In this document: piece by piece, positions 1 through 64,000 of the stretch
How the letters are laid out: every line of letters begins with the position of its first letter
How positions within the stretch are numbered: the first letter of the stretch is position 1
Assembly: GCF_003325755.1 (NCBI RefSeq)
Contig: NZ_QORI02000020.1
Coordinates: forward strand, 13,704-77,703
Length of the DNA: 64,000 bases
Source: Pseudomonas sp. SST3
GTDB lineage: Bacteria; Pseudomonadota; Gammaproteobacteria; Pseudomonadales; Pseudomonadaceae
Direction of reading: 5' to 3'
The notes under the pieces: model-generated
Seen by the model: the letters and a program-made list of their open reading frames with translations, nothing else
Told to the model about the DNA's origin: nothing
Databases searched by the model: none
Translations under genes and position numbers: made by a program

Positions 1-551
1 ACGAGTGGCTGAGGCAAATCAGTCCGTTCACGGTTGCAGCTCCAGATGGTGAATACAGGCAGTGGAAACCACTGCCAGCGCACTGCCGCGCAAGGCCGCA
101 GGCGCATTCCAGCCAGCCCGCCAGGTGCCTGCGAGGCAAGCGCATTCAGTGTGAGACGCGGTTGTTCGGCGGCACAGAACACTTCGATCCAGAGACGGTC
201 GAGCCGAGCCACATCGGCGAGATAGGGCAACTCGCGCGCCGGCTCGAAGGTGTGCAGGAAGTCAGCGAAATCGACGCCATATTCGATCAGTTGCGCCAGT
301 ACCGGGGGCGATCTACGGACATAGTGTGCGGCGGTCGCGGCGAACCACTGGGGGCCCACCAGTCGCTCGACAGTGGGAAAGTTGGCTCGCAGCGCGTCCA
401 CACAGCCTTTCATTACCGTATTGCGGTACACCGCGAAGCCTGGCTGCTTGGTCAACGCGCGCATCCATTCCGCGTCTTCGGAGCCCTCGGGCTCGACACC
501 CTGCAAGGCCTCGACGAACGCGTCTTGAAATCTTCCAAGCGATACGCTCAT
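1..551 (-). CDS. bufC: BufC/HvfC-like DUF2063 protein, truncated by the window edge
   Basis: This is a partial gene whose start codon is at 551 and which runs off the left edge (183 codons visible, no stop). The N-terminus MSVSLGRFQDAFVEALQG and the segment PGFAVYRNTVMKGCVDALRANFP are typical of the N-terminal DUF2063 domain, annotated as a putative DNA-binding domain but known as the partner (BufC/HvfC) of MNIO enzymes. It probably presents the precursor peptide to the BufB enzyme. Its ATG overlaps the bufB stop codon by four bases (ATGA), so the two are translationally coupled. Family assignment is from recognisable sequence; the partner role is inferred from what is known of bufferin systems. 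Confidence 0.85.
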   Translation of the reverse strand, partial: MSVSLGRFQDAFVEALQGVEPEGSEDAEWMRALTKQPGFAVYRNTVMKGCVDALRANFPTVERLVGPQWFAATAAHYVRRSPPVLAQLIEYGVDFADFLHTFEPARELPYLADVARLDRLWIEVFCAAEQPRLTLNALASQAPGGLAGMRLRPCAAVRWQWFPLPVFTIWSCNRERTDLPQPL

Positions 552-1390
552 CCCACCCTCCTCTGCCGATCGAGCAACCGCTGTGCACAGTCGCGCTCGT
601 CCAGCAACTCTGCGAACGACGGCAACTGGTCGTCACGTTCGATCAAGGTGGGCCTCGCACCAATTCGCTCGATCAGACGCTGGTACAACGCCCATACCGC
701 AGCGGTGATGGGTGCATCGTGGGAATCGATCAACAGACCGGAATCTCCCTGCCAATCCTGGCTGTGCCCGGCCAGGTGCACCTCGATGACGGCCTGAGCG
801 GGGAACTGATCGACATAAGTAAGCGCGTCGAAATCGAGGTTATGTGCACTGACGAATACGTTGTTGATGTCCAACAGCAAGCCGCAGCCACTGCGCCGGA
901 CCAGCTCGGTAAGAAAGTCGATTTCGTCCCACTCGTGCCCCTCGATACGCAGGTAATGGCTGGGGTTCTCCACAGCGATCTGCCGCCCGAGCAGGTCTTG
1001 GGTGCGCTGAACGTTGTCGACGATCCGCGTCAGCGCGGCATCGGTGCGTGGAAATGGCAACAGATCGGGATGGTACTGCCCTCGCCAGGCGGACCAAGCG
1101 AGGTGTTCTGAAATCAAGGCTGGCCGAACCCGCTCAGCCAGCGTTTTGAGTCGCTGCAGATGTGCCTTGTCCGGTGGGCAGTCGGCTGCCAGCGACAGCG
1201 ACACGCCGTGCAGCGAAAGCGAATGGCGTTCTCCGACTGCCTCCAGCCAGGCAAGACGGGCGCCGCCGTCAGCCATGTAGTTCTCCGGGTGCACCTCGAA
1301 CCAGACTCCGCAGGCGCCACATTCCTGTGCCGCCTCGTAGTACTCAGGCTTAAGGCTGAGACCAGCCCCCAGGTGAGCTGACATGACCAT
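548..1390 (-). CDS. bufB: MNIO-family (DUF692) peptide-modifying oxidase BufB
   Basis: This 280-residue protein is a full-length DUF692 / MNIO (multinuclear non-heme iron oxidase) enzyme with a TIM-barrel fold. Expected metal-ligand segments are present: HPENYM near residue 34, SLHGVSLSL near 58, SEHLAW near 94, VENPSHY, LLDINNVFVS, EVHLAGH and DSHDAP. In bufferin systems the enzyme converts cysteines of the small precursor into heterocycles that bind copper. It lies 15 bases after bufA1 and overlaps bufC by four bases, so the three form one operon. A second in-frame ATG two codons later (1384) is an equally possible start. Family is certain; copper bufferin as substrate is inferred from the neighbour. 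Confidence 0.92.
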   Translation of the reverse strand: MVMSAHLGAGLSLKPEYYEAAQECGACGVWFEVHPENYMADGGARLAWLEAVGERHSLSLHGVSLSLAADCPPDKAHLQRLKTLAERVRPALISEHLAWSAWRGQYHPDLLPFPRTDAALTRIVDNVQRTQDLLGRQIAVENPSHYLRIEGHEWDEIDFLTELVRRSGCGLLLDINNVFVSAHNLDFDALTYVDQFPAQAVIEVHLAGHSQDWQGDSGLLIDSHDAPITAAVWALYQRLIERIGARPTLIERDDQLPSFAELLDERDCAQRLLDRQRRVG

Positions 1391-1405
1391 CGGCAGCGTC
1401 CTCGA

Positions 1406-1678
1406 TCAGGCGTCGATCGGCGTCAGCGAGCCAGTGCCATTAGGCGTCTCGATCGAGGTGCAGGTGCCCTCTGGTACGTTCTTCCAGGCGTTGCCCTGAT
1501 AGTCCGTCTTCGAGGTGCCAGCACAACTGGTGCCGGCGCCGGCTTTACAGTCGTTCTGGCCCGCAAGCGCGACGCCATAGCATTTTTCCATGGCGCCTTC
1601 GGTTTTTTCGGCAGCCGTGGCTCCGGCGGCAAGGGATGCAAGGGCAACAGCTGCGGCGGCAAGGGCGAGATTGTTCAT
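1406..1678 (-). CDS. bufA1: BufA1/HvfA-like bufferin precursor (DUF2282)
   Basis: This is a 90-residue secreted small protein. Residues 1-23 form a signal peptide ([19 protein letters not shown], cleavage around ATA-AEK). The mature part has exactly four cysteines (33, 44, 52 and 73) in the spacing typical of DUF2282: [18 protein letters not shown] and PEGTC. Homologues are ribosomally made, modified copper-sequestering peptides. The start at 1678 is chosen because the signal peptide begins there; the reading frame is open further upstream but crosses the promoter. The gene is first in an operon with bufB and bufC and is preceded by a near-perfect ECF promoter motif. Copper binding is inferred from the family. 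Confidence 0.9.
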
Positions 1679-1744
1679 ATTGGTAGTTCTCCATGCGATT
1701 CGCGACATGCGGCCAACAGTTGTTGATGGCCACTCAATCGTTAG

Positions 1745-1770
1745 TTCGCGCGGCGACCGCTCGCGGTTAC
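1745..1770 (-). promoter_or_regulatory. SigF-type ECF promoter of the buf operon
   Basis: On the minus strand TGTAACC is followed, 16 bases after its last C, by CGAA. GTAACC is at 1770-1765 and CGAA at 1748-1745. This matches the -35/-10 pattern that I recall for Caulobacter SigF, which controls homologous DUF2282 operons. The same motif with the same spacing stands in front of the sigma factor gene at 1885-1910. It lies about 67 bases upstream of the bufA1 start. Confidence 0.8.
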
Positions 1771-1884
1771 AGTGATGGAGATTTTCTTTGAGATATTTTT
1801 CGCCCGCTCTACCGTAGCGACGTGCGGCGGCCTGGCGGCTGGTAACACGCAATTGAATTGTCGCGGCGAAAACTCCTTCCCTCT

Positions 1885-1910
1885 GTAACCAGAGCGCTCG
1901 ATGCAACGAA
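1885..1910 (+). promoter_or_regulatory. SigF-type ECF promoter motif at the sigma factor gene
   Basis: GTAACC at 1885-1890 (preceded by T) and CGAA at 1907-1910 are separated by exactly 16 bases, identical to the motif in front of bufA1. Ten fixed bases repeated at both ends of one divergent intergenic region is very unlikely by chance. This suggests autoregulation. The motif overlaps the apparent ATG of the sigma factor gene at 1901, which is odd. Confidence 0.7.
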
Positions 1911-2467
1911 CTACCAGTCATAAAGCGTTAAAAGAGCGCGAGGCCCGCCTGCAAGCACTTCTGCTGCAGGGACTAGAGGGCAACGAGGCGGCTTACCGGC
2001 AATTCCTCATGCTGCTCGGGGCGCATCTGCGCAGCTTTCTGCGGCGCCGGTTGCAAACAGCAGACGTCGAAGACCTGCTGCAGGAAACGTTGCTGGCGGT
2101 GCACAACGCGCGTCACACCTATCGCTCCGACCAACCGCTCACCGTCTGGGTACAGGCCATCGCGCGCTACAAGCTGATGGATTATTTCCGCGCCCATGCA
2201 CGGCGCGATGCGCTCAACAATCCGCTAGACGACGAAGCGATGCTGCTCGCCGGTGAAGACCACCTGGCCGACCAGGCACAGCGCGATCTGACCCTGCTGC
2301 TGGAGCAATTACCGGACAAGCAGCGTTTGCCGATACTTTACGTCAAGGTGCAGGGGCTCTCAGTGAGCGAGGCAGCCGCACTCACGGGGCTCTCCGTCTC
2401 CGCCGTGAAAGTTGGCGTGCATCGCGGCCTGAAGGCGCTGGCCGCCCTGATTAGAGGTGCCCGATGA
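1901..2467 (+). CDS. sigF: ECF sigma factor, SigF-like
   Basis: This 188-residue sigma-70 family protein has a region-2 domain (about 25-100, core [14 protein letters not shown] at 55-68 and [13 protein letters not shown]) and a region-4 helix-turn-helix (about 130-182, [20 protein letters not shown]). It lacks regions 1 and 3, as ECF factors do. It overlaps the anti-sigma gene by four bases. Its likely targets are its own operon and the divergent buf operon, which share a promoter motif. Related SigF factors respond to metal stress. The start at 1901 is the only ATG/GTG/TTG that retains region 2, yet it lies inside the promoter motif, so the true start or promoter use is uncertain. Confidence 0.9.
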
Positions 2468-3105
2468 AAACCGATGACCTGATTTCAATGCTCGCCAGCA
2501 ACGTCCCCCCCACGGGAAACCGAATCGTCGCCTGGCGCTTCAGCCTTGCGGTCGTGATTGGCCTGCTGCTCGCACTGCTGGGGCTGCTGACGTTCTTCGG
2601 CGTGCGTCCGGACCTCGCCGAAGTGGCGACCACGCCGTTGTTCTGGGGCAAGGTCGCGCTGCCGGCCACCCTGCTTGGCGGCTCCCTGATGATGAGCACG
2701 CGCCTGGCTCGGCCCGGCGTGCGCGCCGGCGCCAGCTGGGCGGCAATCAGCTTGCCGGTGGGTGCCGTATGGCTGGCGGCAGCGGGACTGCTGCTCAGCG
2801 CATCCGCCGAGCGCCGCTGGGTACTGGTGTTTGGCGAGACCTGGCAGGTCTGCCCGCTCAACATTGCCGTGCTTTCGGTACCTGCGTTCGTCACGGTGTT
2901 TTGGGCCATGCGCGGACTGGCACCCACCCGGCTGCGTCTGGCAGGGGCCGCGGGCGGCCTGCTGGCCGGCTCGATGGCGACACTCGCTTACAGCCTGCAC
3001 TGCCCGGAGATGAGCGTTGCCTTCTGGGCGGTCTGGTATGTGCTGGGCATGGCGGTCCCCACCGCACTCGGCGCCTCGCTGGGGCCGCGTCTGCTGCGCT
3101 GGTAA
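2464..3105 (+). CDS. nrsF: NrsF-like anti-sigma factor (DUF1109)
   Basis: This is a 213-residue inner-membrane protein with about six hydrophobic segments (roughly 24-46, 60-78, 90-112, 130-148, 158-178 and 186-206) and the DUF1109 signature. Cysteines at 130 (WQVCPLNI) and 180 (LHCPEMS) sit almost exactly where Caulobacter NrsF has its two metal-sensing cysteines. In the family the protein holds SigF at the membrane until metal stress releases it. It starts four bases before the sigma factor gene ends, so the two are co-translated. Sensing function is inferred from the conserved cysteines. Confidence 0.9.
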   Translation: MKTDDLISMLASNVPPTGNRIVAWRFSLAVVIGLLLALLGLLTFFGVRPDLAEVATTPLFWGKVALPATLLGGSLMMSTRLARPGVRAGASWAAISLPVGAVWLAAAGLLLSASAERRWVLVFGETWQVCPLNIAVLSVPAFVTVFWAMRGLAPTRLRLAGAAGGLLAGSMATLAYSLHCPEMSVAFWAVWYVLGMAVPTALGASLGPRLLRW

Positions 3106-3191
3106 AACCCCGAGCGCGCATTTCGTTCAATACCAGCGCCATCTCGGCTCCTATCTTCGCGCAGTAATCCTGCGCGAAACGAGGAGTTTCG

Positions 3192-3776
3192 ATGACCTTG
3201 CTTCTCTCAATGGCCGCCTTTGCGCTGGCCTCTTCCATCTCGCCCGGCCCAGTCAACATCGTTGCGCTCACTGCCGGCGCTCAGTTCGGCCTGCGTGCCG
3301 CCATGCGCCACGTCAGCGGGGCCACCATCGGTTTTACCGTGCTGCTGTTGCTGATCGGTCTGGGGCTAAGCGAGGTGCTGAGTCGCTGGCCCTGGTTGAC
3401 TGAATCCATCCGTCTGGCCGGCGTCGCATTTCTGCTGTACATGGCTTATCGGCTGGCGAGCGATGATGGCCGGCTTAGCACCAGAGCAACGCTGCAACCG
3501 ACGATGCTCTACGGGGCGATGATGCAGTGGCTGAATCCGAAAGCCTGGCTCGCCTCGGTGGCCGGCATGGGGCTGTTCGCCACCGCCGGTGATGCGCCAT
3601 CGGTATGGCGCTTCGCGGTGATCTATTTCGTGATCTGCTACGCCTCGCTGGCTTGCTGGGCCTATGCTGGCAGCTTCTTGCGGCATTATCTGGGTAATGC
3701 GGCGCGGCTGCGATTGTTCAACCGGATCATGGCCGCGCTGCTGGTCGGCTGTGCAGCTTATCTGTTGCTGTCATAG
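3192..3776 (+). CDS. LysE/RhtB-family amino-acid exporter
   Basis: This 194-residue protein has the length and pattern of LysE-family exporters: an N-terminal segment with the signature SSISPGPVNIVALTAGAQFG, a long hydrophobic second segment, the QWLNPKAWLAS motif near residue 115, and six predicted membrane spans. Members export amino acids or small metabolites in exchange for protons. The substrate cannot be read from the sequence. It converges on an AraC-family gene 45 bases downstream, a common pairing in which the AraC protein controls the exporter. A Shine-Dalgarno-like GAGGAG precedes the ATG. Confidence 0.9.
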   Translation: MTLLLSMAAFALASSISPGPVNIVALTAGAQFGLRAAMRHVSGATIGFTVLLLLIGLGLSEVLSRWPWLTESIRLAGVAFLLYMAYRLASDDGRLSTRATLQPTMLYGAMMQWLNPKAWLASVAGMGLFATAGDAPSVWRFAVIYFVICYASLACWAYAGSFLRHYLGNAARLRLFNRIMAALLVGCAAYLLLS

Positions 3777-3821
3777 CAGCCCCGGACCCTACCGTCATAT
3801 CGAAAGACAGCGTCGCTCTCT

Positions 3822-4673
3822 TCAGGCTCGACGTTGGCCGCGATAATGCCCGGGCGTTGCCGCCAGTAGTTGCTTGAAGGCGCGTTGCAGATGCGCCTGA
3901 TCGGCGAAGCCGGCGGCCAGCGCCGCCTCCGCGATCGGCATGCCGCGGCGCAATTCGGTGCGGGCGAACTGCACCCGACGGTTGGTCAGATAGGCGTGCG
4001 GTGTCATGCCGTAGTGCTTTTTGAATGAACGGATCAGGGCGGATGGCGACACCCCCACCGTCGAGCAGATTTCATCCAGCTTTAGCGAGCGCTGGTAGTT
4101 GTCGGCGATGAACTCGGCTGCTCGCTTCAGCTTCGGATCGCTCACTGAGGCTGCCGTCTCCATTCCTAATCGTCGGTGCATGGCGCTGAAGAACTCCACC
4201 GCGGTGCTGTGTTTTTGTAAGTGATCCGCCTGATCATCGGTTAGCACTGTATGGAGGCGCCTGAACCCTGCCTGCAGCAGCGGATCGCGCGTCAGTATCG
4301 GTGAGAACCTCCGAAACCCGCTGCAACCCACGCCCAGTTCAGCCTGCAGATCGGCAAGCCAGCCAGCGTCGAGGTAGAGCATGCGATACGCCCAGGGCTG
4401 GTTCTCGATCGGATTGCAGGCGTGGACATCGCCGGGATTCATCAGCACCAGCGTCCCGGCGTCGATGCGGCACTGCTGCCGGCCGTTGATGTAAGTGCTG
4501 GAGCCGCTATCAATCAGGCCAACGGAGAAGGTTTCATGACTGTGCCTGGCGTAACAGACGCGCCGCCCGTCCACCACCGTACGGGATTCGATAAAAGGCA
4601 GCGCCGCGTCCCGCCAGAAGCTGGAGCCCGCATCTGCCGGTTGTGGTGTGAGGTTCGACTGGGTCGGGTACAT
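3822..4673 (-). CDS. AraC-family transcriptional regulator with cupin sensor
   Basis: This 283-residue regulator has an N-terminal AraC-type cupin (about 20-150, with YARHSHETFSVGLI and LMNPGDVHACNP) and a C-terminal double helix-turn-helix (about 180-283, SLKLDEICSTVGVSPSALIR and PIAEAALAAGFADQAHLQRA). The frame stays open upstream to 5048 across the neighbouring gene, but the ATG at 4673 gives the family's normal length. It faces the LysE exporter tail to tail and probably regulates it, sensing a small ligand through the cupin. The ligand is unknown. Confidence 0.88.
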   Translation of the reverse strand: MYPTQSNLTPQPADAGSSFWRDAALPFIESRTVVDGRRVCYARHSHETFSVGLIDSGSSTYINGRQQCRIDAGTLVLMNPGDVHACNPIENQPWAYRMLYLDAGWLADLQAELGVGCSGFRRFSPILTRDPLLQAGFRRLHTVLTDDQADHLQKHSTAVEFFSAMHRRLGMETAASVSDPKLKRAAEFIADNYQRSLKLDEICSTVGVSPSALIRSFKKHYGMTPHAYLTNRRVQFARTELRRGMPIAEAALAAGFADQAHLQRAFKQLLAATPGHYRGQRRA

Positions 4674-4809
4674 GTTCGGGTCTGCCACGCTGGAAGAGAT
4701 CAGCCTAGTCGAAAACGCGATGAGCTTGCAGAGTATGTCTGCGCTGTTTCGGTTGGGCACTCGGCGAAAGACCTTGCCTGCGCAGCGAAGCATCTCTAGT
4801 GCTCGGGCA

Positions 4810-5772
4810 TCAGAGGATCTCCAACCCTTCACATTTGTAATCACCGATGAAAATATCGTCTTGCAGCACTTCACCGTCGAGGTTGAAACAGAACAGATAG
4901 CTTTCGGTGCGATCGCCGATTTCCACGCTTTTGAGCCCGATGCATTCGTCGGGATGCCCCGGCAGGATCTTGAATGAGGAAATGCCGCGCTCGGGGTTGC
5001 AGTCGCCGACCTGCAGCGTGCGGATTTCACTGAAGTCTTCGTTGGCAATGATCAAGGTGTTGGCGCCCCGCTCGCACTCGTCAACGGCCAGATCGAACGG
5101 CGAGGAGGAGATTTTGCGCGGGAAGAACAGCCACTCGCGACGGTACGGATGCCATTCAACCGCCTCGTGGATAACGTAACCGTCCGGCCCGATGCCCAAT
5201 GCATCACGAATGCGCTGGTAGCGGTCAGCCCAGTCAACACTGCGCACGCCGTAGTTGCGATCGATCAGCTTCACCCACTCTTCGGCCGGCCGCTTGCCAT
5301 GACTGCCAACGATCAGTTGATCCCCCCAGAGCGTCGCCCATTCGCTCTTGAAGCCCTTGAACGCTTCATCACCGCTGCCGGTCATGAGGATCTGCCGCGG
5401 CACCAGCTTGTGTTGATCGCGAATTTCGCAGACCAGCCCAGTTCGATCATCGAAGGTCACCAGGCGTTTACCGAACATTACCAGTTCGGAAAATTCGGCG
5501 CCCCGCCCGCCCTCGGCGAATAGGCTGACCAGCCGGAACTCGCCGCCCTGGGCTTCCGGGATGTCTTCAAAGCGATAACCTGGCCGCCCGGTTTGCGGGT
5601 CGAGCCTACGATGGAGGCGATCATGGCGCAGCGTCGACTGCCAGCTGACCCGACCATCGTTCAGCTCGACCTGAGAGGCATGGTCCTCGTCGGTGATAAT
5701 CGCCAGCAGATACTCGCTGGCGCTGTTGTCGTAACGCTCCAGCCGACGGATGTCGAAGTTCTTGTCACTCAT
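4810..5772 (-). CDS. Apyrase-family protein, homologue of calcium-activated nucleotidase (CANT1)
   Basis: This 320-residue protein matches the animal soluble calcium-activated nucleotidase / blood-feeder apyrase family along its whole length. Segments include GGRGAEFSELVMFGKRL, TFDDRTGLVCEI, FKGFKSEWATLWGDQL, GYVIHEAVEWHPYRREW, RGISSFKILPGHPDE, and the C-terminal YKCEGLEIL (CANT1 has YEGIEFI). The fold is a five-bladed propeller with a central calcium; the enzyme hydrolyses nucleoside di- or triphosphates. No signal peptide or membrane anchor is visible, so the product would be cytoplasmic, unlike the secreted animal enzymes. It lies 136 bases upstream of the AraC gene on the same strand. Family is clear; substrate here is unknown. 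Confidence 0.85.
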   Translation of the reverse strand: MSDKNFDIRRLERYDNSASEYLLAIITDEDHASQVELNDGRVSWQSTLRHDRLHRRLDPQTGRPGYRFEDIPEAQGGEFRLVSLFAEGGRGAEFSELVMFGKRLVTFDDRTGLVCEIRDQHKLVPRQILMTGSGDEAFKGFKSEWATLWGDQLIVGSHGKRPAEEWVKLIDRNYGVRSVDWADRYQRIRDALGIGPDGYVIHEAVEWHPYRREWLFFPRKISSSPFDLAVDECERGANTLIIANEDFSEIRTLQVGDCNPERGISSFKILPGHPDECIGLKSVEIGDRTESYLFCFNLDGEVLQDDIFIGDYKCEGLEIL

Positions 5773-5962
5773 TGATCGGTCTCGATTGGCACATGGCGCC
5801 AGCAGGCGCGACGCAGGTGGGTTCGTCTGAATTGGGACAGCGCGTGCGGTGCAAGTTCATCCTGTATCCGTCTGCCTTTGCCGACAGCCATTCACGCAGA
5901 CTGCGCAGCAGCTTCGTTTGTTTTATTGTCCAAGCCCCACAGCACAAGACGAACGAGGCGGC

Positions 5963-7141
5963 ATGGCTTTTCATTTCTATCAACCGCAGGCTTCGGCCGG
6001 CTCCACCTCACCGACGGCATTGCCGCGGCAGGCCGTTGCCACGCCGCTCTTGCATCGCATGCTGGCCGGTATCGGCGGGCTCGTGCTGCTGAGCCTGGCC
6101 GGCTGTGGCAGCCAGCAGCCGGAAACACCCGCGCCGCGTCCCGATGAGGTCCGCAGCAAGATCGTGAGCCTGATTCCAGCCGATATCCCCGACCGCAAGG
6201 GCTGGGCGACGGATATCTACGCCGCGTTCGATGCGCTGGAGATTCCACCGACCGATGAAAACCTCTGTGCAGTGCTCGCGGTCACCGTTCAGGAGTCCAC
6301 GTTCCAGGCGACACCTCCCGTGCCCGGCCTGGCGAAGATCGCACGGGAAGAAATCTACCGTCGTGCCGCCCGGCTGCATGTCCCGCGTTTCGTAGTTAAC
6401 GCCGCCCTGGATGTCCGTTCGCCCAACGGCAGGACCTATAGTGAACGCCTGAATGCGGTGCGCACTGAAGAGCAACTGAGCGCAATATTTGATGACTTTC
6501 TCGGCATCATGCCGCTTGGCAAGCAACTCTTCGGCACGCTCAACCCGGTCAAGACCGGCGGGCCAATGCAGGTCAGCATCGCCTTCGCCGAACACCGCCG
6601 TTGGGAATATCCCTTTGACTACAAGGGCTCGATACGCGACGAAGTGTTTACTCGTCGTGGCGGCATGTACTTTGGCATCGCCCATCTGCTGGATTACCCC
6701 GCCAGCTATACGCAGCCGCTGTATCGCTTCGCCGATTTCAACGCCGGCTGGTACGCCAGCCGCAATGCCGCCTTCCAGAATGCAGTGGCGCGGGCCAGCG
6801 GTACCAAGCTGGCGCTCGATGGCGACCTGATCATTCATGGCAGCAGCAAGGCCGGGCAGACCGAGCGAGCGGTACGTTCGCTGGCCAGCAAGCTCGACAT
6901 GAGTGAAACGGCGATTCGCAACGCCCTGGAGCACGGCGACACGCATGGCTTTGAGAAAACCCGACTTTACGAGCAGGTGTTCGCCCTGGCGGAGAAGCGT
7001 GTGGGTAAACCGCTGCCGCGTGCGGTGCTTCCTGGTATCCGCCTGGAGAGCCCGAAGATTACGCGCAACCTGACCACCGCCTGGTTTGCCAATCGAGTCA
7101 ACGACCGGCACCTGGCCTGCATGAAACGCGCCCGCAGCTGA
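5963..7141 (+). CDS. DUF1615 lipoprotein
   Basis: This 392-residue protein begins with a lipoprotein signal: a hydrophobic stretch ending in LLSLAGCGS, whose cysteine would be lipidated. The start at 5963 is preceded by GAGGCG; a later ATG in front of LAGIGGLVLL is possible because the N-terminal extension is unusually long. The rest is the DUF1615 family, with EVRSKIVSLIPADIPDRKGW, TVQESTFQ, YRFADFNAGWYASRNAAFQ and a C-terminal LTTAWFANRVNDRHLAC. The pattern of an N-terminal VQEST (a lysozyme-like glutamate region) hints at a murein-related role, but no function is established. Confidence 0.88.
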   Translation: MAFHFYQPQASAGSTSPTALPRQAVATPLLHRMLAGIGGLVLLSLAGCGSQQPETPAPRPDEVRSKIVSLIPADIPDRKGWATDIYAAFDALEIPPTDENLCAVLAVTVQESTFQATPPVPGLAKIAREEIYRRAARLHVPRFVVNAALDVRSPNGRTYSERLNAVRTEEQLSAIFDDFLGIMPLGKQLFGTLNPVKTGGPMQVSIAFAEHRRWEYPFDYKGSIRDEVFTRRGGMYFGIAHLLDYPASYTQPLYRFADFNAGWYASRNAAFQNAVARASGTKLALDGDLIIHGSSKAGQTERAVRSLASKLDMSETAIRNALEHGDTHGFEKTRLYEQVFALAEKRVGKPLPRAVLPGIRLESPKITRNLTTAWFANRVNDRHLACMKRARS

Positions 7142-7209
7142 GCGACTGGCGGAACGATTCCCGACCGATGCAACTCGCAATAGGACGATTGGCAACAAAC
7201 GGGATCGCC

Positions 7210-8474
7210 ATGACCCAGCTGAACATTGCGCTCGCCATCATGGGCAGCGTCGCGGCCGGTATCGCTCTGCTCTCAGCGCTTATCAAGGCAGTCCCGTTTC
7301 GGAACCGTCCATTGCCGTGCTGATCGGCCTGGCGGTCGGCCCATACGGGCTGGGCTGGTTGGATCTGGCGCTTTGGGGTGATCCGTATATGGTGCTCGAG
7401 CAAGCAGCCCGATTAACCTTGGCGATCGGCCTGATGGGCGTGGCGCTGCGGCTCAAGCGAGAGGCGATCAAGGCCTTGATACGCCCGATCGCCCTCCTGC
7501 TCACGCTGGGCATGCTGGGGATGTGGCTGATCTCATCGATGCTGGCCGGCTGGTTGCTTGGCCTGTCGCTGTGGACCGCCCTGCTGCTGGGCGCAATCCT
7601 GACGCCTACCGACCCTGTGGTTGCCAGCTCCATCGTCACCGGCAAGTTTGCCAAACAACACCTGCCCCTGCGGCTGCGCGACACGCTGTCGGCCGAGTCA
7701 GGGAGCAATGACGGACTCGCCTATGTGTTCGTCATGCTGCCGATCCTGATGATTAGCCATACGCCGGATCAGGCGGTGTCTCGTTGGCTGTTGGAATCAG
7801 TGCTGACCGGTGTGATCGGAGCGTCGCTGCTGGGTGCGCTCATAGGCTTTTTCGCGGCGAAACTGTTGGCGTTCGCCGAACGTCACGACTTGGTCGCAGG
7901 CACTTCTCTGCTTGGTTATTCCGTTGCTTTTTCGCTGCTGACGCTAGGCCTGGCCAAGCTGCTGCACACCGACGGTGTGCTTGCCGTATTCGTCGCAGGC
8001 TTGCTGTTCAACATGTTTAGTGACCGGCAGGAGGAGCACGAGGAAGAAAACACTCAGGAGGCGGTCGCCAAGCTCTTCACGTTGCCCATGTTCGTCATCT
8101 TCGGCATCGCGCTGCCTTTGAGCGAGTGGACGTCGCTGGGCTGGCCATTGTTCTGGCTAGCACTGCTGGTTCTACTACTGCGCCGCCTGCCGGTTCTGAT
8201 GATGCTCGCGCCTACCTGGCGACAACAACTCAACAAGCATGATGCGGCTTTCCTCGGCTGGTTCGGCCCGATTGGCATCGCGGCCATCTACTACGCCGCT
8301 CTTGCCCATAGCCATCTGCACGACCCGCAGTTCTGGCATGCGGCGAGCGCATTGATCTTTGCCTCGATCATGCTTCACGGCGTCAGCGCAGCGCCGTTGA
8401 CGCGCCTTCATGCGCGTAGGCCCGGGCCGACGCCACCGCGGACGGCGGATTTGGACGCGCAAAGGGAAGAGTAG
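7210..8474 (+). pseudogene. Na+/H+ antiporter (CPA1/NhaP type), frameshifted near the N-terminus
   Basis: This gene encodes a cation:proton antiporter of about 421 residues once one base is restored. From the ATG at 7210 the frame reads MTQLNIALAIMGSVAAGIAL and then stops at 7321-7323. From about 7293 the next frame continues PVSEPSIAVLIGLAVGPYGL and runs to 8474. One missing G in the CCCG at 7293-7296 would join them as ALIKAVPVSEPS. Family motifs follow: LTPTDPVVAS and ESGSNDGLAY (the ion-binding ND pair), plus about twelve hydrophobic segments. A GTG at 7317 could start a shortened protein lacking most of the first span. It is either a real frameshift or a sequence error. Confidence 0.8.
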
Positions 8475-8503
8475 CCGCGTCCGAGCGAGAGAGCGCCTCC
8501 TGG

Positions 8504-9103
8504 CTAGCCCATCACGCCCGCGCCGACCAGCACAAAGGCGCCGACCGTAATAATCAGGCCGAATACGATCAGCAGACCATCCTGGGTCGTAATGCCAAGG
8601 CCGAACAACGCGATCGCAGAAAACGGAGCGGTACTGGCAAACGGCAACAGCTCCAGTGGCGGTACAGAAGTGGCCAGCAACACACATAGCACTGCGAGCA
8701 CGCGAAGAAACCCCTGGCTGACGGCCCAGTTGAGACGCGTGCGGCTGATCTTGTCCAGCCAGCGAATCACCGGTCGAATCTTGTTCAGGCCCTTGTCGAG
8801 CTTCTCACCGCTGACCGAGCGCTTGCTGAGGAAGCCCGGAATCCAAAAGTGATCGCGCCCGAACAGCATCTGGATGGCAAATAGCGCAACGATTAGCGCG
8901 AGTATCGTTGGTACGCCTGGGATACCGCCAACGGGGCTTATTTCGATGATCGCCGGAACGAACAGAAAGGGTCCGAAGCTACGTTGCCCGAGCCTGTCCT
9001 GCATATCGCTGACGTGAACCCTGTCCTGATCCTTGCCGAGATTGATGATCCCATCGATCACCTGCTCCAAGCTCACTTGCTCATCTTGCTTGGCCTCGGC
9101 CAT
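8504..9103 (-). CDS. ExoD-family membrane protein
   Basis: This 199-residue protein has the ExoD family layout: a short acidic N-terminal region with VSDMQDRLGQRSFGPFLFVPA, then ISPVGGIPGVPTILALIVALF, and three further hydrophobic segments after residue 125. ExoD was first described in rhizobia for exopolysaccharide production and alkali tolerance. The biochemical role is unknown. It ends 29 bases from the convergent antiporter gene, which may be relevant because both families are linked with pH homeostasis. The gene looks intact. Confidence 0.85.
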   Translation of the reverse strand: MAEAKQDEQVSLEQVIDGIINLGKDQDRVHVSDMQDRLGQRSFGPFLFVPAIIEISPVGGIPGVPTILALIVALFAIQMLFGRDHFWIPGFLSKRSVSGEKLDKGLNKIRPVIRWLDKISRTRLNWAVSQGFLRVLAVLCVLLATSVPPLELLPFASTAPFSAIALFGLGITTQDGLLIVFGLIITVGAFVLVGAGVMG

Positions 9104-9414
9104 TGAGAGTCCTCCGCGTTGCGAGTGTCCGCCTTCGAATGATTTTCCGAAGCGTCATACGCAACGGAACACGAAGTGTTGGGCTCGTTCCCTCCTCCTC
9201 GCGCATCGCCCAGCAACCGGAACGTGTCATGCACTTGGCAATAGGTTGGGCACGCGCTGCCAGTTTTATTTATCCAAGTGCGAGCCCACTTAGTCCATTC
9301 CCTAAAGAAACAGGGAGCAGCTACGCATATATTGCGGCGCTATAAGCTATAGGGAATTTTAATAAGCAGGCCCAGCCATTAAATAACTCGAAGCGGTAGA
9401 TGAACAGATATAAA
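9104..9414. other. Intergenic region without a recognisable gene
   Basis: Between exoD and the KGG-protein terminator there are about 310 bases with no credible reading frame or RNA. The right part (9260-9400) is AT-rich compared with its surroundings. I see no convincing promoter for exoD. Confidence 0.5.
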
Positions 9415-9445
9415 AAAGGCGGAACTCGGTTTCGAGTTCGCCTTT
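9415..9445 (-). terminator. Terminator of the KGG-protein gene
   Basis: The inverted repeat AAAGGCGGAACTCG / CGAGTTCGCCTTT with a four-base loop is followed on the minus strand by a T-run. It stands 26 bases after the stop codon of the minus-strand KGG gene. Confidence 0.8.
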
Positions 9446-9471
9446 ACCGAAGCTAGCGGTATGCTAGTTCA

Positions 9472-9783
9472 TCAGGAGCTGCGGCCACCGCCATGGCTAT
9501 TCTGGCCGCCCTTCTTACCGGCTTCGGAAGCCTTCTCGCGGTCGTTGGCAAAGTTGCCACCGCTATTTTGGCCGCCTTTCTGGCCAGCTTCGGACGCACG
9601 CTCCCGATCATTGGCAAAGTTACCGCCACTGTTTTGGCCGCCTTTCTGGCCAGCTTCGGATGCGCGTTGCGGATCGTTGGCAAAATTGCCGCCGCTGTTG
9701 TGGCCGCCCTTCTGTCCAGCTTCGGAAGCCTTTTCGCGATCATTTGCAAAGTTACCCGGATTTCCGCTCTTATCATTCGACAT
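9472..9783 (-). CDS. KGG-repeat general stress protein (YciG/GsiB-like)
   Basis: This 103-residue hydrophilic, glycine- and asparagine-rich protein is made of four tandem repeats of about 22 residues, each GNFANDREKASEAGQKGG with small changes, followed by NSG. Each repeat contains a KGG motif (con-10 / stress-induced KGG family). Homologues such as YciG and GsiB are intrinsically disordered and accumulate under starvation, desiccation or osmotic stress. The family often has one to three copies of the motif per protein, so four near-identical copies is notable. Because of the 66-base DNA repeat the opposite strand is also open over this stretch, but that frame has no independent support. A terminator follows. 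Confidence 0.9.
   Translation of the reverse strand: MSNDKSGNPGNFANDREKASEAGQKGGHNSGGNFANDPQRASEAGQKGGQNSGGNFANDRERASEAGQKGGQNSGGNFANDREKASEAGKKGGQNSHGGGRSS
9484..9768 (-). repeat. 66-base tandem repeat, about four copies, inside the KGG gene
   Basis: The unit reads CGGCGGTAACTTTGCCAATG in the coding direction and continues through the KGG codons. Copies begin near 9766, 9700, 9634 and 9568, and differ at only a few positions. Such repeats can change copy number by slippage. Confidence 0.8.
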
Positions 9784-10193
9784 GAGATCTCTCCAGTTAC
9801 GTGGTGGTACTTAAGAAACAATGGCGACTGCATTACAACCGCCTCACTATCTCCGAAAGCGATATACAGAAGATGGTTCGAAATTTATTCGCACTTGACG
9901 ATGAGCGGTTGATTTAAGCGCGACCTTCCAACGCTTTATAAACGCTGACCGGATGATTGCAGTTCAATAGCAACGAAGCGGTAGTTTCAACTACTGCAAG
10001 GCTTAGATACGTCCTGCATTAGCGTGAGCGTTTAAAGTCTACCGCCCGTCCGCCCCGGCGGGGCATGGATTGGTTGTCAACAAGCTGTAACTCATCCCAG
10101 GCAATCTGAGCTCTATGGAAAGCCGCGACGGCTAGCGCAGGGATGCGCGCCCCAAGGGACCACCAACCACTCGACCGAGCTATTGGAGGCCGT
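9784..10193. other. Intergenic region upstream of the KGG gene
   Basis: About 410 bases separate the KGG gene from the next small frame. I see no RNA gene or credible coding region. The part next to the KGG gene (9784-9840) presumably holds its promoter, but no clear -10/-35 pair can be named. Confidence 0.45.
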
Positions 10194-10422
10194 ATGAGCA
10201 GCAAGACCCTGGAAAATCTGTTGAGGCAATCCGACCTCAGCACCAAGCAACCGCTGGAGTTCTGGAAGCAGCTGCAACGAGGCAAGGGCAACTACCGGCC
10301 CAGTGCCGCCGCGCTGGCGAGACGTGCGTCGATGGACCCGGGAATTTGCGCGACTGCACGATAACCGTGTTCTGGGCTTTCTTTGTGCCGCTGCGGAGTC
10401 TGCCACAGCGGCGTGGCGGTGA
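10194..10422 (+). pseudogene. Small unrecognised gene, probably frameshifted
   Basis: An ATG at 10194 has a strong Shine-Dalgarno sequence (TTGGAGG, seven bases upstream). It starts MSSKTLENLLRQSDLSTKQP and reads to a stop at 10362-10364 (56 codons). The last 14 codons look unlike protein. If one base near 10320 is dropped, the frame continues DVRRWTREFARLHDNRVL and ends at 10420-10422, giving about 75 residues of more natural composition. I do not recognise the family. The strong ribosome site argues that something is translated here; the frameshift is a hypothesis. Confidence 0.4.
10388..10413 (+). other. Hairpin after the small frameshifted gene
   Basis: GCCGCTG and CAGCGGC can pair across a 12-base loop, but no T-run follows, so it is not a good terminator. 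It would lie inside the extended frame proposed for the preceding gene. Confidence 0.3.
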
Positions 10423-10781
10423 GCCCGGCACTGGACTCGCCTGAATCAATCCTGCCCGCCCTCTTCCTATCCACGGCGACGCAACTCGCGTGCAGCAGGC
10501 GACGTTCGAGTTTCATGCTGCTGGTTCGACCTCCCCCGAATGCCTGAGTTGATCGCTTCCCTGCGCATCTTCAGCACTACTTCCGAGTACCGGCAATCTG
10601 CGCCGGGATTCGTAAGCCTCCCTCATGGCTACCGTCGGCACGACGCGACCCGTCCGCTCACGCCGTTGGACTTCGTAGCACCCACTAATGGCGGTCAGAC
10701 CCTTCGTTACCCAGTCCTTACTCACTGCGCGAGCAATGCGCGAGGCGCCATGCCTCGCCAGCCGCAGCCTGTCATCGCAAA
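10423..10781. other. Intergenic region without a recognisable gene
   Basis: About 360 bases before the alicyclic-acid operon promoter contain no credible gene. Short open frames exist on both strands but lack ribosome sites and protein-like composition. Confidence 0.45.
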
Positions 10782-10825
10782 TTAACGTAATGACATTGAC
10801 ATAGTTAATCCTGGGGTCCTATCTT
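10782..10825 (+). promoter_or_regulatory. Promoter and possible BadR operator of the alicyclic-acid operon
   Basis: TTGACA at 10796-10801 and TATCTT at 10820-10825, 18 bases apart, form a good sigma-70 promoter. It overlaps an inverted repeat whose arms are TTAAC (10782-10786) and GTTAA (10804-10808), which also contains the direct repeat TGACATTGACAT. A palindrome lying over the -35 box of an operon that ends in its own MarR gene is a natural operator. Binding by BadR is an inference. Confidence 0.55.
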
Positions 10826-10900
10826 CAATCCAGCGATCTGACGTTTCCTTCGCCGACTATAAGAACAAACGTAAACCAAACGAAGAAGGTGCATGAGCAT

Positions 10901-12568
10901 ATGAACATCACCGCAACGGTGTCAGGCGAGCGCCGCGCCTCCATGATCGAATCCGACGCATGGAATGACATGATCATTACAGACTATCTGGATCAAGCGG
11001 TCTCCAGCATGGCCGATTCCCCGGCCCTTATCTCGTATCGCGTCAATCAGAACGAGCGACGCTCCCTCAGTTATCTGGAGCTGAATCAGGTGGTTAGCCG
11101 CATGGCGGCCTGCCTGGCTTCATTGGGCGTGAACAAAGGCGAGGTTGTGTCCTGCCAGCTGCCCAACTGGTGGCAGATGACTGCGCTGCACCTCGCCTGC
11201 GTCCGCATAGGCGCGGTGTTCAATCCGTTGATGCCGATATTCCGCGAACATGAGCTGCGCTTCATGCTCAGCCATGCGCAGAGCCGTGTGCTGGTCGTTC
11301 CACAGTCGTTCCGCGGTTTCGACTACGCCGCGATGGTGGATGGCCTGCGTGCTGAGCTGCCAGCACTCAGCCATGTGCTGGTGATCGACAGCAACGATGA
11401 AAGCCGATGCTTCCAACGTGTTTTACTGGACCGTGCCAGGGAAGAGGAAGTCGACACCGACGCGCTGTTCAATGAACGGCGACCTGCCGGGGACGATGTG
11501 GTACAGCTGCTCTATACCTCCGGTACCACTGGCGAGCCGAAGGGGGTCCTGCACAGCAGCAATACGCTTTGGAGCAACATCCGCCCCTATGCCGAGCGGC
11601 TGCATCTAGGCAGCAAAGACATCGTCTTCATGGCCTCACCGATGGCCCATCAGACCGGCTTCCTCTACGGCCTGATGATGCCCATATACCTGAAGAGCGC
11701 CGCCGTGCTGCAAGACGCGTGGGACCCGGCCTTCGCCGTTCAGGTTGCCAAGGCCGAGCGGCCTACCTTCACCATGGCATCAACGCCGTTTCTGGCCGAT
11801 CTGATCGAGATCGCGCCACAGTATCCCGAAGAGCTGTCATCGCTGCGTATTTTCGTTTCCGCTGGCGCGCCGATACCGGGCGCGCTGGTTGAACGCGCCG
11901 GTGCCGCGATCAACGCCCGAATCGTATCCGCCTGGGGCATGACCGAGAACGGCGCGGTGACCATGACTCGCCCCGAAGATGACCCGGAGCGGGCCATCAA
12001 CAGCGACGGCGTCGCCTTGCCTCACATGGAAGTACGCGTCGTCGATGAGAGCGGTGCAGAGGTTCCGCAGGGCACCGAGGGCAATCTCCTGGTGCGCGGC
12101 GCCAGCTTATTCATCGGTTACCTGAAGCGCCCGGATCTCTACGACGTGGATGAGCACGGCTGGTTTCCTACCGGTGACCTGGCGCGCATGGACGCCCAGG
12201 GCTACATCCGCATCACCGGCCGCACCAAGGACGTGGTAATCCGCGGCGGCGAGAACGTGCCGGTAGTGGAAATCGAAAACCTGCTCTACAAGCATCCGGC
12301 CATTTCGGCGGTGGCCCTGGTCGGATGCCCCGATGCACGCCTAGGTGAGCGCCTTTGCGCGTACGTGACACTGCATGAAGGCCATCGATCGCTGAGCCTT
12401 CAGGAGGTGGTCAGCTTCTTGCTCGAAAAGCAGCTGACCCGCAACTACCTGCCCGAACACCTCGAAGTGCTGCCGGCGTTGCCACGCACGCCGTCGGGAA
12501 AGATCCAGAAATTCAAACTGCGTGAACAGGCCAAGAGCATCAGTCTCGCGGCGGCGAAGCCTGCTTGA
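10901..12568 (+). CDS. aliA: Cyclohexanecarboxylate-CoA ligase
   Basis: This 555-residue ANL-superfamily acyl-CoA synthetase has the AMP-binding P-loop LLYTSGTTGEPKGVLHSS near residue 200, the SAWGMTENG motif, the YPTGD-like FPTGDLARM motif and the C-terminal lysine in RTPSGKIQKFKL. The segment FNPLMPIFREHELRFMLSHA and the following FRGFDYAAMV resemble AliA of Rhodopseudomonas. It would activate cyclohexanecarboxylate to its CoA thioester with ATP. The ATG at 10901 (after AGAAGG) is preferred over a GTG twelve bases earlier. It is the first gene of a five-gene operon with badH, badI, aliB and badR, and this context is the main reason for the substrate call. Confidence 0.82.
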   Translation: MNITATVSGERRASMIESDAWNDMIITDYLDQAVSSMADSPALISYRVNQNERRSLSYLELNQVVSRMAACLASLGVNKGEVVSCQLPNWWQMTALHLACVRIGAVFNPLMPIFREHELRFMLSHAQSRVLVVPQSFRGFDYAAMVDGLRAELPALSHVLVIDSNDESRCFQRVLLDRAREEEVDTDALFNERRPAGDDVVQLLYTSGTTGEPKGVLHSSNTLWSNIRPYAERLHLGSKDIVFMASPMAHQTGFLYGLMMPIYLKSAAVLQDAWDPAFAVQVAKAERPTFTMASTPFLADLIEIAPQYPEELSSLRIFVSAGAPIPGALVERAGAAINARIVSAWGMTENGAVTMTRPEDDPERAINSDGVALPHMEVRVVDESGAEVPQGTEGNLLVRGASLFIGYLKRPDLYDVDEHGWFPTGDLARMDAQGYIRITGRTKDVVIRGGENVPVVEIENLLYKHPAISAVALVGCPDARLGERLCAYVTLHEGHRSLSLQEVVSFLLEKQLTRNYLPEHLEVLPALPRTPSGKIQKFKLREQAKSISLAAAKPA

Positions 12569-12603
12569 GCGCCACGTCCAATTGCATTCCCTGGAGAACC
12601 GAT

Positions 12604-13371
12604 ATGAAGGGCTTATCTGGAAAAACCGTGATCATTACCGGCGGTGGCGGCGGCATTGGCCGTGCCCTGTGCCTGCGTTTTGCAGCCGAAGGCAGCCGTG
12701 TCGCCGTCCTCGACCGTGACGCGGCGGCCGCGCAGACGACCGCCGACCTCATCGCCGAAACCGGCGGCAAGGCGATGGCCTTCGCCGCCGACATCACCGA
12801 TTACGCCGCGATCGTCGAGACGGTGGACAAAGTGCAGAGCGAGCTCGGTGTGCCGACCGTACTGGTCAATAACGCCGGTTTCGATCGTTTCATGCCGTTC
12901 CTGAAGACCGAGCCTGGCATGTGGCAGCAGCTGATCGACATCAACCTGACCGGCGCACTCAACATGCACCACGTGGTACTGCCGAAGATGCTCGAAGCCG
13001 GCGGCGGCAAGGTGATCAATATTGCGTCCGATGCCGCCCGTGTCGGCTCCTCCGGGGAGGCGGTCTATGCCGCCTGCAAAGCCGGCTTGATTGGGCTGTC
13101 GAAAACCCTGGCTCGGGAGCTCGCGAGCAAAAACATCAACTTCAACGTGGTCTGTCCCGGCCCCACCGATACCGCATTGCTGAAAAGCGTGGCAGCGACC
13201 TCGAACAATCCGGAAAAGCTGCTTGAGGCCTTCAAGAACGCCGTACCCAAACGCCGCCTTGGCCAACCGGAAGACTATCCCGGGATCGTCTGCCTGCTCG
13301 CCAGCGACGACGCCGATTTCATTACCGGACAGGTCATCAGCGTGTCCGGCGGCCTGACCATGGCCGGCTGA
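12604..13371 (+). CDS. badH: 2-hydroxycyclohexanecarboxyl-CoA dehydrogenase
   Basis: This 255-residue short-chain dehydrogenase has the NAD-binding TGGGGGIG near residue 12, the NNAG motif, the catalytic Ser region NIASDAARVGSSGEAVYAAC with YxxxK, and the C-terminal FITGQVISVSGGLTMAG. The stretches SDAARVGSSGEAVYAACK and NVVCPGPTDTALL closely match BadH of Rhodopseudomonas palustris. It oxidises the 2-hydroxy to the 2-keto ring thioester. It lies 35 bases after aliA and 13 bases before badI. Assignment rests on both sequence and operon context. Confidence 0.88.
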   Translation: MKGLSGKTVIITGGGGGIGRALCLRFAAEGSRVAVLDRDAAAAQTTADLIAETGGKAMAFAADITDYAAIVETVDKVQSELGVPTVLVNNAGFDRFMPFLKTEPGMWQQLIDINLTGALNMHHVVLPKMLEAGGGKVINIASDAARVGSSGEAVYAACKAGLIGLSKTLARELASKNINFNVVCPGPTDTALLKSVAATSNNPEKLLEAFKNAVPKRRLGQPEDYPGIVCLLASDDADFITGQVISVSGGLTMAG

Positions 13372-13384
13372 ACAGGAGATCACC

Positions 13385-14167
13385 ATGAACTATGAAGACA
13401 TCCTCTACACCGAAGCCGATGGCGTCGCGACTATTACCATCAATCGTCCCGAGCGCTACAACGCCTTCCGCGGCCAGACCTGTATGGAGCTGCTCGACGC
13501 ATTCAACCGGGCCGGCTGGAACAAGGCCATCGGCGTCATCGTGCTTACCGGCGCAGGCGACAAGGCATTCTGTACCGGTGGCGATCAGAGCGCACATGAA
13601 GGCCAGTACGACGGTCGCGGCCTGATCGGCTTGCCGGTCGAGGAACTGCAGAATCTGATTCGCGAAGTGCCCAAGCCGGTCATCGCGCGGGTCAATGGCT
13701 TCGCCATTGGCGGTGGTCACGTGTTGCACGTGGTCTGCGATTTGAGCATCGCCTCGGAGACAGCCGTTTTCGGCCAGGTTGGGCCGAAGGTTGGCTCGGT
13801 CGACCCAGGCTATGGCACCGCCTATCTGAGTCGGGTCATCGGCGAGAAACGCGCACGCGAGATCTGGTACCTGTGCCGCAAGTACAGCGCCCAACAGGCG
13901 TACGACTGGGGCTTGGTCAATGCCGTGGTACCCCACCAAGAACTCGATGCGGAAGTGAGCAAGTGGTGCGACGAAATCCTGGAAAAGAGCCCTACCGCCC
14001 TCTCCATTGCCAAGCGTTCCTTCAACGCCGACAGCGCCAACATCGGAGGCATCGGGGGGCTCGGCATGCAGGCTCTTAGCCTGTACTACGAAACCGATGA
14101 AGCCAAGGAAGGCACGGCGGCATTCAAGGAAAAGCGCAAACCGAACTTCCGCCAGTTCTACAAGTGA
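13385..14167 (+). CDS. badI: 2-ketocyclohexanecarboxyl-CoA hydrolase (ring-opening)
   Basis: This 260-residue crotonase-family protein is very like BadI. It shares INRPERYNAFRGQTCMEL, GAGDKAFCTGGDQS, KPVIARVNGFAIGGGHVL, the run VFGQVGPKVGSVDPGYGTA and the ending EKRKPNFRQFYK. BadI hydrolyses the alicyclic ring of 2-ketocyclohexanecarboxyl-CoA to pimelyl-CoA, which then enters beta-oxidation. The length is the same as the reference. The related MenB enzymes (naphthoate synthase) share the fold, but the operon partners badH and aliAB support BadI. A Shine-Dalgarno AGGAG precedes the ATG. Confidence 0.9.
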   Translation: MNYEDILYTEADGVATITINRPERYNAFRGQTCMELLDAFNRAGWNKAIGVIVLTGAGDKAFCTGGDQSAHEGQYDGRGLIGLPVEELQNLIREVPKPVIARVNGFAIGGGHVLHVVCDLSIASETAVFGQVGPKVGSVDPGYGTAYLSRVIGEKRAREIWYLCRKYSAQQAYDWGLVNAVVPHQELDAEVSKWCDEILEKSPTALSIAKRSFNADSANIGGIGGLGMQALSLYYETDEAKEGTAAFKEKRKPNFRQFYK

Positions 14168-14222
14168 CCCTGACCATGAGGGGGCGGATGATCCCCCTCG
14201 ATACTGGCTTTGGCTGGAGAAC

Positions 14223-15365
14223 ATGATGAACTTCGCCTTCAATGAGCAACAAAGCGCCATTCGCGATAGCGTCGCGCGCTTCAGCACCGAGGTGCTCAAG
14301 CCCGGCTACCGCCGTCGTGAGCGCGAAGGGTTCATCGAGCGGCCCTTGATCCAGCAGATGGGCGAAATGGGCCTGCTCGGTGGCGAACTGCCGGACACCT
14401 TCGGCGGTAGCGGCCTCGATTGCGTTACCACCGGGATCATCATCGAGGAAATCTCTCGTGGCGATTTCAATGTGGGCTATATCCCGTTACTGGCCTCACT
14501 CAACGGCCAGATCATCGCCCAGCACGCCTCACCCGAACTGGCACGGGAATGGCTCGGTGAGATCACCGCCGGGCGCAAGCTGGTGTGCATTGCGCTGACC
14601 GAACCCGGTGGCGGCTCGGATGCGGCGAACCTGCGGCTAAAGGCCGAGCGCAGCGGTGATTGTTACATCCTCAACGGCGAAAAAACTTCAATTTCCATGG
14701 CCGACCAAGCCGACGTGGCGGTGGTGTTCGCCCGCACCGGAACCCAGGAGTCACGGGCCAGCGGCATCAGCGCCTTCTTGGTCCCTATGGATCTCGCGGG
14801 CATCAGCACCACTCGTTTCGATGACGCAGGCCAGCGCTGCATCGGCCGTGGCTCGATCTTCTTCGACAACGTCCGGGTGCCGGCCAGCCATCGCCTGGGT
14901 GATGAAGGCCAGGGCTTCAAGCAGGTCATGCAGGGGTTTGACTACAGCCGCGCGCTGATCGGTCTCCAGTGCCTGGCCACGGCCCAGCAATCACTGGATG
15001 AAACCTGGCAGTGGTTGACCGAGCGCGAGGCCTTCGGGCAGAAGCTCGCTGCGTTTCAGGGCCTGACCCACCCGCTCGCCGAATACCAGACCTACGTTCA
15101 GGCCGCCCGCCTGCAGTGCTATTACGCGCTTTGGCTGAAGGACTCGGGGCAGCCGCACAATGCCGAGGCAGCAATGAACAAATGGTGGGGCCCGAAGCTG
15201 GCATTCGATGTGGTCAAGCAATGCATGCTCGCCCACGGACATACCGGCTGGGGCGAAGACCTGCCCTTCTCGCAGCGCATGCGCGACGTGCTAGGGCTGC
15301 AGATTGGTGACGGCACGGCGCAGATCATGAAAAATATCATCGCCCGCGAGTGCATCCCCCGATGA
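14223..15365 (+). CDS. aliB: Cyclohexanecarboxyl-CoA dehydrogenase (acyl-CoA dehydrogenase family)
   Basis: This 380-residue flavoprotein has the acyl-CoA dehydrogenase domain order: helical N-domain (MMNFAFNEQQSAIRDSVARF), the beta-domain with CIALTEPGGGSDAANL near residue 121, and the C-terminal helical domain with HGHTGWGEDLPFSQRMRDV. It would introduce the double bond into cyclohexanecarboxyl-CoA. The start at 14223 follows TGGAG; the frame is open further upstream inside badI, but that part overlaps badI and lacks homology. The spacing is 55 bases after badI. The substrate is taken from operon context and resemblance to AliB. Confidence 0.85.
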   Translation: MMNFAFNEQQSAIRDSVARFSTEVLKPGYRRREREGFIERPLIQQMGEMGLLGGELPDTFGGSGLDCVTTGIIIEEISRGDFNVGYIPLLASLNGQIIAQHASPELAREWLGEITAGRKLVCIALTEPGGGSDAANLRLKAERSGDCYILNGEKTSISMADQADVAVVFARTGTQESRASGISAFLVPMDLAGISTTRFDDAGQRCIGRGSIFFDNVRVPASHRLGDEGQGFKQVMQGFDYSRALIGLQCLATAQQSLDETWQWLTEREAFGQKLAAFQGLTHPLAEYQTYVQAARLQCYYALWLKDSGQPHNAEAAMNKWWGPKLAFDVVKQCMLAHGHTGWGEDLPFSQRMRDVLGLQIGDGTAQIMKNIIARECIPR

Positions 15366-15415
15366 CCGTATCGGTTGCCGACCGGCCGCGCACCGCCACC
15401 CCGCAAGGAAATCAG

Positions 15416-15916
15416 ATGACTGCGATCGAAACCAAGAGCATTCCCAACCGGCTTTTCTTCCGGTTGTTTCAGACGGGTAACGTGTTGCAGCGGCAGGTGC
15501 AAAAGGAAATGGGCATCAGCACCGTGCAATGGGCCGTGCTGGGCGCGCTTTCGCGCCCCGGCTACGAAGACGGGATTTCCTTCAACCAGCTGACCGAGTA
15601 TCTGGTGGTCAGCCGTCAAAGCCTGGATGGTGTATTGAAGCGTATGGAGCGGGACCATCATGTGGAGCGAGTACCGCATCCTGACGATGGTCGTGCGCGA
15701 CTGGTGAGGCTGACCGGTCAGGGACGTACCTACTGGGATGCCCTGCAGCAGCGCATCTACCAGTTCTATGAGCAGGGCTTGAAGGGTTTCAGTTTCGACG
15801 ACAGCGTCAACTTTCTGCATTATCTGAGCAAGCTGCAGACCGACCTTGGCAGCATCGCGCTGGACCGCACCGAGGCACCAGCCGAGTCGTCCTCGGCGCC
15901 CGCCACCGAGCCATGA
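15416..15916 (+). CDS. badR: MarR-family regulator of the alicyclic-acid operon
   Basis: This 166-residue regulator has the MarR winged helix-turn-helix (about 25-120, with VQWAVLGALSRPGYEDGISF, SRQSLDGVLKRMERDHHVER and the wing VPHPDDGRARLVRLT). In Rhodopseudomonas BadR controls the homologous genes in response to a ring-thioester intermediate. Here it is the last gene of the operon, 50 bases after aliB, so it is probably autoregulated through the palindrome near 10782-10808. The ATG at 15416 is chosen for its AAGGAA ribosome site; upstream codons have no homology. Confidence 0.85.
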   Translation: MTAIETKSIPNRLFFRLFQTGNVLQRQVQKEMGISTVQWAVLGALSRPGYEDGISFNQLTEYLVVSRQSLDGVLKRMERDHHVERVPHPDDGRARLVRLTGQGRTYWDALQQRIYQFYEQGLKGFSFDDSVNFLHYLSKLQTDLGSIALDRTEAPAESSSAPATEP

Positions 15917-15950
15917 CCTCTGCCGAACGGCACTGTGCGCGTTGTGCCAA

Positions 15951-17138
15951 TCAACCTTCGGCCTTGCGCTCCTGTTTGAGCAGGGTCCAGACAATCGCAA
16001 GACCAGCCGCCGCCACCAGCGCTGCGCCGAGGAAGATACTCTGCATGCCGATATAGACGGCCAGCGCGCCCATGATCGCGCCGGACAACCCCAGCGCCAG
16101 ATCGAAGAACATGGCAAAGACGCTGAGTCCCGAGCTACGGTTGACGGCCCCGACGCGAGATACCACGCCCACACCCAGCGCCGGATACAGCAAGGACAGC
16201 CCGCACCCGGTCAGGGCCGATCCGGCCAAAGCGATGCTCGGCGCCTCGGCAAGCCAAAGCATGGTCAGGCCGAGTATCTCCACTACCAGACAGACGACCG
16301 CAACCGAATAGCCCCCGACACGGTTGATCAGGTTAGGGAGCAGCAAGCGTGTCCCGATAAAGGCGAACGCAAAAGCCGTCAGGCACCAGGCAGCGCCGTC
16401 CCACCCGCGTGCGTCGTAGTACAGCGCGATAAAAGCGGTCAGCGTCCCGTAGCCGATGGTGGCTAGTGACAGGCTGAGGCCAAGCGGAGCGACCTTCCAT
16501 AGCACCTTGCCGAACGGCAATCGCTCGCCGGGGTTGAGCGGCGCGTCGCCTCGGCGCCAGGCCAGAGCCAATCCGGTCGCAGCCAACACCATGGTCACCA
16601 CACCCAGACTCCACAACCCCAGCGATTGCGACAAGAAAACGCCCAACGGGGCGCCAATCCCGACCCCGCCATAAGCGGCCACGCCGTTCCAGGAAATCAT
16701 CCGCGCGGTGCTTTCCGGGCCCAACCGACTGATGCCCCAGCTAATCGCCGAGATGCCGATAAGGCTCTGCGCGAAGCCAAGAATCAACCGGCTCGCCAGC
16801 ATTACACCGATGCTCGCCATCGGCGAGGATTCAAGCAATGCCGAGATCAGCAGTAGCAGCCCGCTGGCCAGGCCGGACGCCATGCCGATCAACACGGTTT
16901 TTTTCGCGCCCCGCTCATCTGCCAGCCGCCCTGCGAGGGGGCGGCAAAGCAAGGTCGTCAGGTATTGCGCACCGATAACGATACCGGCGATGGCTGTGCT
17001 GAAACCCAGACTTTCATGGATATAGCCAGGCAGCGATGCCAGCGGAATACCAATGGAGATGAACGAGATGAAATTGAACACCACCAACGAAAGGATGAAG
17101 AAGGTGTCGTTGGCAGCAGGTGTTTTGGCAGCGGGCAT
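15951..17138 (-). CDS. MFS transporter, YhhS/YfcJ-like
   Basis: This 395-residue protein has twelve hydrophobic segments and the major-facilitator signature between spans 2 and 3 (GRLADERGAKKTVLIG). The start IPLASLPGYIHESLGFSTAI and the segment ASRLILGFAQSLIG resemble the YhhS/YfcJ subgroup of uncharacterised exporters. It converges on badR, 34 bases away. It might export or import an alicyclic acid, but nothing in the sequence shows this, and the opposite orientation argues against a shared transcript. The gene looks intact. Confidence 0.85.
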   Translation of the reverse strand: MPAAKTPAANDTFFILSLVVFNFISFISIGIPLASLPGYIHESLGFSTAIAGIVIGAQYLTTLLCRPLAGRLADERGAKKTVLIGMASGLASGLLLLISALLESSPMASIGVMLASRLILGFAQSLIGISAISWGISRLGPESTARMISWNGVAAYGGVGIGAPLGVFLSQSLGLWSLGVVTMVLAATGLALAWRRGDAPLNPGERLPFGKVLWKVAPLGLSLSLATIGYGTLTAFIALYYDARGWDGAAWCLTAFAFAFIGTRLLLPNLINRVGGYSVAVVCLVVEILGLTMLWLAEAPSIALAGSALTGCGLSLLYPALGVGVVSRVGAVNRSSGLSVFAMFFDLALGLSGAIMGALAVYIGMQSIFLGAALVAAAGLAIVWTLLKQERKAEG

Positions 17139-17300
17139 CGGTTCGCCTGTGGATGTGACTGTACGCGGATGAGATGGCGTGCCGGATCAGCGAAGCTCAG
17201 GTAAAGACGAGGAGCATGCGCCCATGCCCGAACGATTCTGAGATCTTGCCAAAACAGAACTCATCATACAACCGCAGCGGAGCCGGCAGGGAATGGTGAT

Positions 17301-18204
17301 TCAAACTGGCTCCGCATCGCCCGCAACAGCTGGTCTACGCCACTGAGGCAAACCGATCAGCACAACAGCAGATACGATGACCGTCATTGCCAGCCACTCT
17401 TCGGTACCAATCCGCTCTCCGGCAAAGGTGATGCCCAACAGCACCGCGACCACCGGGTTGACGTAAGCGTAGCTGGTGGCCGCCGCGGGTCGAACGTGCT
17501 TGAGCAGATAGAGATAGGCACTGAAGGCGACGATTGAGCCGAGCAGCGTCAGATAAAACAAGAGCGAGCCAGCCCGCAAGATCCGGCATTTCCTGCAGGC
17601 GCTCACCGCTTGCCGCGCTGCCGAGCAGCAGGACCGCGCCACCGACGAGCATCTGCGCCGCGCTGGCCATGGCGCCACCTGGCAGGCTGAGATGACGGCT
17701 CCACATCGAACCGAACGCCCAGCTGGCCGCCGCGAGCAATACCAGTACCGCACCCAACGGGCTGGCCTGCAGGTTATGACCGAGATTGAGCAGACCGATA
17801 CCGATCAATCCAAGCAGAATGCCGCCCCACTCCAGCGCCGTGGTCCGCTGTCTCCAGATCAGTCCGAACAGCAGCGCGAACAACGGCACGGTCGCAATTG
17901 CCAGCGCGGCCACCGCCGACGCCACGCCGAGATGCTCGGCGATCGTCACACCACCATTGCCGCAACTGAGTAGCAGAAAGCCGACGATCGCACACGACCG
18001 CCATTCCTTCGCGGTGGGCATCGGCACACCGCGCCAGCACAGCCACGCGAACATCAGACTGCCCGCAATGACGAACCGCAGCCCGGCCAGAAGCATTGGG
18101 GGCCAGGCCTGCACCCCCAGCTTGATCACGAAATAGGTTGAGCCCCAGATCAGATAGAGCGCAAGAAAAGCGCCCACGAGGAGGAGCGGGAAGCGCGAAG
18201 GCAT
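17301..18204 (-). pseudogene. EamA (DMT) family transporter, YedA-like, with one frameshift
   Basis: This gene would encode a ten-span EamA transporter of 300 residues if one base were removed. It begins MPSRFPLLLVGAFLALYLIW at 18204 and reads well to LAGWLALV. The proper continuation YLTLLGSIVAFSAYLYLLKH and VNPVVAVLLGITFAGERIG is in another frame that ends at 17301. Removing one A from the A4 run at 17555-17558 (T4 in the gene) restores the join as LALVYLTLLGS and gives the family's normal length. As written, the first frame runs on into unrelated residues. It is either a real frameshift or a homopolymer error. Confidence 0.82.
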
Positions 18205-18313
18205 GAGACAAGCCCGAACGGGACGATGAATCAGTGATTCTAGACAGCCGATGAGTGGAACGATAAGCACAGTCAGGAATTTGTTTGACGGTGCAGTTGA
18301 GGCACCCATTCTC

Positions 18314-19543
18314 TTAGCACGTCAGCCCGAAGGGATCATCCACGCTGTGGCTCGGTTCTGTGAACCAGCGCGGGCCGGTCTCGGTCATGTAGAAGTGATC
18401 TTCGAGACGAATTCCGAACTCGCCGGGTACGCAGATCATCGGCTCGTTGCTGAAACACATCCCAACCTCGATGGGCGTCTGATCACCGCGTACCAGATAC
18501 GGACTTTCATGAATGTCGAGACCGATGCCGTGGCCCGTGCGGTGCGGCAACCCGGGCAACTGGTAATCCGGCCCCAGGCCACAGGCTTCGAGCGCGCCGC
18601 GTGCAGCCGCGTCCACCTCTTCGCAGGGGGTGCCCAGCTGCGCTGCGGCGAAAGCGGCCAGCTGCGCCTCCTTCTCGAACGCCCAAAGCGCCCGCTGACG
18701 CTCGTCCGGCTCACCGAAAACATAGCTGCGCGTAATGTCGGAAAGATAACTGTGCACTCGGCAGCCTGTGTCGATAAGCACCATGTCGCCGCGTTTGAGC
18801 GCCTGTGGATACTTAACGCCATGTGGGTACGCGCTCGCCTGACCAAACAGAACGATGCAGAAGGTTGATCCAGGCGCGCCTACCTTGCGATGGGCCTGAT
18901 GGATGAACTCAGCCACCTCAGTGGAGCTGATCCCCTCGCGAAGAATGCTCGCCGCTGCCCTGTGCACCTCGAGCGTCATATCCTTTGCGCGTTGCATCAG
19001 CGCAATCTCGGCTGCCGATTTACGCTGCCGGCAATAGCCTGTAACGGCGCCTGCATCGGTGAATGCATAACCGGGGTCCAGCCTCCGTAGGCCGTCGAAC
19101 ATGAAGAACGGCAACGAAGGGCACAAACCAATTGTTGGACGCGCGCCAGGGTTCGGCCCGATGCCCATGCGCCGGAGGCAGCTGAACAGCAGGCGGTACG
19201 GACTCTCGTGCTCCTGCCAGCCGTTGACTGCCCCTTCGACCGCCATGAAATCCCGAATGGTGCCCTCTTCGAAGGCTGGCGCCAGGTACTCGATATCCCC
19301 ACTGGCGGGGAGGATGGCGCCCACCATGCGCTCGCTCGGGCTCCAGCGCACCCCGGTGAAATATTCGAGATTACTGCCGGCATTGAGAAAGATCGCTTCC
19401 AGGCCCAGGTGCCGCATGCGCATCTGGGCGTTGCCGATACGCATCCGGTATTCATTCGAAGTTATCGGCTCGACCCCACCGAGCATATTCCGCAGGCGAC
19501 CAAGCGCCTCTTCTGCGGTAGTGCCACCGACACCGATCGTCAT
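18314..19543 (-). CDS. mdpA: M24-family metallo-dipeptidase (MdpA-like)
   Basis: This 409-residue protein is an M24 (aminopeptidase P / prolidase fold) peptidase. An N-terminal creatinase domain is followed by the pita-bread domain with all five expected metal ligands: the aspartates in LIDTGCRVHSYLSDITRS, the histidine in RTGHGIGLDIHES, and the glutamates in SNEPMI and RLEDHF. The ATG at 19543 follows GGAGG; a TTG four codons upstream is less likely. In Pseudomonas aeruginosa the same arrangement (mdpA, psdR, dpp genes) serves dipeptide use. It is divergent from psdR and has a palindrome 35 bases before its start. An ectoine-hydrolase-type role is an alternative for M24 proteins but does not fit this neighbourhood. 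Confidence 0.85.
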   Translation of the reverse strand: MTIGVGGTTAEEALGRLRNMLGGVEPITSNEYRMRIGNAQMRMRHLGLEAIFLNAGSNLEYFTGVRWSPSERMVGAILPASGDIEYLAPAFEEGTIRDFMAVEGAVNGWQEHESPYRLLFSCLRRMGIGPNPGARPTIGLCPSLPFFMFDGLRRLDPGYAFTDAGAVTGYCRQRKSAAEIALMQRAKDMTLEVHRAAASILREGISSTEVAEFIHQAHRKVGAPGSTFCIVLFGQASAYPHGVKYPQALKRGDMVLIDTGCRVHSYLSDITRSYVFGEPDERQRALWAFEKEAQLAAFAAAQLGTPCEEVDAAARGALEACGLGPDYQLPGLPHRTGHGIGLDIHESPYLVRGDQTPIEVGMCFSNEPMICVPGEFGIRLEDHFYMTETGPRWFTEPSHSVDDPFGLTC

Positions 19544-19577
19544 GCGCGCCTCCAACTGGACCTGATTGAGTCGCCAG

Positions 19578-19596
19578 ATTTAAGTACAGCTTAAAT
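19578..19596. promoter_or_regulatory. Probable PsdR operator in front of mdpA
   Basis: The perfect inverted repeat ATTTAAG-TACAG-CTTAAAT lies in the mdpA-psdR intergenic region. A close variant occurs upstream of dppA at 20344-20363. Sharing between the two expected target genes supports an operator of the regulator encoded between them. Confidence 0.7.
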
Positions 19597-19703
19597 TTTC
19601 ATGCAAAGCTTTTCTTCGCCAGGCAAGCAACGGGTCGAACGAAGGCTGGCACGATAGCGTTGCGCTGGCCGTATACTGGCCACTTTAACCACGGGCGAAT
19701 CCC

Positions 19704-20267
19704 ATGACAGTTGATCGTATCGGTGAGCGCCTGCGCCGTCACAGGCGTGCCGCCAAGAAGACGTTGAGTCAGGTCGCGAAGGAATCCTGTTTGACCGCCA
19801 GCTTCCTGTCCCAGGCCGAACGCAACCTGACCGGCGTATCGATTTCCTCGCTGGCAAACATCGCGAAATCGTTGGGTGTGCCGCTCAATTCATTATTTGA
19901 CCAGCCCAGCCAGGCCCAGCCTGATTCGCACCAGGGCGAACGCGTACGCTACACCATCGAGGGCCAGCCGCTGGCCTACGAGCGCCTTTCTACGAGCTTT
20001 CCAGGCAACCTGTTGAACGCCGTCAAGGTCAGCATGCCGGTTGGTTACCAGTCCGAGCTCATCTCCCACGAAGGCGCCGAATTCGCCTATGTGCTGTCAG
20101 GAAGAATCGTCTATACCATCGATGGCCGCGATTACCCGCTGACCAGTGGCGACTCGATCCACTTCGATGCGGGTAAGCCTCATCACTTGGCCAACGTCGG
20201 CGATCAAACCGCCGAAGTGCTGACAGTGACAACGATGGGGCTGTTCGACGACCTCGTTACGCGCTAG
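19704..20267 (+). CDS. psdR: XRE-cupin transcriptional regulator, PsdR-like
   Basis: This 187-residue protein joins an XRE helix-turn-helix (about 1-67, KKTLSQVAKESCLTASFLSQ and GVSISSLANIAKSLGVPLNS) to a C-terminal cupin (about 108-180, EGAEFAYVLSGRIVYTIDG and DSIHFDAGKPHHLANVG). PsdR of P. aeruginosa has this architecture and represses dipeptide transport and processing genes. The gene sits between mdpA and dppA, both preceded by the same palindrome. The cupin probably senses a peptide or amino-acid signal; that is inference. An intact regulator next to a frameshifted transporter is noteworthy. Confidence 0.87.
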   Translation: MTVDRIGERLRRHRRAAKKTLSQVAKESCLTASFLSQAERNLTGVSISSLANIAKSLGVPLNSLFDQPSQAQPDSHQGERVRYTIEGQPLAYERLSTSFPGNLLNAVKVSMPVGYQSELISHEGAEFAYVLSGRIVYTIDGRDYPLTSGDSIHFDAGKPHHLANVGDQTAEVLTVTTMGLFDDLVTR

Positions 20268-20343
20268 CTGGCGCTGGCTTCGGCTGGGCTCGCCCGGATC
20301 CGGGTCGAGCTGCTTCAGCATCGCTTAATTCAGGTTGACCCAA

Positions 20344-20363
20344 ATTTCAGTATGACTTAATTT
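20344..20363. promoter_or_regulatory. Probable PsdR operator in front of dppA
   Basis: ATTTCAGTATGACTTAATTT agrees with the mdpA-proximal palindrome at most positions (ATTT-AGTA---CTTAA-TT). A further half-site CTTAATT is found at 20324-20330. It lies about 150 bases upstream of the dppA start. Confidence 0.65.
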
Positions 20364-20512
20364 CGGCCCAGGCTAAGGCGGTGCATCGGAGTACCGCAGC
20401 CAACAGTGTTCTGCGCCAGGCGGGCAACACCCCCACGGCGAAACCGGCGTGCAGTCAGACACTGTCGGGTCCACGAGACCGACCCTCGACAAATAAAAAG
20501 AATGAGGTTTGC

Positions 20513-22114
20513 ATGCGAAACAACAGTTCTATCCGAGCTTTGCTCGCCGCCGGTTTGATCCTCGGCTCCCCTCTCTCCTTTGCAGCCAGCAACCTGGTCT
20601 ATTGCTCCGAAGGCAGCCCTGCCGGTTTCGACCCCGGCCAGTACACCACCGGCACTGATTTCGATGCAGCCTCGGAAACGGTATTCAACCGTCTGGCGCA
20701 GTTCGAGCGCGGCGGTACCCGTGCCCTTCCCGCTCTCGCCACGAAGTGGGAGGTTGCCGAGGATGGTCTCAGCTATACCTTCCATTTACGGCCCGGTGTC
20801 AGCTTCCACACCACCGATTATTTCAAGCCAACCCGCGAATTCAACGCTGACGATGTGCTATTCACCTTCCAGCGCATGCTCGACAAGGAGCACCCGTTCC
20901 GCAAGGCCTACCCCAGCGAGTTCCCCTACTTCACCGACATGGGAATGGACAAGAACATCGTCAGCGTGGAAAAGCTCGACGACCTCACCGTTCGTTTCAA
21001 ACTCAACCACGTGGATGCCGCATTCATTCAGAACCTGGCGATGAATTTCGCCGCGATCCACTCCGCTGAATATGCCGATCAGCTGCTGAAAGCCGGCAAT
21101 AGCAAGCAGATCAACCAGAAGCCGATTGGCACCGGCCCGTTCGTATTCAGCCGTTATCAGAAGGACGCGCAGATCCGCTTCAAGGGCAACAAGGACTACT
21201 GGAACCCGGACGACGTGAAGATCGACAACCTGATCTTTGCCATCACCACCGACGCCTCAGTACGTGCACAGAAGCTACGCGCAGGCGAGTGCCAGCTCAC
21301 ACTGAACCCGCGCCCAGCGGATCTCGAAGCACTGCAAAAAGATCCGAACATCCAGGTGCCTAGCCAGCCTGGGTTCAACCTCGGTTACATCGCCTACAAC
21401 GTAACCCACGAGCCGCTCGGCAAGCTTGAAGTGCGCAAGGCGCTGGATATGGCGGTAGACAAAAAATCCATTATCGAGGCGGTCTATCAGGGCGCGGGGC
21501 AACTGGCCGTCAACGCCATGCCCCCGACCCAGTGGTCCTATGACGAGAGCATTGAGGGCACCGAATACAACCCCGAGAAGGCCCGCGAACTGCTCAAGCA
21601 GGCCGGGGTGGAGGAAGGCACCGAAATCACCCTATGGGCGATGCCGGTGCAGCGACCCTACAACCCCAACGCCAAGCTCATGGCCGAGATGATCCAAGCT
21701 GACTGGGCGAAAATCGGCATCAACGCTCGAATCGTCAGCTACGAATGGGGTGAGTACATCAAGCGCGGCCATGCGGGCGAACACGACGCCATGCTGATTG
21801 GCTGGACCGGCGACAATGGTGACCCTGATAACTGGCTGAACACGCTGTATGGCTGCGATGCCGTGGAAGGGAACAACTGGTCGAAGTGGTGCGACGCCGA
21901 ATACGACAAACTGGTCAAGCAAGCCAAACGCATCACAGATCAGGACGAGCGTACCGAGCTGTACAAGCAGGCTCAGCAGATCATTCAGCAACAGTTGCCG
22001 ATCACACCCATCGCGCACTCCACGGTCTACCAGCCGATGCGAGATAGCGTGACGGGTTTCCAGATCAGCCCGTTCGGCCGCAACTCCTTCTACGGCGTGG
22101 AAAACCAGCGCTAA
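20513..22114 (+). CDS. dppA: Dipeptide ABC transporter, substrate-binding protein
   Basis: This 533-residue periplasmic protein has a signal peptide (residues 1-25, ending LGSPLSFAA) and the SBP family 5 fold, with LVYCSEGSPAGFDPGQYTTG, FNADDVLFTFQRMLD, GTGPFVFSRYQ and the C-terminal IGWTGDNGDPDNWLNTLYGC. These match DppA-type dipeptide binders. The ATG at 20513 gives a clean signal peptide; the frame is open upstream, but there it crosses the operator region. It is the first gene of a dppABCDF operon. The gap of 188 bases to dppB lacks the opdD porin gene found at this place in P. aeruginosa. Confidence 0.9.
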   Translation: MRNNSSIRALLAAGLILGSPLSFAASNLVYCSEGSPAGFDPGQYTTGTDFDAASETVFNRLAQFERGGTRALPALATKWEVAEDGLSYTFHLRPGVSFHTTDYFKPTREFNADDVLFTFQRMLDKEHPFRKAYPSEFPYFTDMGMDKNIVSVEKLDDLTVRFKLNHVDAAFIQNLAMNFAAIHSAEYADQLLKAGNSKQINQKPIGTGPFVFSRYQKDAQIRFKGNKDYWNPDDVKIDNLIFAITTDASVRAQKLRAGECQLTLNPRPADLEALQKDPNIQVPSQPGFNLGYIAYNVTHEPLGKLEVRKALDMAVDKKSIIEAVYQGAGQLAVNAMPPTQWSYDESIEGTEYNPEKARELLKQAGVEEGTEITLWAMPVQRPYNPNAKLMAEMIQADWAKIGINARIVSYEWGEYIKRGHAGEHDAMLIGWTGDNGDPDNWLNTLYGCDAVEGNNWSKWCDAEYDKLVKQAKRITDQDERTELYKQAQQIIQQQLPITPIAHSTVYQPMRDSVTGFQISPFGRNSFYGVENQR

Positions 22115-22302
22115 CGCGAATGCGCCAGGCAGTCCCAGCGGTCTGCCTGGCGGTTACAGGACATTCCGCCCACCCTTTGCTGCCACCGCACAGCTAGCCG
22201 CCCTCGGCCAGGGCGTAGTCCAGGTCGCCACCCCGTACTAGCAGGCCAGAGAACCGCGGCGGCGCTGTGCCTGGCCATAGCTCGAGCAGGAGTTTTGCCA
22301 CA

Positions 22303-23313
22303 ATGTTCAGCTTTATCGCACGCCGGCTGGGTCTGTTGATCCCGACCTTCTTCGGCATCACCCTGCTCACCTTTGCACTGATTCGCATGATTCCAGGCGA
22401 TCCAGTGGAAGTCATGATGGGCGAACGTCGCGTCGATCCAGAGATGCATGCGCAGGCCATGGAACGCCTCGGCCTGAACAAACCGCTTCACCAACAGTAT
22501 CTCGACTACATCGGTAAGCTCGCACAAGGCGATCTGGGTGAATCGCTGCGCACCCGCACCAGCGTCTGGAAAGAATTCACCACGTTGTTCCCGGCCACGC
22601 TCGAGCTGGCATTCGCGGCGCTGATCATTGCCGGAACTCTCGGTGTTCTGGCGGGGGTCATGGCGGCCTTGAAACGCGGCTCGCTGTTCGATCATGGCGT
22701 CATGGGCGTATCGCTGGTGGGTTATTCGATGCCGATCTTCTGGTGGGGGCTGATCCTGATCATGTTCTTCTCGGTCGGCCTCGGCTGGACGCCGGTATCG
22801 GGGCGCATCGATCTGTTTTACGACATACCGCCAGTCACCGGTTTCATGCTCATCGACACGCTGCTAAGCGACGAGGAAGGCGCCTTCTTGGACGCCCTCC
22901 ACCACATGATCCTGCCCGCGATCGTACTCGCGACGATTCCGCTGGCGGTCATTGCCCGGATGACCCGATCGGCGATGCTCGAAGTGCTGCGTGAGGATTA
23001 CGTGCGCACCGCCCGCGCCAAAGGCTTATCGCCGAAACGGGTGGTGTTCGTGCATGGCCTGCGTAATGCGCTGATTCCGGTGCTGACCGTTTTCGGCTTG
23101 CAGATCGGTACGCTGCTGGCCGGAGCCGTGCTCACCGAGACCATCTTTTCCTGGCCAGGCATCGGCAAATGGCTGATCGAGTCCATCGGCGCGCGCGATT
23201 ATCCAGTCGTGCAGAACGGCATTCTGCTGGTCGCATGCCTGGTTATCCTGGTCAATTTCACCGTGGACATTCTCTACGGCCTCGCCAATCCCCGCATTCG
23301 TCATCAGCGCTAA
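22303..23313 (+). CDS. dppB: Dipeptide ABC transporter, permease DppB
   Basis: This 336-residue inner-membrane permease has six spans and the family's cytoplasmic EAA loop (EDYVRTARAKGLSPKRVVFV). The N-terminus FIARRLGLLIPTFFGITLLT and the stretch RMIPGDPVEVMMGERRVDPE are typical of DppB. The ATG at 22303 follows GCAGGAG. It pairs with DppC to form the channel and is followed 13 bases later by dppC. The gene is intact. Confidence 0.92.
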   Translation: MFSFIARRLGLLIPTFFGITLLTFALIRMIPGDPVEVMMGERRVDPEMHAQAMERLGLNKPLHQQYLDYIGKLAQGDLGESLRTRTSVWKEFTTLFPATLELAFAALIIAGTLGVLAGVMAALKRGSLFDHGVMGVSLVGYSMPIFWWGLILIMFFSVGLGWTPVSGRIDLFYDIPPVTGFMLIDTLLSDEEGAFLDALHHMILPAIVLATIPLAVIARMTRSAMLEVLREDYVRTARAKGLSPKRVVFVHGLRNALIPVLTVFGLQIGTLLAGAVLTETIFSWPGIGKWLIESIGARDYPVVQNGILLVACLVILVNFTVDILYGLANPRIRHQR

Positions 23314-23326
23314 GGAGGCCGGACGC

Positions 23327-24238
23327 ATGAACAGCATCGACGACCCTGCCGGCAGCCGAACCGACCACCTTTTACCCATCACCATTAGGCGAGTTCTGGA
23401 CCGCCTTTCGGCGTAACAAAGGCGCCCTGGGCGGCTTGGTCTACATGTTACTGCTGGTCGCCTGTGCCTTGTTCGCCCCGGCGCTGGCACCCTACGACCC
23501 CAGCGAGCAGTTCCGCGACTTTCTGCTCACGCCGCCCGCCTGGCAGGAAGCCGGCACCGCACAATTTCTTCTCGGCACTGACGAGCTGGGCCGTGACATG
23601 CTCTCACGCTTGATCCACGGCGCACGCCTGTCGTTGCTGATCGGGCTGGCGTCCGTTGTCTTTTCGCTGATTCCAGGGATTCTTCTAGGTCTTTTGGCTG
23701 GGTTCTCTCCGACCGGGCTGGGGCCGTTCATCATGCGCCTGATGGACGTCATGCTGGCCTTGCCCTCATTGCTGCTTGCAGTCGCCATTGTGGCGATCCT
23801 CGCCCGGGCCTGATCAACACGATCTTCGCCATCGCCATCGTCTCCTTGCCCTCTTATGTGCGTCTGACGCGCGCCGCGGTGATGACCGAACTCAACCGAG
23901 ACTACGTTACCGCCTCACGCCTGGCAGGCGCCGGCACCCTTCGATTGATGTTCATCAGCGTGCTGCCCAACTGCATGGCACCGCTGATCGTCCAGGCCAC
24001 GCTGAGCTTCTCTTCAGCGATCCTCGACGCTGCCGCGCTGGGCTTTCTCGGCCTCGGCGTGCAACCACCCACTCCTGAGTGGGGCACGATGCTGGCCTCG
24101 GCACGGGACTATATCGAGCGCGCCTGGTGGGTGGTGTCGCTGCCTGGACTGGCCATTCTGCTCAGCGTGCTAGCCATCAACCTGCTGGGCGATGGCCTGC
24201 GAGATGCGTTGGATCCGAAATTGAAGAACGCGGCATGA
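23327..24238 (+). pseudogene. dppC: Dipeptide ABC transporter permease DppC with two frameshifts
   Basis: The region codes for a normal 303-residue DppC only if two single-base changes are undone. From the ATG at 23327 the frame stops at the TAA beginning at 23414; dropping one T from the T4 run at 23370-23373 joins it to SPLGEFWTAFRRNKGALGG. That frame then stops at 23811 after AILARA; adding one G near 23802 gives ILGPGLINTIFAIAIVSLPS and the frame runs to 24238. The second half holds the EAA loop NRDYVTASRLAGAGTLRLMF. One extra base and one missing base cancel in length. As written no functional DppC would be made. Confidence 0.88.
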
Positions 24239-24299
24239 GCATGCGTTCGATGCCTGTTCCAACGCTTCAAACCCATCGACAGCCAACGGAGATACAGTC

Positions 24300-25331
24300 A
24301 TGAGCTTGCTGGAAATCCAGAACCTCAGCGTACGTTTCGGCGATGGTGGCGCACCGCCTGTCGTTGACGGCCTCGACCTCAGTGTCGATAAGGGCGAAGT
24401 GCTGGCCATCGTCGGTGAATCCGGCTCCGGCAAGTCGGTCACGATGATGGCCTTGATGGGGCTGGTCGATGCGCCAGGCAAAGTCGCTGCCGACCGCCTC
24501 CGTTTTGCCGGACAAGATCTGCTGACGCTCAAGGGCCGACAGCGCCGTCGATTGATCGGCAAGGACCTGGCAATGGTTTTCCAAGACCCGATGACAGCGC
24601 TCAACCCCAGCTACACGGTGGGCTTTCAGATTGAAGAAGTGCTCCGCCAGCATCTAGGACTCAAGGGCAAGGTCGCTCGACAGCGTGCGCTTGAGCTGCT
24701 TGAACGCGTGGAGATCCCCGGTGCCGCCAGTCGTCTGGATGCCTTTCCCCACCAGCTATCCGGCGGCATGAGCCAGCGCGTGGCGATTGCCATGGCCATC
24801 GCCGGGGAGCCACAGCTGCTGATCGCTGACGAGCCCACCACAGCACTCGACGTAACCATCCAGGCGCAGATCATGGAGCTGCTACTGAGTTTGCAGCACG
24901 ACCAGAACATGGCACTGATCCTGATCACCCATGATCTTGCTGTCGTGGCCGAAACGGCTCAGCGCGTGTGCGTGATGTATGCCGGCCAGGCGGTCGAGAC
25001 CGGCCGCGTACCGCAGCTGTTCGACGCACCTGCACACCCTTACACCGAGGCGCTGCTGGCCTCGATCCCCGAGCACTCGAACAACCGGCGATTGGCGACG
25101 TTGCCAGGCATCGTGCCCGGTCGCTACGACCGCCCTGTCGGATGCCTGCTGTCGCCACGCTGCCCCTACGCACAGCCGCGCTGCCAAGAGCGTCCGGCAC
25201 TGGAGCCGTATGACCGGGGCGAAGTACGTTGCTTCTATCCACGAAACATGACACGGGAGGAAACGCCGAATGTGCCGCCCGAGGCTCAGCTTCAGAGCCA
25301 GCGGCCAGGAGGTATTCATGCGCACTACTGA
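24300..25331 (+). CDS. dppD: Dipeptide ABC transporter ATPase DppD
   Basis: This 343-residue ATPase has Walker [15 protein letters not shown] (near residue 39), the signature [15 protein letters not shown] and Walker [13 protein letters not shown], followed by the oligopeptide-transporter C-terminal extension with the cysteine motif [16 protein letters not shown] (likely Fe-S or metal binding, common in this family). It works with DppF under the DppBC channel. It overlaps the next gene by 14 bases, so translation is coupled. The gene is intact. Confidence 0.93.
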
Positions 25332-26316
25332 GCAAGCCACTGGCAGCGTACTGTCCGCGCGCGAACTGACCCGTCACTACGATGTTTCCTGCGGCCTGTT
25401 CAAGCCCCATGCCACGGTTCGAGCGCTGAACGGGGTTTCCTTCGAGCTCGGAGCCGGTGAGACGCTGGCCGTTGTCGGCGAGTCCGGCTGCGGCAAATCC
25501 ACCCTTGCTCGCGCCCTGACGCTGATTGAGGAGCCCTCTTCCGGCTCGCTGCAGATCGCTGGTCAAGAAGTGGCCGGTGCCAACAAGGCCCAGCGTAAAC
25601 AGCTGCGCCGCGACGTGCAGATGGTGTTTCAGAACCCCTACGCTTCGTTGAACCCAAGGCAGAAGATCGGCGACCAGCTAGCAGAGCCTCTGGTGATCAA
25701 CACCGGGCTGTCGCGCAGCGAACGTCGTGAGCGCGTCCAGGCGATGATGGAGCAGGTCGGGCTGCGCCCCGAGCATTATCAGCGCTATCCTCACATGTTC
25801 TCCGGCGGGCAGCGCCAGCGTATCGCCCTGGCCAGGGCAATGATGCTCAACCCCAAAGTGCTGATCGCTGACGAACCTACCTCTGCACTGGACGTATCAA
25901 TCCAGGCGCAGGTGCTGAATCTGTTCATGGACTTGCAGGAACAGTTTAACGCAGGCTATGTGTTCATCTCTCACGATCTTGCTGTGGTCCGCCACGTAGC
26001 CGATCAGGTACTGGTGATGTATTTCGGCAGCCCGATGGAAAGGGGCCCCGCCGAACAGATTTATACCCACCCGCTGCACCCCTATACCCAGGTGCTGCTG
26101 GCCGCGACGCCAAGTATCCGACCCGATCCGTCGAAGGCGAGAGTCAGGGTCAGCGGCGAACTACCCAACCCGCTCGACCCGCCCGGCGGTTGCGTTTTTC
26201 ATACCCGTTGCCCGCACGCCACGGAACGTTGTCGTGCCGAAGTGCCAGTGTTCCGGCCACTCGATAACCGGTGGGTGGCTTGCCATTATGCGGGTGAGGT
26301 TGGTGAGCGGTCTTAG
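25318..26316 (+). CDS. dppF: Dipeptide ABC transporter ATPase DppF
   Basis: This 332-residue ATPase has Walker [15 protein letters not shown], signature [15 protein letters not shown], Walker [13 protein letters not shown] and the C-terminal [14 protein letters not shown] cysteine cluster of the oligopeptide/dipeptide family. The ATG at 25318 follows AGGAGG and lies within the end of dppD. It is the last gene of the operon. The gene is intact. Confidence 0.93.
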
Positions 26317-26372
26317 CTGCCGGGAACAATATGGGAACACTCACGCCCGCGTTCCCCTACCTCAGAAACGCC

Positions 26373-26397
26373 GAAGGCCCCGGAATACGGAGCCTTC
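26373..26397 (-). terminator. Hairpin between dppF and tRNA-Ser
   Basis: GAAGGC and GCCTTC arms with an inner CCGG/CCGT pairing form a stem. On the minus strand it lies just after the tRNA gene and is followed by a short T-run, so it probably ends the tRNA transcript and may also work for dppF. Confidence 0.55.
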
Positions 26398-26408
26398 AGT
26401 TTGCGATA

Positions 26409-26498
26409 TGGCGGAGGAGGTGAGATTCGAACTCACGGAAGAGTTTCCCCTTCGACGGTTTTCAAGACCGTTGCATTCAACCGCTCTGCCACTCCTCC
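26409..26498 (-). tRNA. tRNA-Ser (anticodon TGA)
   Basis: The minus strand reads GGAGGAGTGGCAGAGCGGTT at the 5' end. It carries the anticodon TGA in CTTGAAA, has a long variable arm and the T-arm GTTCGAATC, and ends with an encoded CCA. The acceptor arms GGAGGAG and CTCCTCC pair. The 90-base length with a class II variable arm fits serine. Confidence 0.95.
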
Positions 26499-26626
26499 GC
26501 AGAGAGCGGGCGCAATAGTACCGGAACGAAACACACTGTCAAACTCTGTTGTTAGGCTGAAACAAAAGCTCTGCTATGATCCGGGGCAATTCACCTCAGG
26601 CTGAATTCATTTACAGGAGTGTCGCC

Positions 26627-27295
26627 ATGCTCAAGCAACAGTACGCATCTACGCACACGCAGGTTGAACAACAGGAAGTCAGCCGCGTTCTGCGCAACAC
26701 CTATGGTCTTCTGGCCATCACCCTGGGCTTCAGTGCTCTGGTCGCCTACATGGCAATGCAGGCAAACGCAGCCTACCCGAACATTTTCGTGGTGCTGATC
26801 GGCTTCTACGGTTTGTTCTTCCTGACCGTCAAGCTGCGCAACTCCGCCTGGGGCCTGCTTTCCACCTTCGCTCTGACCGGCTTCATGGGCTATACGCTCG
26901 GTCCGATCCTCAATATGTATCTGGGCACTGCCAACGGTGGTGAACTGATTGCCTCCGCGCTGTCGATGACGGCTCTGGTGTTCTTCGGTCTGTCGGCCTT
27001 CGTGCTGATCACCCGCAAGGACATGAGCTTCCTGAGCGGTTTCATCACCGCGGGCTTCTTCGTCCTACTGGGCGCCATGGTCGCGAGCTTCTTCTTCCAG
27101 ATCAGCGGCCTGCAACTGGCGATCAGCGCCGGCTTCGTGCTGTTCTCTTCGGTCTGCATCCTTTACCAGACCAGTGCGATCATCCACGGCGGCGAGCGCA
27201 ACTACATCATGGCCACCATTGGCTTGTACGTTTCGATCTACAACCTGTTCATCAGCCTGCTGCAGCTGATGGGCATCATGGGCGGCGACGACTGA
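26627..27295 (+). CDS. yccA: Bax inhibitor-1/YccA family membrane protein
   Basis: This 222-residue protein has seven hydrophobic segments and the UPF0005 pattern ([35 protein letters not shown] and the C-terminal [18 protein letters not shown]). YccA in Escherichia coli interacts with the FtsH/HflKC protease at the inner membrane; related proteins are calcium-leak channels. The ATG at 26627 follows AGGAG. Directly followed by a terminator and then tusD, as in other pseudomonads. Confidence 0.88.
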
Positions 27296-27312
27296 TAGCC
27301 ATCCAATGAATG

Positions 27313-27338
27313 AGCCCGCTTCGGCGGGCTTTTTCGTT
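27313..27338 (+). terminator. Terminator after yccA
   Basis: AGCCCGC-TTCG-GCGGGCT is a perfect stem with a TTCG tetraloop, followed by TTTTCGTTTT. Confidence 0.92.
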
Positions 27339-27383
27339 TTTGAAGCTGGCGTATCATGTCACCCTGCAAATCAACGGTGCCTC

Positions 27384-27776
27384 ATGAAATTCGTTATCGC
27401 CCTGTTCTCTCCCGCCCACTCTCCTGCTTCGCGACGTGCCTTGCGCTTTGCCGAGGCGGTGCTGGCAGGTGGGCACGAAATCGTCCGATTGTTCCTTTAC
27501 CAAGACGGTGTACATAGCGCGTCGGCCAATACCGTGAGCGCACAGGACGAACTGGATATCGCTGCGCAATGGAGCCAATTCGTCGATCGCCATCAGTTGG
27601 ATGGGGTGGTGTGCATCGCCGCCGGCCTGCGTCGTGGCGTGCTGGACGAGCAGGAGGCCAAGCGCCATCAGCGCCCGGCTGCGAACCTCGCGTCTGGCTG
27701 GGAGCTGTCCGGGCTGGGCCAATTGCACGAAGCCAGCCAGCAAGCTGATCGTCTCGTGTGCTTTGGAGGCCACTGA
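27384..27776 (+). CDS. tusD: Sulfurtransferase TusD
   Basis: This 130-residue protein is the DsrE-like TusD subunit. The active cysteine is at residue 77 in GVVCIAAGLRRGV, the expected place. It receives persulfide sulfur from TusA and passes it to TusE and MnmA for 2-thiouridine at the tRNA wobble position. It is the first of the tightly packed tusDCBE genes; mnmA itself is at 49438 in this window. The ATG at 27384 is selected by alignment with the family start MKFVI. Confidence 0.92.
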   Translation: MKFVIALFSPAHSPASRRALRFAEAVLAGGHEIVRLFLYQDGVHSASANTVSAQDELDIAAQWSQFVDRHQLDGVVCIAAGLRRGVLDEQEAKRHQRPAANLASGWELSGLGQLHEASQQADRLVCFGGH

Positions 27777-28135
27777 TGGCTCGCTCGATGCTGATCATCA
27801 CCCGCCAGTCGCCCTGGTCCGGCCCCTCGGCGCGCGAAGCGTTGGACATCGTGCTGGCCGGGGGCGCCTTCGAGCTTCCGCTTGGGTTGCTTTTTCTCGA
27901 TGACGGCGTGTTCCAGCTGGCACCTGCGCAGCAGGCGGCGCACCTGCAGCAGAAAGACCTGACAGCCAACCTGCAGGCATTGCCGATGTTCGGCATCGAT
28001 TCGTTATTCGCGGCCAGACGCAGCCTCAGCGAGCGAGGGCTGGACGAGACAGCGCTTCCGCTTCAGGTCGACGTGCTCGACGATGCCGCTCTTAGCGCCC
28101 TTATCAACCGCTATGACCATGTGATCACCCTCTGA
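27776..28135 (+). CDS. tusC: Sulfur relay protein TusC
   Basis: This 119-residue DsrF/TusC-type protein starts at an ATG overlapping the tusD end by one base. Features are the N-terminal MLIITRQSPWSGPSAREALD and GLLFLDDGVFQL. It forms the TusBCD heterohexamer but does not itself carry the catalytic cysteine. It shares one base with tusB as well, so the cluster is translationally coupled. Confidence 0.9.
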   Translation: MARSMLIITRQSPWSGPSAREALDIVLAGGAFELPLGLLFLDDGVFQLAPAQQAAHLQQKDLTANLQALPMFGIDSLFAARRSLSERGLDETALPLQVDVLDDAALSALINRYDHVITL

Positions 28136-28437
28136 TGGCGACCTTGCACCTGCTTTCCGACTCCCCCTTTACCGACGGCCGCCTGGCCAGCTGCCTGCAC
28201 CTTTTGAGCGCCGACGATGCCCTGCTGCTCAGCGGCGATGCTGTCTATGCGCTGCAGAGCGCAACCACCCAACGCCAGGCACTGGAGTTGATGCCTGACA
28301 ACATCGCCTTGTTCGCGCTGGAAGAAGACGTCGTCGCGCGCGGCCTGAGCGATCTGCCCGGACGCTTGCAGCAGGTCGATTATCCAGGCTTCGTGGAGCT
28401 CTGCTGCCGGTACGCACGGACGAATGCCTGGCTATGA
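28135..28437 (+). CDS. tusB: Sulfur relay protein TusB
   Basis: This 100-residue DsrH/TusB-like protein begins MATLHLLSDSPFTDGRLASC and contains DDALLLSGDAVYAL, as in the family. It completes the TusBCD complex. It overlaps tusE by four bases. Confidence 0.9.
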   Translation: MATLHLLSDSPFTDGRLASCLHLLSADDALLLSGDAVYALQSATTQRQALELMPDNIALFALEEDVVARGLSDLPGRLQQVDYPGFVELCCRYARTNAWL

Positions 28438-28769
28438 ATGCGTTGATGGTTAACGGCACAGAGGTTGCTGTGGATCAGGAAGGATTTCTGATCGATCTCG
28501 CAGACTGGAGCGAGCCGGTTGCCGAAGCACTGGCCGAAGCGGAAGGACTCGATCTCGAAACTGAACACTGGGAGATTCTGCATCTACTGCGCAAGTTCTA
28601 TCAGGAGTTCCAGCTTTCGCCCGCAACGCGCCCGCTGATCAAATACACCGCGCTGAAACTCGGCCCGGAAAAGGGCAACAGCATGCACCTCAATCGCCTA
28701 TTCAAAGGTACACCTGCCAAGCTCGCCGCGAAGCTGGCGGGCTTGCCGAAACCGAGCAATTGCATATGA
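28434..28769 (+). CDS. tusE: Sulfur relay carrier TusE (DsrC family)
   Basis: This 111-residue protein has DsrC-family features: GFLIDLADWSEPVAEALAE, HWEILHLLRKFYQEF, and the conserved penultimate cysteine in the C-terminal PSNCI (residue 110), which carries the persulfide to MnmA. It overlaps tusB and the next gene by four bases each. Confidence 0.93.
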   Translation: MNALMVNGTEVAVDQEGFLIDLADWSEPVAEALAEAEGLDLETEHWEILHLLRKFYQEFQLSPATRPLIKYTALKLGPEKGNSMHLNRLFKGTPAKLAAKLAGLPKPSNCI

Positions 28770-29749
28770 GCCTCGTCACCCCGCCCGAACACCCCTTCGC
28801 CGTCTTCGTCCGGATCCTGGGCAAAGGCAAGCGCGGCGCTCGCGACCTCACCCGAGAGGAAGCCCGCGAAGCCATGGGCATGCTGCTCGATGGCAAGACC
28901 GAGGAGACCCAGCTCGGAGCCTTTCTCATGCTGCTGCGACATAAGGAAGAAAGCGCCGAAGAGCTCGCCGGCTTCACCGAGGCCGTACGCGAGCGATTGC
29001 ACGCTCCGCCGATCGACGTGGATATCGACTGGCCTACCTATGCCGGCAAAAAGCGCCATCTGCCCTGGTACCTGCTCGCAGCCAAATGCCTCGCACAGAA
29101 CGGCATTCGCATCCTGATGCACGGTGGCGGAGCCCATACGGCCGGACGGATATACACCGAACAGCAACTCCAACTACTGGGTATCGCCCGCTGCGAAGGC
29201 TGGGACAGTGTCTCCGCAGCGCTGGGTCGCACCAATCTTGCATTCACGCCGCTGGGCGCCTGGATGCCTGGATTGCAGCGGATGATCGATCAGCGCAACA
29301 TCCTTGGCCTGCGCTCGCCGATCCATTCTCTGGCGCGCATCCTTAATCCGCTGGGCGCACGTTGCGGCCTGCAGAGCATCTTTCACCCCGGCTATCAGGC
29401 CAATCACCGCGAGGCCAGCCGCCTGCTTGGCGACACGGCCATTGTCATCAAGGGCGAAGGCGGCGAAATCGAGGTTAACCCGGATGGTGTCGCGCACCTG
29501 TACGGCGCCAACGCTGGCGAGGCCTGGGACGAGGACTGGCCGGCCCTGTCACCGCAACGCCATGTGAAGCCCGCGCAGCTCGACCCGCAGCAGCTGCTCG
29601 CCGTCTGGCGAGGAACTGCCGAAGACGCCTATGGCGAACTGGCCGTGGTGGCAACCATGGCTCTGGCATTACGAGGCCTTGGGCGGTCGCGCGAGCAGGC
29701 GTTCGCCGAGGCACGACAGCATTGGGAACGGCGCAACTCATCGAGCTAG
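28766..29749 (+). CDS. ybiB: TrpD2/YbiB-like glycosyltransferase-fold protein
   Basis: This 327-residue protein has the anthranilate phosphoribosyltransferase fold, with GKRGARDLTREEAREAMGML, LMHGGGAHTAGRI (the nucleotide-binding glycine loop), NILGLRSPIHSLARILNPLG and VIKGEGGEIEVNPDG. YbiB homologues do not make tryptophan; E. coli YbiB binds nucleic acid and is in the SOS regulon. It overlaps tusE by four bases, the same order as in other pseudomonads, but its link with thiolation is unknown. The ATG at 28766 is preferred to a TTG two codons earlier. Confidence 0.85.
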   Translation: MSLVTPPEHPFAVFVRILGKGKRGARDLTREEAREAMGMLLDGKTEETQLGAFLMLLRHKEESAEELAGFTEAVRERLHAPPIDVDIDWPTYAGKKRHLPWYLLAAKCLAQNGIRILMHGGGAHTAGRIYTEQQLQLLGIARCEGWDSVSAALGRTNLAFTPLGAWMPGLQRMIDQRNILGLRSPIHSLARILNPLGARCGLQSIFHPGYQANHREASRLLGDTAIVIKGEGGEIEVNPDGVAHLYGANAGEAWDEDWPALSPQRHVKPAQLDPQQLLAVWRGTAEDAYGELAVVATMALALRGLGRSREQAFAEARQHWERRNSSS

Positions 29750-29836
29750 GCGATGGGTTTGACCGGGGATTGCGACCCATCCATCGAACTATCCCTCATA
29801 GACTGAGCCCTAATCTGAAAGCGTGAGGAGGCAGAT

Positions 29837-30835
29837 ATGGGGCTCTTGGTCGATGGGCAATGGCAGGACCGTTGGTACGAAAACAGCCGTGATGGCGAAT
29901 TCCAGCGAGAACAGGCGCAACGACGCGACTGGGTCACGGCAGATGGTTCGCCCGGCCCGGACGGTCAACAGGCCACCAAGGCCGAGGCCGGGCGCTATCA
30001 CCTCTATGTTTCGTTCGCGTGCCCCTGGGCGAACCGAACACTCATCTATCGCAAACTCAAGCAACTCGAACCGCTGATCGACGTATCGGTCGTGAGCTGG
30101 CTGATGGCCGATCATGGCTGGACTTTCGATAAGTACACCGGTTCCAGCGGGGACGCATTGGACAGTTTGCAGTATTTGCACCAGCGCTATACCCGTGACG
30201 ATGAGAACTACACCGGCCGCGTCACTGTGCCGGTGCTCTGGGATCGCCAGCAGCAGCGCATCGTCAACAACGAGTCGGCCGAGCTTATCCGCATTTTCAA
30301 CACCGCGTTCGATGGTCTGACCGGCTCGACTCTGGACCTCTACCCCGAACCCCTGCGTGCCGAGATCGATGCGCTCAACGAGCGGATCTATCCGCGGGTA
30401 AACAACGGAGTTTATCGCGCCGGATTCGCTTCCACGCAAAAGGCCTATGAGGACGCGTTCGACGAACTGTTCAACGAACTGGACTGGCTGGATCTGCGTC
30501 TCGGTGAACGGCGCTACCTGACGGGACAGTATCTGACCGAGGCGGACTGGCGGTTATTCACCACCATCATTCGCTTCGACTCGGTCTATTACGGTCATTT
30601 CAAGTGCAATCTGCGGCGAATCGAGGATTATCCCAATCTGTCCAATTGGTTGCGTGAGCTGTATCAATGGCCTGGGATCGCCGAAACCGTTGATCTCACC
30701 CATATCAAAAGCCATTACTACGCGAGCCATCGCCATATCAATGCCAACGGCATCATTCCCAAGGGGCCGGAGCTGGGACTCGATCGTGTGCACGATCGCG
30801 AACGGCTACCTGGCAAGGGAATCTGGTCGCGCTGA
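29837..30835 (+). CDS. Glutathionyl-hydroquinone reductase (YqjG/Xi-class GST)
   Basis: This 332-residue protein carries the catalytic cysteine motif SFACPWANRTL (Cys62), RVTVPVLWDRQQ, IVNNESAELIRIFN and the GST C-terminal domain with YLTEADWRLFTTIIRFDSVY. Members reduce glutathionyl-hydroquinones to hydroquinones and help degrade or detoxify quinones. It is a single gene between ybiB and the convergent cysG. Intact and normal in length. Confidence 0.92.
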   Translation: MGLLVDGQWQDRWYENSRDGEFQREQAQRRDWVTADGSPGPDGQQATKAEAGRYHLYVSFACPWANRTLIYRKLKQLEPLIDVSVVSWLMADHGWTFDKYTGSSGDALDSLQYLHQRYTRDDENYTGRVTVPVLWDRQQQRIVNNESAELIRIFNTAFDGLTGSTLDLYPEPLRAEIDALNERIYPRVNNGVYRAGFASTQKAYEDAFDELFNELDWLDLRLGERRYLTGQYLTEADWRLFTTIIRFDSVYYGHFKCNLRRIEDYPNLSNWLRELYQWPGIAETVDLTHIKSHYYASHRHINANGIIPKGPELGLDRVHDRERLPGKGIWSR

Positions 30836-30889
30836 TTACCAACAGAGGCATTCGCAGCGGTCCTGCTGCGAATGCACGCGGAACAGCGC

Positions 30890-32290
30890 CTATTCAGCCT
30901 CGGCGGTATCGCGACCTACGAACCAGGCGAGTTTCTCTCGCAACTGCACTACCTCACCGACGATGATCAGCGTTGGTGCCTGCACCTGCTCGCTGGCGAC
31001 ACGCTCGGCCAGATTGGCAAGCGTTCCGGTAAACACCCGCTGATGGCTGGTGGTGCCTTGCTGGATCAGCGCGGCGGGCGTCTCTGCATTGCGCCCATGG
31101 GCGATCAGCTGCTGGCAGATGACCGGTAGTCCCACCAAGCCCATGTAAAACACCAGGGTCTGGCTGGGCGCGACCAATTCCGACCACGGCAGATCGCAGC
31201 TGCCATCCTTCAGATGGCCAGTGACGAAGCGGACCGATTGCGCATGATCACGATGGGTCAGCGGAATACCGGCATAGGCTGCGCAGCCACTGGCGGCCGT
31301 AATGCCGGGAACGACCTGGAATGGCACGTCATGGACGGCCAGCTCCTCGATCTCCTCGCCGCCACGACCGAAGATGAAGGGATCGCCACCTTTGAGGCGC
31401 AGCACACGCTTGCCCTGCCGAGCCAGCGTCACCAGCAGCTGGTTGATCTGCTCCTGGGGGACGGCATGGTCGGCGCGCTGCTTGCCGACGTAGATCCGAT
31501 CAGCATCGCGGCGACACAGATCGAGAATGGCCGGCGCGACCAGACGATCATATAGCACCACATCGGCCTGCTGCATCAGGCGCAGCGCGCGGAAGGTCAA
31601 CAGGTCCGGATCGCCGGGGCCGGCACCGACCAGATACACCTCACCGAGGCTCTTCGACGATGCGCCGGAGAGTTTTTCCTCGAGCAGCCGCTCAGCCTCA
31701 TGCACCTGCCCTGCCATTGCTCGTTCGGCAATGTTGCCTTGAAAAACCTCTTCCCAGAACACGCGCCGCTGCTGCACGTTTGGCAACTTGGCCTTGACCT
31801 GACTACGAAATTTCTTCGCCAGACCGGCCAGCTGACCGTACACCGCCGGCACCCAGGTTTCGATGCGTGCACGCATCAGACGCGCCAGCACCGGCGCATC
31901 GCCGCCGCTGGATACTGCAATCATCAGCGGCGAGCGATCGACGATCGCGGGAAAGATAACCGTGCACAGCTCGGGGGAATCCACCACGTTGACCGGCATG
32001 CCGAGCGCTTTCGCATCTTGCGACACCTGAGCGTTCAGCGGCTCGTCATCGGTGGCGGCGATCGCCAGAACACAGCCACGCAGGTCGTCGTGGGCGTAGC
32101 CACGCATGAGAGCCTGCCCTCCGCCCTGCTCCACCAGCTCGATCAGCTGTGGCTCGATTTCAGGCGCCACGACACGCAACATCGCACCGGCCTCGGACAG
32201 CAGGCGCGCCTTGCGCAAGGCGATCTCGCCGCCGCCGACGACCAGCACTGCGCGACCCTTGAGGTTGTGGAACAGCGGCAGAAAATCCAT
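30890..32290 (-). CDS. cysG: Siroheme synthase CysG (trifunctional)
   Basis: This 466-residue fusion has an N-terminal precorrin-2 dehydrogenase / ferrochelatase part (1-210, NAD-binding [16 protein letters not shown]) and a C-terminal uroporphyrinogen-III C-methyltransferase part (about 216-450, [33 protein letters not shown] and VPGITAASG). It converts uroporphyrinogen III to siroheme for sulfite and nitrite reductases. It is downstream of serS on the same strand, 163 bases away. Confidence 0.95.
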
Positions 32291-32453
32291 CAGCGAACCC
32301 TGGTGACCAAGAAAGATTGGGTCATCTCAACCATTACGCTGCAGAGAGCCCTTGTCGGTAATCAAGGAGTCAGGATAGTGCCGGCAAGCAGCCCGTTGGG
32401 CGGCAATTCACCGCACCGGTTTCCGACTCCAGACAACACGGCGCACCGAGCAC

Positions 32454-33785
<1,332 letters not shown>

Positions 33786-33806
33786 TTACTGTGATCGCGG
33801 CCAGGT

Positions 33807-34181
33807 TCATAACCTACCTATCGCCAGCCCGACCCAGGCCGCAAGCAGCCCGCCGAGCACGCTGATGCCGATATAGCCGAAGGTGGTCGCAAATTGCCCG
33901 CTCTCGAGCAGGCGCAGGCCATCGAGCGAAAAGCTCGAGAACGTCGTCAGCGCCCCGAGAAAACCGATGATGAGGCCGCCGCGCAGTTCGGGTGATATCT
34001 CCGGGCGCACCAGGAAGGACGCGTACAGATAGCCAATCAGCAAGCAACCAAGCAGGTTGACCCCTAGCGTTGCAAGATAGAAATGACGCGGCCAGTGCGT
34101 CGAGATCCAGCTCGCAACGCCGAAGCGGATCAGGGTACCGAGCACACCACCCGCCGCCACCGCGAGCGCCATCCGTATCAT
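33807..34181 (-). CDS. crcB: Fluoride channel CrcB (Fluc)
   Basis: This 124-residue protein has four hydrophobic spans and the Fluc motif [13 protein letters not shown], together with [16 protein letters not shown]. It forms a dual-topology dimer that exports fluoride. Its start overlaps the rarA stop by four bases, so it lies inside the rarA transcript. No fluoride riboswitch can precede it directly, since its upstream sequence is rarA coding. Confidence 0.92.
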
Positions 34182-35503
34182 GTCCTTCTCCGTTGCCGCG
34201 GGCTTTCCCGATCGAGCCGTGCCAGGTGTTCCAGCTTGTCGCGAATCTTGCTTTCCAGCCCGCGCGGCACTGGCTGATAGTATTGCCGCGGCGTCATGGC
34301 GTCCGGGAAGTAGTCTTCACCCGCTGCATAGGCATCGGGCTCGTCGTGGGCATAGCGGTACTCGTTGCCGTAGCCCAACTCCTTCATCAACCGAGTCGGT
34401 GCGTTGCGCAGATGCAGAGGCACTTCCTGCGAGCCGTTCTCGGCGACATCGCGCAACGCCGCCTTGTAGGCCATGTAGACGGCGTTGCTCTTCGGCGCGC
34501 AGGCCAGATAGACGATCGCCTGCGCGACCGCCAGTTCGCCTTCCGGGCTTCCCAGACGCTCCTGAACGTCCCAGGCGGAGAGGCACAACCCCATCGCGCG
34601 CGGATCTGCGTTACCGACCTCCTCGCTGGCCATTCGCACCACACGCCGCGCGATGTAGAGCGGATCGCAGCCGCCGTCGATCATCCGTGCGAACCAGTAC
34701 AGCGCGGCGTCCGGGTTCGAACCGCGAACAGATTTATGCAGTGCTGATATCTGGTCATAAAAAGCTTCGCCGCCCTTGTCGAAGCGACGACGGCTGTCAC
34801 CCAGCAGATCCTGCAGCAGCTCCACGCTGATCTCGCCGCCCTCTTCGGCCAGGTCAGAGGCGTTTTCCAGGAGATTCAGCAGCCGCCGGCCATCGCCATC
34901 GGCCGCGGCCATGAGCATGCGGAAACTCTCGTCCGGCAGGCTCAGGCGCAGATCACCCAAGCCCTTGGCTTCGGTCAAAGCGCGCTCGACCAGCTTGCGC
35001 AACGCCGCCTCGTCGAGGCTTTTGAGCACATAGACCCGCGCCCGGGACAGCAAGGCGTTGTTCAGCTCGAACGAGGGATTCTCGGTGGTGGCACCGATGA
35101 AGATCAGCGTGCCGTCCTCGACATAGGGAAGGAAAGCGTCCTGCTGAGACTTGTTGAAACGATGCACCTCGTCGACAAAGAGAATGGTGCGTCTACCGTA
35201 TTGAGCGGCCTGCTGCTTGGCGATTTCCACCGCCTGGCGGATTTCCTTGACGCCCGCCAGTACGGCCGAGACGGTCTCGAAATGGGCATCGGAGACCTTG
35301 GCCAGCAATCGCGCCAGCGTCGTCTTGCCGACGCCAGGCGGCCCCCAGAACACCATCGAATGCAGTGCGCCCTGCTCCAGCGCTTCGCGCAACGGTTTGC
35401 CGCGCGCCAACAGGTGCTCCTGCCCGACGTATTCATCGAGACTGGCGGCGCGCAAACGCGCGGCTAACGGTTGGGCGACAGGATCGCGACTGAACAGGTC
35501 CAT
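34178..35503 (-). CDS. rarA: Replication-associated recombination protein RarA (MgsA)
   Basis: This 441-residue AAA+ protein has Walker [17 protein letters not shown] (near residue 52), Walker [17 protein letters not shown], the sensor [11 protein letters not shown] and a C-terminal tetramerisation domain ([20 protein letters not shown]). It acts at stalled replication forks. The ATG in front of [17 protein letters not shown] is chosen as start; eight more codons are open upstream without homology. Confidence 0.94.
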
Positions 35504-35528
35504 CGCGGACGGGAACCTCTTATGCAAA

Positions 35529-35550
35529 CGGCCTGCAGGAAAGCAGGCCG
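35529..35550 (-). terminator. Hairpin between lolA and rarA
   Basis: CGGCCTGC and GCAGGCCG pair across a six-base loop and are followed on the minus strand by a short T-run. It separates lolA from rarA and may reduce read-through. Confidence 0.6.
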
Positions 35551-35578
35551 TATCGGTTGGCGAGCGTACCGACGCAGA

Positions 35579-36205
35579 TCATTCGGAAATGACGTCAGTT
35601 CCCTCGGGAATCTCGAAGGTGAACAGATCGGCCTTGAGTGGCTGGTTCAGTCTGACGCCGTGAAACAGGATGTTGGTGCGCTGGCCGACACCGTCGACCA
35701 TCTGCATGTCATTGATCACATCGCCGCGGAAGGACAGGCGCAGGGTGTCGAACAGGGTGTCCTTGGCCTTGGGCTTCAAGGTGAAATCCACGACCTCGCC
35801 GGCTTCCTGATGCGAGACATTGAAGTTTTCGCTGATGGCCGAGACGTCGCCCGAGAGCAACAGGGCCGGCGTATGGGTCAGGCGCTGGTCCAGCGTCTGG
35901 ATGGTCACCTGCTCGAGGTCCGGGTCGTACAGCCAGACCTTCTTGCCATTGGAGATCAGCAACTGCTCCATCGGCTCGTCAGTGTGCCAGCGAAACTGAC
36001 CCGGCCGCTTCAGCGCCATCTCGCCGGAGGTTTCCTGGAGCTGGGTGCCGGTGCCGTCAAGCGACAGTTGGGAAAAACGGCCGGTCAGCGTTTCGGCCTT
36101 CTGCAAAAGCCCCGTCAGGCGCTGCACAGAAGCGGCCTGGTCGGCCTGAGCCGGAACCAGGGCAAATAGCAGAGCGGATGCAAACAACGCACGAATCAAT
36201 TGCAT
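35579..36205 (-). CDS. lolA: Outer-membrane lipoprotein carrier LolA
   Basis: This 208-residue periplasmic chaperone has a signal peptide (residues 1-21, [14 protein letters not shown]) and the LolA fold, with [39 protein letters not shown] and [20 protein letters not shown]. It carries lipoproteins from LolCDE to LolB. It follows ftsK by 15 bases, and the two form one transcript, as in other pseudomonads. Confidence 0.95.
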
Positions 36206-36220
36206 GGAGCCCTCGGCGAA

Positions 36221-38626
36221 CTAGTCGCGGGTAGGAGGCGGCGCGAGCACTTCGCGCGAGCCGTTGGTATTCATGGAGGTCACGACACCGGCCATTTCCA
36301 TGGCTTCGATCATCCGCGCGGCGCGGTTGTAGCCGATCTTGAGCTTGCGCTGCACAGCGGAAATCGATGCCCGGCGACTTTCGGTGACAAAGCGTACGGC
36401 CTCGTCGTAAAGCGGATCGTCCTCACTGTCCTCACCGCTGCCGCTGTCGCCACCCCCGCCATCGAAGCCGCTACCGGATTCCTCGACACCGACCAGAATC
36501 TCTTCGATATAGTCGGGCGCGCCCCGTGCTTTCCAGGCCTCCACAACGCGGTGTACTTCTTCGTCGGAAACGAAGGCGCCGTGTACGCGGATCGGTAAGC
36601 CGGTACCGGGCGGCAGATAAAGCATGTCGCCGTGACCGAGCAGTTGCTCGGCGCCGCCCTGGTCGAGAATGGTGCGCGAGTCGATCTTGCTCGATACCTG
36701 GAAGGCCATACGAGTCGGAATGTTGGCCTTGATCAGACCGGTAATCACGTCCACCGACGGCCGCTGGGTAGCGAGAATCAAGTGAATGCCCGCGGCCCGG
36801 GCTTTCTGCGCAATACGCGCGATCAATTCTTCGACCTTCTTGCCGACGATCATCATCATGTCGGCGAATTCGTCTACCACCACGACGATCGTCGGCAGCT
36901 TCTTCAGTAACGGCGCTTCATCTTCCATGCTTTCGCGGCGATAAAGTGGATCGGTGAGCGGCGTACCGGCCTCCTCTGCATCCTTCACCTTGCGGTTGAA
37001 GCCCGCCAGGTTACGCACACCCATGGCCGCCATCAGCTTGTAGCGCCGTTCCATTTCCGCGACGCTCCACCGCAGCGCGTTGGCCGCCTCCTTCATGTCG
37101 GTCACAACCGGGCACAACAGGTGCGGAATGCCTTCGTAGATCGACAGCTCAAGCATCTTCGGGTCGATCATGATCAGCCGCGCGTCTTCTGGCGTGGACT
37201 TGAACAGGATGGACAAGATCATAGCGTTCACACCGACCGACTTACCCGAGCCGGTGGTACCCGCGACCAGCAGGTGGGGCATCTTCGCCAAGTCGGCAAT
37301 CACAGGTTTGCCACCGATATCGTGGCCGAGAGCGATGGTGACCGGCGACTTGGCGTCGTCATACGGAGCCGAAGACAGTACTTCCGAGAACCGTACAATC
37401 TGTCGATCCTCGTTGGGTATTTCGATACCAACGGTCGTCTTGCCCGGGATCACCTCAACCACTCGCACGCTGATTACCGCAAGCGAACGCGCCAGGTCCT
37501 TCGCCAGGTTGGAGATCCGGCTGACCTTGACGCCAGCGGCCGGCTGAATCTCGAAACGCGTGATCACCGGACCTGGATGAACCGACTCGACGATGACCTC
37601 AACGCCAAACTCCTTGAGTTTGATCTCGAGCAGCCGCGACATGGCTTCAAGCGATTCGGGCGAGTATTGCTTCTGCTGTTTTTCGGCGACATCCAGCAGC
37701 GACAGCGGCGGCACGCTGCCTTCGATCAGTGGGTCGACGAACAGGTTGGCCTGCTTTTCCTTCAAGGCGCGCTTGCTCTGCTCGACCGGCTTCGGCGGTA
37801 CCGCAGGCGGTATGACCGGTGCCGGACGCTTGTCGCGCTCGCTCATGTGCTTGCTCAGCGACTCTTCGCGCTCAAGCAGCCGCTCCTTGACCTTAGCGCG
37901 CTCACGACGGTCAGAGAGCGAACCGGCTACCCCGTTGACTACATCATCAGCTTCACGCAGTTGCGCGACAACCTGCTTGCGCTCGCTGCGGGCGGACCAC
38001 CACCGACTGAAGAGACTCTGAATCAGTTCGATCAGATCGAGGGTGATCTTGCCGGTCAGATCCATCACTTTGAACCAGGACAGATCAGTGAATACCGTCA
38101 GGCCGAACAGGAAGAACGCTAGCAGCAGCAAGGTGCTGCCCTGGACATTGAGCGCAGCCTCAGCGAGCTGACCGAGACTTTCGCCCAAGGCGCCGCCGGC
38201 CGACGCAGGCAGATCGTTGGCGAACTGGAAATGGATATAAGCCAGCGCGGAACCGGACAGAATCAGAAAAACGAGCCCGATCAATCGCCACGAGAACAGC
38301 CAGCCGTTCCAGGTCCAGGGCTGATGCCGCGCGCGGAATACCTGCCAGGTCTTGATGCCCAGCAACAGCGGAAACAAGTAAGCGAAATAGCCGAGCGCCA
38401 TGAACAACACATCGGCGAACCAGGCCCCGGCGCGGCCGGCAGCGTTCTGGACCTGCTGGACGTTACTGGTGTGGGTCCAGCCGGGATCGGCCGGGTCGTA
38501 GGTAAGCAGCGCCATCCAGAGGTAGGCGCACAGCGCGCCGAGCGCGATCAAGGCACCCTCTTTGAGGCGGTAATTCAACTGTTGTCGCCAGACGGAAGCC
38601 GGCGCTGTAGAGGAGGTATTCTTCAA
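36221..38626 (-). CDS. ftsK: DNA translocase FtsK
   Basis: This 801-residue protein has four N-terminal membrane spans (about 25-190), a short linker, and the RecA-like motor with Walker [15 protein letters not shown] and Walker [16 protein letters not shown] glycine-rich stretch ([15 protein letters not shown]) leads into the C-terminal gamma winged-helix domain (about 735-795), which reads KOPS sites. It moves chromosomes through the closing septum and activates XerCD at dif. Its linker is short compared with E. coli FtsK but normal for Pseudomonas. Confidence 0.95.
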
Positions 38627-38830
38627 AACGCTTTATTTCCTGCGCCTGCGGCGCGCTCTATGAACCGTAGTCAGCCTGAACTTGGACATTGTACGGGTTT
38701 GTCGATTCGATGGCATGCCGGTTCCGCGCCAGCTTGGGCTTTTCTCGATGCTTCGGTGTAGCATAAACGCCAGTTTTTTCAGCGCGGCTCGACTGGAGCA
38801 CGCTTCTCTAATTGCAACAAAGGCTTATGA

Positions 38831-39787
<957 letters not shown>

Positions 39788-39829
39788 CCCACCCTGGGGC
39801 GGGCTCCCCGCCCTTTCGTGACTATCAAT

Positions 39830-40510
39830 ATGCTCACCTGGCTGCAGCGCGACGATCTGTCATTTCCTCCGTTAGAGAAGGCCATGCACGAGCCCAACGG
39901 ATTGCTCGCTGCGGGAGGCGACTTGTCGCCCGAACGCTTGCTAGCAGCCTATCGGCATGGCTGCTTCCCTTGGTATCAGGACGGGCAACCGGTGCTCTGG
40001 TGGTCACCCGACCCGCGCACGGTGCTTTACCCCGAGGAACTGCATGTCTCGCGCAGTCTGCGCAAGAAGTTGCGGCAAGGCACTTTTAACATCACTTTTG
40101 ATCGTTCCTTTCGAGACGTAATCGAAGGCTGCGCCGGCCCTCGCAGCTATACCGACGGGACCTGGATCACCACACCGATGCAGAATGCCTATGTGAAGCT
40201 GCATCAGCTTGGCGTCGCGCACTCGGTTGAAGTCTGGCAGGACCAACAGCTGGTCGGCGGCCTCTATGGCCTCGCCATGGGTCGACTATTCTTCGGCGAA
40301 TCGATGTTCAGTCATACGACCGATGCGTCCAAGGCTGGATTCGTGACATTAGTGGAACGTCTCCGAGACTGGGGATTCAAAATGATTGACTGCCAGATGC
40401 CGACGCAACACCTGGCCAGTTTCGGCGCGCGAGCCATAGCCCGCCAGGCCTTTGCCGAGACGCTCGCCAAATATCTGGACGAACCCAGTTCAGCCCGATG
40501 GGAGCCCTAG
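39830..40510 (+). CDS. aat: Leucyl/phenylalanyl-tRNA-protein transferase
   Basis: This 226-residue protein has [39 protein letters not shown] and [19 protein letters not shown], all hallmarks of Aat. It adds Leu or Phe to proteins with N-terminal Arg or Lys, making them substrates for ClpS-ClpAP. clpS and clpA lie a few genes downstream. The ATG at 39830 is preferred; a GTG four codons upstream is possible. Confidence 0.95.
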
Positions 40511-40562
40511 TCGACGAAGCCAAGCTGACCTACACTGACTTCAAGATTTATGAGAGCTGACC

Positions 40563-41270
40563 ATGACTTCACTGGCTCGTCTCAAGTTCTACGCCACCCA
40601 GCCTCATGCGTGCAGTTACCTGCCCGACGAACAGGCCACCACGCTCTTCCTCGACCCCAGCCAGCCGATGGATGTACAGGTGTACGCTGAACTGTCCGAA
40701 ATGGGGTTCCGCCGCAGCGGTGATCACCTCTATCGCCCGCATTGCCAGCGCTGCACCGCCTGCATCCCCGCGCGGATACCAGCCGAAGGGCTACAGCTCA
40801 ATCGTCAGCAAAAACGCATCCTCAAGCGCAACGCCGACCTGACCGTCACCGATGTTCGACCTTCCTTTACCGAAGAGTACTATTCGCTCTACGCCAGCTA
40901 TATCGAACAGCGCCACGCGGACGGTGACATGTACCCACCGAGCCGGGATCAGTTCCATACCTTCCTGGTCCGCGACCTGCCCTTCTCCCGCTTTTACGAA
41001 TTCCGCCTGGAAGGTCGCCTGCTCGCTCTCGCGGTGACCGATGTGCTACCGAATGGCCTGTCAGCGGTTTATACGTTCTACGACCCCAACGAGGAGCGCC
41101 GCAGCCTCGGCCGCTTCGCCATTCTCTGGCAGGTGGGCGAGGCGGCACGGCTTGGACTGAAGGCAATCTACTTGGGCTATTGGATCAAGAACTGCCGCAA
41201 GATGAACTACAAGACCGAATACCGTCCTATCGAACTACTGGTCAACCAGCGCTGGATTACTCTGAGCTGA
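40563..41270 (+). CDS. bpt: Aspartate/glutamate leucyltransferase (Bpt)
   Basis: This 235-residue protein belongs to the ATE1 family, with [31 protein letters not shown] and [20 protein letters not shown]. Bacterial Bpt adds leucine to proteins with N-terminal Asp or Glu, feeding the same ClpS pathway as Aat. It follows aat by 52 bases and precedes infA by 99. The pairing aat-bpt is typical of pseudomonads. Confidence 0.94.
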
Positions 41271-41369
41271 GCCCTTGGCTCTCGGAACCCTTTCAGGCAC
41301 AATACTTGCCGCTTTTACCCGCGCATTCTTCGCGCCGGGTCAATCATTGGACACCGAGGGCTTTACTGA

Positions 41370-41588
41370 ATGTCGAAAGAAGACAGCTTCGAAATGGAAG
41401 GTACTGTCGTCGACACCCTGCCTAACACCATGTTTCGCGTGGAGTTGGAAAATGGGCACGTCGTTACTGCGCATATCTCCGGAAAGATGCGCAAGAACTA
41501 TATCCGGATTCTTACCGGTGACAAGGTTCGTGTGGAACTGACTCCTTACGACTTGAGCAAAGGTCGCATCACTTACCGCGCCCGCTAA
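41370..41588 (+). CDS. infA: Translation initiation factor IF-1
   Basis: This 72-residue OB-fold protein reads [20 protein letters not shown], then [20 protein letters not shown] and ends GRITYRAR. It binds the A site of the 30S subunit during initiation. Followed by a strong terminator. Confidence 0.97.
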
Positions 41589-41606
41589 CAGGACGCGAGA
41601 AAAAAT

Positions 41607-41630
41607 GCCCGGTAATGACCGGGCTTTTTG
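41607..41630 (+). terminator. Terminator after infA
   Basis: GCCCGGT-AATG-ACCGGGC is followed by TTTTTG. Confidence 0.92.
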
Positions 41631-41734
41631 TTTGTGCTCGCAGAAACCGAAGCAACCGAACTCTGCTTATCCCTTGAGTACGGGCAGATTCGCCAGGATT
41701 TGCGCCGGTACTGCTGCTCACACAGCTATCAAAG

Positions 41735-41760
41735 AAAACGCCCGGCAATGCCGGGCGTTT
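41735..41760 (-). terminator. Terminator after clpA
   Basis: CGCCCGGC-AAT-GCCGGGCG flanked by A- and T-runs. On the minus strand it follows the clpA stop codon by about 20 bases and has TTTTCTTT after the stem. The 100 bases between it and the infA terminator hold nothing recognisable. Confidence 0.88.
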
Positions 41761-41780
41761 CTGTTTCTGCGCAGTATGCG

Positions 41781-44060
41781 TTAAGCCAACTCGGCTGACG
41801 TTTCAAAGTCAAAGAACGGTTCGCCGTCTCGAATATCAACGTGTACCACACCGCCATGTTCGGCCAGCTCACCGAAGAGAATTTCCTCGGCCAGCGGTCG
41901 CTTGATCTTTTCCTGAATCAAACGAGCCATTGGCCGCGCGCCCATCTGGGCATCATAGCCGCGCTCAGCCAGCCAACCGCGCGCCGCATCCGACACTTCG
42001 AGCGTGACATGCTTGTCTTCAAGCTGCGTCTGCAACTCGATGAGGAACTTGTCGACGATGCTCTTGATGACTTCGTGGCTCAGGCGACCAAACTGAATAA
42101 TGGTATCCAGACGATTTCTGAACTCCGGCGTGAAGCTCTTCTTGATCACCTCCATCGCATCCGAGGCGTGATCCTGATGAGTGAAGCCAATCGACGCACG
42201 TGCTGCGGTCTCAGCACCCGCATTGGTGGTCATAATCAGAATAACGTTGCGGAAATCCGCCTTGCGGCCGTTGTTATCGGTCAGCGTCCCGTGATCCATC
42301 ACTTGCAACAGCAGATTGAAGACTTCCGGATGCGCCTTTTCGATTTCATCGAGCAGAAGCACGCAATGTGGCTGTTTGGTAATCGCCTCTGTCAGTAGGC
42401 CACCCTGATCGAAACCGACATAGCCCGGTGGCGCACCGATCAGCCGTGACACGGTGTGCCGCTCCATGTACTCGGACATGTCGAACCTCACCAGCTCGAT
42501 ACCCAGCGCCCTCGCCAACTGCCGCGCAGCTTCCGTCTTACCGACGCCCGTGGGGCCTGCAAAGAGGAAGGAGCCTACAGGCTTGTCTGGCGCCTTCAGC
42601 CCGGCACGAGACAACTTGATGGCAGTAGCCAGCGAATCGATCGCATCGTCCTGACCGAAAACGGTCAGCTTCAAGTCACGCTGGAGGTTGCGCAACAGCT
42701 CCTTGTCGGAGGTACTGACATGCTTGGGCGGGATTCGCGCGATCTTGGCGACGATATCTTCGACCTGCTCAACATCGATTCGAGCGACGCGCTTATCTTC
42801 CGGCTGCAAGCGCTGATAAGCGCCCGCCTCGTCAATTACGTCGATCGCCTTGTCCGGCATGTGCCGGTCATTGATGTAGCGAGAAGCCAGCTCCGCAGCC
42901 GCACGGAGTGACTCATCACTGTACTCGATGCTGTGATGCTGCTCGAAGCGCCCTTTGAGACCGCGCAGTATGCCGATGGTGTCCTCGACCGACGGCTCGG
43001 AAACGTCGACCTTCTGGAAGCGACGAGCCAGCGCCCGATCTTTCTCGAAAATCCCGCGGAACTCCTGGAAGGTCGTCGATCCGATGCAACGAATCTCTCC
43101 AGACGACAGCAGAGGTTTGAGCAAATTGGAAGCGTCCATCACGCCGCCCGAGGCTGCGCCAGCACCGATAATCGTGTGGATTTCATCGATGAACAGGACC
43201 GCCTGGGGACGCTTGCGAAGCTCGTTCAGCAACGCCTTGAAGCGCTTCTCGAAATCGCCCCGATACTTTGTGCCAGCCAGCAGGGCCCCGAGGTCTAAAG
43301 AATAGACGACGCTGTCCGCGAGCAGATCCGGCACTTGATTGTCGACGATGCGCTTGGCCAGCCCTTCGGCAATTGCGGTTTTACCAACTCCAGCCTCACC
43401 AACCAATAACGGGTTGTTCTTGCGACGCCGCGCCAGAATCTGGGCGACTCGCTCAACTTCGTGCTCACGCCCGACCAGCGGGTCTATACGCCCCTGACGA
43501 GCCAGGTCATTGAGATTGCTCGCATAAGCATCGAGCGGATTACCGGAAGCGGCCGACTCACCACCCTCCTCGTCCTGCATTTCCGAATCGCTTTCAGGAT
43601 TGCCGTTACTACCCGGCACCTTGGAGATCCCATGGGCGATATAATTAACGACGTCGATTCGGGCAACATTCTGCTGCTTGAGCAGAAAGACCGCCTGGCT
43701 TTCCTGTTCGCTGAAGATTGCCACCAGCACGTTCGCGCCAGTGACTTCGCGCTTGCCAGAGCTTTGGACATGGAAAACAGCACGCTGAAGCACGCGCTGG
43801 AAACCCAAGGTTGGCTGAGTCTCGCGCTCTTCGTCATGTTGGGGAATCAGAGGCGTGGTGGAGTCGATGAACTCCTGTAGGTCATGTCGCAGTTTATCGA
43901 GGCTGGCCCCACAAGCACGCAAAACCGTTGCGGCTGCTTCGTTGTCCAGCAAGGCTAACAGGAGGTGCTCGACCGTCATGAATTCATGACGCTTGGTACG
44001 AGCCTCCTTGAACGCCAGATTCAGAGTGACTTCGAGTTCACGGTTCAACATATCTTTCAC
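41781..44060 (-). CDS. clpA: ATP-dependent Clp protease ATP-binding subunit ClpA
   Basis: This 759-residue Hsp100 protein has the N-domain (1-145, [20 protein letters not shown]), AAA-1 with Walker [17 protein letters not shown], and AAA-2 with [17 protein letters not shown], followed by the ClpP-contacting region. It unfolds substrates for ClpP, including N-end-rule substrates delivered by ClpS. clpS lies 20 bases upstream on the same strand. Confidence 0.96.
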
Positions 44061-44080
44061 CTCTTACCCAGCAGTCGGGG

Positions 44081-44443
44081 TTAACCGTCCTTCTCGATCT
44101 CACAAAGCAACGGATGCTGGCATTCCCTTGCATATTGATTGACCTGCATCGCTTTGGTTTCAGCGACGTCCCGCGTGTAGACACCACAGACGGCCCGCCC
44201 TTCGGTATGAACCGCCAGCATGATCTTCGTGGCAAGCTCCCGATTGTGATTGAAAATTCCTTCGAGCACCTCTACGACGAAATCCATTGGCGTGTAGTCA
44301 TCATTAAACATGACAACTTTGAACATCGGTGGTGCCTTCAGTTGCGGTTTGGCTTCTTCGACGGCCAAGCCGGACGAGTCGTCATCCAATGGCTTGGGAC
44401 GGTCCTGATTGAATATTAGTCGAATCTCTGGGGATGCACGCAT
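44081..44443 (-). CDS. clpS: ClpS adaptor
   Basis: This 120-residue adaptor has the core [20 protein letters not shown] (the [10 protein letters not shown]-degron pocket), [20 protein letters not shown] and an N-terminal extension for ClpA. It delivers proteins with N-terminal Leu, Phe, Tyr or Trp, the products of Aat and Bpt, to ClpAP. It forms an operon with clpA. Confidence 0.96.
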
Positions 44444-44656
44444 GGGTATAACGGTTCTAGATCGGGGCGCCGAGGCCGGGTAAGTGGAAAGGCTTCACAG
44501 CCACCTGACGAGTCGCCTTGACTATCGGCAAAACGATGATACAAACAGTATGTGCCACAACGGCAACGGGCTGCGCGTGTGGGCCATGAGCTGCATCAGC
44601 GCGGAATGAAATGGATGTTACTCCAGTGATGGACTCCTTTGCAGAGGGATAACAGC

Positions 44657-44914
44657 ATGCTAAGCGGTAAGGTCAAGTGGTTCAACAACGCCAAAGGCTA
44701 TGGATTCATCGTAGCAGACGGCGGCGATGAGGACCTGTTCGCCCACTACTCTGCCATTCAGATGGAAGGGTATAGAACTCTGAAAGCTGGGCAAGCGGTC
44801 ATGTTCGACATTCTGCAAGGTCCCAAGGGCTTGCACGCAACCAATATTCGGTCGCTGCAGACCACTGCGGAAGTAGTGGCGCCGGCCTCACAAGATTCGA
44901 CCGTAGACGCCTGA
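44657..44914 (+). CDS. cspD: Cold-shock-domain protein CspD
   Basis: This 85-residue protein has the cold-shock domain with RNP-1 NNAKGYGFIVADGG and RNP-2 LFAHYSAIQ, plus an alanine-rich tail, a length typical of CspD. E. coli CspD inhibits replication in stationary phase. The ATG at 44657 follows AGAGGGA. It is divergent from clpS, as in many pseudomonads. Confidence 0.92.
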   Translation: MLSGKVKWFNNAKGYGFIVADGGDEDLFAHYSAIQMEGYRTLKAGQAVMFDILQGPKGLHATNIRSLQTTAEVVAPASQDSTVDA

Positions 44915-44924
44915 TTCAGGCAGC

Positions 44925-44953
44925 AAAAAGGCCGATCATCGATCGGCCTTTTT
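44925..44953. terminator. Bidirectional terminator between cspD and icd
   Basis: AAAAAGGCCGATC and GATCGGCCTTTTT form a perfect stem with A- and T-runs on both sides, serving cspD (+) and icd (-). Confidence 0.93.
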
Positions 44954-44969
44954 GTGTTGCTCCCGCACG

Positions 44970-46226
44970 CTACATGTGGGAGATCATAGCGTCGCCGAAT
45001 TCCGAGCAAGACAGCAACGTCGCACCGTCCAGCAAACGCTCGAAGTCATAGGTCACCGTCTTCGCTGCGATAGCGCTCTCGGTCGACTTGATGATCAGAT
45101 CGGCCGCTTCTACCCAACCCATGTGGCGCAGCATCATCTCGGCCGAGAGGATCAACGAACCCGGGTTGACCTTATCCTGACCGGCGTACTTCGGCGCGGT
45201 GCCGTGGGTCGCTTCGAACATGGCCACGGTGTCAGACAGGTTGGCACCCGGAGCAATACCGATGCCGCCCACTTCGGCAGCCAGCGCATCGGACAGGTAA
45301 TCACCGTTGAGGTTGAGCGTAGCGATCACGTCATACTCGGCCGGACGTAACAGAATTTGCTGCAGCATAGCGTCGGCGATGGTGTCTTTGACGACAATAT
45401 TCTTGCCGGTCACCGGATTCTTGAATTGCATCCAAGGACCGCCATCGAGCAGCTGCGCACCGAACTCGTCACGCGCCACCTCATAGCCCCACTCTTTGAA
45501 GGCGCCTTCGGTGAATTTCATGATGTTGCCCTTGTGCACCAGCGTCACCGAGCTGCGATCGTTATCCACCGCGTATTGCAGCGCCTTGCGAACCAGACGC
45601 TTGGTACCTTCCAGCGAAACCGGCTTGATACCTATGCCGCAGTTTTCCGTGAAGCGGATCTTTTTGACACCCATCTCTTCGGTGAGAAACTTGATGACTT
45701 TCTCCGCCTCCGGGGAACCGGCCTTCCACTCGACACCGGCATAAATGTCTTCCGAGTTTTCACGGAAGATCACCATGTCGACATCGGCAGGCTTCTTCAC
45801 GGGGCTGGGCACGCCAGTGAACCAGCGAACCGGACGCTGACAGACGTAGAGATCGAGCTCTTGGCGCAATGCAACGTTCAGCGAGCGGATGCCGCCACCA
45901 ACTGGCGTGGTCAGAGGGCCTTTGATGGAAACAACATAGTCACGCACGGCCTCCAGGGTTTCCTTTGGTAGCCAGGTGTCCTGGTCGTAGACCTGGGTCG
46001 CCTTCTCTCCCGCGTAGATTTCCATCCAGGAGATCTTGCGCTGACCACCGTAGGCTTTTTCAACTGCCGCATCGACAACCTTGATCATAACCGGACTGAT
46101 ATCAACCCCAATCCCATCGCCCTCAATGTAAGGGATGATCGGATTGCTGGGAACGGTCAGGGTGTTATCGGCATTGACGGTAATTTTGTCACCGTTGGCA
46201 GGCACCTGGATCTTTTGGTATCCCAT
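44970..46226 (-). CDS. icd: NADP-dependent isocitrate dehydrogenase (homodimeric)
   Basis: This 418-residue enzyme matches E. coli Icd throughout, with the substrate loop [20 protein letters not shown] (containing the regulatory serine), [17 protein letters not shown] and [19 protein letters not shown]. It makes 2-oxoglutarate in the TCA cycle. In enterobacteria AceK phosphorylates the serine to direct carbon to the glyoxylate shunt; aceA is 11 kb away here. Confidence 0.96.
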
Positions 46227-46592
46227 GCTGGACTCCGTTTCTATGGTTAAACATTAAACAGCGGTCATCTCCGAAGAGTAACCCAGTTGATTCAGCCGAA
46301 ACCATATGTGCGTTCGTCTTATGGTCTGGGCATTCTTTGACAACGGGCCGCGGTGATATACTGCTTAGGTGACTAACGAGTCATGAGGGGCCAATCGGTT
46401 TCCAACGAGACCTTGCTCCTGACCCGCCAGGATGCCAACCGCAGCCAGGCGGAAAAACGCTCAACACTCTAGTGGTGCTGTATCCAACATCATCGCGGCG
46501 GATCTCGAGACTGGCTCACCAAACGCAGCCAGAGCGCCTACCTGCGCACCTCGGGGTTCTGTGCACGCCCAGCAAGAGAGAGTCAACTCTAC
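46227..46592. other. icd-idh divergent intergenic region
   Basis: This 366-base region separates two isocitrate dehydrogenase genes pointing away from each other. It is AT-richer next to icd. An extended -10 (TGATATACT at 46354-46362) would start the idh transcript with a leader of about 225 bases. No gene is seen. Confidence 0.5.
46354..46362 (+). promoter_or_regulatory. Extended -10 element, probable idh promoter
   Basis: TGATATACT fits TGnTATAAT-type extended -10 elements. A TTGACA at 46337-46342 is present but only 14 bases from TATACT, too close for a standard -35, so the extended -10 probably matters more. Confidence 0.45.
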
Positions 46593-48818
46593 ATGTCCAC
46601 CCGCTCGAAGATTATCTACACCTTCACCGACGAAGCCCCAGCGCTGGCTACTTATTCGCTTCTGCCTATTGTAGAAGCCTTTGCCGCCTCCGCTGATATC
46701 GCCGTCGAAACACGTGACATCTCTCTTGCAGGGCGCATTCTTGCAAGCTTTGCCGATCAACTGGATGCCGGGAAGGCAGTTGACGATGATCTGGCCAAGC
46801 TCGCAGAGCTGACCGTTCAGCCCGACGCGAACATCATTAAGCTTCCGAACATCAGCGCCTCGGTTCCTCAGCTCAAGGCCGCCATTGCCGAGCTACAAGC
46901 CCTCGGTTACAACATCCCCAACTACCCAGAAGACCCGCAGACCGATGCGGAAAAGGAAGCGCGCGCGCGTTACAGCAAGGTACTCGGCAGCGCCGTGAAC
47001 CCAGTTCTGCGCGAAGGCAACTCCGACCGCCGCGCACCCGCAGCAGTAAAAGCTTTTGCTCGTAAGCATCCGCACTCCATGGGCAAATGGAGCAAGGCTT
47101 CGCAGTCCCATGCTGACTACATGCGTGGCGGCGACTTCTTCTCCAGCGAGCAATCCATCACCATGGAAAACGCTGGAGACGTGCGCATCGAATTTGTCGG
47201 CAAAGACGGACAAGTCGAACTCAAGAAGCAGATCCCCCTGCAGCAAGGCGAAGTGCTCGACGGCATGTTCATGAGCTGCAATAAGCTCCGCGCGTTCTTC
47301 GAAGAGACGCTGCAGGATTGCAAGGAGACCGGCGTGATGTGGTCCCTGCACGTGAAAGCTACGATGATGAAAATCTCTCACCCGATCGTCTTCGGCCACG
47401 CCGTGAGCGTCTATTACAAGGACGTTTTCGACAAGTATGGCGAGCTGTTCAAGGAACTGGGCGTCAACCCGAACAATGGCCTCAGTAGCGTTTACGACAA
47501 GATCAAGTCCCTGCCGGATTCGCAGCAGGAAGAGATCCTTCATGACATCCATGCGTGCTATGCCGGTCGCCCGGAAATGGCCATGGTTGATTCGGTCAAG
47601 GGCATCACCAACCTGCACATTCCAAGCGATGTGATTGTCGATGCCTCCATGCCGGCGATGATCCGCAGTTCCGGTCAGATGTGGGGCAAGGACGGCAAGC
47701 TCAAGGACACCAAGGCCGTAATGCCGGAAAGCACCTACGCCCGCATCTACCAAGAGATGATCAACTTCTGCAAAACTAATGGTGCCTTCGACCCGACCAC
47801 CATGGGTAGCGTGCCGAACGTCGGCCTGATGGCGCAGAAGGCAGAGGAATACGGTTCTCACGACAAGACCTTCGAAATGACTGCCGACGGCACCATGCGT
47901 GTCGTACTCGCCGACGGCACCGTATTGATGCAGCACGAAGTGGAGAAAGGCGACATCTGGCGTGCCTGTCAGACCAAGGACGCTCCGATTCGTGACTGGG
48001 TCAAGCTGGCCGTTACACGCGCTCGCCAATCGGACACCCCGGCCATTTTCTGGCTTGACCCCGAGCGCGCCCACGATCGTGAGCTTCAGAAGAAGGTCGA
48101 AGCCTACCTGCAGGAGCACGACCTGACTGGTCTGGATATCCGCATGATGGGCTACAACGAAGCGATCCGTGTCAGCATGGAACGTCTGATTCGCGGCCAG
48201 GACACCATTTCGGTGACCGGCAACGTGCTGCGCGACTACCTGACTGACCTGTTCCCGATCATGGAACTGGGTACGTCGGCGAAAATGCTCTCGGTCGTTC
48301 CGCTGATGGCCGGCGGTGGCATGTACGAAACCGGTGCCGGTGGCTCAGCACCCAAGCACGTACAGCAGCTTATTGAAGAAAACCATCTGCGCTGGGATTC
48401 GCTCGGTGAGTTCCTGGCGCTGGCGGTATCGCTGGAAGAAACCGGGATCAAGACAGAGAACATCAAAGCCAAGCTGCTTGGCAAAACGCTGGATGCGGCC
48501 ACCGGCAAACTGCTCGACAATAACAAGTCTCCGTCACGTCGTACCGGCGAGCTGGATAACCGCGGCAGCCACTTCTATCTGGCGCTGTACTGGGCGCAGG
48601 AACTGGCAGCACAGACCGAAGACCTGGAACTGCAGGCCTACTTTGCGCCACTGGCCAAACAGTTGAGCGACAACGAGCAGGCCATCATCGCTGAGCTTGC
48701 CGAGGTCCAAGGCAAGCCGGTGGAGATCGGCGGTTACTACCGCTCCAACGCGGAACTGACCAGCCAGGTCATGCGTCCTAGCGCGACCTTCAACAGCGCG
48801 CTCGCCTCGCTGGCCTGA
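46593..48818 (+). CDS. idh: NADP-dependent isocitrate dehydrogenase (monomeric, Icd2 type)
   Basis: This 741-residue enzyme is the monomeric form, with [60 protein letters not shown] and [20 protein letters not shown]. It catalyses the same reaction as Icd, but the two have no close sequence similarity. Pseudomonads often carry both, back to back. A terminator follows. Confidence 0.96.
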
Positions 48819-48850
48819 GTCGTTCGGCGCCGAGTGGCGCTGCTGTAACG

Positions 48851-48876
48851 AAAACCCCGGCCTGGCGCCGGGGTTT
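48851..48876 (+). terminator. Terminator after idh
   Basis: AAAACCCCGGC and GCCGGGGTTTT pair across a short loop, about 35 bases after the stop. Confidence 0.9.
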
Positions 48877-48930
48877 TCCGTTTCAATTCAGGCGGATCGC
48901 TACCGCCAACCTAACAGGACAACCCCATAC

Positions 48931-49371
48931 ATGACCTGGCATCCCCATATCACAGTCGCTACGATCGTCGAAACAGATGGCCGCTTCCTTATGGTCGAAG
49001 AATCAAAAGGGGGCCGGCTGGTATTGAATCAACCCGCAGGCCATCTCGAATCCGGCGAGACGCTCCGCCAGGCGGCTCTGCGCGAAACGCTCGAAGAAAC
49101 AGGATGGGACGTCGAGCTAAGCGGCGTAGTAGGGATCTATCTCTATACCGCCCCGAGCAATGGCGTGACCTATCAACGCATCTGCTTCGCAGCCAACGCT
49201 GTTCGCCACGACCCGCAACGACAGCTCGACACGGGCATTGTCGGCACTCGCTGGATGACGCGCGATGAACTGGCGGCCCAGCCTGAACGCTGGCGCAGTG
49301 AGCTGATCCTGCGCTGCATTGATGACTACCTCGCCGGGCCAACCTACGGCCTCGCCGTCGTCCGCGACTGA
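48931..49371 (+). CDS. Nudix hydrolase, NudJ-like
   Basis: This 146-residue protein has a complete Nudix box at residues 37-59 (GHLESGETLRQAALRETLEE then TGWD). NudJ-type enzymes remove phosphate from thiamine diphosphates or nucleotides. It precedes mnmA by 66 bases, the usual order, and E. coli nudJ is also next to mnmA. Substrate here is not shown. Confidence 0.9.
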   Translation: MTWHPHITVATIVETDGRFLMVEESKGGRLVLNQPAGHLESGETLRQAALRETLEETGWDVELSGVVGIYLYTAPSNGVTYQRICFAANAVRHDPQRQLDTGIVGTRWMTRDELAAQPERWRSELILRCIDDYLAGPTYGLAVVRD

Positions 49372-49431
49372 TCCGCCTTAACCGCTGACTGGGTCAGCCT
49401 GTTAGAATTCGCCCTTTGCAGTCAGCCCTGA

Positions 49432-52671
<3,240 letters not shown>

Positions 52672-52690
52672 ACGCCCTCTTCTTTTTGCA

Positions 52691-52715
52691 CGCCCGGCTG
52701 TGCCGGGCGTTTTTA
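52691..52715 (+). terminator. Terminator after purB
   Basis: CGCCCGGC-TGT-GCCGGGCG followed by TTTTTA. Confidence 0.92.
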
Positions 52716-52748
52716 TTTGCAGCTCTGTAACAGAGCAAGGTACCTGGC

Positions 52749-53915
52749 ATGACTTCCGATATCCCTTTGCAAATTCTCGGCGGCATCAGCTCGCGCGAGT
52801 TCCTGCGCGATTACTGGCAAAAAAAGCCGCTTCTGATCCGCCAGGCAATCCCTTCGTTCGAAAGCCCGGTGTCCCCGGACGAACTGGCCGGCCTTTCACT
52901 GGAAGAGGAAGTCGAGTCGCGCCTGGTCATTGAGCATGGTGAAACCCCCTGGGAGTTACGTCGCGGGCCGTTCAGCGAAGATACTTACCAGAGCCTGCCA
53001 GAGCGCGATTGGACCTTGCTGGTCCAGGCGGTTGACCAGCTGGTTCCGGAAGTCGCTGAGCTCATCGAACACTTTCGCTTTTTACCCAACTGGCGAATCG
53101 ATGATGTGATGATCAGCTTCGCGGCGCCGGGTGGCGGTGTCGGCCCTCACTTCGACAATTACGATGTATTCCTGTTGCAGGCCCATGGCCAGCGCCGCTG
53201 GCGCGTCGGACAGATGTGCGACGGCGACAGCCCGGTACTTCAACACGCCGACTTACGTATCCTCGCGGACTTCCAAGGCACGGATGAATGGGTCCTCGAG
53301 CCCGGCGACATGCTCTATCTACCGCCGCGCCTCGCGCATTTCGGTACAGCCGAAGATGCTTGCATGACCTACTCGCTGGGCTTCCGAGCACCCAGCGCAG
53401 CAGAAGTGCTGACTCACTTCACAGACTTTCTAGCGCAGTTCCTGCCCGAGGAAGAGCGTTACAGCGATGCCGACCTGGTCCCGGTCGAAGACCCGCACCA
53501 GATTCAAAACGATGCGCTGGAGCGGCTGCGAGCCATGCTCGCCGAGCATATGGGTGATGAGCGTCTGTTACTCACCTGGTTTGGTCAGTTCATGACTGAG
53601 CCTCGCTACCCCGAGCGCGTACAAGGACCCGAAATCGAAGAGCAGGAGTTGCTCGCCACGCTGAATGATGGCGCCATACTGGTGCGAAATCTGAGCGCCC
53701 GACTGGCCTGGAGCGAAGTGGACATCGGCTTGCTGCTGTTCGCCAGTGGTCAGAGCCGACTGCTTCCGAGCCACTTGCGGGATCTGCTGAAGCTGATCTG
53801 CTCGGCGGATGCGCTGCATAAAGAAAACCTCGCTGCCTGGCTGAGCGACGAGGATGGGCGTAATCTGGTGTGGCAATTAGTCAAACAGGGAAGTCTGGAG
53901 TTTGCTGATGAGTGA
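52749..53915 (+). CDS. roxA: Ribosomal protein L16 arginine 3-hydroxylase (RoxA/YcfD)
   Basis: This 388-residue JmjC-type 2-oxoglutarate oxygenase has the iron-binding motif GPHFDNYDVFLLQ (HxD) and the distal histidine in LPPRLAHFGTAEDACM, plus the C-terminal dimer and winged-helix parts. YcfD hydroxylates an arginine in ribosomal protein L16. It overlaps the following acetyltransferase gene by eight bases. Confidence 0.92.
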   Translation: MTSDIPLQILGGISSREFLRDYWQKKPLLIRQAIPSFESPVSPDELAGLSLEEEVESRLVIEHGETPWELRRGPFSEDTYQSLPERDWTLLVQAVDQLVPEVAELIEHFRFLPNWRIDDVMISFAAPGGGVGPHFDNYDVFLLQAHGQRRWRVGQMCDGDSPVLQHADLRILADFQGTDEWVLEPGDMLYLPPRLAHFGTAEDACMTYSLGFRAPSAAEVLTHFTDFLAQFLPEEERYSDADLVPVEDPHQIQNDALERLRAMLAEHMGDERLLLTWFGQFMTEPRYPERVQGPEIEEQELLATLNDGAILVRNLSARLAWSEVDIGLLLFASGQSRLLPSHLRDLLKLICSADALHKENLAAWLSDEDGRNLVWQLVKQGSLEFADE

Positions 53916-54333
53916 GATAGAGGTTCGCATCGCCGACTGGCAGCAGGACAACGCCGAACTACGCCGGATCCGTGAGACCGTGTTCATTGCAGAGCAGTCG
54001 GTACCGCCTGAACTGGAGTGGGATGCGGACGATGCAGAGGCGGTCCACTTTCTGGCACTGGAAAGCGGTTATCCAATCGGTACCGCGCGATTGCTCAGCG
54101 ACGGTCACATCGGACGTGTTTCGGTCCTTCGCGATTGGCGCGGTATGAACGTCGGAGGCGCCTTGATGCAAGCTGTGATCAAGGAGGCCGAGCGTCGCGG
54201 CCTCAGCGAACAGCGACTCACCGCGCAGGTCCATGCCACCGCGTTCTACGAACGACTTGGTTTCGAGGTGATCAGTGATGAATTCCTCGAAGCAGGCTTA
54301 CCCCATGTCGACATGCTTCGCAAGAGCGGCTGA
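53908..54333 (+). CDS. GNAT-family N-acetyltransferase
   Basis: This 141-residue protein has the acetyl-CoA-binding GRVSVLRDWRGMNVGGALMQ and the C-terminal HATAFYERLGFEVISDEFLE, resembling ElaA-type GNATs. The ATG at 53908 lies inside the end of roxA. The substrate is unknown. Confidence 0.9.
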   Translation: MSEIEVRIADWQQDNAELRRIRETVFIAEQSVPPELEWDADDAEAVHFLALESGYPIGTARLLSDGHIGRVSVLRDWRGMNVGGALMQAVIKEAERRGLSEQRLTAQVHATAFYERLGFEVISDEFLEAGLPHVDMLRKSG

Positions 54334-54339
54334 TCTCGC

Positions 54340-54969
54340 ATGAACGCCGACGACCCGGATCGTTCGAACATCGCACCTGAGCTGGCGGCGATCGAGTTCC
54401 AATCGCCGGGTCGCTTCATAGTCCACAACCCGCCTGCGTCAGCGGATCAACCGGATCAGTGGCAGCCCGCCCCCTTTGTGCTTGGGACTGTAACAACGAT
54501 CCAGCGATTCGAATCTCCCGATGATGCTCGCCGGCATGCACTCGCTCTGCTCGGCCAGGCGCAGCGCACTCTGACGCTTTACAGCCCTGACTTCGAGCCC
54601 TTGCTGTACAACCACAGCAGCATTCAGCAGGCTTGTGTGCGCTTTCTCCTGACGCACCCGCGCAACCAACTGCGCGTCCTGCTCAAGGATTCTTCTCGAG
54701 CCGTCAAACAGGGTCACCGCTTGCTCAACCTGGCACGCCGTTTGAGCAGTAACATGCATATTCGCAAGCTTCACCCGGATTATCCCGCGCAAACCTGCGC
54801 CTTTCTTGTGGCGGATGGCTGCGGCCTGCTGGTTCGCCCTGAGCCGGATCAGTTCATTGGCTATGCGCTTTATCGGGACCCCGGACGTGCGCGCCAGCTT
54901 CAACGACAATTCGACACGGCCTGGGATCACAGCCTGTCCGATCCCGACCTGGGGAGCTTTCTGCTATGA
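54340..54969 (+). CDS. Phospholipase D-like DUF7931-type protein, function unknown
   Basis: This 209-residue protein has no signal peptide. The region 70-200 (LTLYSPDFEPLLYNHSSIQQ, RNQLRVLLKDSSRAVKQGHR and GYALYRDPGRARQLQRQFD) resembles half of a phospholipase D fold, but I see no intact HxKxxxxD motif, so it is probably not catalytic. It lies six bases after the acetyltransferase and overlaps the next gene by four bases. The same order (GNAT, this, secretin-like) occurs in other pseudomonads, which suggests a joint but unknown role. Confidence 0.72.
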   Translation: MNADDPDRSNIAPELAAIEFQSPGRFIVHNPPASADQPDQWQPAPFVLGTVTTIQRFESPDDARRHALALLGQAQRTLTLYSPDFEPLLYNHSSIQQACVRFLLTHPRNQLRVLLKDSSRAVKQGHRLLNLARRLSSNMHIRKLHPDYPAQTCAFLVADGCGLLVRPEPDQFIGYALYRDPGRARQLQRQFDTAWDHSLSDPDLGSFLL

Positions 54970-55772
54970 CTCGCTGCTTTCTCGCCGCCCTTTCGCTGCT
55001 GGCCAGCCTATCGCTTCAAGCTGCGACCGAAGTGATCCCGCTGAACTTCCGCCTGGCCGAAGACGTTCTGCCGGTCGCACAATCCGTTGTCGGCGATCAG
55101 GGCAAGGTGAACGCCTACGGCAATCAGCTGATCGTCAACGCGCCCTCCTCGGTGATTAGCGAGCTGCGTAATGTGCTGTCGCAGCTGGATAACGAACCCC
55201 GAAGGTTGCTCATCAGCATCGATACGCAAAACTCGGCAGCGGGCGACGAGAGCGGTCACCGCGTCGACGGTTCGATCGGCGTCGGCGATGTCGAGGTCCA
55301 GACGGGACGTGGCGAGAAGAACGGCCGTGATCAGGTGCGTATCATCCGGCGCAGCACGACCAGCCAGGGCAGTGGCGTTCAGCAGGTTCAGGCAACCGAG
55401 GGGTATCCGGCGCTCATTCAGGTGGGTCAGAGCGTGCCGATCACCACCAGCGGCACCGATAGCTACGGCCAGATTTATCAGCAGACCCAATTTCGCGACG
55501 TCACCCGCGGATTCTATGCCACGGCGACGGTGCACGGGGATCGCGTACAGGTAACCATCAGCAGCCGCCAGGATCGCATGAGCTCTTCCCGCCCAGACAC
55601 CATCGACATTCAGGAGACCGATACCCGCGTCAGCGGACGACTCGGAGAATGGATTTCCCTCGGCGGAATCGACGAGAGCGCCACTTCCAATCAGAGCGGG
55701 AGCCTGCGGCGCTATTCCACGCAGGGACGCCAAGACCTTTCGCTACGACTGAAAGTAGACACGCTGAATTAG
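54966..55772 (+). CDS. Secretin N-domain-like periplasmic protein
   Basis: This 268-residue protein has a signal peptide (MTRCFLAALSLLASLSLQAA) followed by a NolW/secretin N1-like ring-building domain (about 25-90, EDVLPVAQSVVGDQGKVNAY and ISELRNVLSQLDNEPRRLLI). The rest is polar, with YPALIQVGQSVPITTSG and a beta-rich tail similar to the pre-gate part of secretins. There is no full secretin domain, so it is probably not itself a pore. It overlaps the preceding gene by four bases. Confidence 0.78.
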   Translation: MTRCFLAALSLLASLSLQAATEVIPLNFRLAEDVLPVAQSVVGDQGKVNAYGNQLIVNAPSSVISELRNVLSQLDNEPRRLLISIDTQNSAAGDESGHRVDGSIGVGDVEVQTGRGEKNGRDQVRIIRRSTTSQGSGVQQVQATEGYPALIQVGQSVPITTSGTDSYGQIYQQTQFRDVTRGFYATATVHGDRVQVTISSRQDRMSSSRPDTIDIQETDTRVSGRLGEWISLGGIDESATSNQSGSLRRYSTQGRQDLSLRLKVDTLN

Positions 55773-55808
55773 AATAGTTCGGCCGTCCTGCCACAATCCC
55801 GCGAATTA

Positions 55809-55834
55809 TGTAGTGACCTCAAAAAAGCACTACA
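55809..55834. promoter_or_regulatory. Possible RccR operator (split TGTAGT ... ACTACA) upstream of aceA
   Basis: TGTAGT at 55809-55814 and its complement ACTACA at 55829-55834 are separated by 14 bases. From memory, TGTAGT/ACTACA half-sites are those of RccR, a carbon-flux repressor of aceA and glcB in pseudomonads. The spacing and the assignment need checking. Confidence 0.5.
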
Positions 55835-55869
55835 AAACGTTTGACGAACGTTTTTCGTCAGCGCATTAT
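55834..55869 (+). promoter_or_regulatory. aceA promoter with overlapping perfect palindrome
   Basis: TTGACG at 55841-55846 and CATTAT at 55864-55869 are 17 bases apart. The perfect inverted repeat AAAACGTT-TGACG-AACGTTTT (55834-55854) sits on the -35 box, which is a natural place for a repressor. It directly abuts the split TGTAGT/ACTACA site. Confidence 0.55.
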
Positions 55870-56282
55870 GGCCCCGCTCCCGCTAACCAGGGGCCCTGGC
55901 AAGGGTCTCCGGACCGCACTCAGCCAACCAGCAGAGGCGTTCCGTGACTGTACTGCCCACAAGGCGGACTGACGAGGTTGCGACTGGAACGAGTCGTCCT
56001 GAGGGACGGGGAAGCGATTAACGCATCAGCTCGAGACATCAGTACTGCTGAGTCACGCAACGGCCTCTGCCACTGCGCGCCGGAATGCCACGATCATTCC
56101 GCAGCCAGCCGACGTCTTTCGCGATCGTAACTGCACACCCCTCCTCTCCTTGGTTCAGTCCTCGTCCCGGTCGGTATTTCGACGCTCTGCCGCGTGTTGT
56201 CCGCATGATCAGCGCTAGCACGTAGGTTTCGGTGGGAAAAGTCGGTGCTCAACCAAACACGAATTTTTTTGAAGGATTGACC

Positions 56283-57878
56283 ATGTCCGCTTATCAAAAC
56301 GACATCAAGGCCGTTGCCGCTCTGAAAGAAGTAGCTGGAAGCAGCTGGAGCGCTATCAACCCTGAATCCGTCGCTCGCATGCGTGCTCAGAACCGTTTCA
56401 AGACCGGTCTGGAAATTGCCCAGTACACCGCCGACATCATGCGCAAGGACATGGCTGAGTATGACGCCGACTCCTCCGTCTATACTCAGTCGCTGGGTTG
56501 CTGGCACGGTTTCATCGGTCAGCAGAAGCTAATCTCCATCAAAAAGCACCTGAAGACCACCAACAAGCGCTACCTCTACCTGTCCGGCTGGATGGTTGCT
56601 GCTCTGCGTTCCGAGTTCGGCCCGCTGCCCGACCAGTCGATGCACGAAAAGACTGCCGTTTCCGATCTGATCGAAGAGCTCTACACCTTCCTGCGTCAGG
56701 CCGACTCCCGCGAACTGGACCTGCTGTTCACCGCCCTGGATGCCGCTCGTGAAGCTGGCGACACCGCCAAGGCTGCTGAAATCCAGAACCAGATCGACAA
56801 CTACGAAACTCACATCGTCCCGATCATCGCCGACATCGACGCCGGCTTCGGTAACCCGGAAGCCACCTACCTGCTGGCAAAGCGCATGATCGAAGCAGGC
56901 GCTTGCTGCATCCAGATCGAGAACCAGGTCTCCGACGAGAAGCAGTGCGGTCACCAGGACGGTAAAGTGACCGTTCCTCACGCCGACTTTCTCGCCAAGA
57001 TCGCTGCCGTTCGCTACGCGTTCCTGGAGCTGGGCATCGACAACGGCGTAATCGTTGCGCGTACCGACTCCCTGGGTGCCGGCCTGACCAAGCAGATCGC
57101 CGTAACCAAAGAGCCAGGCGACCTGGGCGACCAGTACAACTCCTTCCTGGATTGCGAAGAAATCACCGAAGCCGAACTCGGCAACGGCGACGTCGTGATC
57201 AAACGCGAAGGCAAACTGCTGCGTCCGAAGCGCCTGCCAAGCAACCTCTTCCAGTTCCGCAAAGGCACTGGCGAAGCTCGCTGCGTACTGGACTGCGTCA
57301 CTTCGCTGCAGAACGGTGCCGATCTGCTGTGGATCGAAACCGAGAAGCCGCACGTTGGTCAGATCGCTGCCATGGTTGACGAAATCCGCAAGGTTATCCC
57401 GAACGCCAAGCTGGTCTACAACAACAGCCCGTCCTTCAACTGGACCCTGAACTTCCGTCAGCAGGTGTTCGATGCGTTCGTTGCTGAAGGCAAGGACGTT
57501 TCGGCCTATGACCGCGCCAAGCTGATGAGCGTCGAATACGACGAGACCGAGCTTGCTCAGGTTGCCGACGAGAAGATCCGTACCTTCCAGAAGGACGGCT
57601 CCGCTCATGCAGGCATCTTCCACCACCTGATCACTCTACCGACTTACCACACCGCCGCGCTGTCCACCGACAACCTGGCTAAGGGTTACTTCGCAGAAGA
57701 AGGCATGCTTGCATACGTCAAAGGGGTACAACGCCAGGAGCTGCGTCAGGGCATTGCCTGCGTCAAGCACCAGAACATGGCTGGCTCCGACATCGGCGAC
57801 AACCACAAGGAGTACTTCGCTGGCGAAGCTGCTCTGAAGGCAAGCGGCAAAGACAACACCATGAACCAGTTCCACTAA
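56283..57878 (+). CDS. aceA: Isocitrate lyase
   Basis: This 531-residue enzyme is the long pseudomonad form, with the catalytic cysteine in SDEKQCGHQDGKVTVPHADF (KKCGH in other members), DIDAGFGNPEATYLLAKRMI and NNSPSFNWTLNF. It splits isocitrate to glyoxylate and succinate for growth on acetate or fatty acids. The ATG at 56283 follows GAAGGA. Two isocitrate dehydrogenase genes compete for the same substrate nearby. Confidence 0.96.
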   Translation: MSAYQNDIKAVAALKEVAGSSWSAINPESVARMRAQNRFKTGLEIAQYTADIMRKDMAEYDADSSVYTQSLGCWHGFIGQQKLISIKKHLKTTNKRYLYLSGWMVAALRSEFGPLPDQSMHEKTAVSDLIEELYTFLRQADSRELDLLFTALDAAREAGDTAKAAEIQNQIDNYETHIVPIIADIDAGFGNPEATYLLAKRMIEAGACCIQIENQVSDEKQCGHQDGKVTVPHADFLAKIAAVRYAFLELGIDNGVIVARTDSLGAGLTKQIAVTKEPGDLGDQYNSFLDCEEITEAELGNGDVVIKREGKLLRPKRLPSNLFQFRKGTGEARCVLDCVTSLQNGADLLWIETEKPHVGQIAAMVDEIRKVIPNAKLVYNNSPSFNWTLNFRQQVFDAFVAEGKDVSAYDRAKLMSVEYDETELAQVADEKIRTFQKDGSAHAGIFHHLITLPTYHTAALSTDNLAKGYFAEEGMLAYVKGVQRQELRQGIACVKHQNMAGSDIGDNHKEYFAGEAALKASGKDNTMNQFH

Positions 57879-57921
57879 TAATGGATTCAAACCCGGCTTG
57901 CGGTCCGGGTCGGTAATGTGA

Positions 57922-57950
57922 ACGAAACCTCGGCATCGCCGGGGTTTCGT
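57922..57950 (+). terminator. Terminator after aceA
   Basis: ACGAAACC and GGTTTCGT arms with an inner CGG/CCG form a strong stem, followed by TTTG. Confidence 0.88.
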
Positions 57951-58064
57951 TTTGTTGGCAAACGGTCAAACGGACCGCTTGTCGCCGCCCACGCGACTGT
58001 CATTAAGCTGTCGCATGCCCCACCTAGCGTCACAGTTCCGTCGATTAACCAATGGAGCTGCGTC

Positions 58065-60053
58065 GTGACTGACGATACCCACAAAACAATGTTCGGCAAT
58101 GGCGATGAGCTGCCCAGCAACCGTTCAGCCAACCCTCATATTCAAGATCTCGTCAGTTTAGGGCGACGCAAGGTGCTGACCGGCGGCGCAGCTATTGGCG
58201 CGCTTGCCTTTCTAGGCGGTATCCCTGCGATTGCCGGGGCAGCCGAGCCTACCGGCACTGGCGGTGGATTGTCTTTCCAGCGACGCACCCGCCTCCCATT
58301 CGGTGCGGTGGGCATAACCAGAGCCGATACTGTCACGGTCCCATCTGGCTATTCCGCGAAAGTCTTCATTCCCTGGGGTACGCCTATTTGCGGAAGCTAC
58401 CCGGGTTATCTGGAAGACGCCAGCAACACAGCGGAACAGCAAGCGCAGCAGACTGGCATGCACCATGACGGCATGCATTTTTTCCCCATGGATGCAAAGT
58501 TCAAGGGACGCAAGAGCGATCATGGACTGCTCGCGCTGAATCATGAGTATATAGATGCGCCTTTACTTCACCGAAATGGCCCCTCTGTGGTTAACGGCAA
58601 ACGCGTCGACGCCGATGAAGTCCGGAAGGAGATCAACGCTCATGGTGTATCGGTCGTGGAGATCCGCCGCAACGCCCGTGGCGAATGGGCAGTGCTGCCG
58701 TCGGCTCGTAACAGACGCATCACTGGCGCAACCCCTATGCGGATCGAAGGCCCAGCACGCGGCCATGAGCTGATGAAGACCCGCTATAGCCCAAGCGGAA
58801 CCTCCACTCGGGGTACGTTGAATAACTGCGCGAACGGCTATACCCCTTGGGGGACTTACCTGACCTGCGAGGAAAACTGGGCTGGCTATTTCGCGAGCCG
58901 AGACACCGAACTCCCGCGCCACTTGCAGCGCTACGGACTACGCTCTACGAGCCGCTACGGTTGGGAGACAATTCAGGGCGATGAATTCCAGCGTTTCGAT
59001 GCTACGGTTTCCGCCGAGGACCCCCGAGCCGACTATCGCAACGAGCCCAACACCTTTGGCTGGATCGTCGAAATCGATCCGTTCGATCCCGACTCGACAC
59101 CTGTGAAGCATACTGCTCTGGGTCGTTTTGCTCACGAGGGGCTGGTGTTTGCGCCGGCCAAACCTGGCTGGCCAGTCGTATGCTATTCCGGCGACGACTC
59201 GCAGAACGAATACATCTATAAGTACGTCAGCCGCGACAGGTACCGCCCTCTGCGCAGCGATAGCCGCCTCCTCGATGAGGGCACGTTGTATGTCGCTCGT
59301 TTCAATCCGGACGGCAGCGGAGACTGGCTACCACTGGACTTTGACGATGCGGGATTTCAGCAGGCGTGCGCCGCGGCCAACGTCGTATTTGCTGACCAAG
59401 GCGATGTGATGATCAATACTCGCCTCGCTGCCGATGTCGTCGGGGCGACTAAAATGGATCGCCCGGAATGGGGCGCCGTGCATCCCGACACGGGCGAGGT
59501 GTATTTCACGCTGACGAACAATAGCGCTCGAGAGGATGCGGAGGCGGCAAACCCTCGCGCACCGAACCGCTACGGGCACATCATTCGTTGGCGCGAAGCC
59601 GGACGAAACCACGTTGGCACGCAGTTCAAGTGGGACCTTTACCTGCTCGCCGGGCCACAAAGTGATAGCCGCGATCCACGTGGAGGGCCGCTGAACGAAG
59701 ACAACATTCTGGCAAGCCCGGACGGACTCTGGTTCGACAATGACGGGCGGCTCTGGATCCAGACAGACATGAGCGGAAGCCAGCTGAGCACCGGCCCCTT
59801 CGGCAACAATCAGATGCTGGTGTCTGACCCGAGATCAGGCGAAACCAAGCGATTCCTCGTTGGACCGAAGGGGGCCGAAGTAACCGGTATTACCGCGACC
59901 CCCGACTTCCGCACCCTATTCGTCAATATTCAACATCCTGGCGAAGGCTCAACGTCTACTGACTACACGAGCGTATGGCCCGATGGTCCGGGTCGCCGCC
60001 CACGCTCGGCGACGGTAATCATCAGCCGTGACGATGGCGGACGAGTGCTTTAG
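58065..60053 (+). CDS. phoX: PhoX-family alkaline phosphatase (DUF839), Tat-exported
   Basis: This 662-residue protein starts at a GTG with GGAG nine bases upstream. It has a twin-arginine signal (SLGRRKVLTGGAAIGALAFL) and the PhoX beta-propeller, with ALNHEYIDAPLLHRNGP, GTYLTCEENWAGYF, GWIVEIDPFDP and RPEWGAVHPDTGEVYFTLTN, which carry the glutamates and aspartates that bind calcium and iron. It releases phosphate from organic esters in the periplasm. The frame is open upstream through the aceA terminator, but the start there is not credible. No clear Pho box was found. Confidence 0.9.
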   Translation: MTDDTHKTMFGNGDELPSNRSANPHIQDLVSLGRRKVLTGGAAIGALAFLGGIPAIAGAAEPTGTGGGLSFQRRTRLPFGAVGITRADTVTVPSGYSAKVFIPWGTPICGSYPGYLEDASNTAEQQAQQTGMHHDGMHFFPMDAKFKGRKSDHGLLALNHEYIDAPLLHRNGPSVVNGKRVDADEVRKEINAHGVSVVEIRRNARGEWAVLPSARNRRITGATPMRIEGPARGHELMKTRYSPSGTSTRGTLNNCANGYTPWGTYLTCEENWAGYFASRDTELPRHLQRYGLRSTSRYGWETIQGDEFQRFDATVSAEDPRADYRNEPNTFGWIVEIDPFDPDSTPVKHTALGRFAHEGLVFAPAKPGWPVVCYSGDDSQNEYIYKYVSRDRYRPLRSDSRLLDEGTLYVARFNPDGSGDWLPLDFDDAGFQQACAAANVVFADQGDVMINTRLAADVVGATKMDRPEWGAVHPDTGEVYFTLTNNSAREDAEAANPRAPNRYGHIIRWREAGRNHVGTQFKWDLYLLAGPQSDSRDPRGGPLNEDNILASPDGLWFDNDGRLWIQTDMSGSQLSTGPFGNNQMLVSDPRSGETKRFLVGPKGAEVTGITATPDFRTLFVNIQHPGEGSTSTDYTSVWPDGPGRRPRSATVIISRDDGGRVL

Positions 60054-60084
60054 CCTGATGGTGCGTCCGGCACAGCCGGGCGCA

Positions 60085-61149
60085 CTAGACCGACGATTTT
60101 CCTTCGGCTGTGGTAAACAGTCCCCAACTAGACATGAATAGCGCAGCGATAAGAGGGCCGATCACGAAACCGTTCAGGCCGAATAGTGCGAGCCCGCCCA
60201 ACGTCGAGATTAATACCAGGTAATCGGGCATTTTAGTGTCCTTGCCCACGAGAACTGGCCTCAGGATGTTATCAACCAGGCCAATCACCAGGATTCCATA
60301 AAGCGTAAGGATCACGCTCTGGATGATCATCCCGTTCATCAAGAAATAGATCGCTACTGGCGTCCATATAAGCCCTGCGCCGATCGCTGGGAGCAGAGAC
60401 AAGAACGCCATAAGTACACCCCAGAGCAATGCCGCCGGAATGCCCAGAATGGCAAAGATCACTCCGCCGAGAACTCCTTGGGTGGCCGCCACCACGATAT
60501 TGCCTTTTACGGTCGCTCTGACCACTCGAGTGAATTTGCTGAACAGCCGGCGTTTCTGATTGTCGCTCAATGGCAGCGCTCGCCTGATCAGCACCACCAG
60601 TTCCCGTCCATCTCGAATAAGAAAGAACAGTAGATACAGCATCACGAAAAAGCTGACGAGAAACTGAAAGGTTCCCTGACCAAAACTGAATGCTTTGGTC
60701 GCAAGAAACTGACTGCCTTCTAGCGCGCCACTTGCAAGGCGTTCGCGTATCTGATCGACGTCACCAAGACCAAACCGCTGCAGTTGTAGCTGAAACGACG
60801 CGGGCAACAATTCTCTAGCGTCGCCGACGAAACTATCTATATCGAGCTCACCGCTCTCAATCTGTTTGTAAAGCGAAGATCCCTCCTGAACGAGCAGACC
60901 TGTAATCAGAATAACCGGCAGTACCGCAACAACGAGACACACCAGTAAGGTAACCAGCGCAGTCAGATTTCGTCTGTTACCTAAATGAGGCGAGAGGCGG
61001 CTTTGCAGCGGCGCGAAGATGATGGCCAGAATGACGGCCCAGAATACCGCACCGTAATACGGGAACAGTATCCAGCCGAATGCAATGCTTACGACGAGTA
61101 ACAGAGCAAGAAACACTTTCTGCTCAAGGGTGGCGTTCACTATCTGCAT
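60085..61149 (-). CDS. AI-2E transporter family (YdiK/PerM-type) membrane protein
   Basis: This 354-residue protein has about eight hydrophobic spans and the UPF0118 pattern, with VILAIIFAPLQSRLSPHLGN, KGNIVVAATQGVLGGVIFAI, PAALLWGVLMAFLSLLPAIG and GNDNILRPVLV-like GLVDNILRPVLVGKDTKMPD. Named for TqsA, members move diverse small molecules or ions; some are Na+/H+ antiporters. It ends 31 bases from the convergent phoX stop. The ATG at 61149 is chosen over an upstream one lacking homology. Confidence 0.88.
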   Translation of the reverse strand: MQIVNATLEQKVFLALLLVVSIAFGWILFPYYGAVFWAVILAIIFAPLQSRLSPHLGNRRNLTALVTLLVCLVVAVLPVILITGLLVQEGSSLYKQIESGELDIDSFVGDARELLPASFQLQLQRFGLGDVDQIRERLASGALEGSQFLATKAFSFGQGTFQFLVSFFVMLYLLFFLIRDGRELVVLIRRALPLSDNQKRRLFSKFTRVVRATVKGNIVVAATQGVLGGVIFAILGIPAALLWGVLMAFLSLLPAIGAGLIWTPVAIYFLMNGMIIQSVILTLYGILVIGLVDNILRPVLVGKDTKMPDYLVLISTLGGLALFGLNGFVIGPLIAALFMSSWGLFTTAEGKSSV

Positions 61150-61278
61150 CCTATCGCTGCGGCTGTATCTATTAGTCAGCGATTGCCGTAAGGAGTGCTG
61201 AATCGAGCGATAGGCAGTGGTGGAGGCGCCGTCTTCGCAACGGCGCATAATCTGAGAGGGTTAAGGGCTAACCCATCA

Positions 61279-62595
61279 TTACAGGGTCATGGCTGCAATC
61301 CAGCCAAATGCCAGGAGCGGCAGGTTGTAATGCAGAAAAGTCGGCACGACGGTGTCCCAGATGTGGTTGTGCTGGCCATCCGCGTTCAATCCGGCTGTTG
61401 GGCCCAATGTCGAATCGGAAGCAGGTGAGCCCGCGTCACCCAGTGCGCCGGCCGTCCCCACCAGACTGACGATCGCCAATGGACTAAAACCGAGCTCAAG
61501 CCCGAGCGGGACAAAAATTGCCGCGATGATCGGAACCGTTGAAAATGACGACCCGATGCCGATCGTGACTAATAGCCCCACCAGCAACATCATCAAGGCT
61601 CCGATGGCCTTGCTGTTGCCGATCCATTCCGCAGACGCGTCAACAAGCGTTTTCACCTCGCCAGTCTCGCGCATCACTTCCGCAAACCCAGCGGCGGCGA
61701 TCATGATGAAGCCGATCATCGCCATCATCTTCATGCCTTCGGTGAATAGGTCATCCGCCTCTTTCCAGCGCACCACTCCAGAGACGGAGAAGATAACGAA
61801 ACCTATCAGCGCCCCGATAATCATCGAGTCCAACCAGAGCTGGACAATGAACGCTGCAGCTACAGCCAGAGCTGCTACCAACAGCGTGAGCGGACTGTAG
61901 CTGGCACCAGTTGTTTGCGATTGATCGACTTTGGCCAGATCATAAGCGCGCGGCTTACGATAGGTGAACATGGCTATCAGCAGGCCTGCCGTCATTCCAA
62001 GTGCCGGTATCAGCATGGCCTGGCTCACATTGATTCCGCCGATGTCAGCTCCGCTCTTGGCAACGTTTGCGAGCAGGATCTCCTTCAGGAAGATGCTTCC
62101 GAAGCCAACGGGTAGAAACATATATGGCGTGACCAAACCAAACGCCAATACGCATGCAATCAGTCGTCGGTCGATCTGTAGCTTGCTCAGTACATACAAC
62201 AGTGGCGGGACTAGTAGGGGAATGAAGGCGATGTGAATCGGAAGAATATTCTGCGATGACACGGCGACCGCAAGCAGCAGGCCGACCATCATCCACTTGA
62301 CCGATCCGCCAGCCTGGGACTCACGCTTGCCGACCATAGCCAGTGCGCGATCAGCCAATGCGTGAGCCAGCCCACTCTTCCCGATCGCTACTGCAAACGC
62401 ACCAAGCAGCGCGTAGGACAGCGCAACCGTCGCGCCTCCACCAAGTCCTTTATTGAACGCAGCGAGGCTACCGTCCAGTCCCAGCCCGCCCAGCACACCG
62501 CCCGCGATAGCACCGGCAATCAGCGCCACAACGACATGGACCTTACACAGACTAAGGATCAGCATGATGCCAACTGCTGCCACTACTGCGTTCAT
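61279..62595 (-). CDS. NhaC/YuiF-type Na+/H+ antiporter family transporter
   Basis: This 438-residue protein has about eleven hydrophobic spans, with [60 protein letters not shown] and [20 protein letters not shown]. These are features of the Na_H_antiport_2/YuiF group, sometimes predicted to carry histidine or other amino acids. The transported substrate is unclear. It follows the AI-2E gene's promoter side; the intervening 129 bases hold no gene. Confidence 0.85.
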
Positions 62596-62786
62596 CTTGA
62601 CTCCTCAAAGCGGCGCGTGCCAGTAAAAAGCCGCGTACTTTGCCTCAAGCTCGCTGGAGTGTCAAAGAGCTATTGCAAAACATCAAACAAGCTCTGCGCT
62701 GACTTCCCTTCGCTGGTTATTTAGCTGCGATTTGCAGATACAAAACGATAAGATGCGACGATTCGCTTCTTTTTTTGGACAGATCA

Positions 62787-63143
62787 ATGGAAATATTCAA
62801 GGAATTCACGTTCGAGTCAGCGCACCGCTTGCCACATGTGCCCGAAGGCCATAAATGCGGACGTTTGCACGGTCATTCATTTCGGGTCGCGATTTATCTG
62901 GAAGGCGAAGTAGACGCGCGCACAGGTTGGATTCGAGATTTCGGTGAGATAAAACAGATCTTCAAACCGCTCTACGATCAGCTCGACCATAACTATCTAA
63001 ACGACTTGCCAGGTCTGGAAAATCCGACCAGCGAGAACCTCGCAAAATGGATCTGGCACAAGCTAAAGCCACTACTACCGGAGTTGTCGCGGATACGCAT
63101 CCACGAAACCTGCACAAGTGGCTGTGAGTACCGTGGGATCTAA
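62787..63143 (+). CDS. queD: 6-carboxy-5,6,7,8-tetrahydropterin synthase QueD
   Basis: This 118-residue enzyme has the zinc histidines in [20 protein letters not shown], the catalytic cysteine in HKCGRLHGH, the DFGEIK motif and the C-terminal glutamate in [15 protein letters not shown]. It makes the second intermediate of queuosine synthesis. The ATG at 62787 is preferred to a TTG four codons upstream. Confidence 0.95.
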
Positions 63144-63755
63144 CTGTCTTGTCGAGACAGTTCTGGATAGTTGCCAAGTCGTTTGGCACTCACACTTTAT
63201 GTTCGATGGTCGAGGCGTCGTTGAGAAGGCGATGGCGCTCCGACGTTTTGACATCAAGACCAGCGCCGCTCTTCAGTCACTTCTCACAGCCGCAACCTAA
63301 AATGTTCATCCGCTCGCCGGGCTCTTCCTACAGATAGCTAAAACTTCCGATCCTGACGAGCGCCTCGATAACACATCCTTGGTTATGAAACCGCTCAAGG
63401 TAGTTATCTCAGACCCGCTCGTTTGTCGCGAATCCGATACGTGCTATTAGCCTGAGCATGCCAAAGAAGCCTCCACGGCAGTTATCCAGGCGCCGCCAAA
63501 TCGCTTTTCCGCGACAGGATTCTTCGGGCCATCCTGTCACTTGATCGACTAGTCGGTAACTTGCTGTACAGATCAAGCACCACGCTTTGGGACAGCTTGT
63601 TCATAGGGTAGACGACGGCTATCCACCGTAGCAGGCTGGCATTGTCATTCGAACTCGCCGCTAGGCGACCTATGGCTGGGCCGCTTTCTGAGCCCTGCTC
63701 GGTCGGGCATGCTGCCAGCCCCAGGAGCCGATCGACTTTTCTTTCGCGCAAAGAC
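63144..63755. other. Region between queD and the rRNA operon terminator
   Basis: About 610 bases without a well supported gene. On the minus strand an open frame at 63482-63769 (95 codons, starting MAGGLSLRERKVDRLLGLAA) begins inside the rRNA terminator. I recall similar frames next to rRNA operons of this group, so the DNA is probably a conserved post-rRNA segment rather than a gene. The part 63144-63480 shows nothing. Confidence 0.45.
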
Positions 63756-63789
63756 AAACCCCCGGCCATCTTTCGATGATCGGGGGTTT
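63756..63789 (-). terminator. rRNA operon terminator
   Basis: AAACCCCCG and CGGGGGTTT arms with an inner ATC/GAT pair form a strong stem ten bases after the 5S gene. A short T-run follows on the minus strand. Confidence 0.9.
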
Positions 63790-63798
63790 GGTGTAGAA

Positions 63799-63916
63799 GC
63801 TTGACGATGACCTACTCTCACATGGGGAGACCCCACACTACCATCGGCGATGCGTCGTTTCACTACTGAGTTCGGGATGGGATCAGGTGGTTCCAACGCT
63901 CTATGGTCGTCAAGCA
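63799..63916 (-). rRNA. rrf: 5S ribosomal RNA
   Basis: The minus strand starts TGCTTGACGACCATAGAGCG and contains CCACCTGATCCCATCCCGAA, CTCAGTAGTGAAACGACGCA and GTGTGGGGTCTCCCCATGTG, ending in TCATCGTCAAGC. The 5' and 3' ends pair. It is the last gene of an rRNA operon, whose 23S gene must lie beyond the right edge. The final 84 bases of the window are 23S-5S spacer. Confidence 0.97.
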
Positions 63917-64000
63917 ATTCGGTTGGGGAGTCGGTGTTGAGTCGCTTCCCCTAATTGGGTATGTGATGGTGTTTCGGTGTTGCTTTCGCTTTGCGAGCGA

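Follow-up and report, generated by a model that had tools for sequence, protein, structure and literature searches.

The window, a stretch of 64,000 nucleotides from Pseudomonas sp. SST3, carries a bufferin operon and, divergent from it, a sigF-nrsF operon, with a set of promoter elements in and around the intergenic region that they share (Table 1). The gene identities given in the preliminary description of this DNA were borne out by profile matches above cut-off. The bufA product contains four cysteines (Cys33, Cys44, Cys52, and Cys73) and a signal peptide seen by eye only, and it fell below the cut-off of the BufA2 equivalog (30.1 against 60). In the sigF product, the Pfam domains Sigma70_r2 and Sigma70_r4_2 both scored above cut-off. 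NrsF carries Cys130 and Cys180, to be compared with cysteines 129 and 179 of OsrA, and published work describes six membrane helices for this family. The NrsF score against equivalog NF042994, which is passed by the Caulobacter protein, was below cut-off (129.9 against 300).

Table 1. Genes and promoter elements at the bufferin/sigF-nrsF locus (positions in the window)
Feature	Position	Strand	Details
bufC-like gene, DUF2063 partner protein	3..551	-	Continues past the window edge; PF09836, 74.7 (cut-off 27.2)
bufB, MNIO maturase	548..1390	-	NF050167, 354.3 bits (cut-off 310)
bufA, DUF2282 bufferin precursor, 90 aa	1406..1678	-	PF10048, 90.3 bits (cut-off 22.4)
SigF-type promoter, buf operon	1742..1771	-	-35 TGTAACC 1771-1765, N16, -10 CGAACTA 1748-1742
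Conserved sigma70-like promoter	1788..1815	+	TTGAGA-N16-TACCGT; reads towards sigF
SigF-type promoter, sigF side	1884..1913	+	-35 TGTAACC 1884-1890, N16, -10 CGAACTA 1907-1913
sigF ATG	1901..1903	+	Inside the spacer of the sigF-side promoter, three bases ahead of CGAA and upstream of the -10
sigF, ECF sigma factor, 188 aa	1901..2467	+	NF009188, 286.2 bits (cut-off 250)
nrsF, anti-sigma family PF06532 (DUF1109)	2464..3105	+	231.4 bits (cut-off 26.8)

The DUF2282 precursor, MNIO maturase, and DUF2063 partner are together the components of a bufferin cluster, and bufferin clusters accompanied by sigma factor and NrsF genes have already been catalogued (PMC12452194). On the other side, the features of a SigF system are found as well, namely, a SigF-like ECF sigma factor, a cognate NrsF gene downstream, and TGTAACC-N16-CGAA at both sigF and a target operon. 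The promoter does not lie upstream of the sigma factor start codon, since the ATG is placed between the -35 and the -10. This arrangement lowers the claim of positive autoregulation, not that of family membership. We take SigF of the window to belong to group ECF16, following published papers. The locus is best read as an ECF16 (SigF-NrsF) stress switch for the bufferin operon in a Stutzerimonas-type pseudomonad.

Two copies of GTAACC-N16-CGAA were found in the 64-kb window against 0.05 expected, at 1770-1745 on the minus strand and 1885-1910 on the plus strand, exactly where the preliminary description had placed them, each with the leading T (at 1771 and 1884, respectively). They face outward from the shared intergenic region, and two copies were reached in only 1 of 100 dinucleotide shuffles of the window. 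The pair of boxes is not due to chance. The two promoters had been called identical, which is true of their fixed letters and not of their spacers. They match the SigF promoter of Caulobacter (PMC3511200), as the preliminary description had stated, and tGTAACc-N16-CGAA has been cited as the motif proposed for ECF group 16 (PMC3420878). In relatives the motif is longer than first stated and reads TGTAACC-N16-CGAAYTA, with the T two bases past CGAA present in all 57 sigF boxes and all 53 buf boxes and the A after that T in 52 of 57 and 44 of 53, respectively.

In the nearest genome (G001), the bare form GTAACC-N16-CGAA occurred 10 times versus 15 times for the reversed control, and the eight copies outside this locus carried neither the leading T nor the YTA tail. 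TGTAACC-N16-CGAA occurred twice in G001, both times at this locus, versus once for the reversed control. Random scatter of the motif had been named beforehand as an outcome that would refute the proposed circuit; the bare form is indeed scattered in this way, while TGTAACC-N16-CGAA is not. The leading T and the tail thus matter, because the bare form shows no genome-wide enrichment. A survey of the genus covered 56 genomes, 24 with SigF at an E value of 1e-30 or better and 32 without. The 24 SigF genomes contained 65 copies of TGTAACC-N16-CGAA (reversed control, 28), 47 at the locus, where G003 was counted once because its sigF box reads GGTAACC, and 18 elsewhere (0.75 per genome). Where SigF was absent (32 genomes), 27 copies were counted (0.84 per genome; reversed control, 26). 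Exact-box counts outside the locus in the 56 genomes gave no evident additional regulon members, and since the off-locus rate is no higher with SigF, these two promoters seem to make up the whole circuit in this genus, to the extent that exact boxes can show it. Two off-locus boxes recur (in G005, G006, G011, G019, G021, G055, and other genomes). They were rejected as regulon members, as they are also present in genomes without SigF (G019, G021, and G055), and they look like conserved unrelated sequence.

In total, 109 SigF loci including the window were collected, partly from the best 80 of 441 matches, and 98 of them differed from one another in the 600 nt surrounding the sigF start. The box lies at the same position as in the window in 57 of the 98, and elsewhere or nowhere in the other 41. 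All 57 loci, the window included, have a start codon at the same place in the spacer (56 ATG and 1 GTG), a count that includes close relatives, which are not independent, and that comes from loci selected on where the box lies with respect to a BLAST match beginning at residue 1, a criterion biased towards methionine. An exact buf box was absent from the 400 nt scanned at four of the 57 loci (L097, L103, L104, and L115). At the same position in the 53 buf spacers, ATG occurs once and any start codon four times, and most other spacer columns vary among the 57 loci. The upstream reading frame is closed at these loci by the TAA of the -35 itself, and two plasmid records annotate the same ATG as the start of sigF.

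After ATG 1901, the next in-frame ATG, GTG, or TTG in the window is codon 37, a methionine shared among the 57 translations only with L011; CTG at 1949 is a candidate for an unusual start codon. No start codon is present in codons 6 to 16 at 29 of the 57 loci, window included, or in codons 6 to 20 at 19 of them. At the remaining 28 loci, codon 9 or 10 is an in-frame start, in most cases TTG; in L171, codon 10 is a GTG preceded by AAGGTGG. Pairwise differences among ten close relatives in codons 6 to 12 numbered 58, 56, and 140 at the first, second, and third codon positions, and residues E14 and L17 are invariant in all 57 translations while being written with two and five codons, respectively. 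Judged by these substitution patterns, codons 6 to 17 look translated, and translation would start before E14 and L17, because the third-position bias and the invariant residues written with several codons both fall within this segment. A start at the mostly conserved Leu10 was considered and rejected for the window, where this codon is TTA, and for the loci in which it is CTC. A strong Shine-Dalgarno sequence in the spacer was also considered as the main proof of the spacer start and was found to be weak; a canonical 4-mer is present in 12 of 57 sigF spacers versus 1 of 53 buf spacers and is absent from the window. The MxRTT N terminus of these SigF proteins is largely dictated by the promoter. 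The ECF16 family is known, and the start-in-spacer layout is new; a literature search, which was not exhaustive, found no description of a sigma factor start codon inside the spacer of its own promoter.

The RNA start of an ECF16 promoter in Bradyrhizobium japonicum was mapped 6 bp after the -10 (PMC3420878), and the printed promoters of Sinorhizobium meliloti, on our reading of their lower-case entries and footnote, place the start 10 nt after CGAA (PMC6180224). With the offset of published ECF16 promoters, the start on the sigF side is predicted at approximately 1916-1920, inside sigF codons 6 to 7, and that of the buf operon at approximately 1739-1735 on the minus strand. At or just past the predicted buf start, at 1735-1733 (minus strand), columns G, A, and G are each conserved in 45 of 53 loci, which appears to be beyond what the promoter core would explain. 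SigF-made RNA from the window could not encode full-length SigF, because it would begin 15 to 19 nt past the ATG. The same RNA could encode NrsF. The Shine-Dalgarno sequence of nrsF is strong. Its energy is approximately -5.5 kcal/mol or lower in 49 of the 56 loci that were scored and -7.1 in the window, and in one more locus no nrsF start was found. The sigF stop and the nrsF start share an ATGA in the window and in 36 of 57 loci in total. No mapped transcript from any species with the start-in-spacer layout was found. The circuit proposed in the preliminary description had two arms, and they fared differently. SigF control of the buf operon is well supported. The step in which SigF then activates its own operon is not supported in the form given, since the ATG lies between the -35 and the -10 and the predicted RNA would be without the sigF start codon.

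A further candidate promoter, of the sigma70-like type, lies between the two boxes, and the sigF-side box follows its -10 at a distance of approximately 69 nt. The pattern TTGAGR-N15..18-TANNNT, which was chosen after the sequences had been seen, was present on the sigF strand in 38 of 53 loci, or in 24 of 38 representatives less than 85% alike, and missing in the other 14 representatives. It was found on the opposite strand in none of the 38 representatives, and shuffled sequences gave a mean of 0.04 and at most 1. Promoter scores of this element at single loci are modest, and its conservation constitutes the evidence. The sigma70-like promoter is a candidate source of sigF mRNA and probably supplies it at a basal level.

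Other arrangements of box and start codon were found in further SigF loci. Among 40 additional loci (L150 to L189), 16 had an exact box before sigF, eight with the start codon in the spacer as in the window and eight with a start candidate after the box. Six of the latter eight come from other classes (L158, L160, L163, L166, L167, and L173) and have the start candidate 11 to 19 nt after CGAA, which is the ordinary order; L160 and L166 are ambiguous because an in-frame start codon is also present in the spacer. The box lies approximately 155 to 360 nt upstream of the conserved part in a large group made up mainly of Burkholderiaceae. In total, 138 loci were scored, a number that includes repeats of one genome (e.g., L011 and L174), and the start was inside the promoter in 65, downstream in 53, and without an exact box in 20. 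A tree was built from 133 different sequences, with a bootstrap that is not settled. Four changes are needed on it to account for the inside state, two of which are forced by well-supported branches, and all 61 rows with the inside state fall into one clade of 100 rows from Pseudomonas and Burkholderiales. In Pseudomonas morbosilactucae (L079, 3001 region), the spacer codon is ATC and a new ATG is located 8 nt after CGAA. By eye, an 18-bp tandem duplication appears to have separated the start codon from the promoter and restored the ordinary order, and the retained MERTT start looks like a promoter fossil.

The core idea of a SigF-controlled bufferin operon is known biology in a further species, because the motif, the divergent DUF692 operon, and metal control have been published for Caulobacter or Sinorhizobium. 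In Caulobacter crescentus, as in the window, GTAACC-N16-CGAA precedes both sigF and DUF2282-DUF692-DUF2063 operons, and the promoter was mapped for both; NrsF is a negative regulator in which two conserved cysteines were studied, and sigF promoter activity is partly SigF independent (PMC3511200). Copper raises sigF and nrsF together in this species (PMC8224329). The Caulobacter-like locus L160, used as a stand-in for C. crescentus, has a GTG preceded by a purine-rich stretch, 11 nt past CGAA; its spacer also holds an in-frame TTG and GTG, whereas the only early start of the window is the one in the spacer. S. meliloti also resembles the window, as its rpoE7-ecfR7 genes are divergent from a DUF692/DUF2063 operon with matching mapped TGTAAC/CGAA promoters, and it differs from our reading of the window in that RpoE7 appears to activate its own promoter, as inferred there from ecfR7 expression (PMC6180224). 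The sequence that comes after the -10 there, GGGAGGAA, looks like a normal leader. The same divergent operons are present in Cupriavidus metallidurans as gigPABT and rpoQ-rsqA, which are induced by copper and gold, rpoQ-rsqA being reported as RpoD dependent (PMC10304878). C. metallidurans, which has another layout, overexpresses rpoQ under copper, and strain CH34 was rejected as a precedent for the start-in-spacer layout, as its in-frame rpoQ starts lie downstream of the box.

From the arrangement of these elements, the reading that we favour, with somewhat better than even confidence, is that SigF would turn on bufferin and, at home, mainly its own inhibitor, which amounts to negative feedback. 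Basal sigF-nrsF mRNA, complete with the start codon of sigF, would come from the housekeeping promoter between the boxes. Stress, presumably a metal signal, would inactivate NrsF, and freed SigF would fire the two back-to-back promoters. The left one would make the bufA-bufB-bufC RNA, while RNA from the right one would begin within sigF, beyond the only start codon that can be used, and so give NrsF and no new SigF; the right promoter may also obstruct housekeeping transcription, which has to read through it. Both effects would shut the response off, and the sigF-side box would then be a shut-off promoter rather than a self-amplifying one. Counting against this reading are the joint rise of sigF and nrsF under copper in Caulobacter, the rpoQ overexpression of C. 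metallidurans, the weak Shine-Dalgarno sequence in the spacer, the 14 representatives that lack the sigma70-like pattern, and the later start codons at 28 of the 57 loci. SigH-RshA of Corynebacterium glutamicum is a different sigma/anti-sigma pair. Like the present proposal, it combines housekeeping promoters for the sigma factor operon with a SigH-dependent promoter for the anti-sigma gene only, for which a role in shutdown was proposed (PMC3489674). The rshA promoter is a separate one, whereas the promoter in the window straddles the start codon of the sigma factor gene. There is about an even chance that, across Pseudomonas and in part of the Burkholderiales, a single DNA segment acts at the same time as sigma factor promoter, as translation start, and as codons 1 to 5; this would fix the promoter as an anti-sigma-only one and, by geometry alone, turn the usually positive ECF loop negative.

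Ordinary positive autoregulation, the chief rival, with SigF starting downstream of the SigF-dependent RNA start (at codon 9 or 10 or at an unusual codon) and the spacer ATG mis-annotated, has a precedent in EcfF-OsrA of B. japonicum, where, as in the window, a mapped SigF-type start overlaps the annotated ATG and EcfF was reannotated to a distal start codon (PMC3420878). The start candidates after CGAA in the six relatives of other classes and the later start codons at 28 of the 57 loci are also consistent with it. However, the window has no standard start to adopt before codon 37, the lack of a start in codons 6 to 16 extends to more than half of the 57 loci, and codon 10, a leucine in 49 of the 57, is written TTA, TTG, CTG, or CTC. 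Together with the invariance of E14 and L17 and with the spacer start codon, whose conservation it would leave unexplained, this makes such autoregulation unlikely, and a slightly shorter SigF with ordinary positive feedback is possible at the 28 loci with a later start. These later starts could also give two SigF isoforms, a full-length form from the housekeeping promoter and an N-terminally shortened form from the SigF promoter, in a mirror image of SigR/SigR' of Streptomyces (PMC4921905). In the window, the first standard start past the RNA start is the poorly conserved codon 37, use of which would drop E14, L17, L20, G24, and G27, all invariant in the 57 translations, and we hold the isoforms to be very improbable.

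The position of the sigF-side box, downstream of the sigma70-like -10 and across the sigF start, also fits a mechanism in which SigF polymerase occupies the ribosome site region and blocks sigma70-like transcription, giving autorepression with little RNA made. The sigF-side box has kept the letters of the buf promoter, the T of the YTA tail among them, which suggests that it fires, and repression mainly by occupancy thus seems a rather poor prospect. Motifs arising by chance and having no function would agree with the absence of enrichment of the bare form in the genome, but diverged loci of Pseudomonas and Burkholderiales have both boxes at matching places even though the DNA in between has changed, which leaves this explanation with next to no probability. 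An ECF sigma factor is often assumed to amplify itself whenever its motif is found at its own gene. At this locus the motif is indeed present and conserved, but where it sits with respect to the start codon speaks for feedback of the opposite sign. If the favoured negative-feedback reading is true, any inference of positive autoregulation from a motif scan calls for a look at where the start codon lies, and these pseudomonads should show a bufferin response in the form of a self-limiting pulse. Coding and promoter constraints share the same bases at the 5' end of sigF.

The switch is also found on conjugative plasmids of Stenotrophomonas rhizophila and a Pseudomonas sp. (L152, 2513-3582, and L159, 2013-3082), which carry bufA, sigF, nrsF, and both boxes. 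The sigF-side box reads TGTAACT on these plasmids, and a chemotaxis receptor gene adjoins bufA in the place of bufB, leaving an orphan precursor with its switch.
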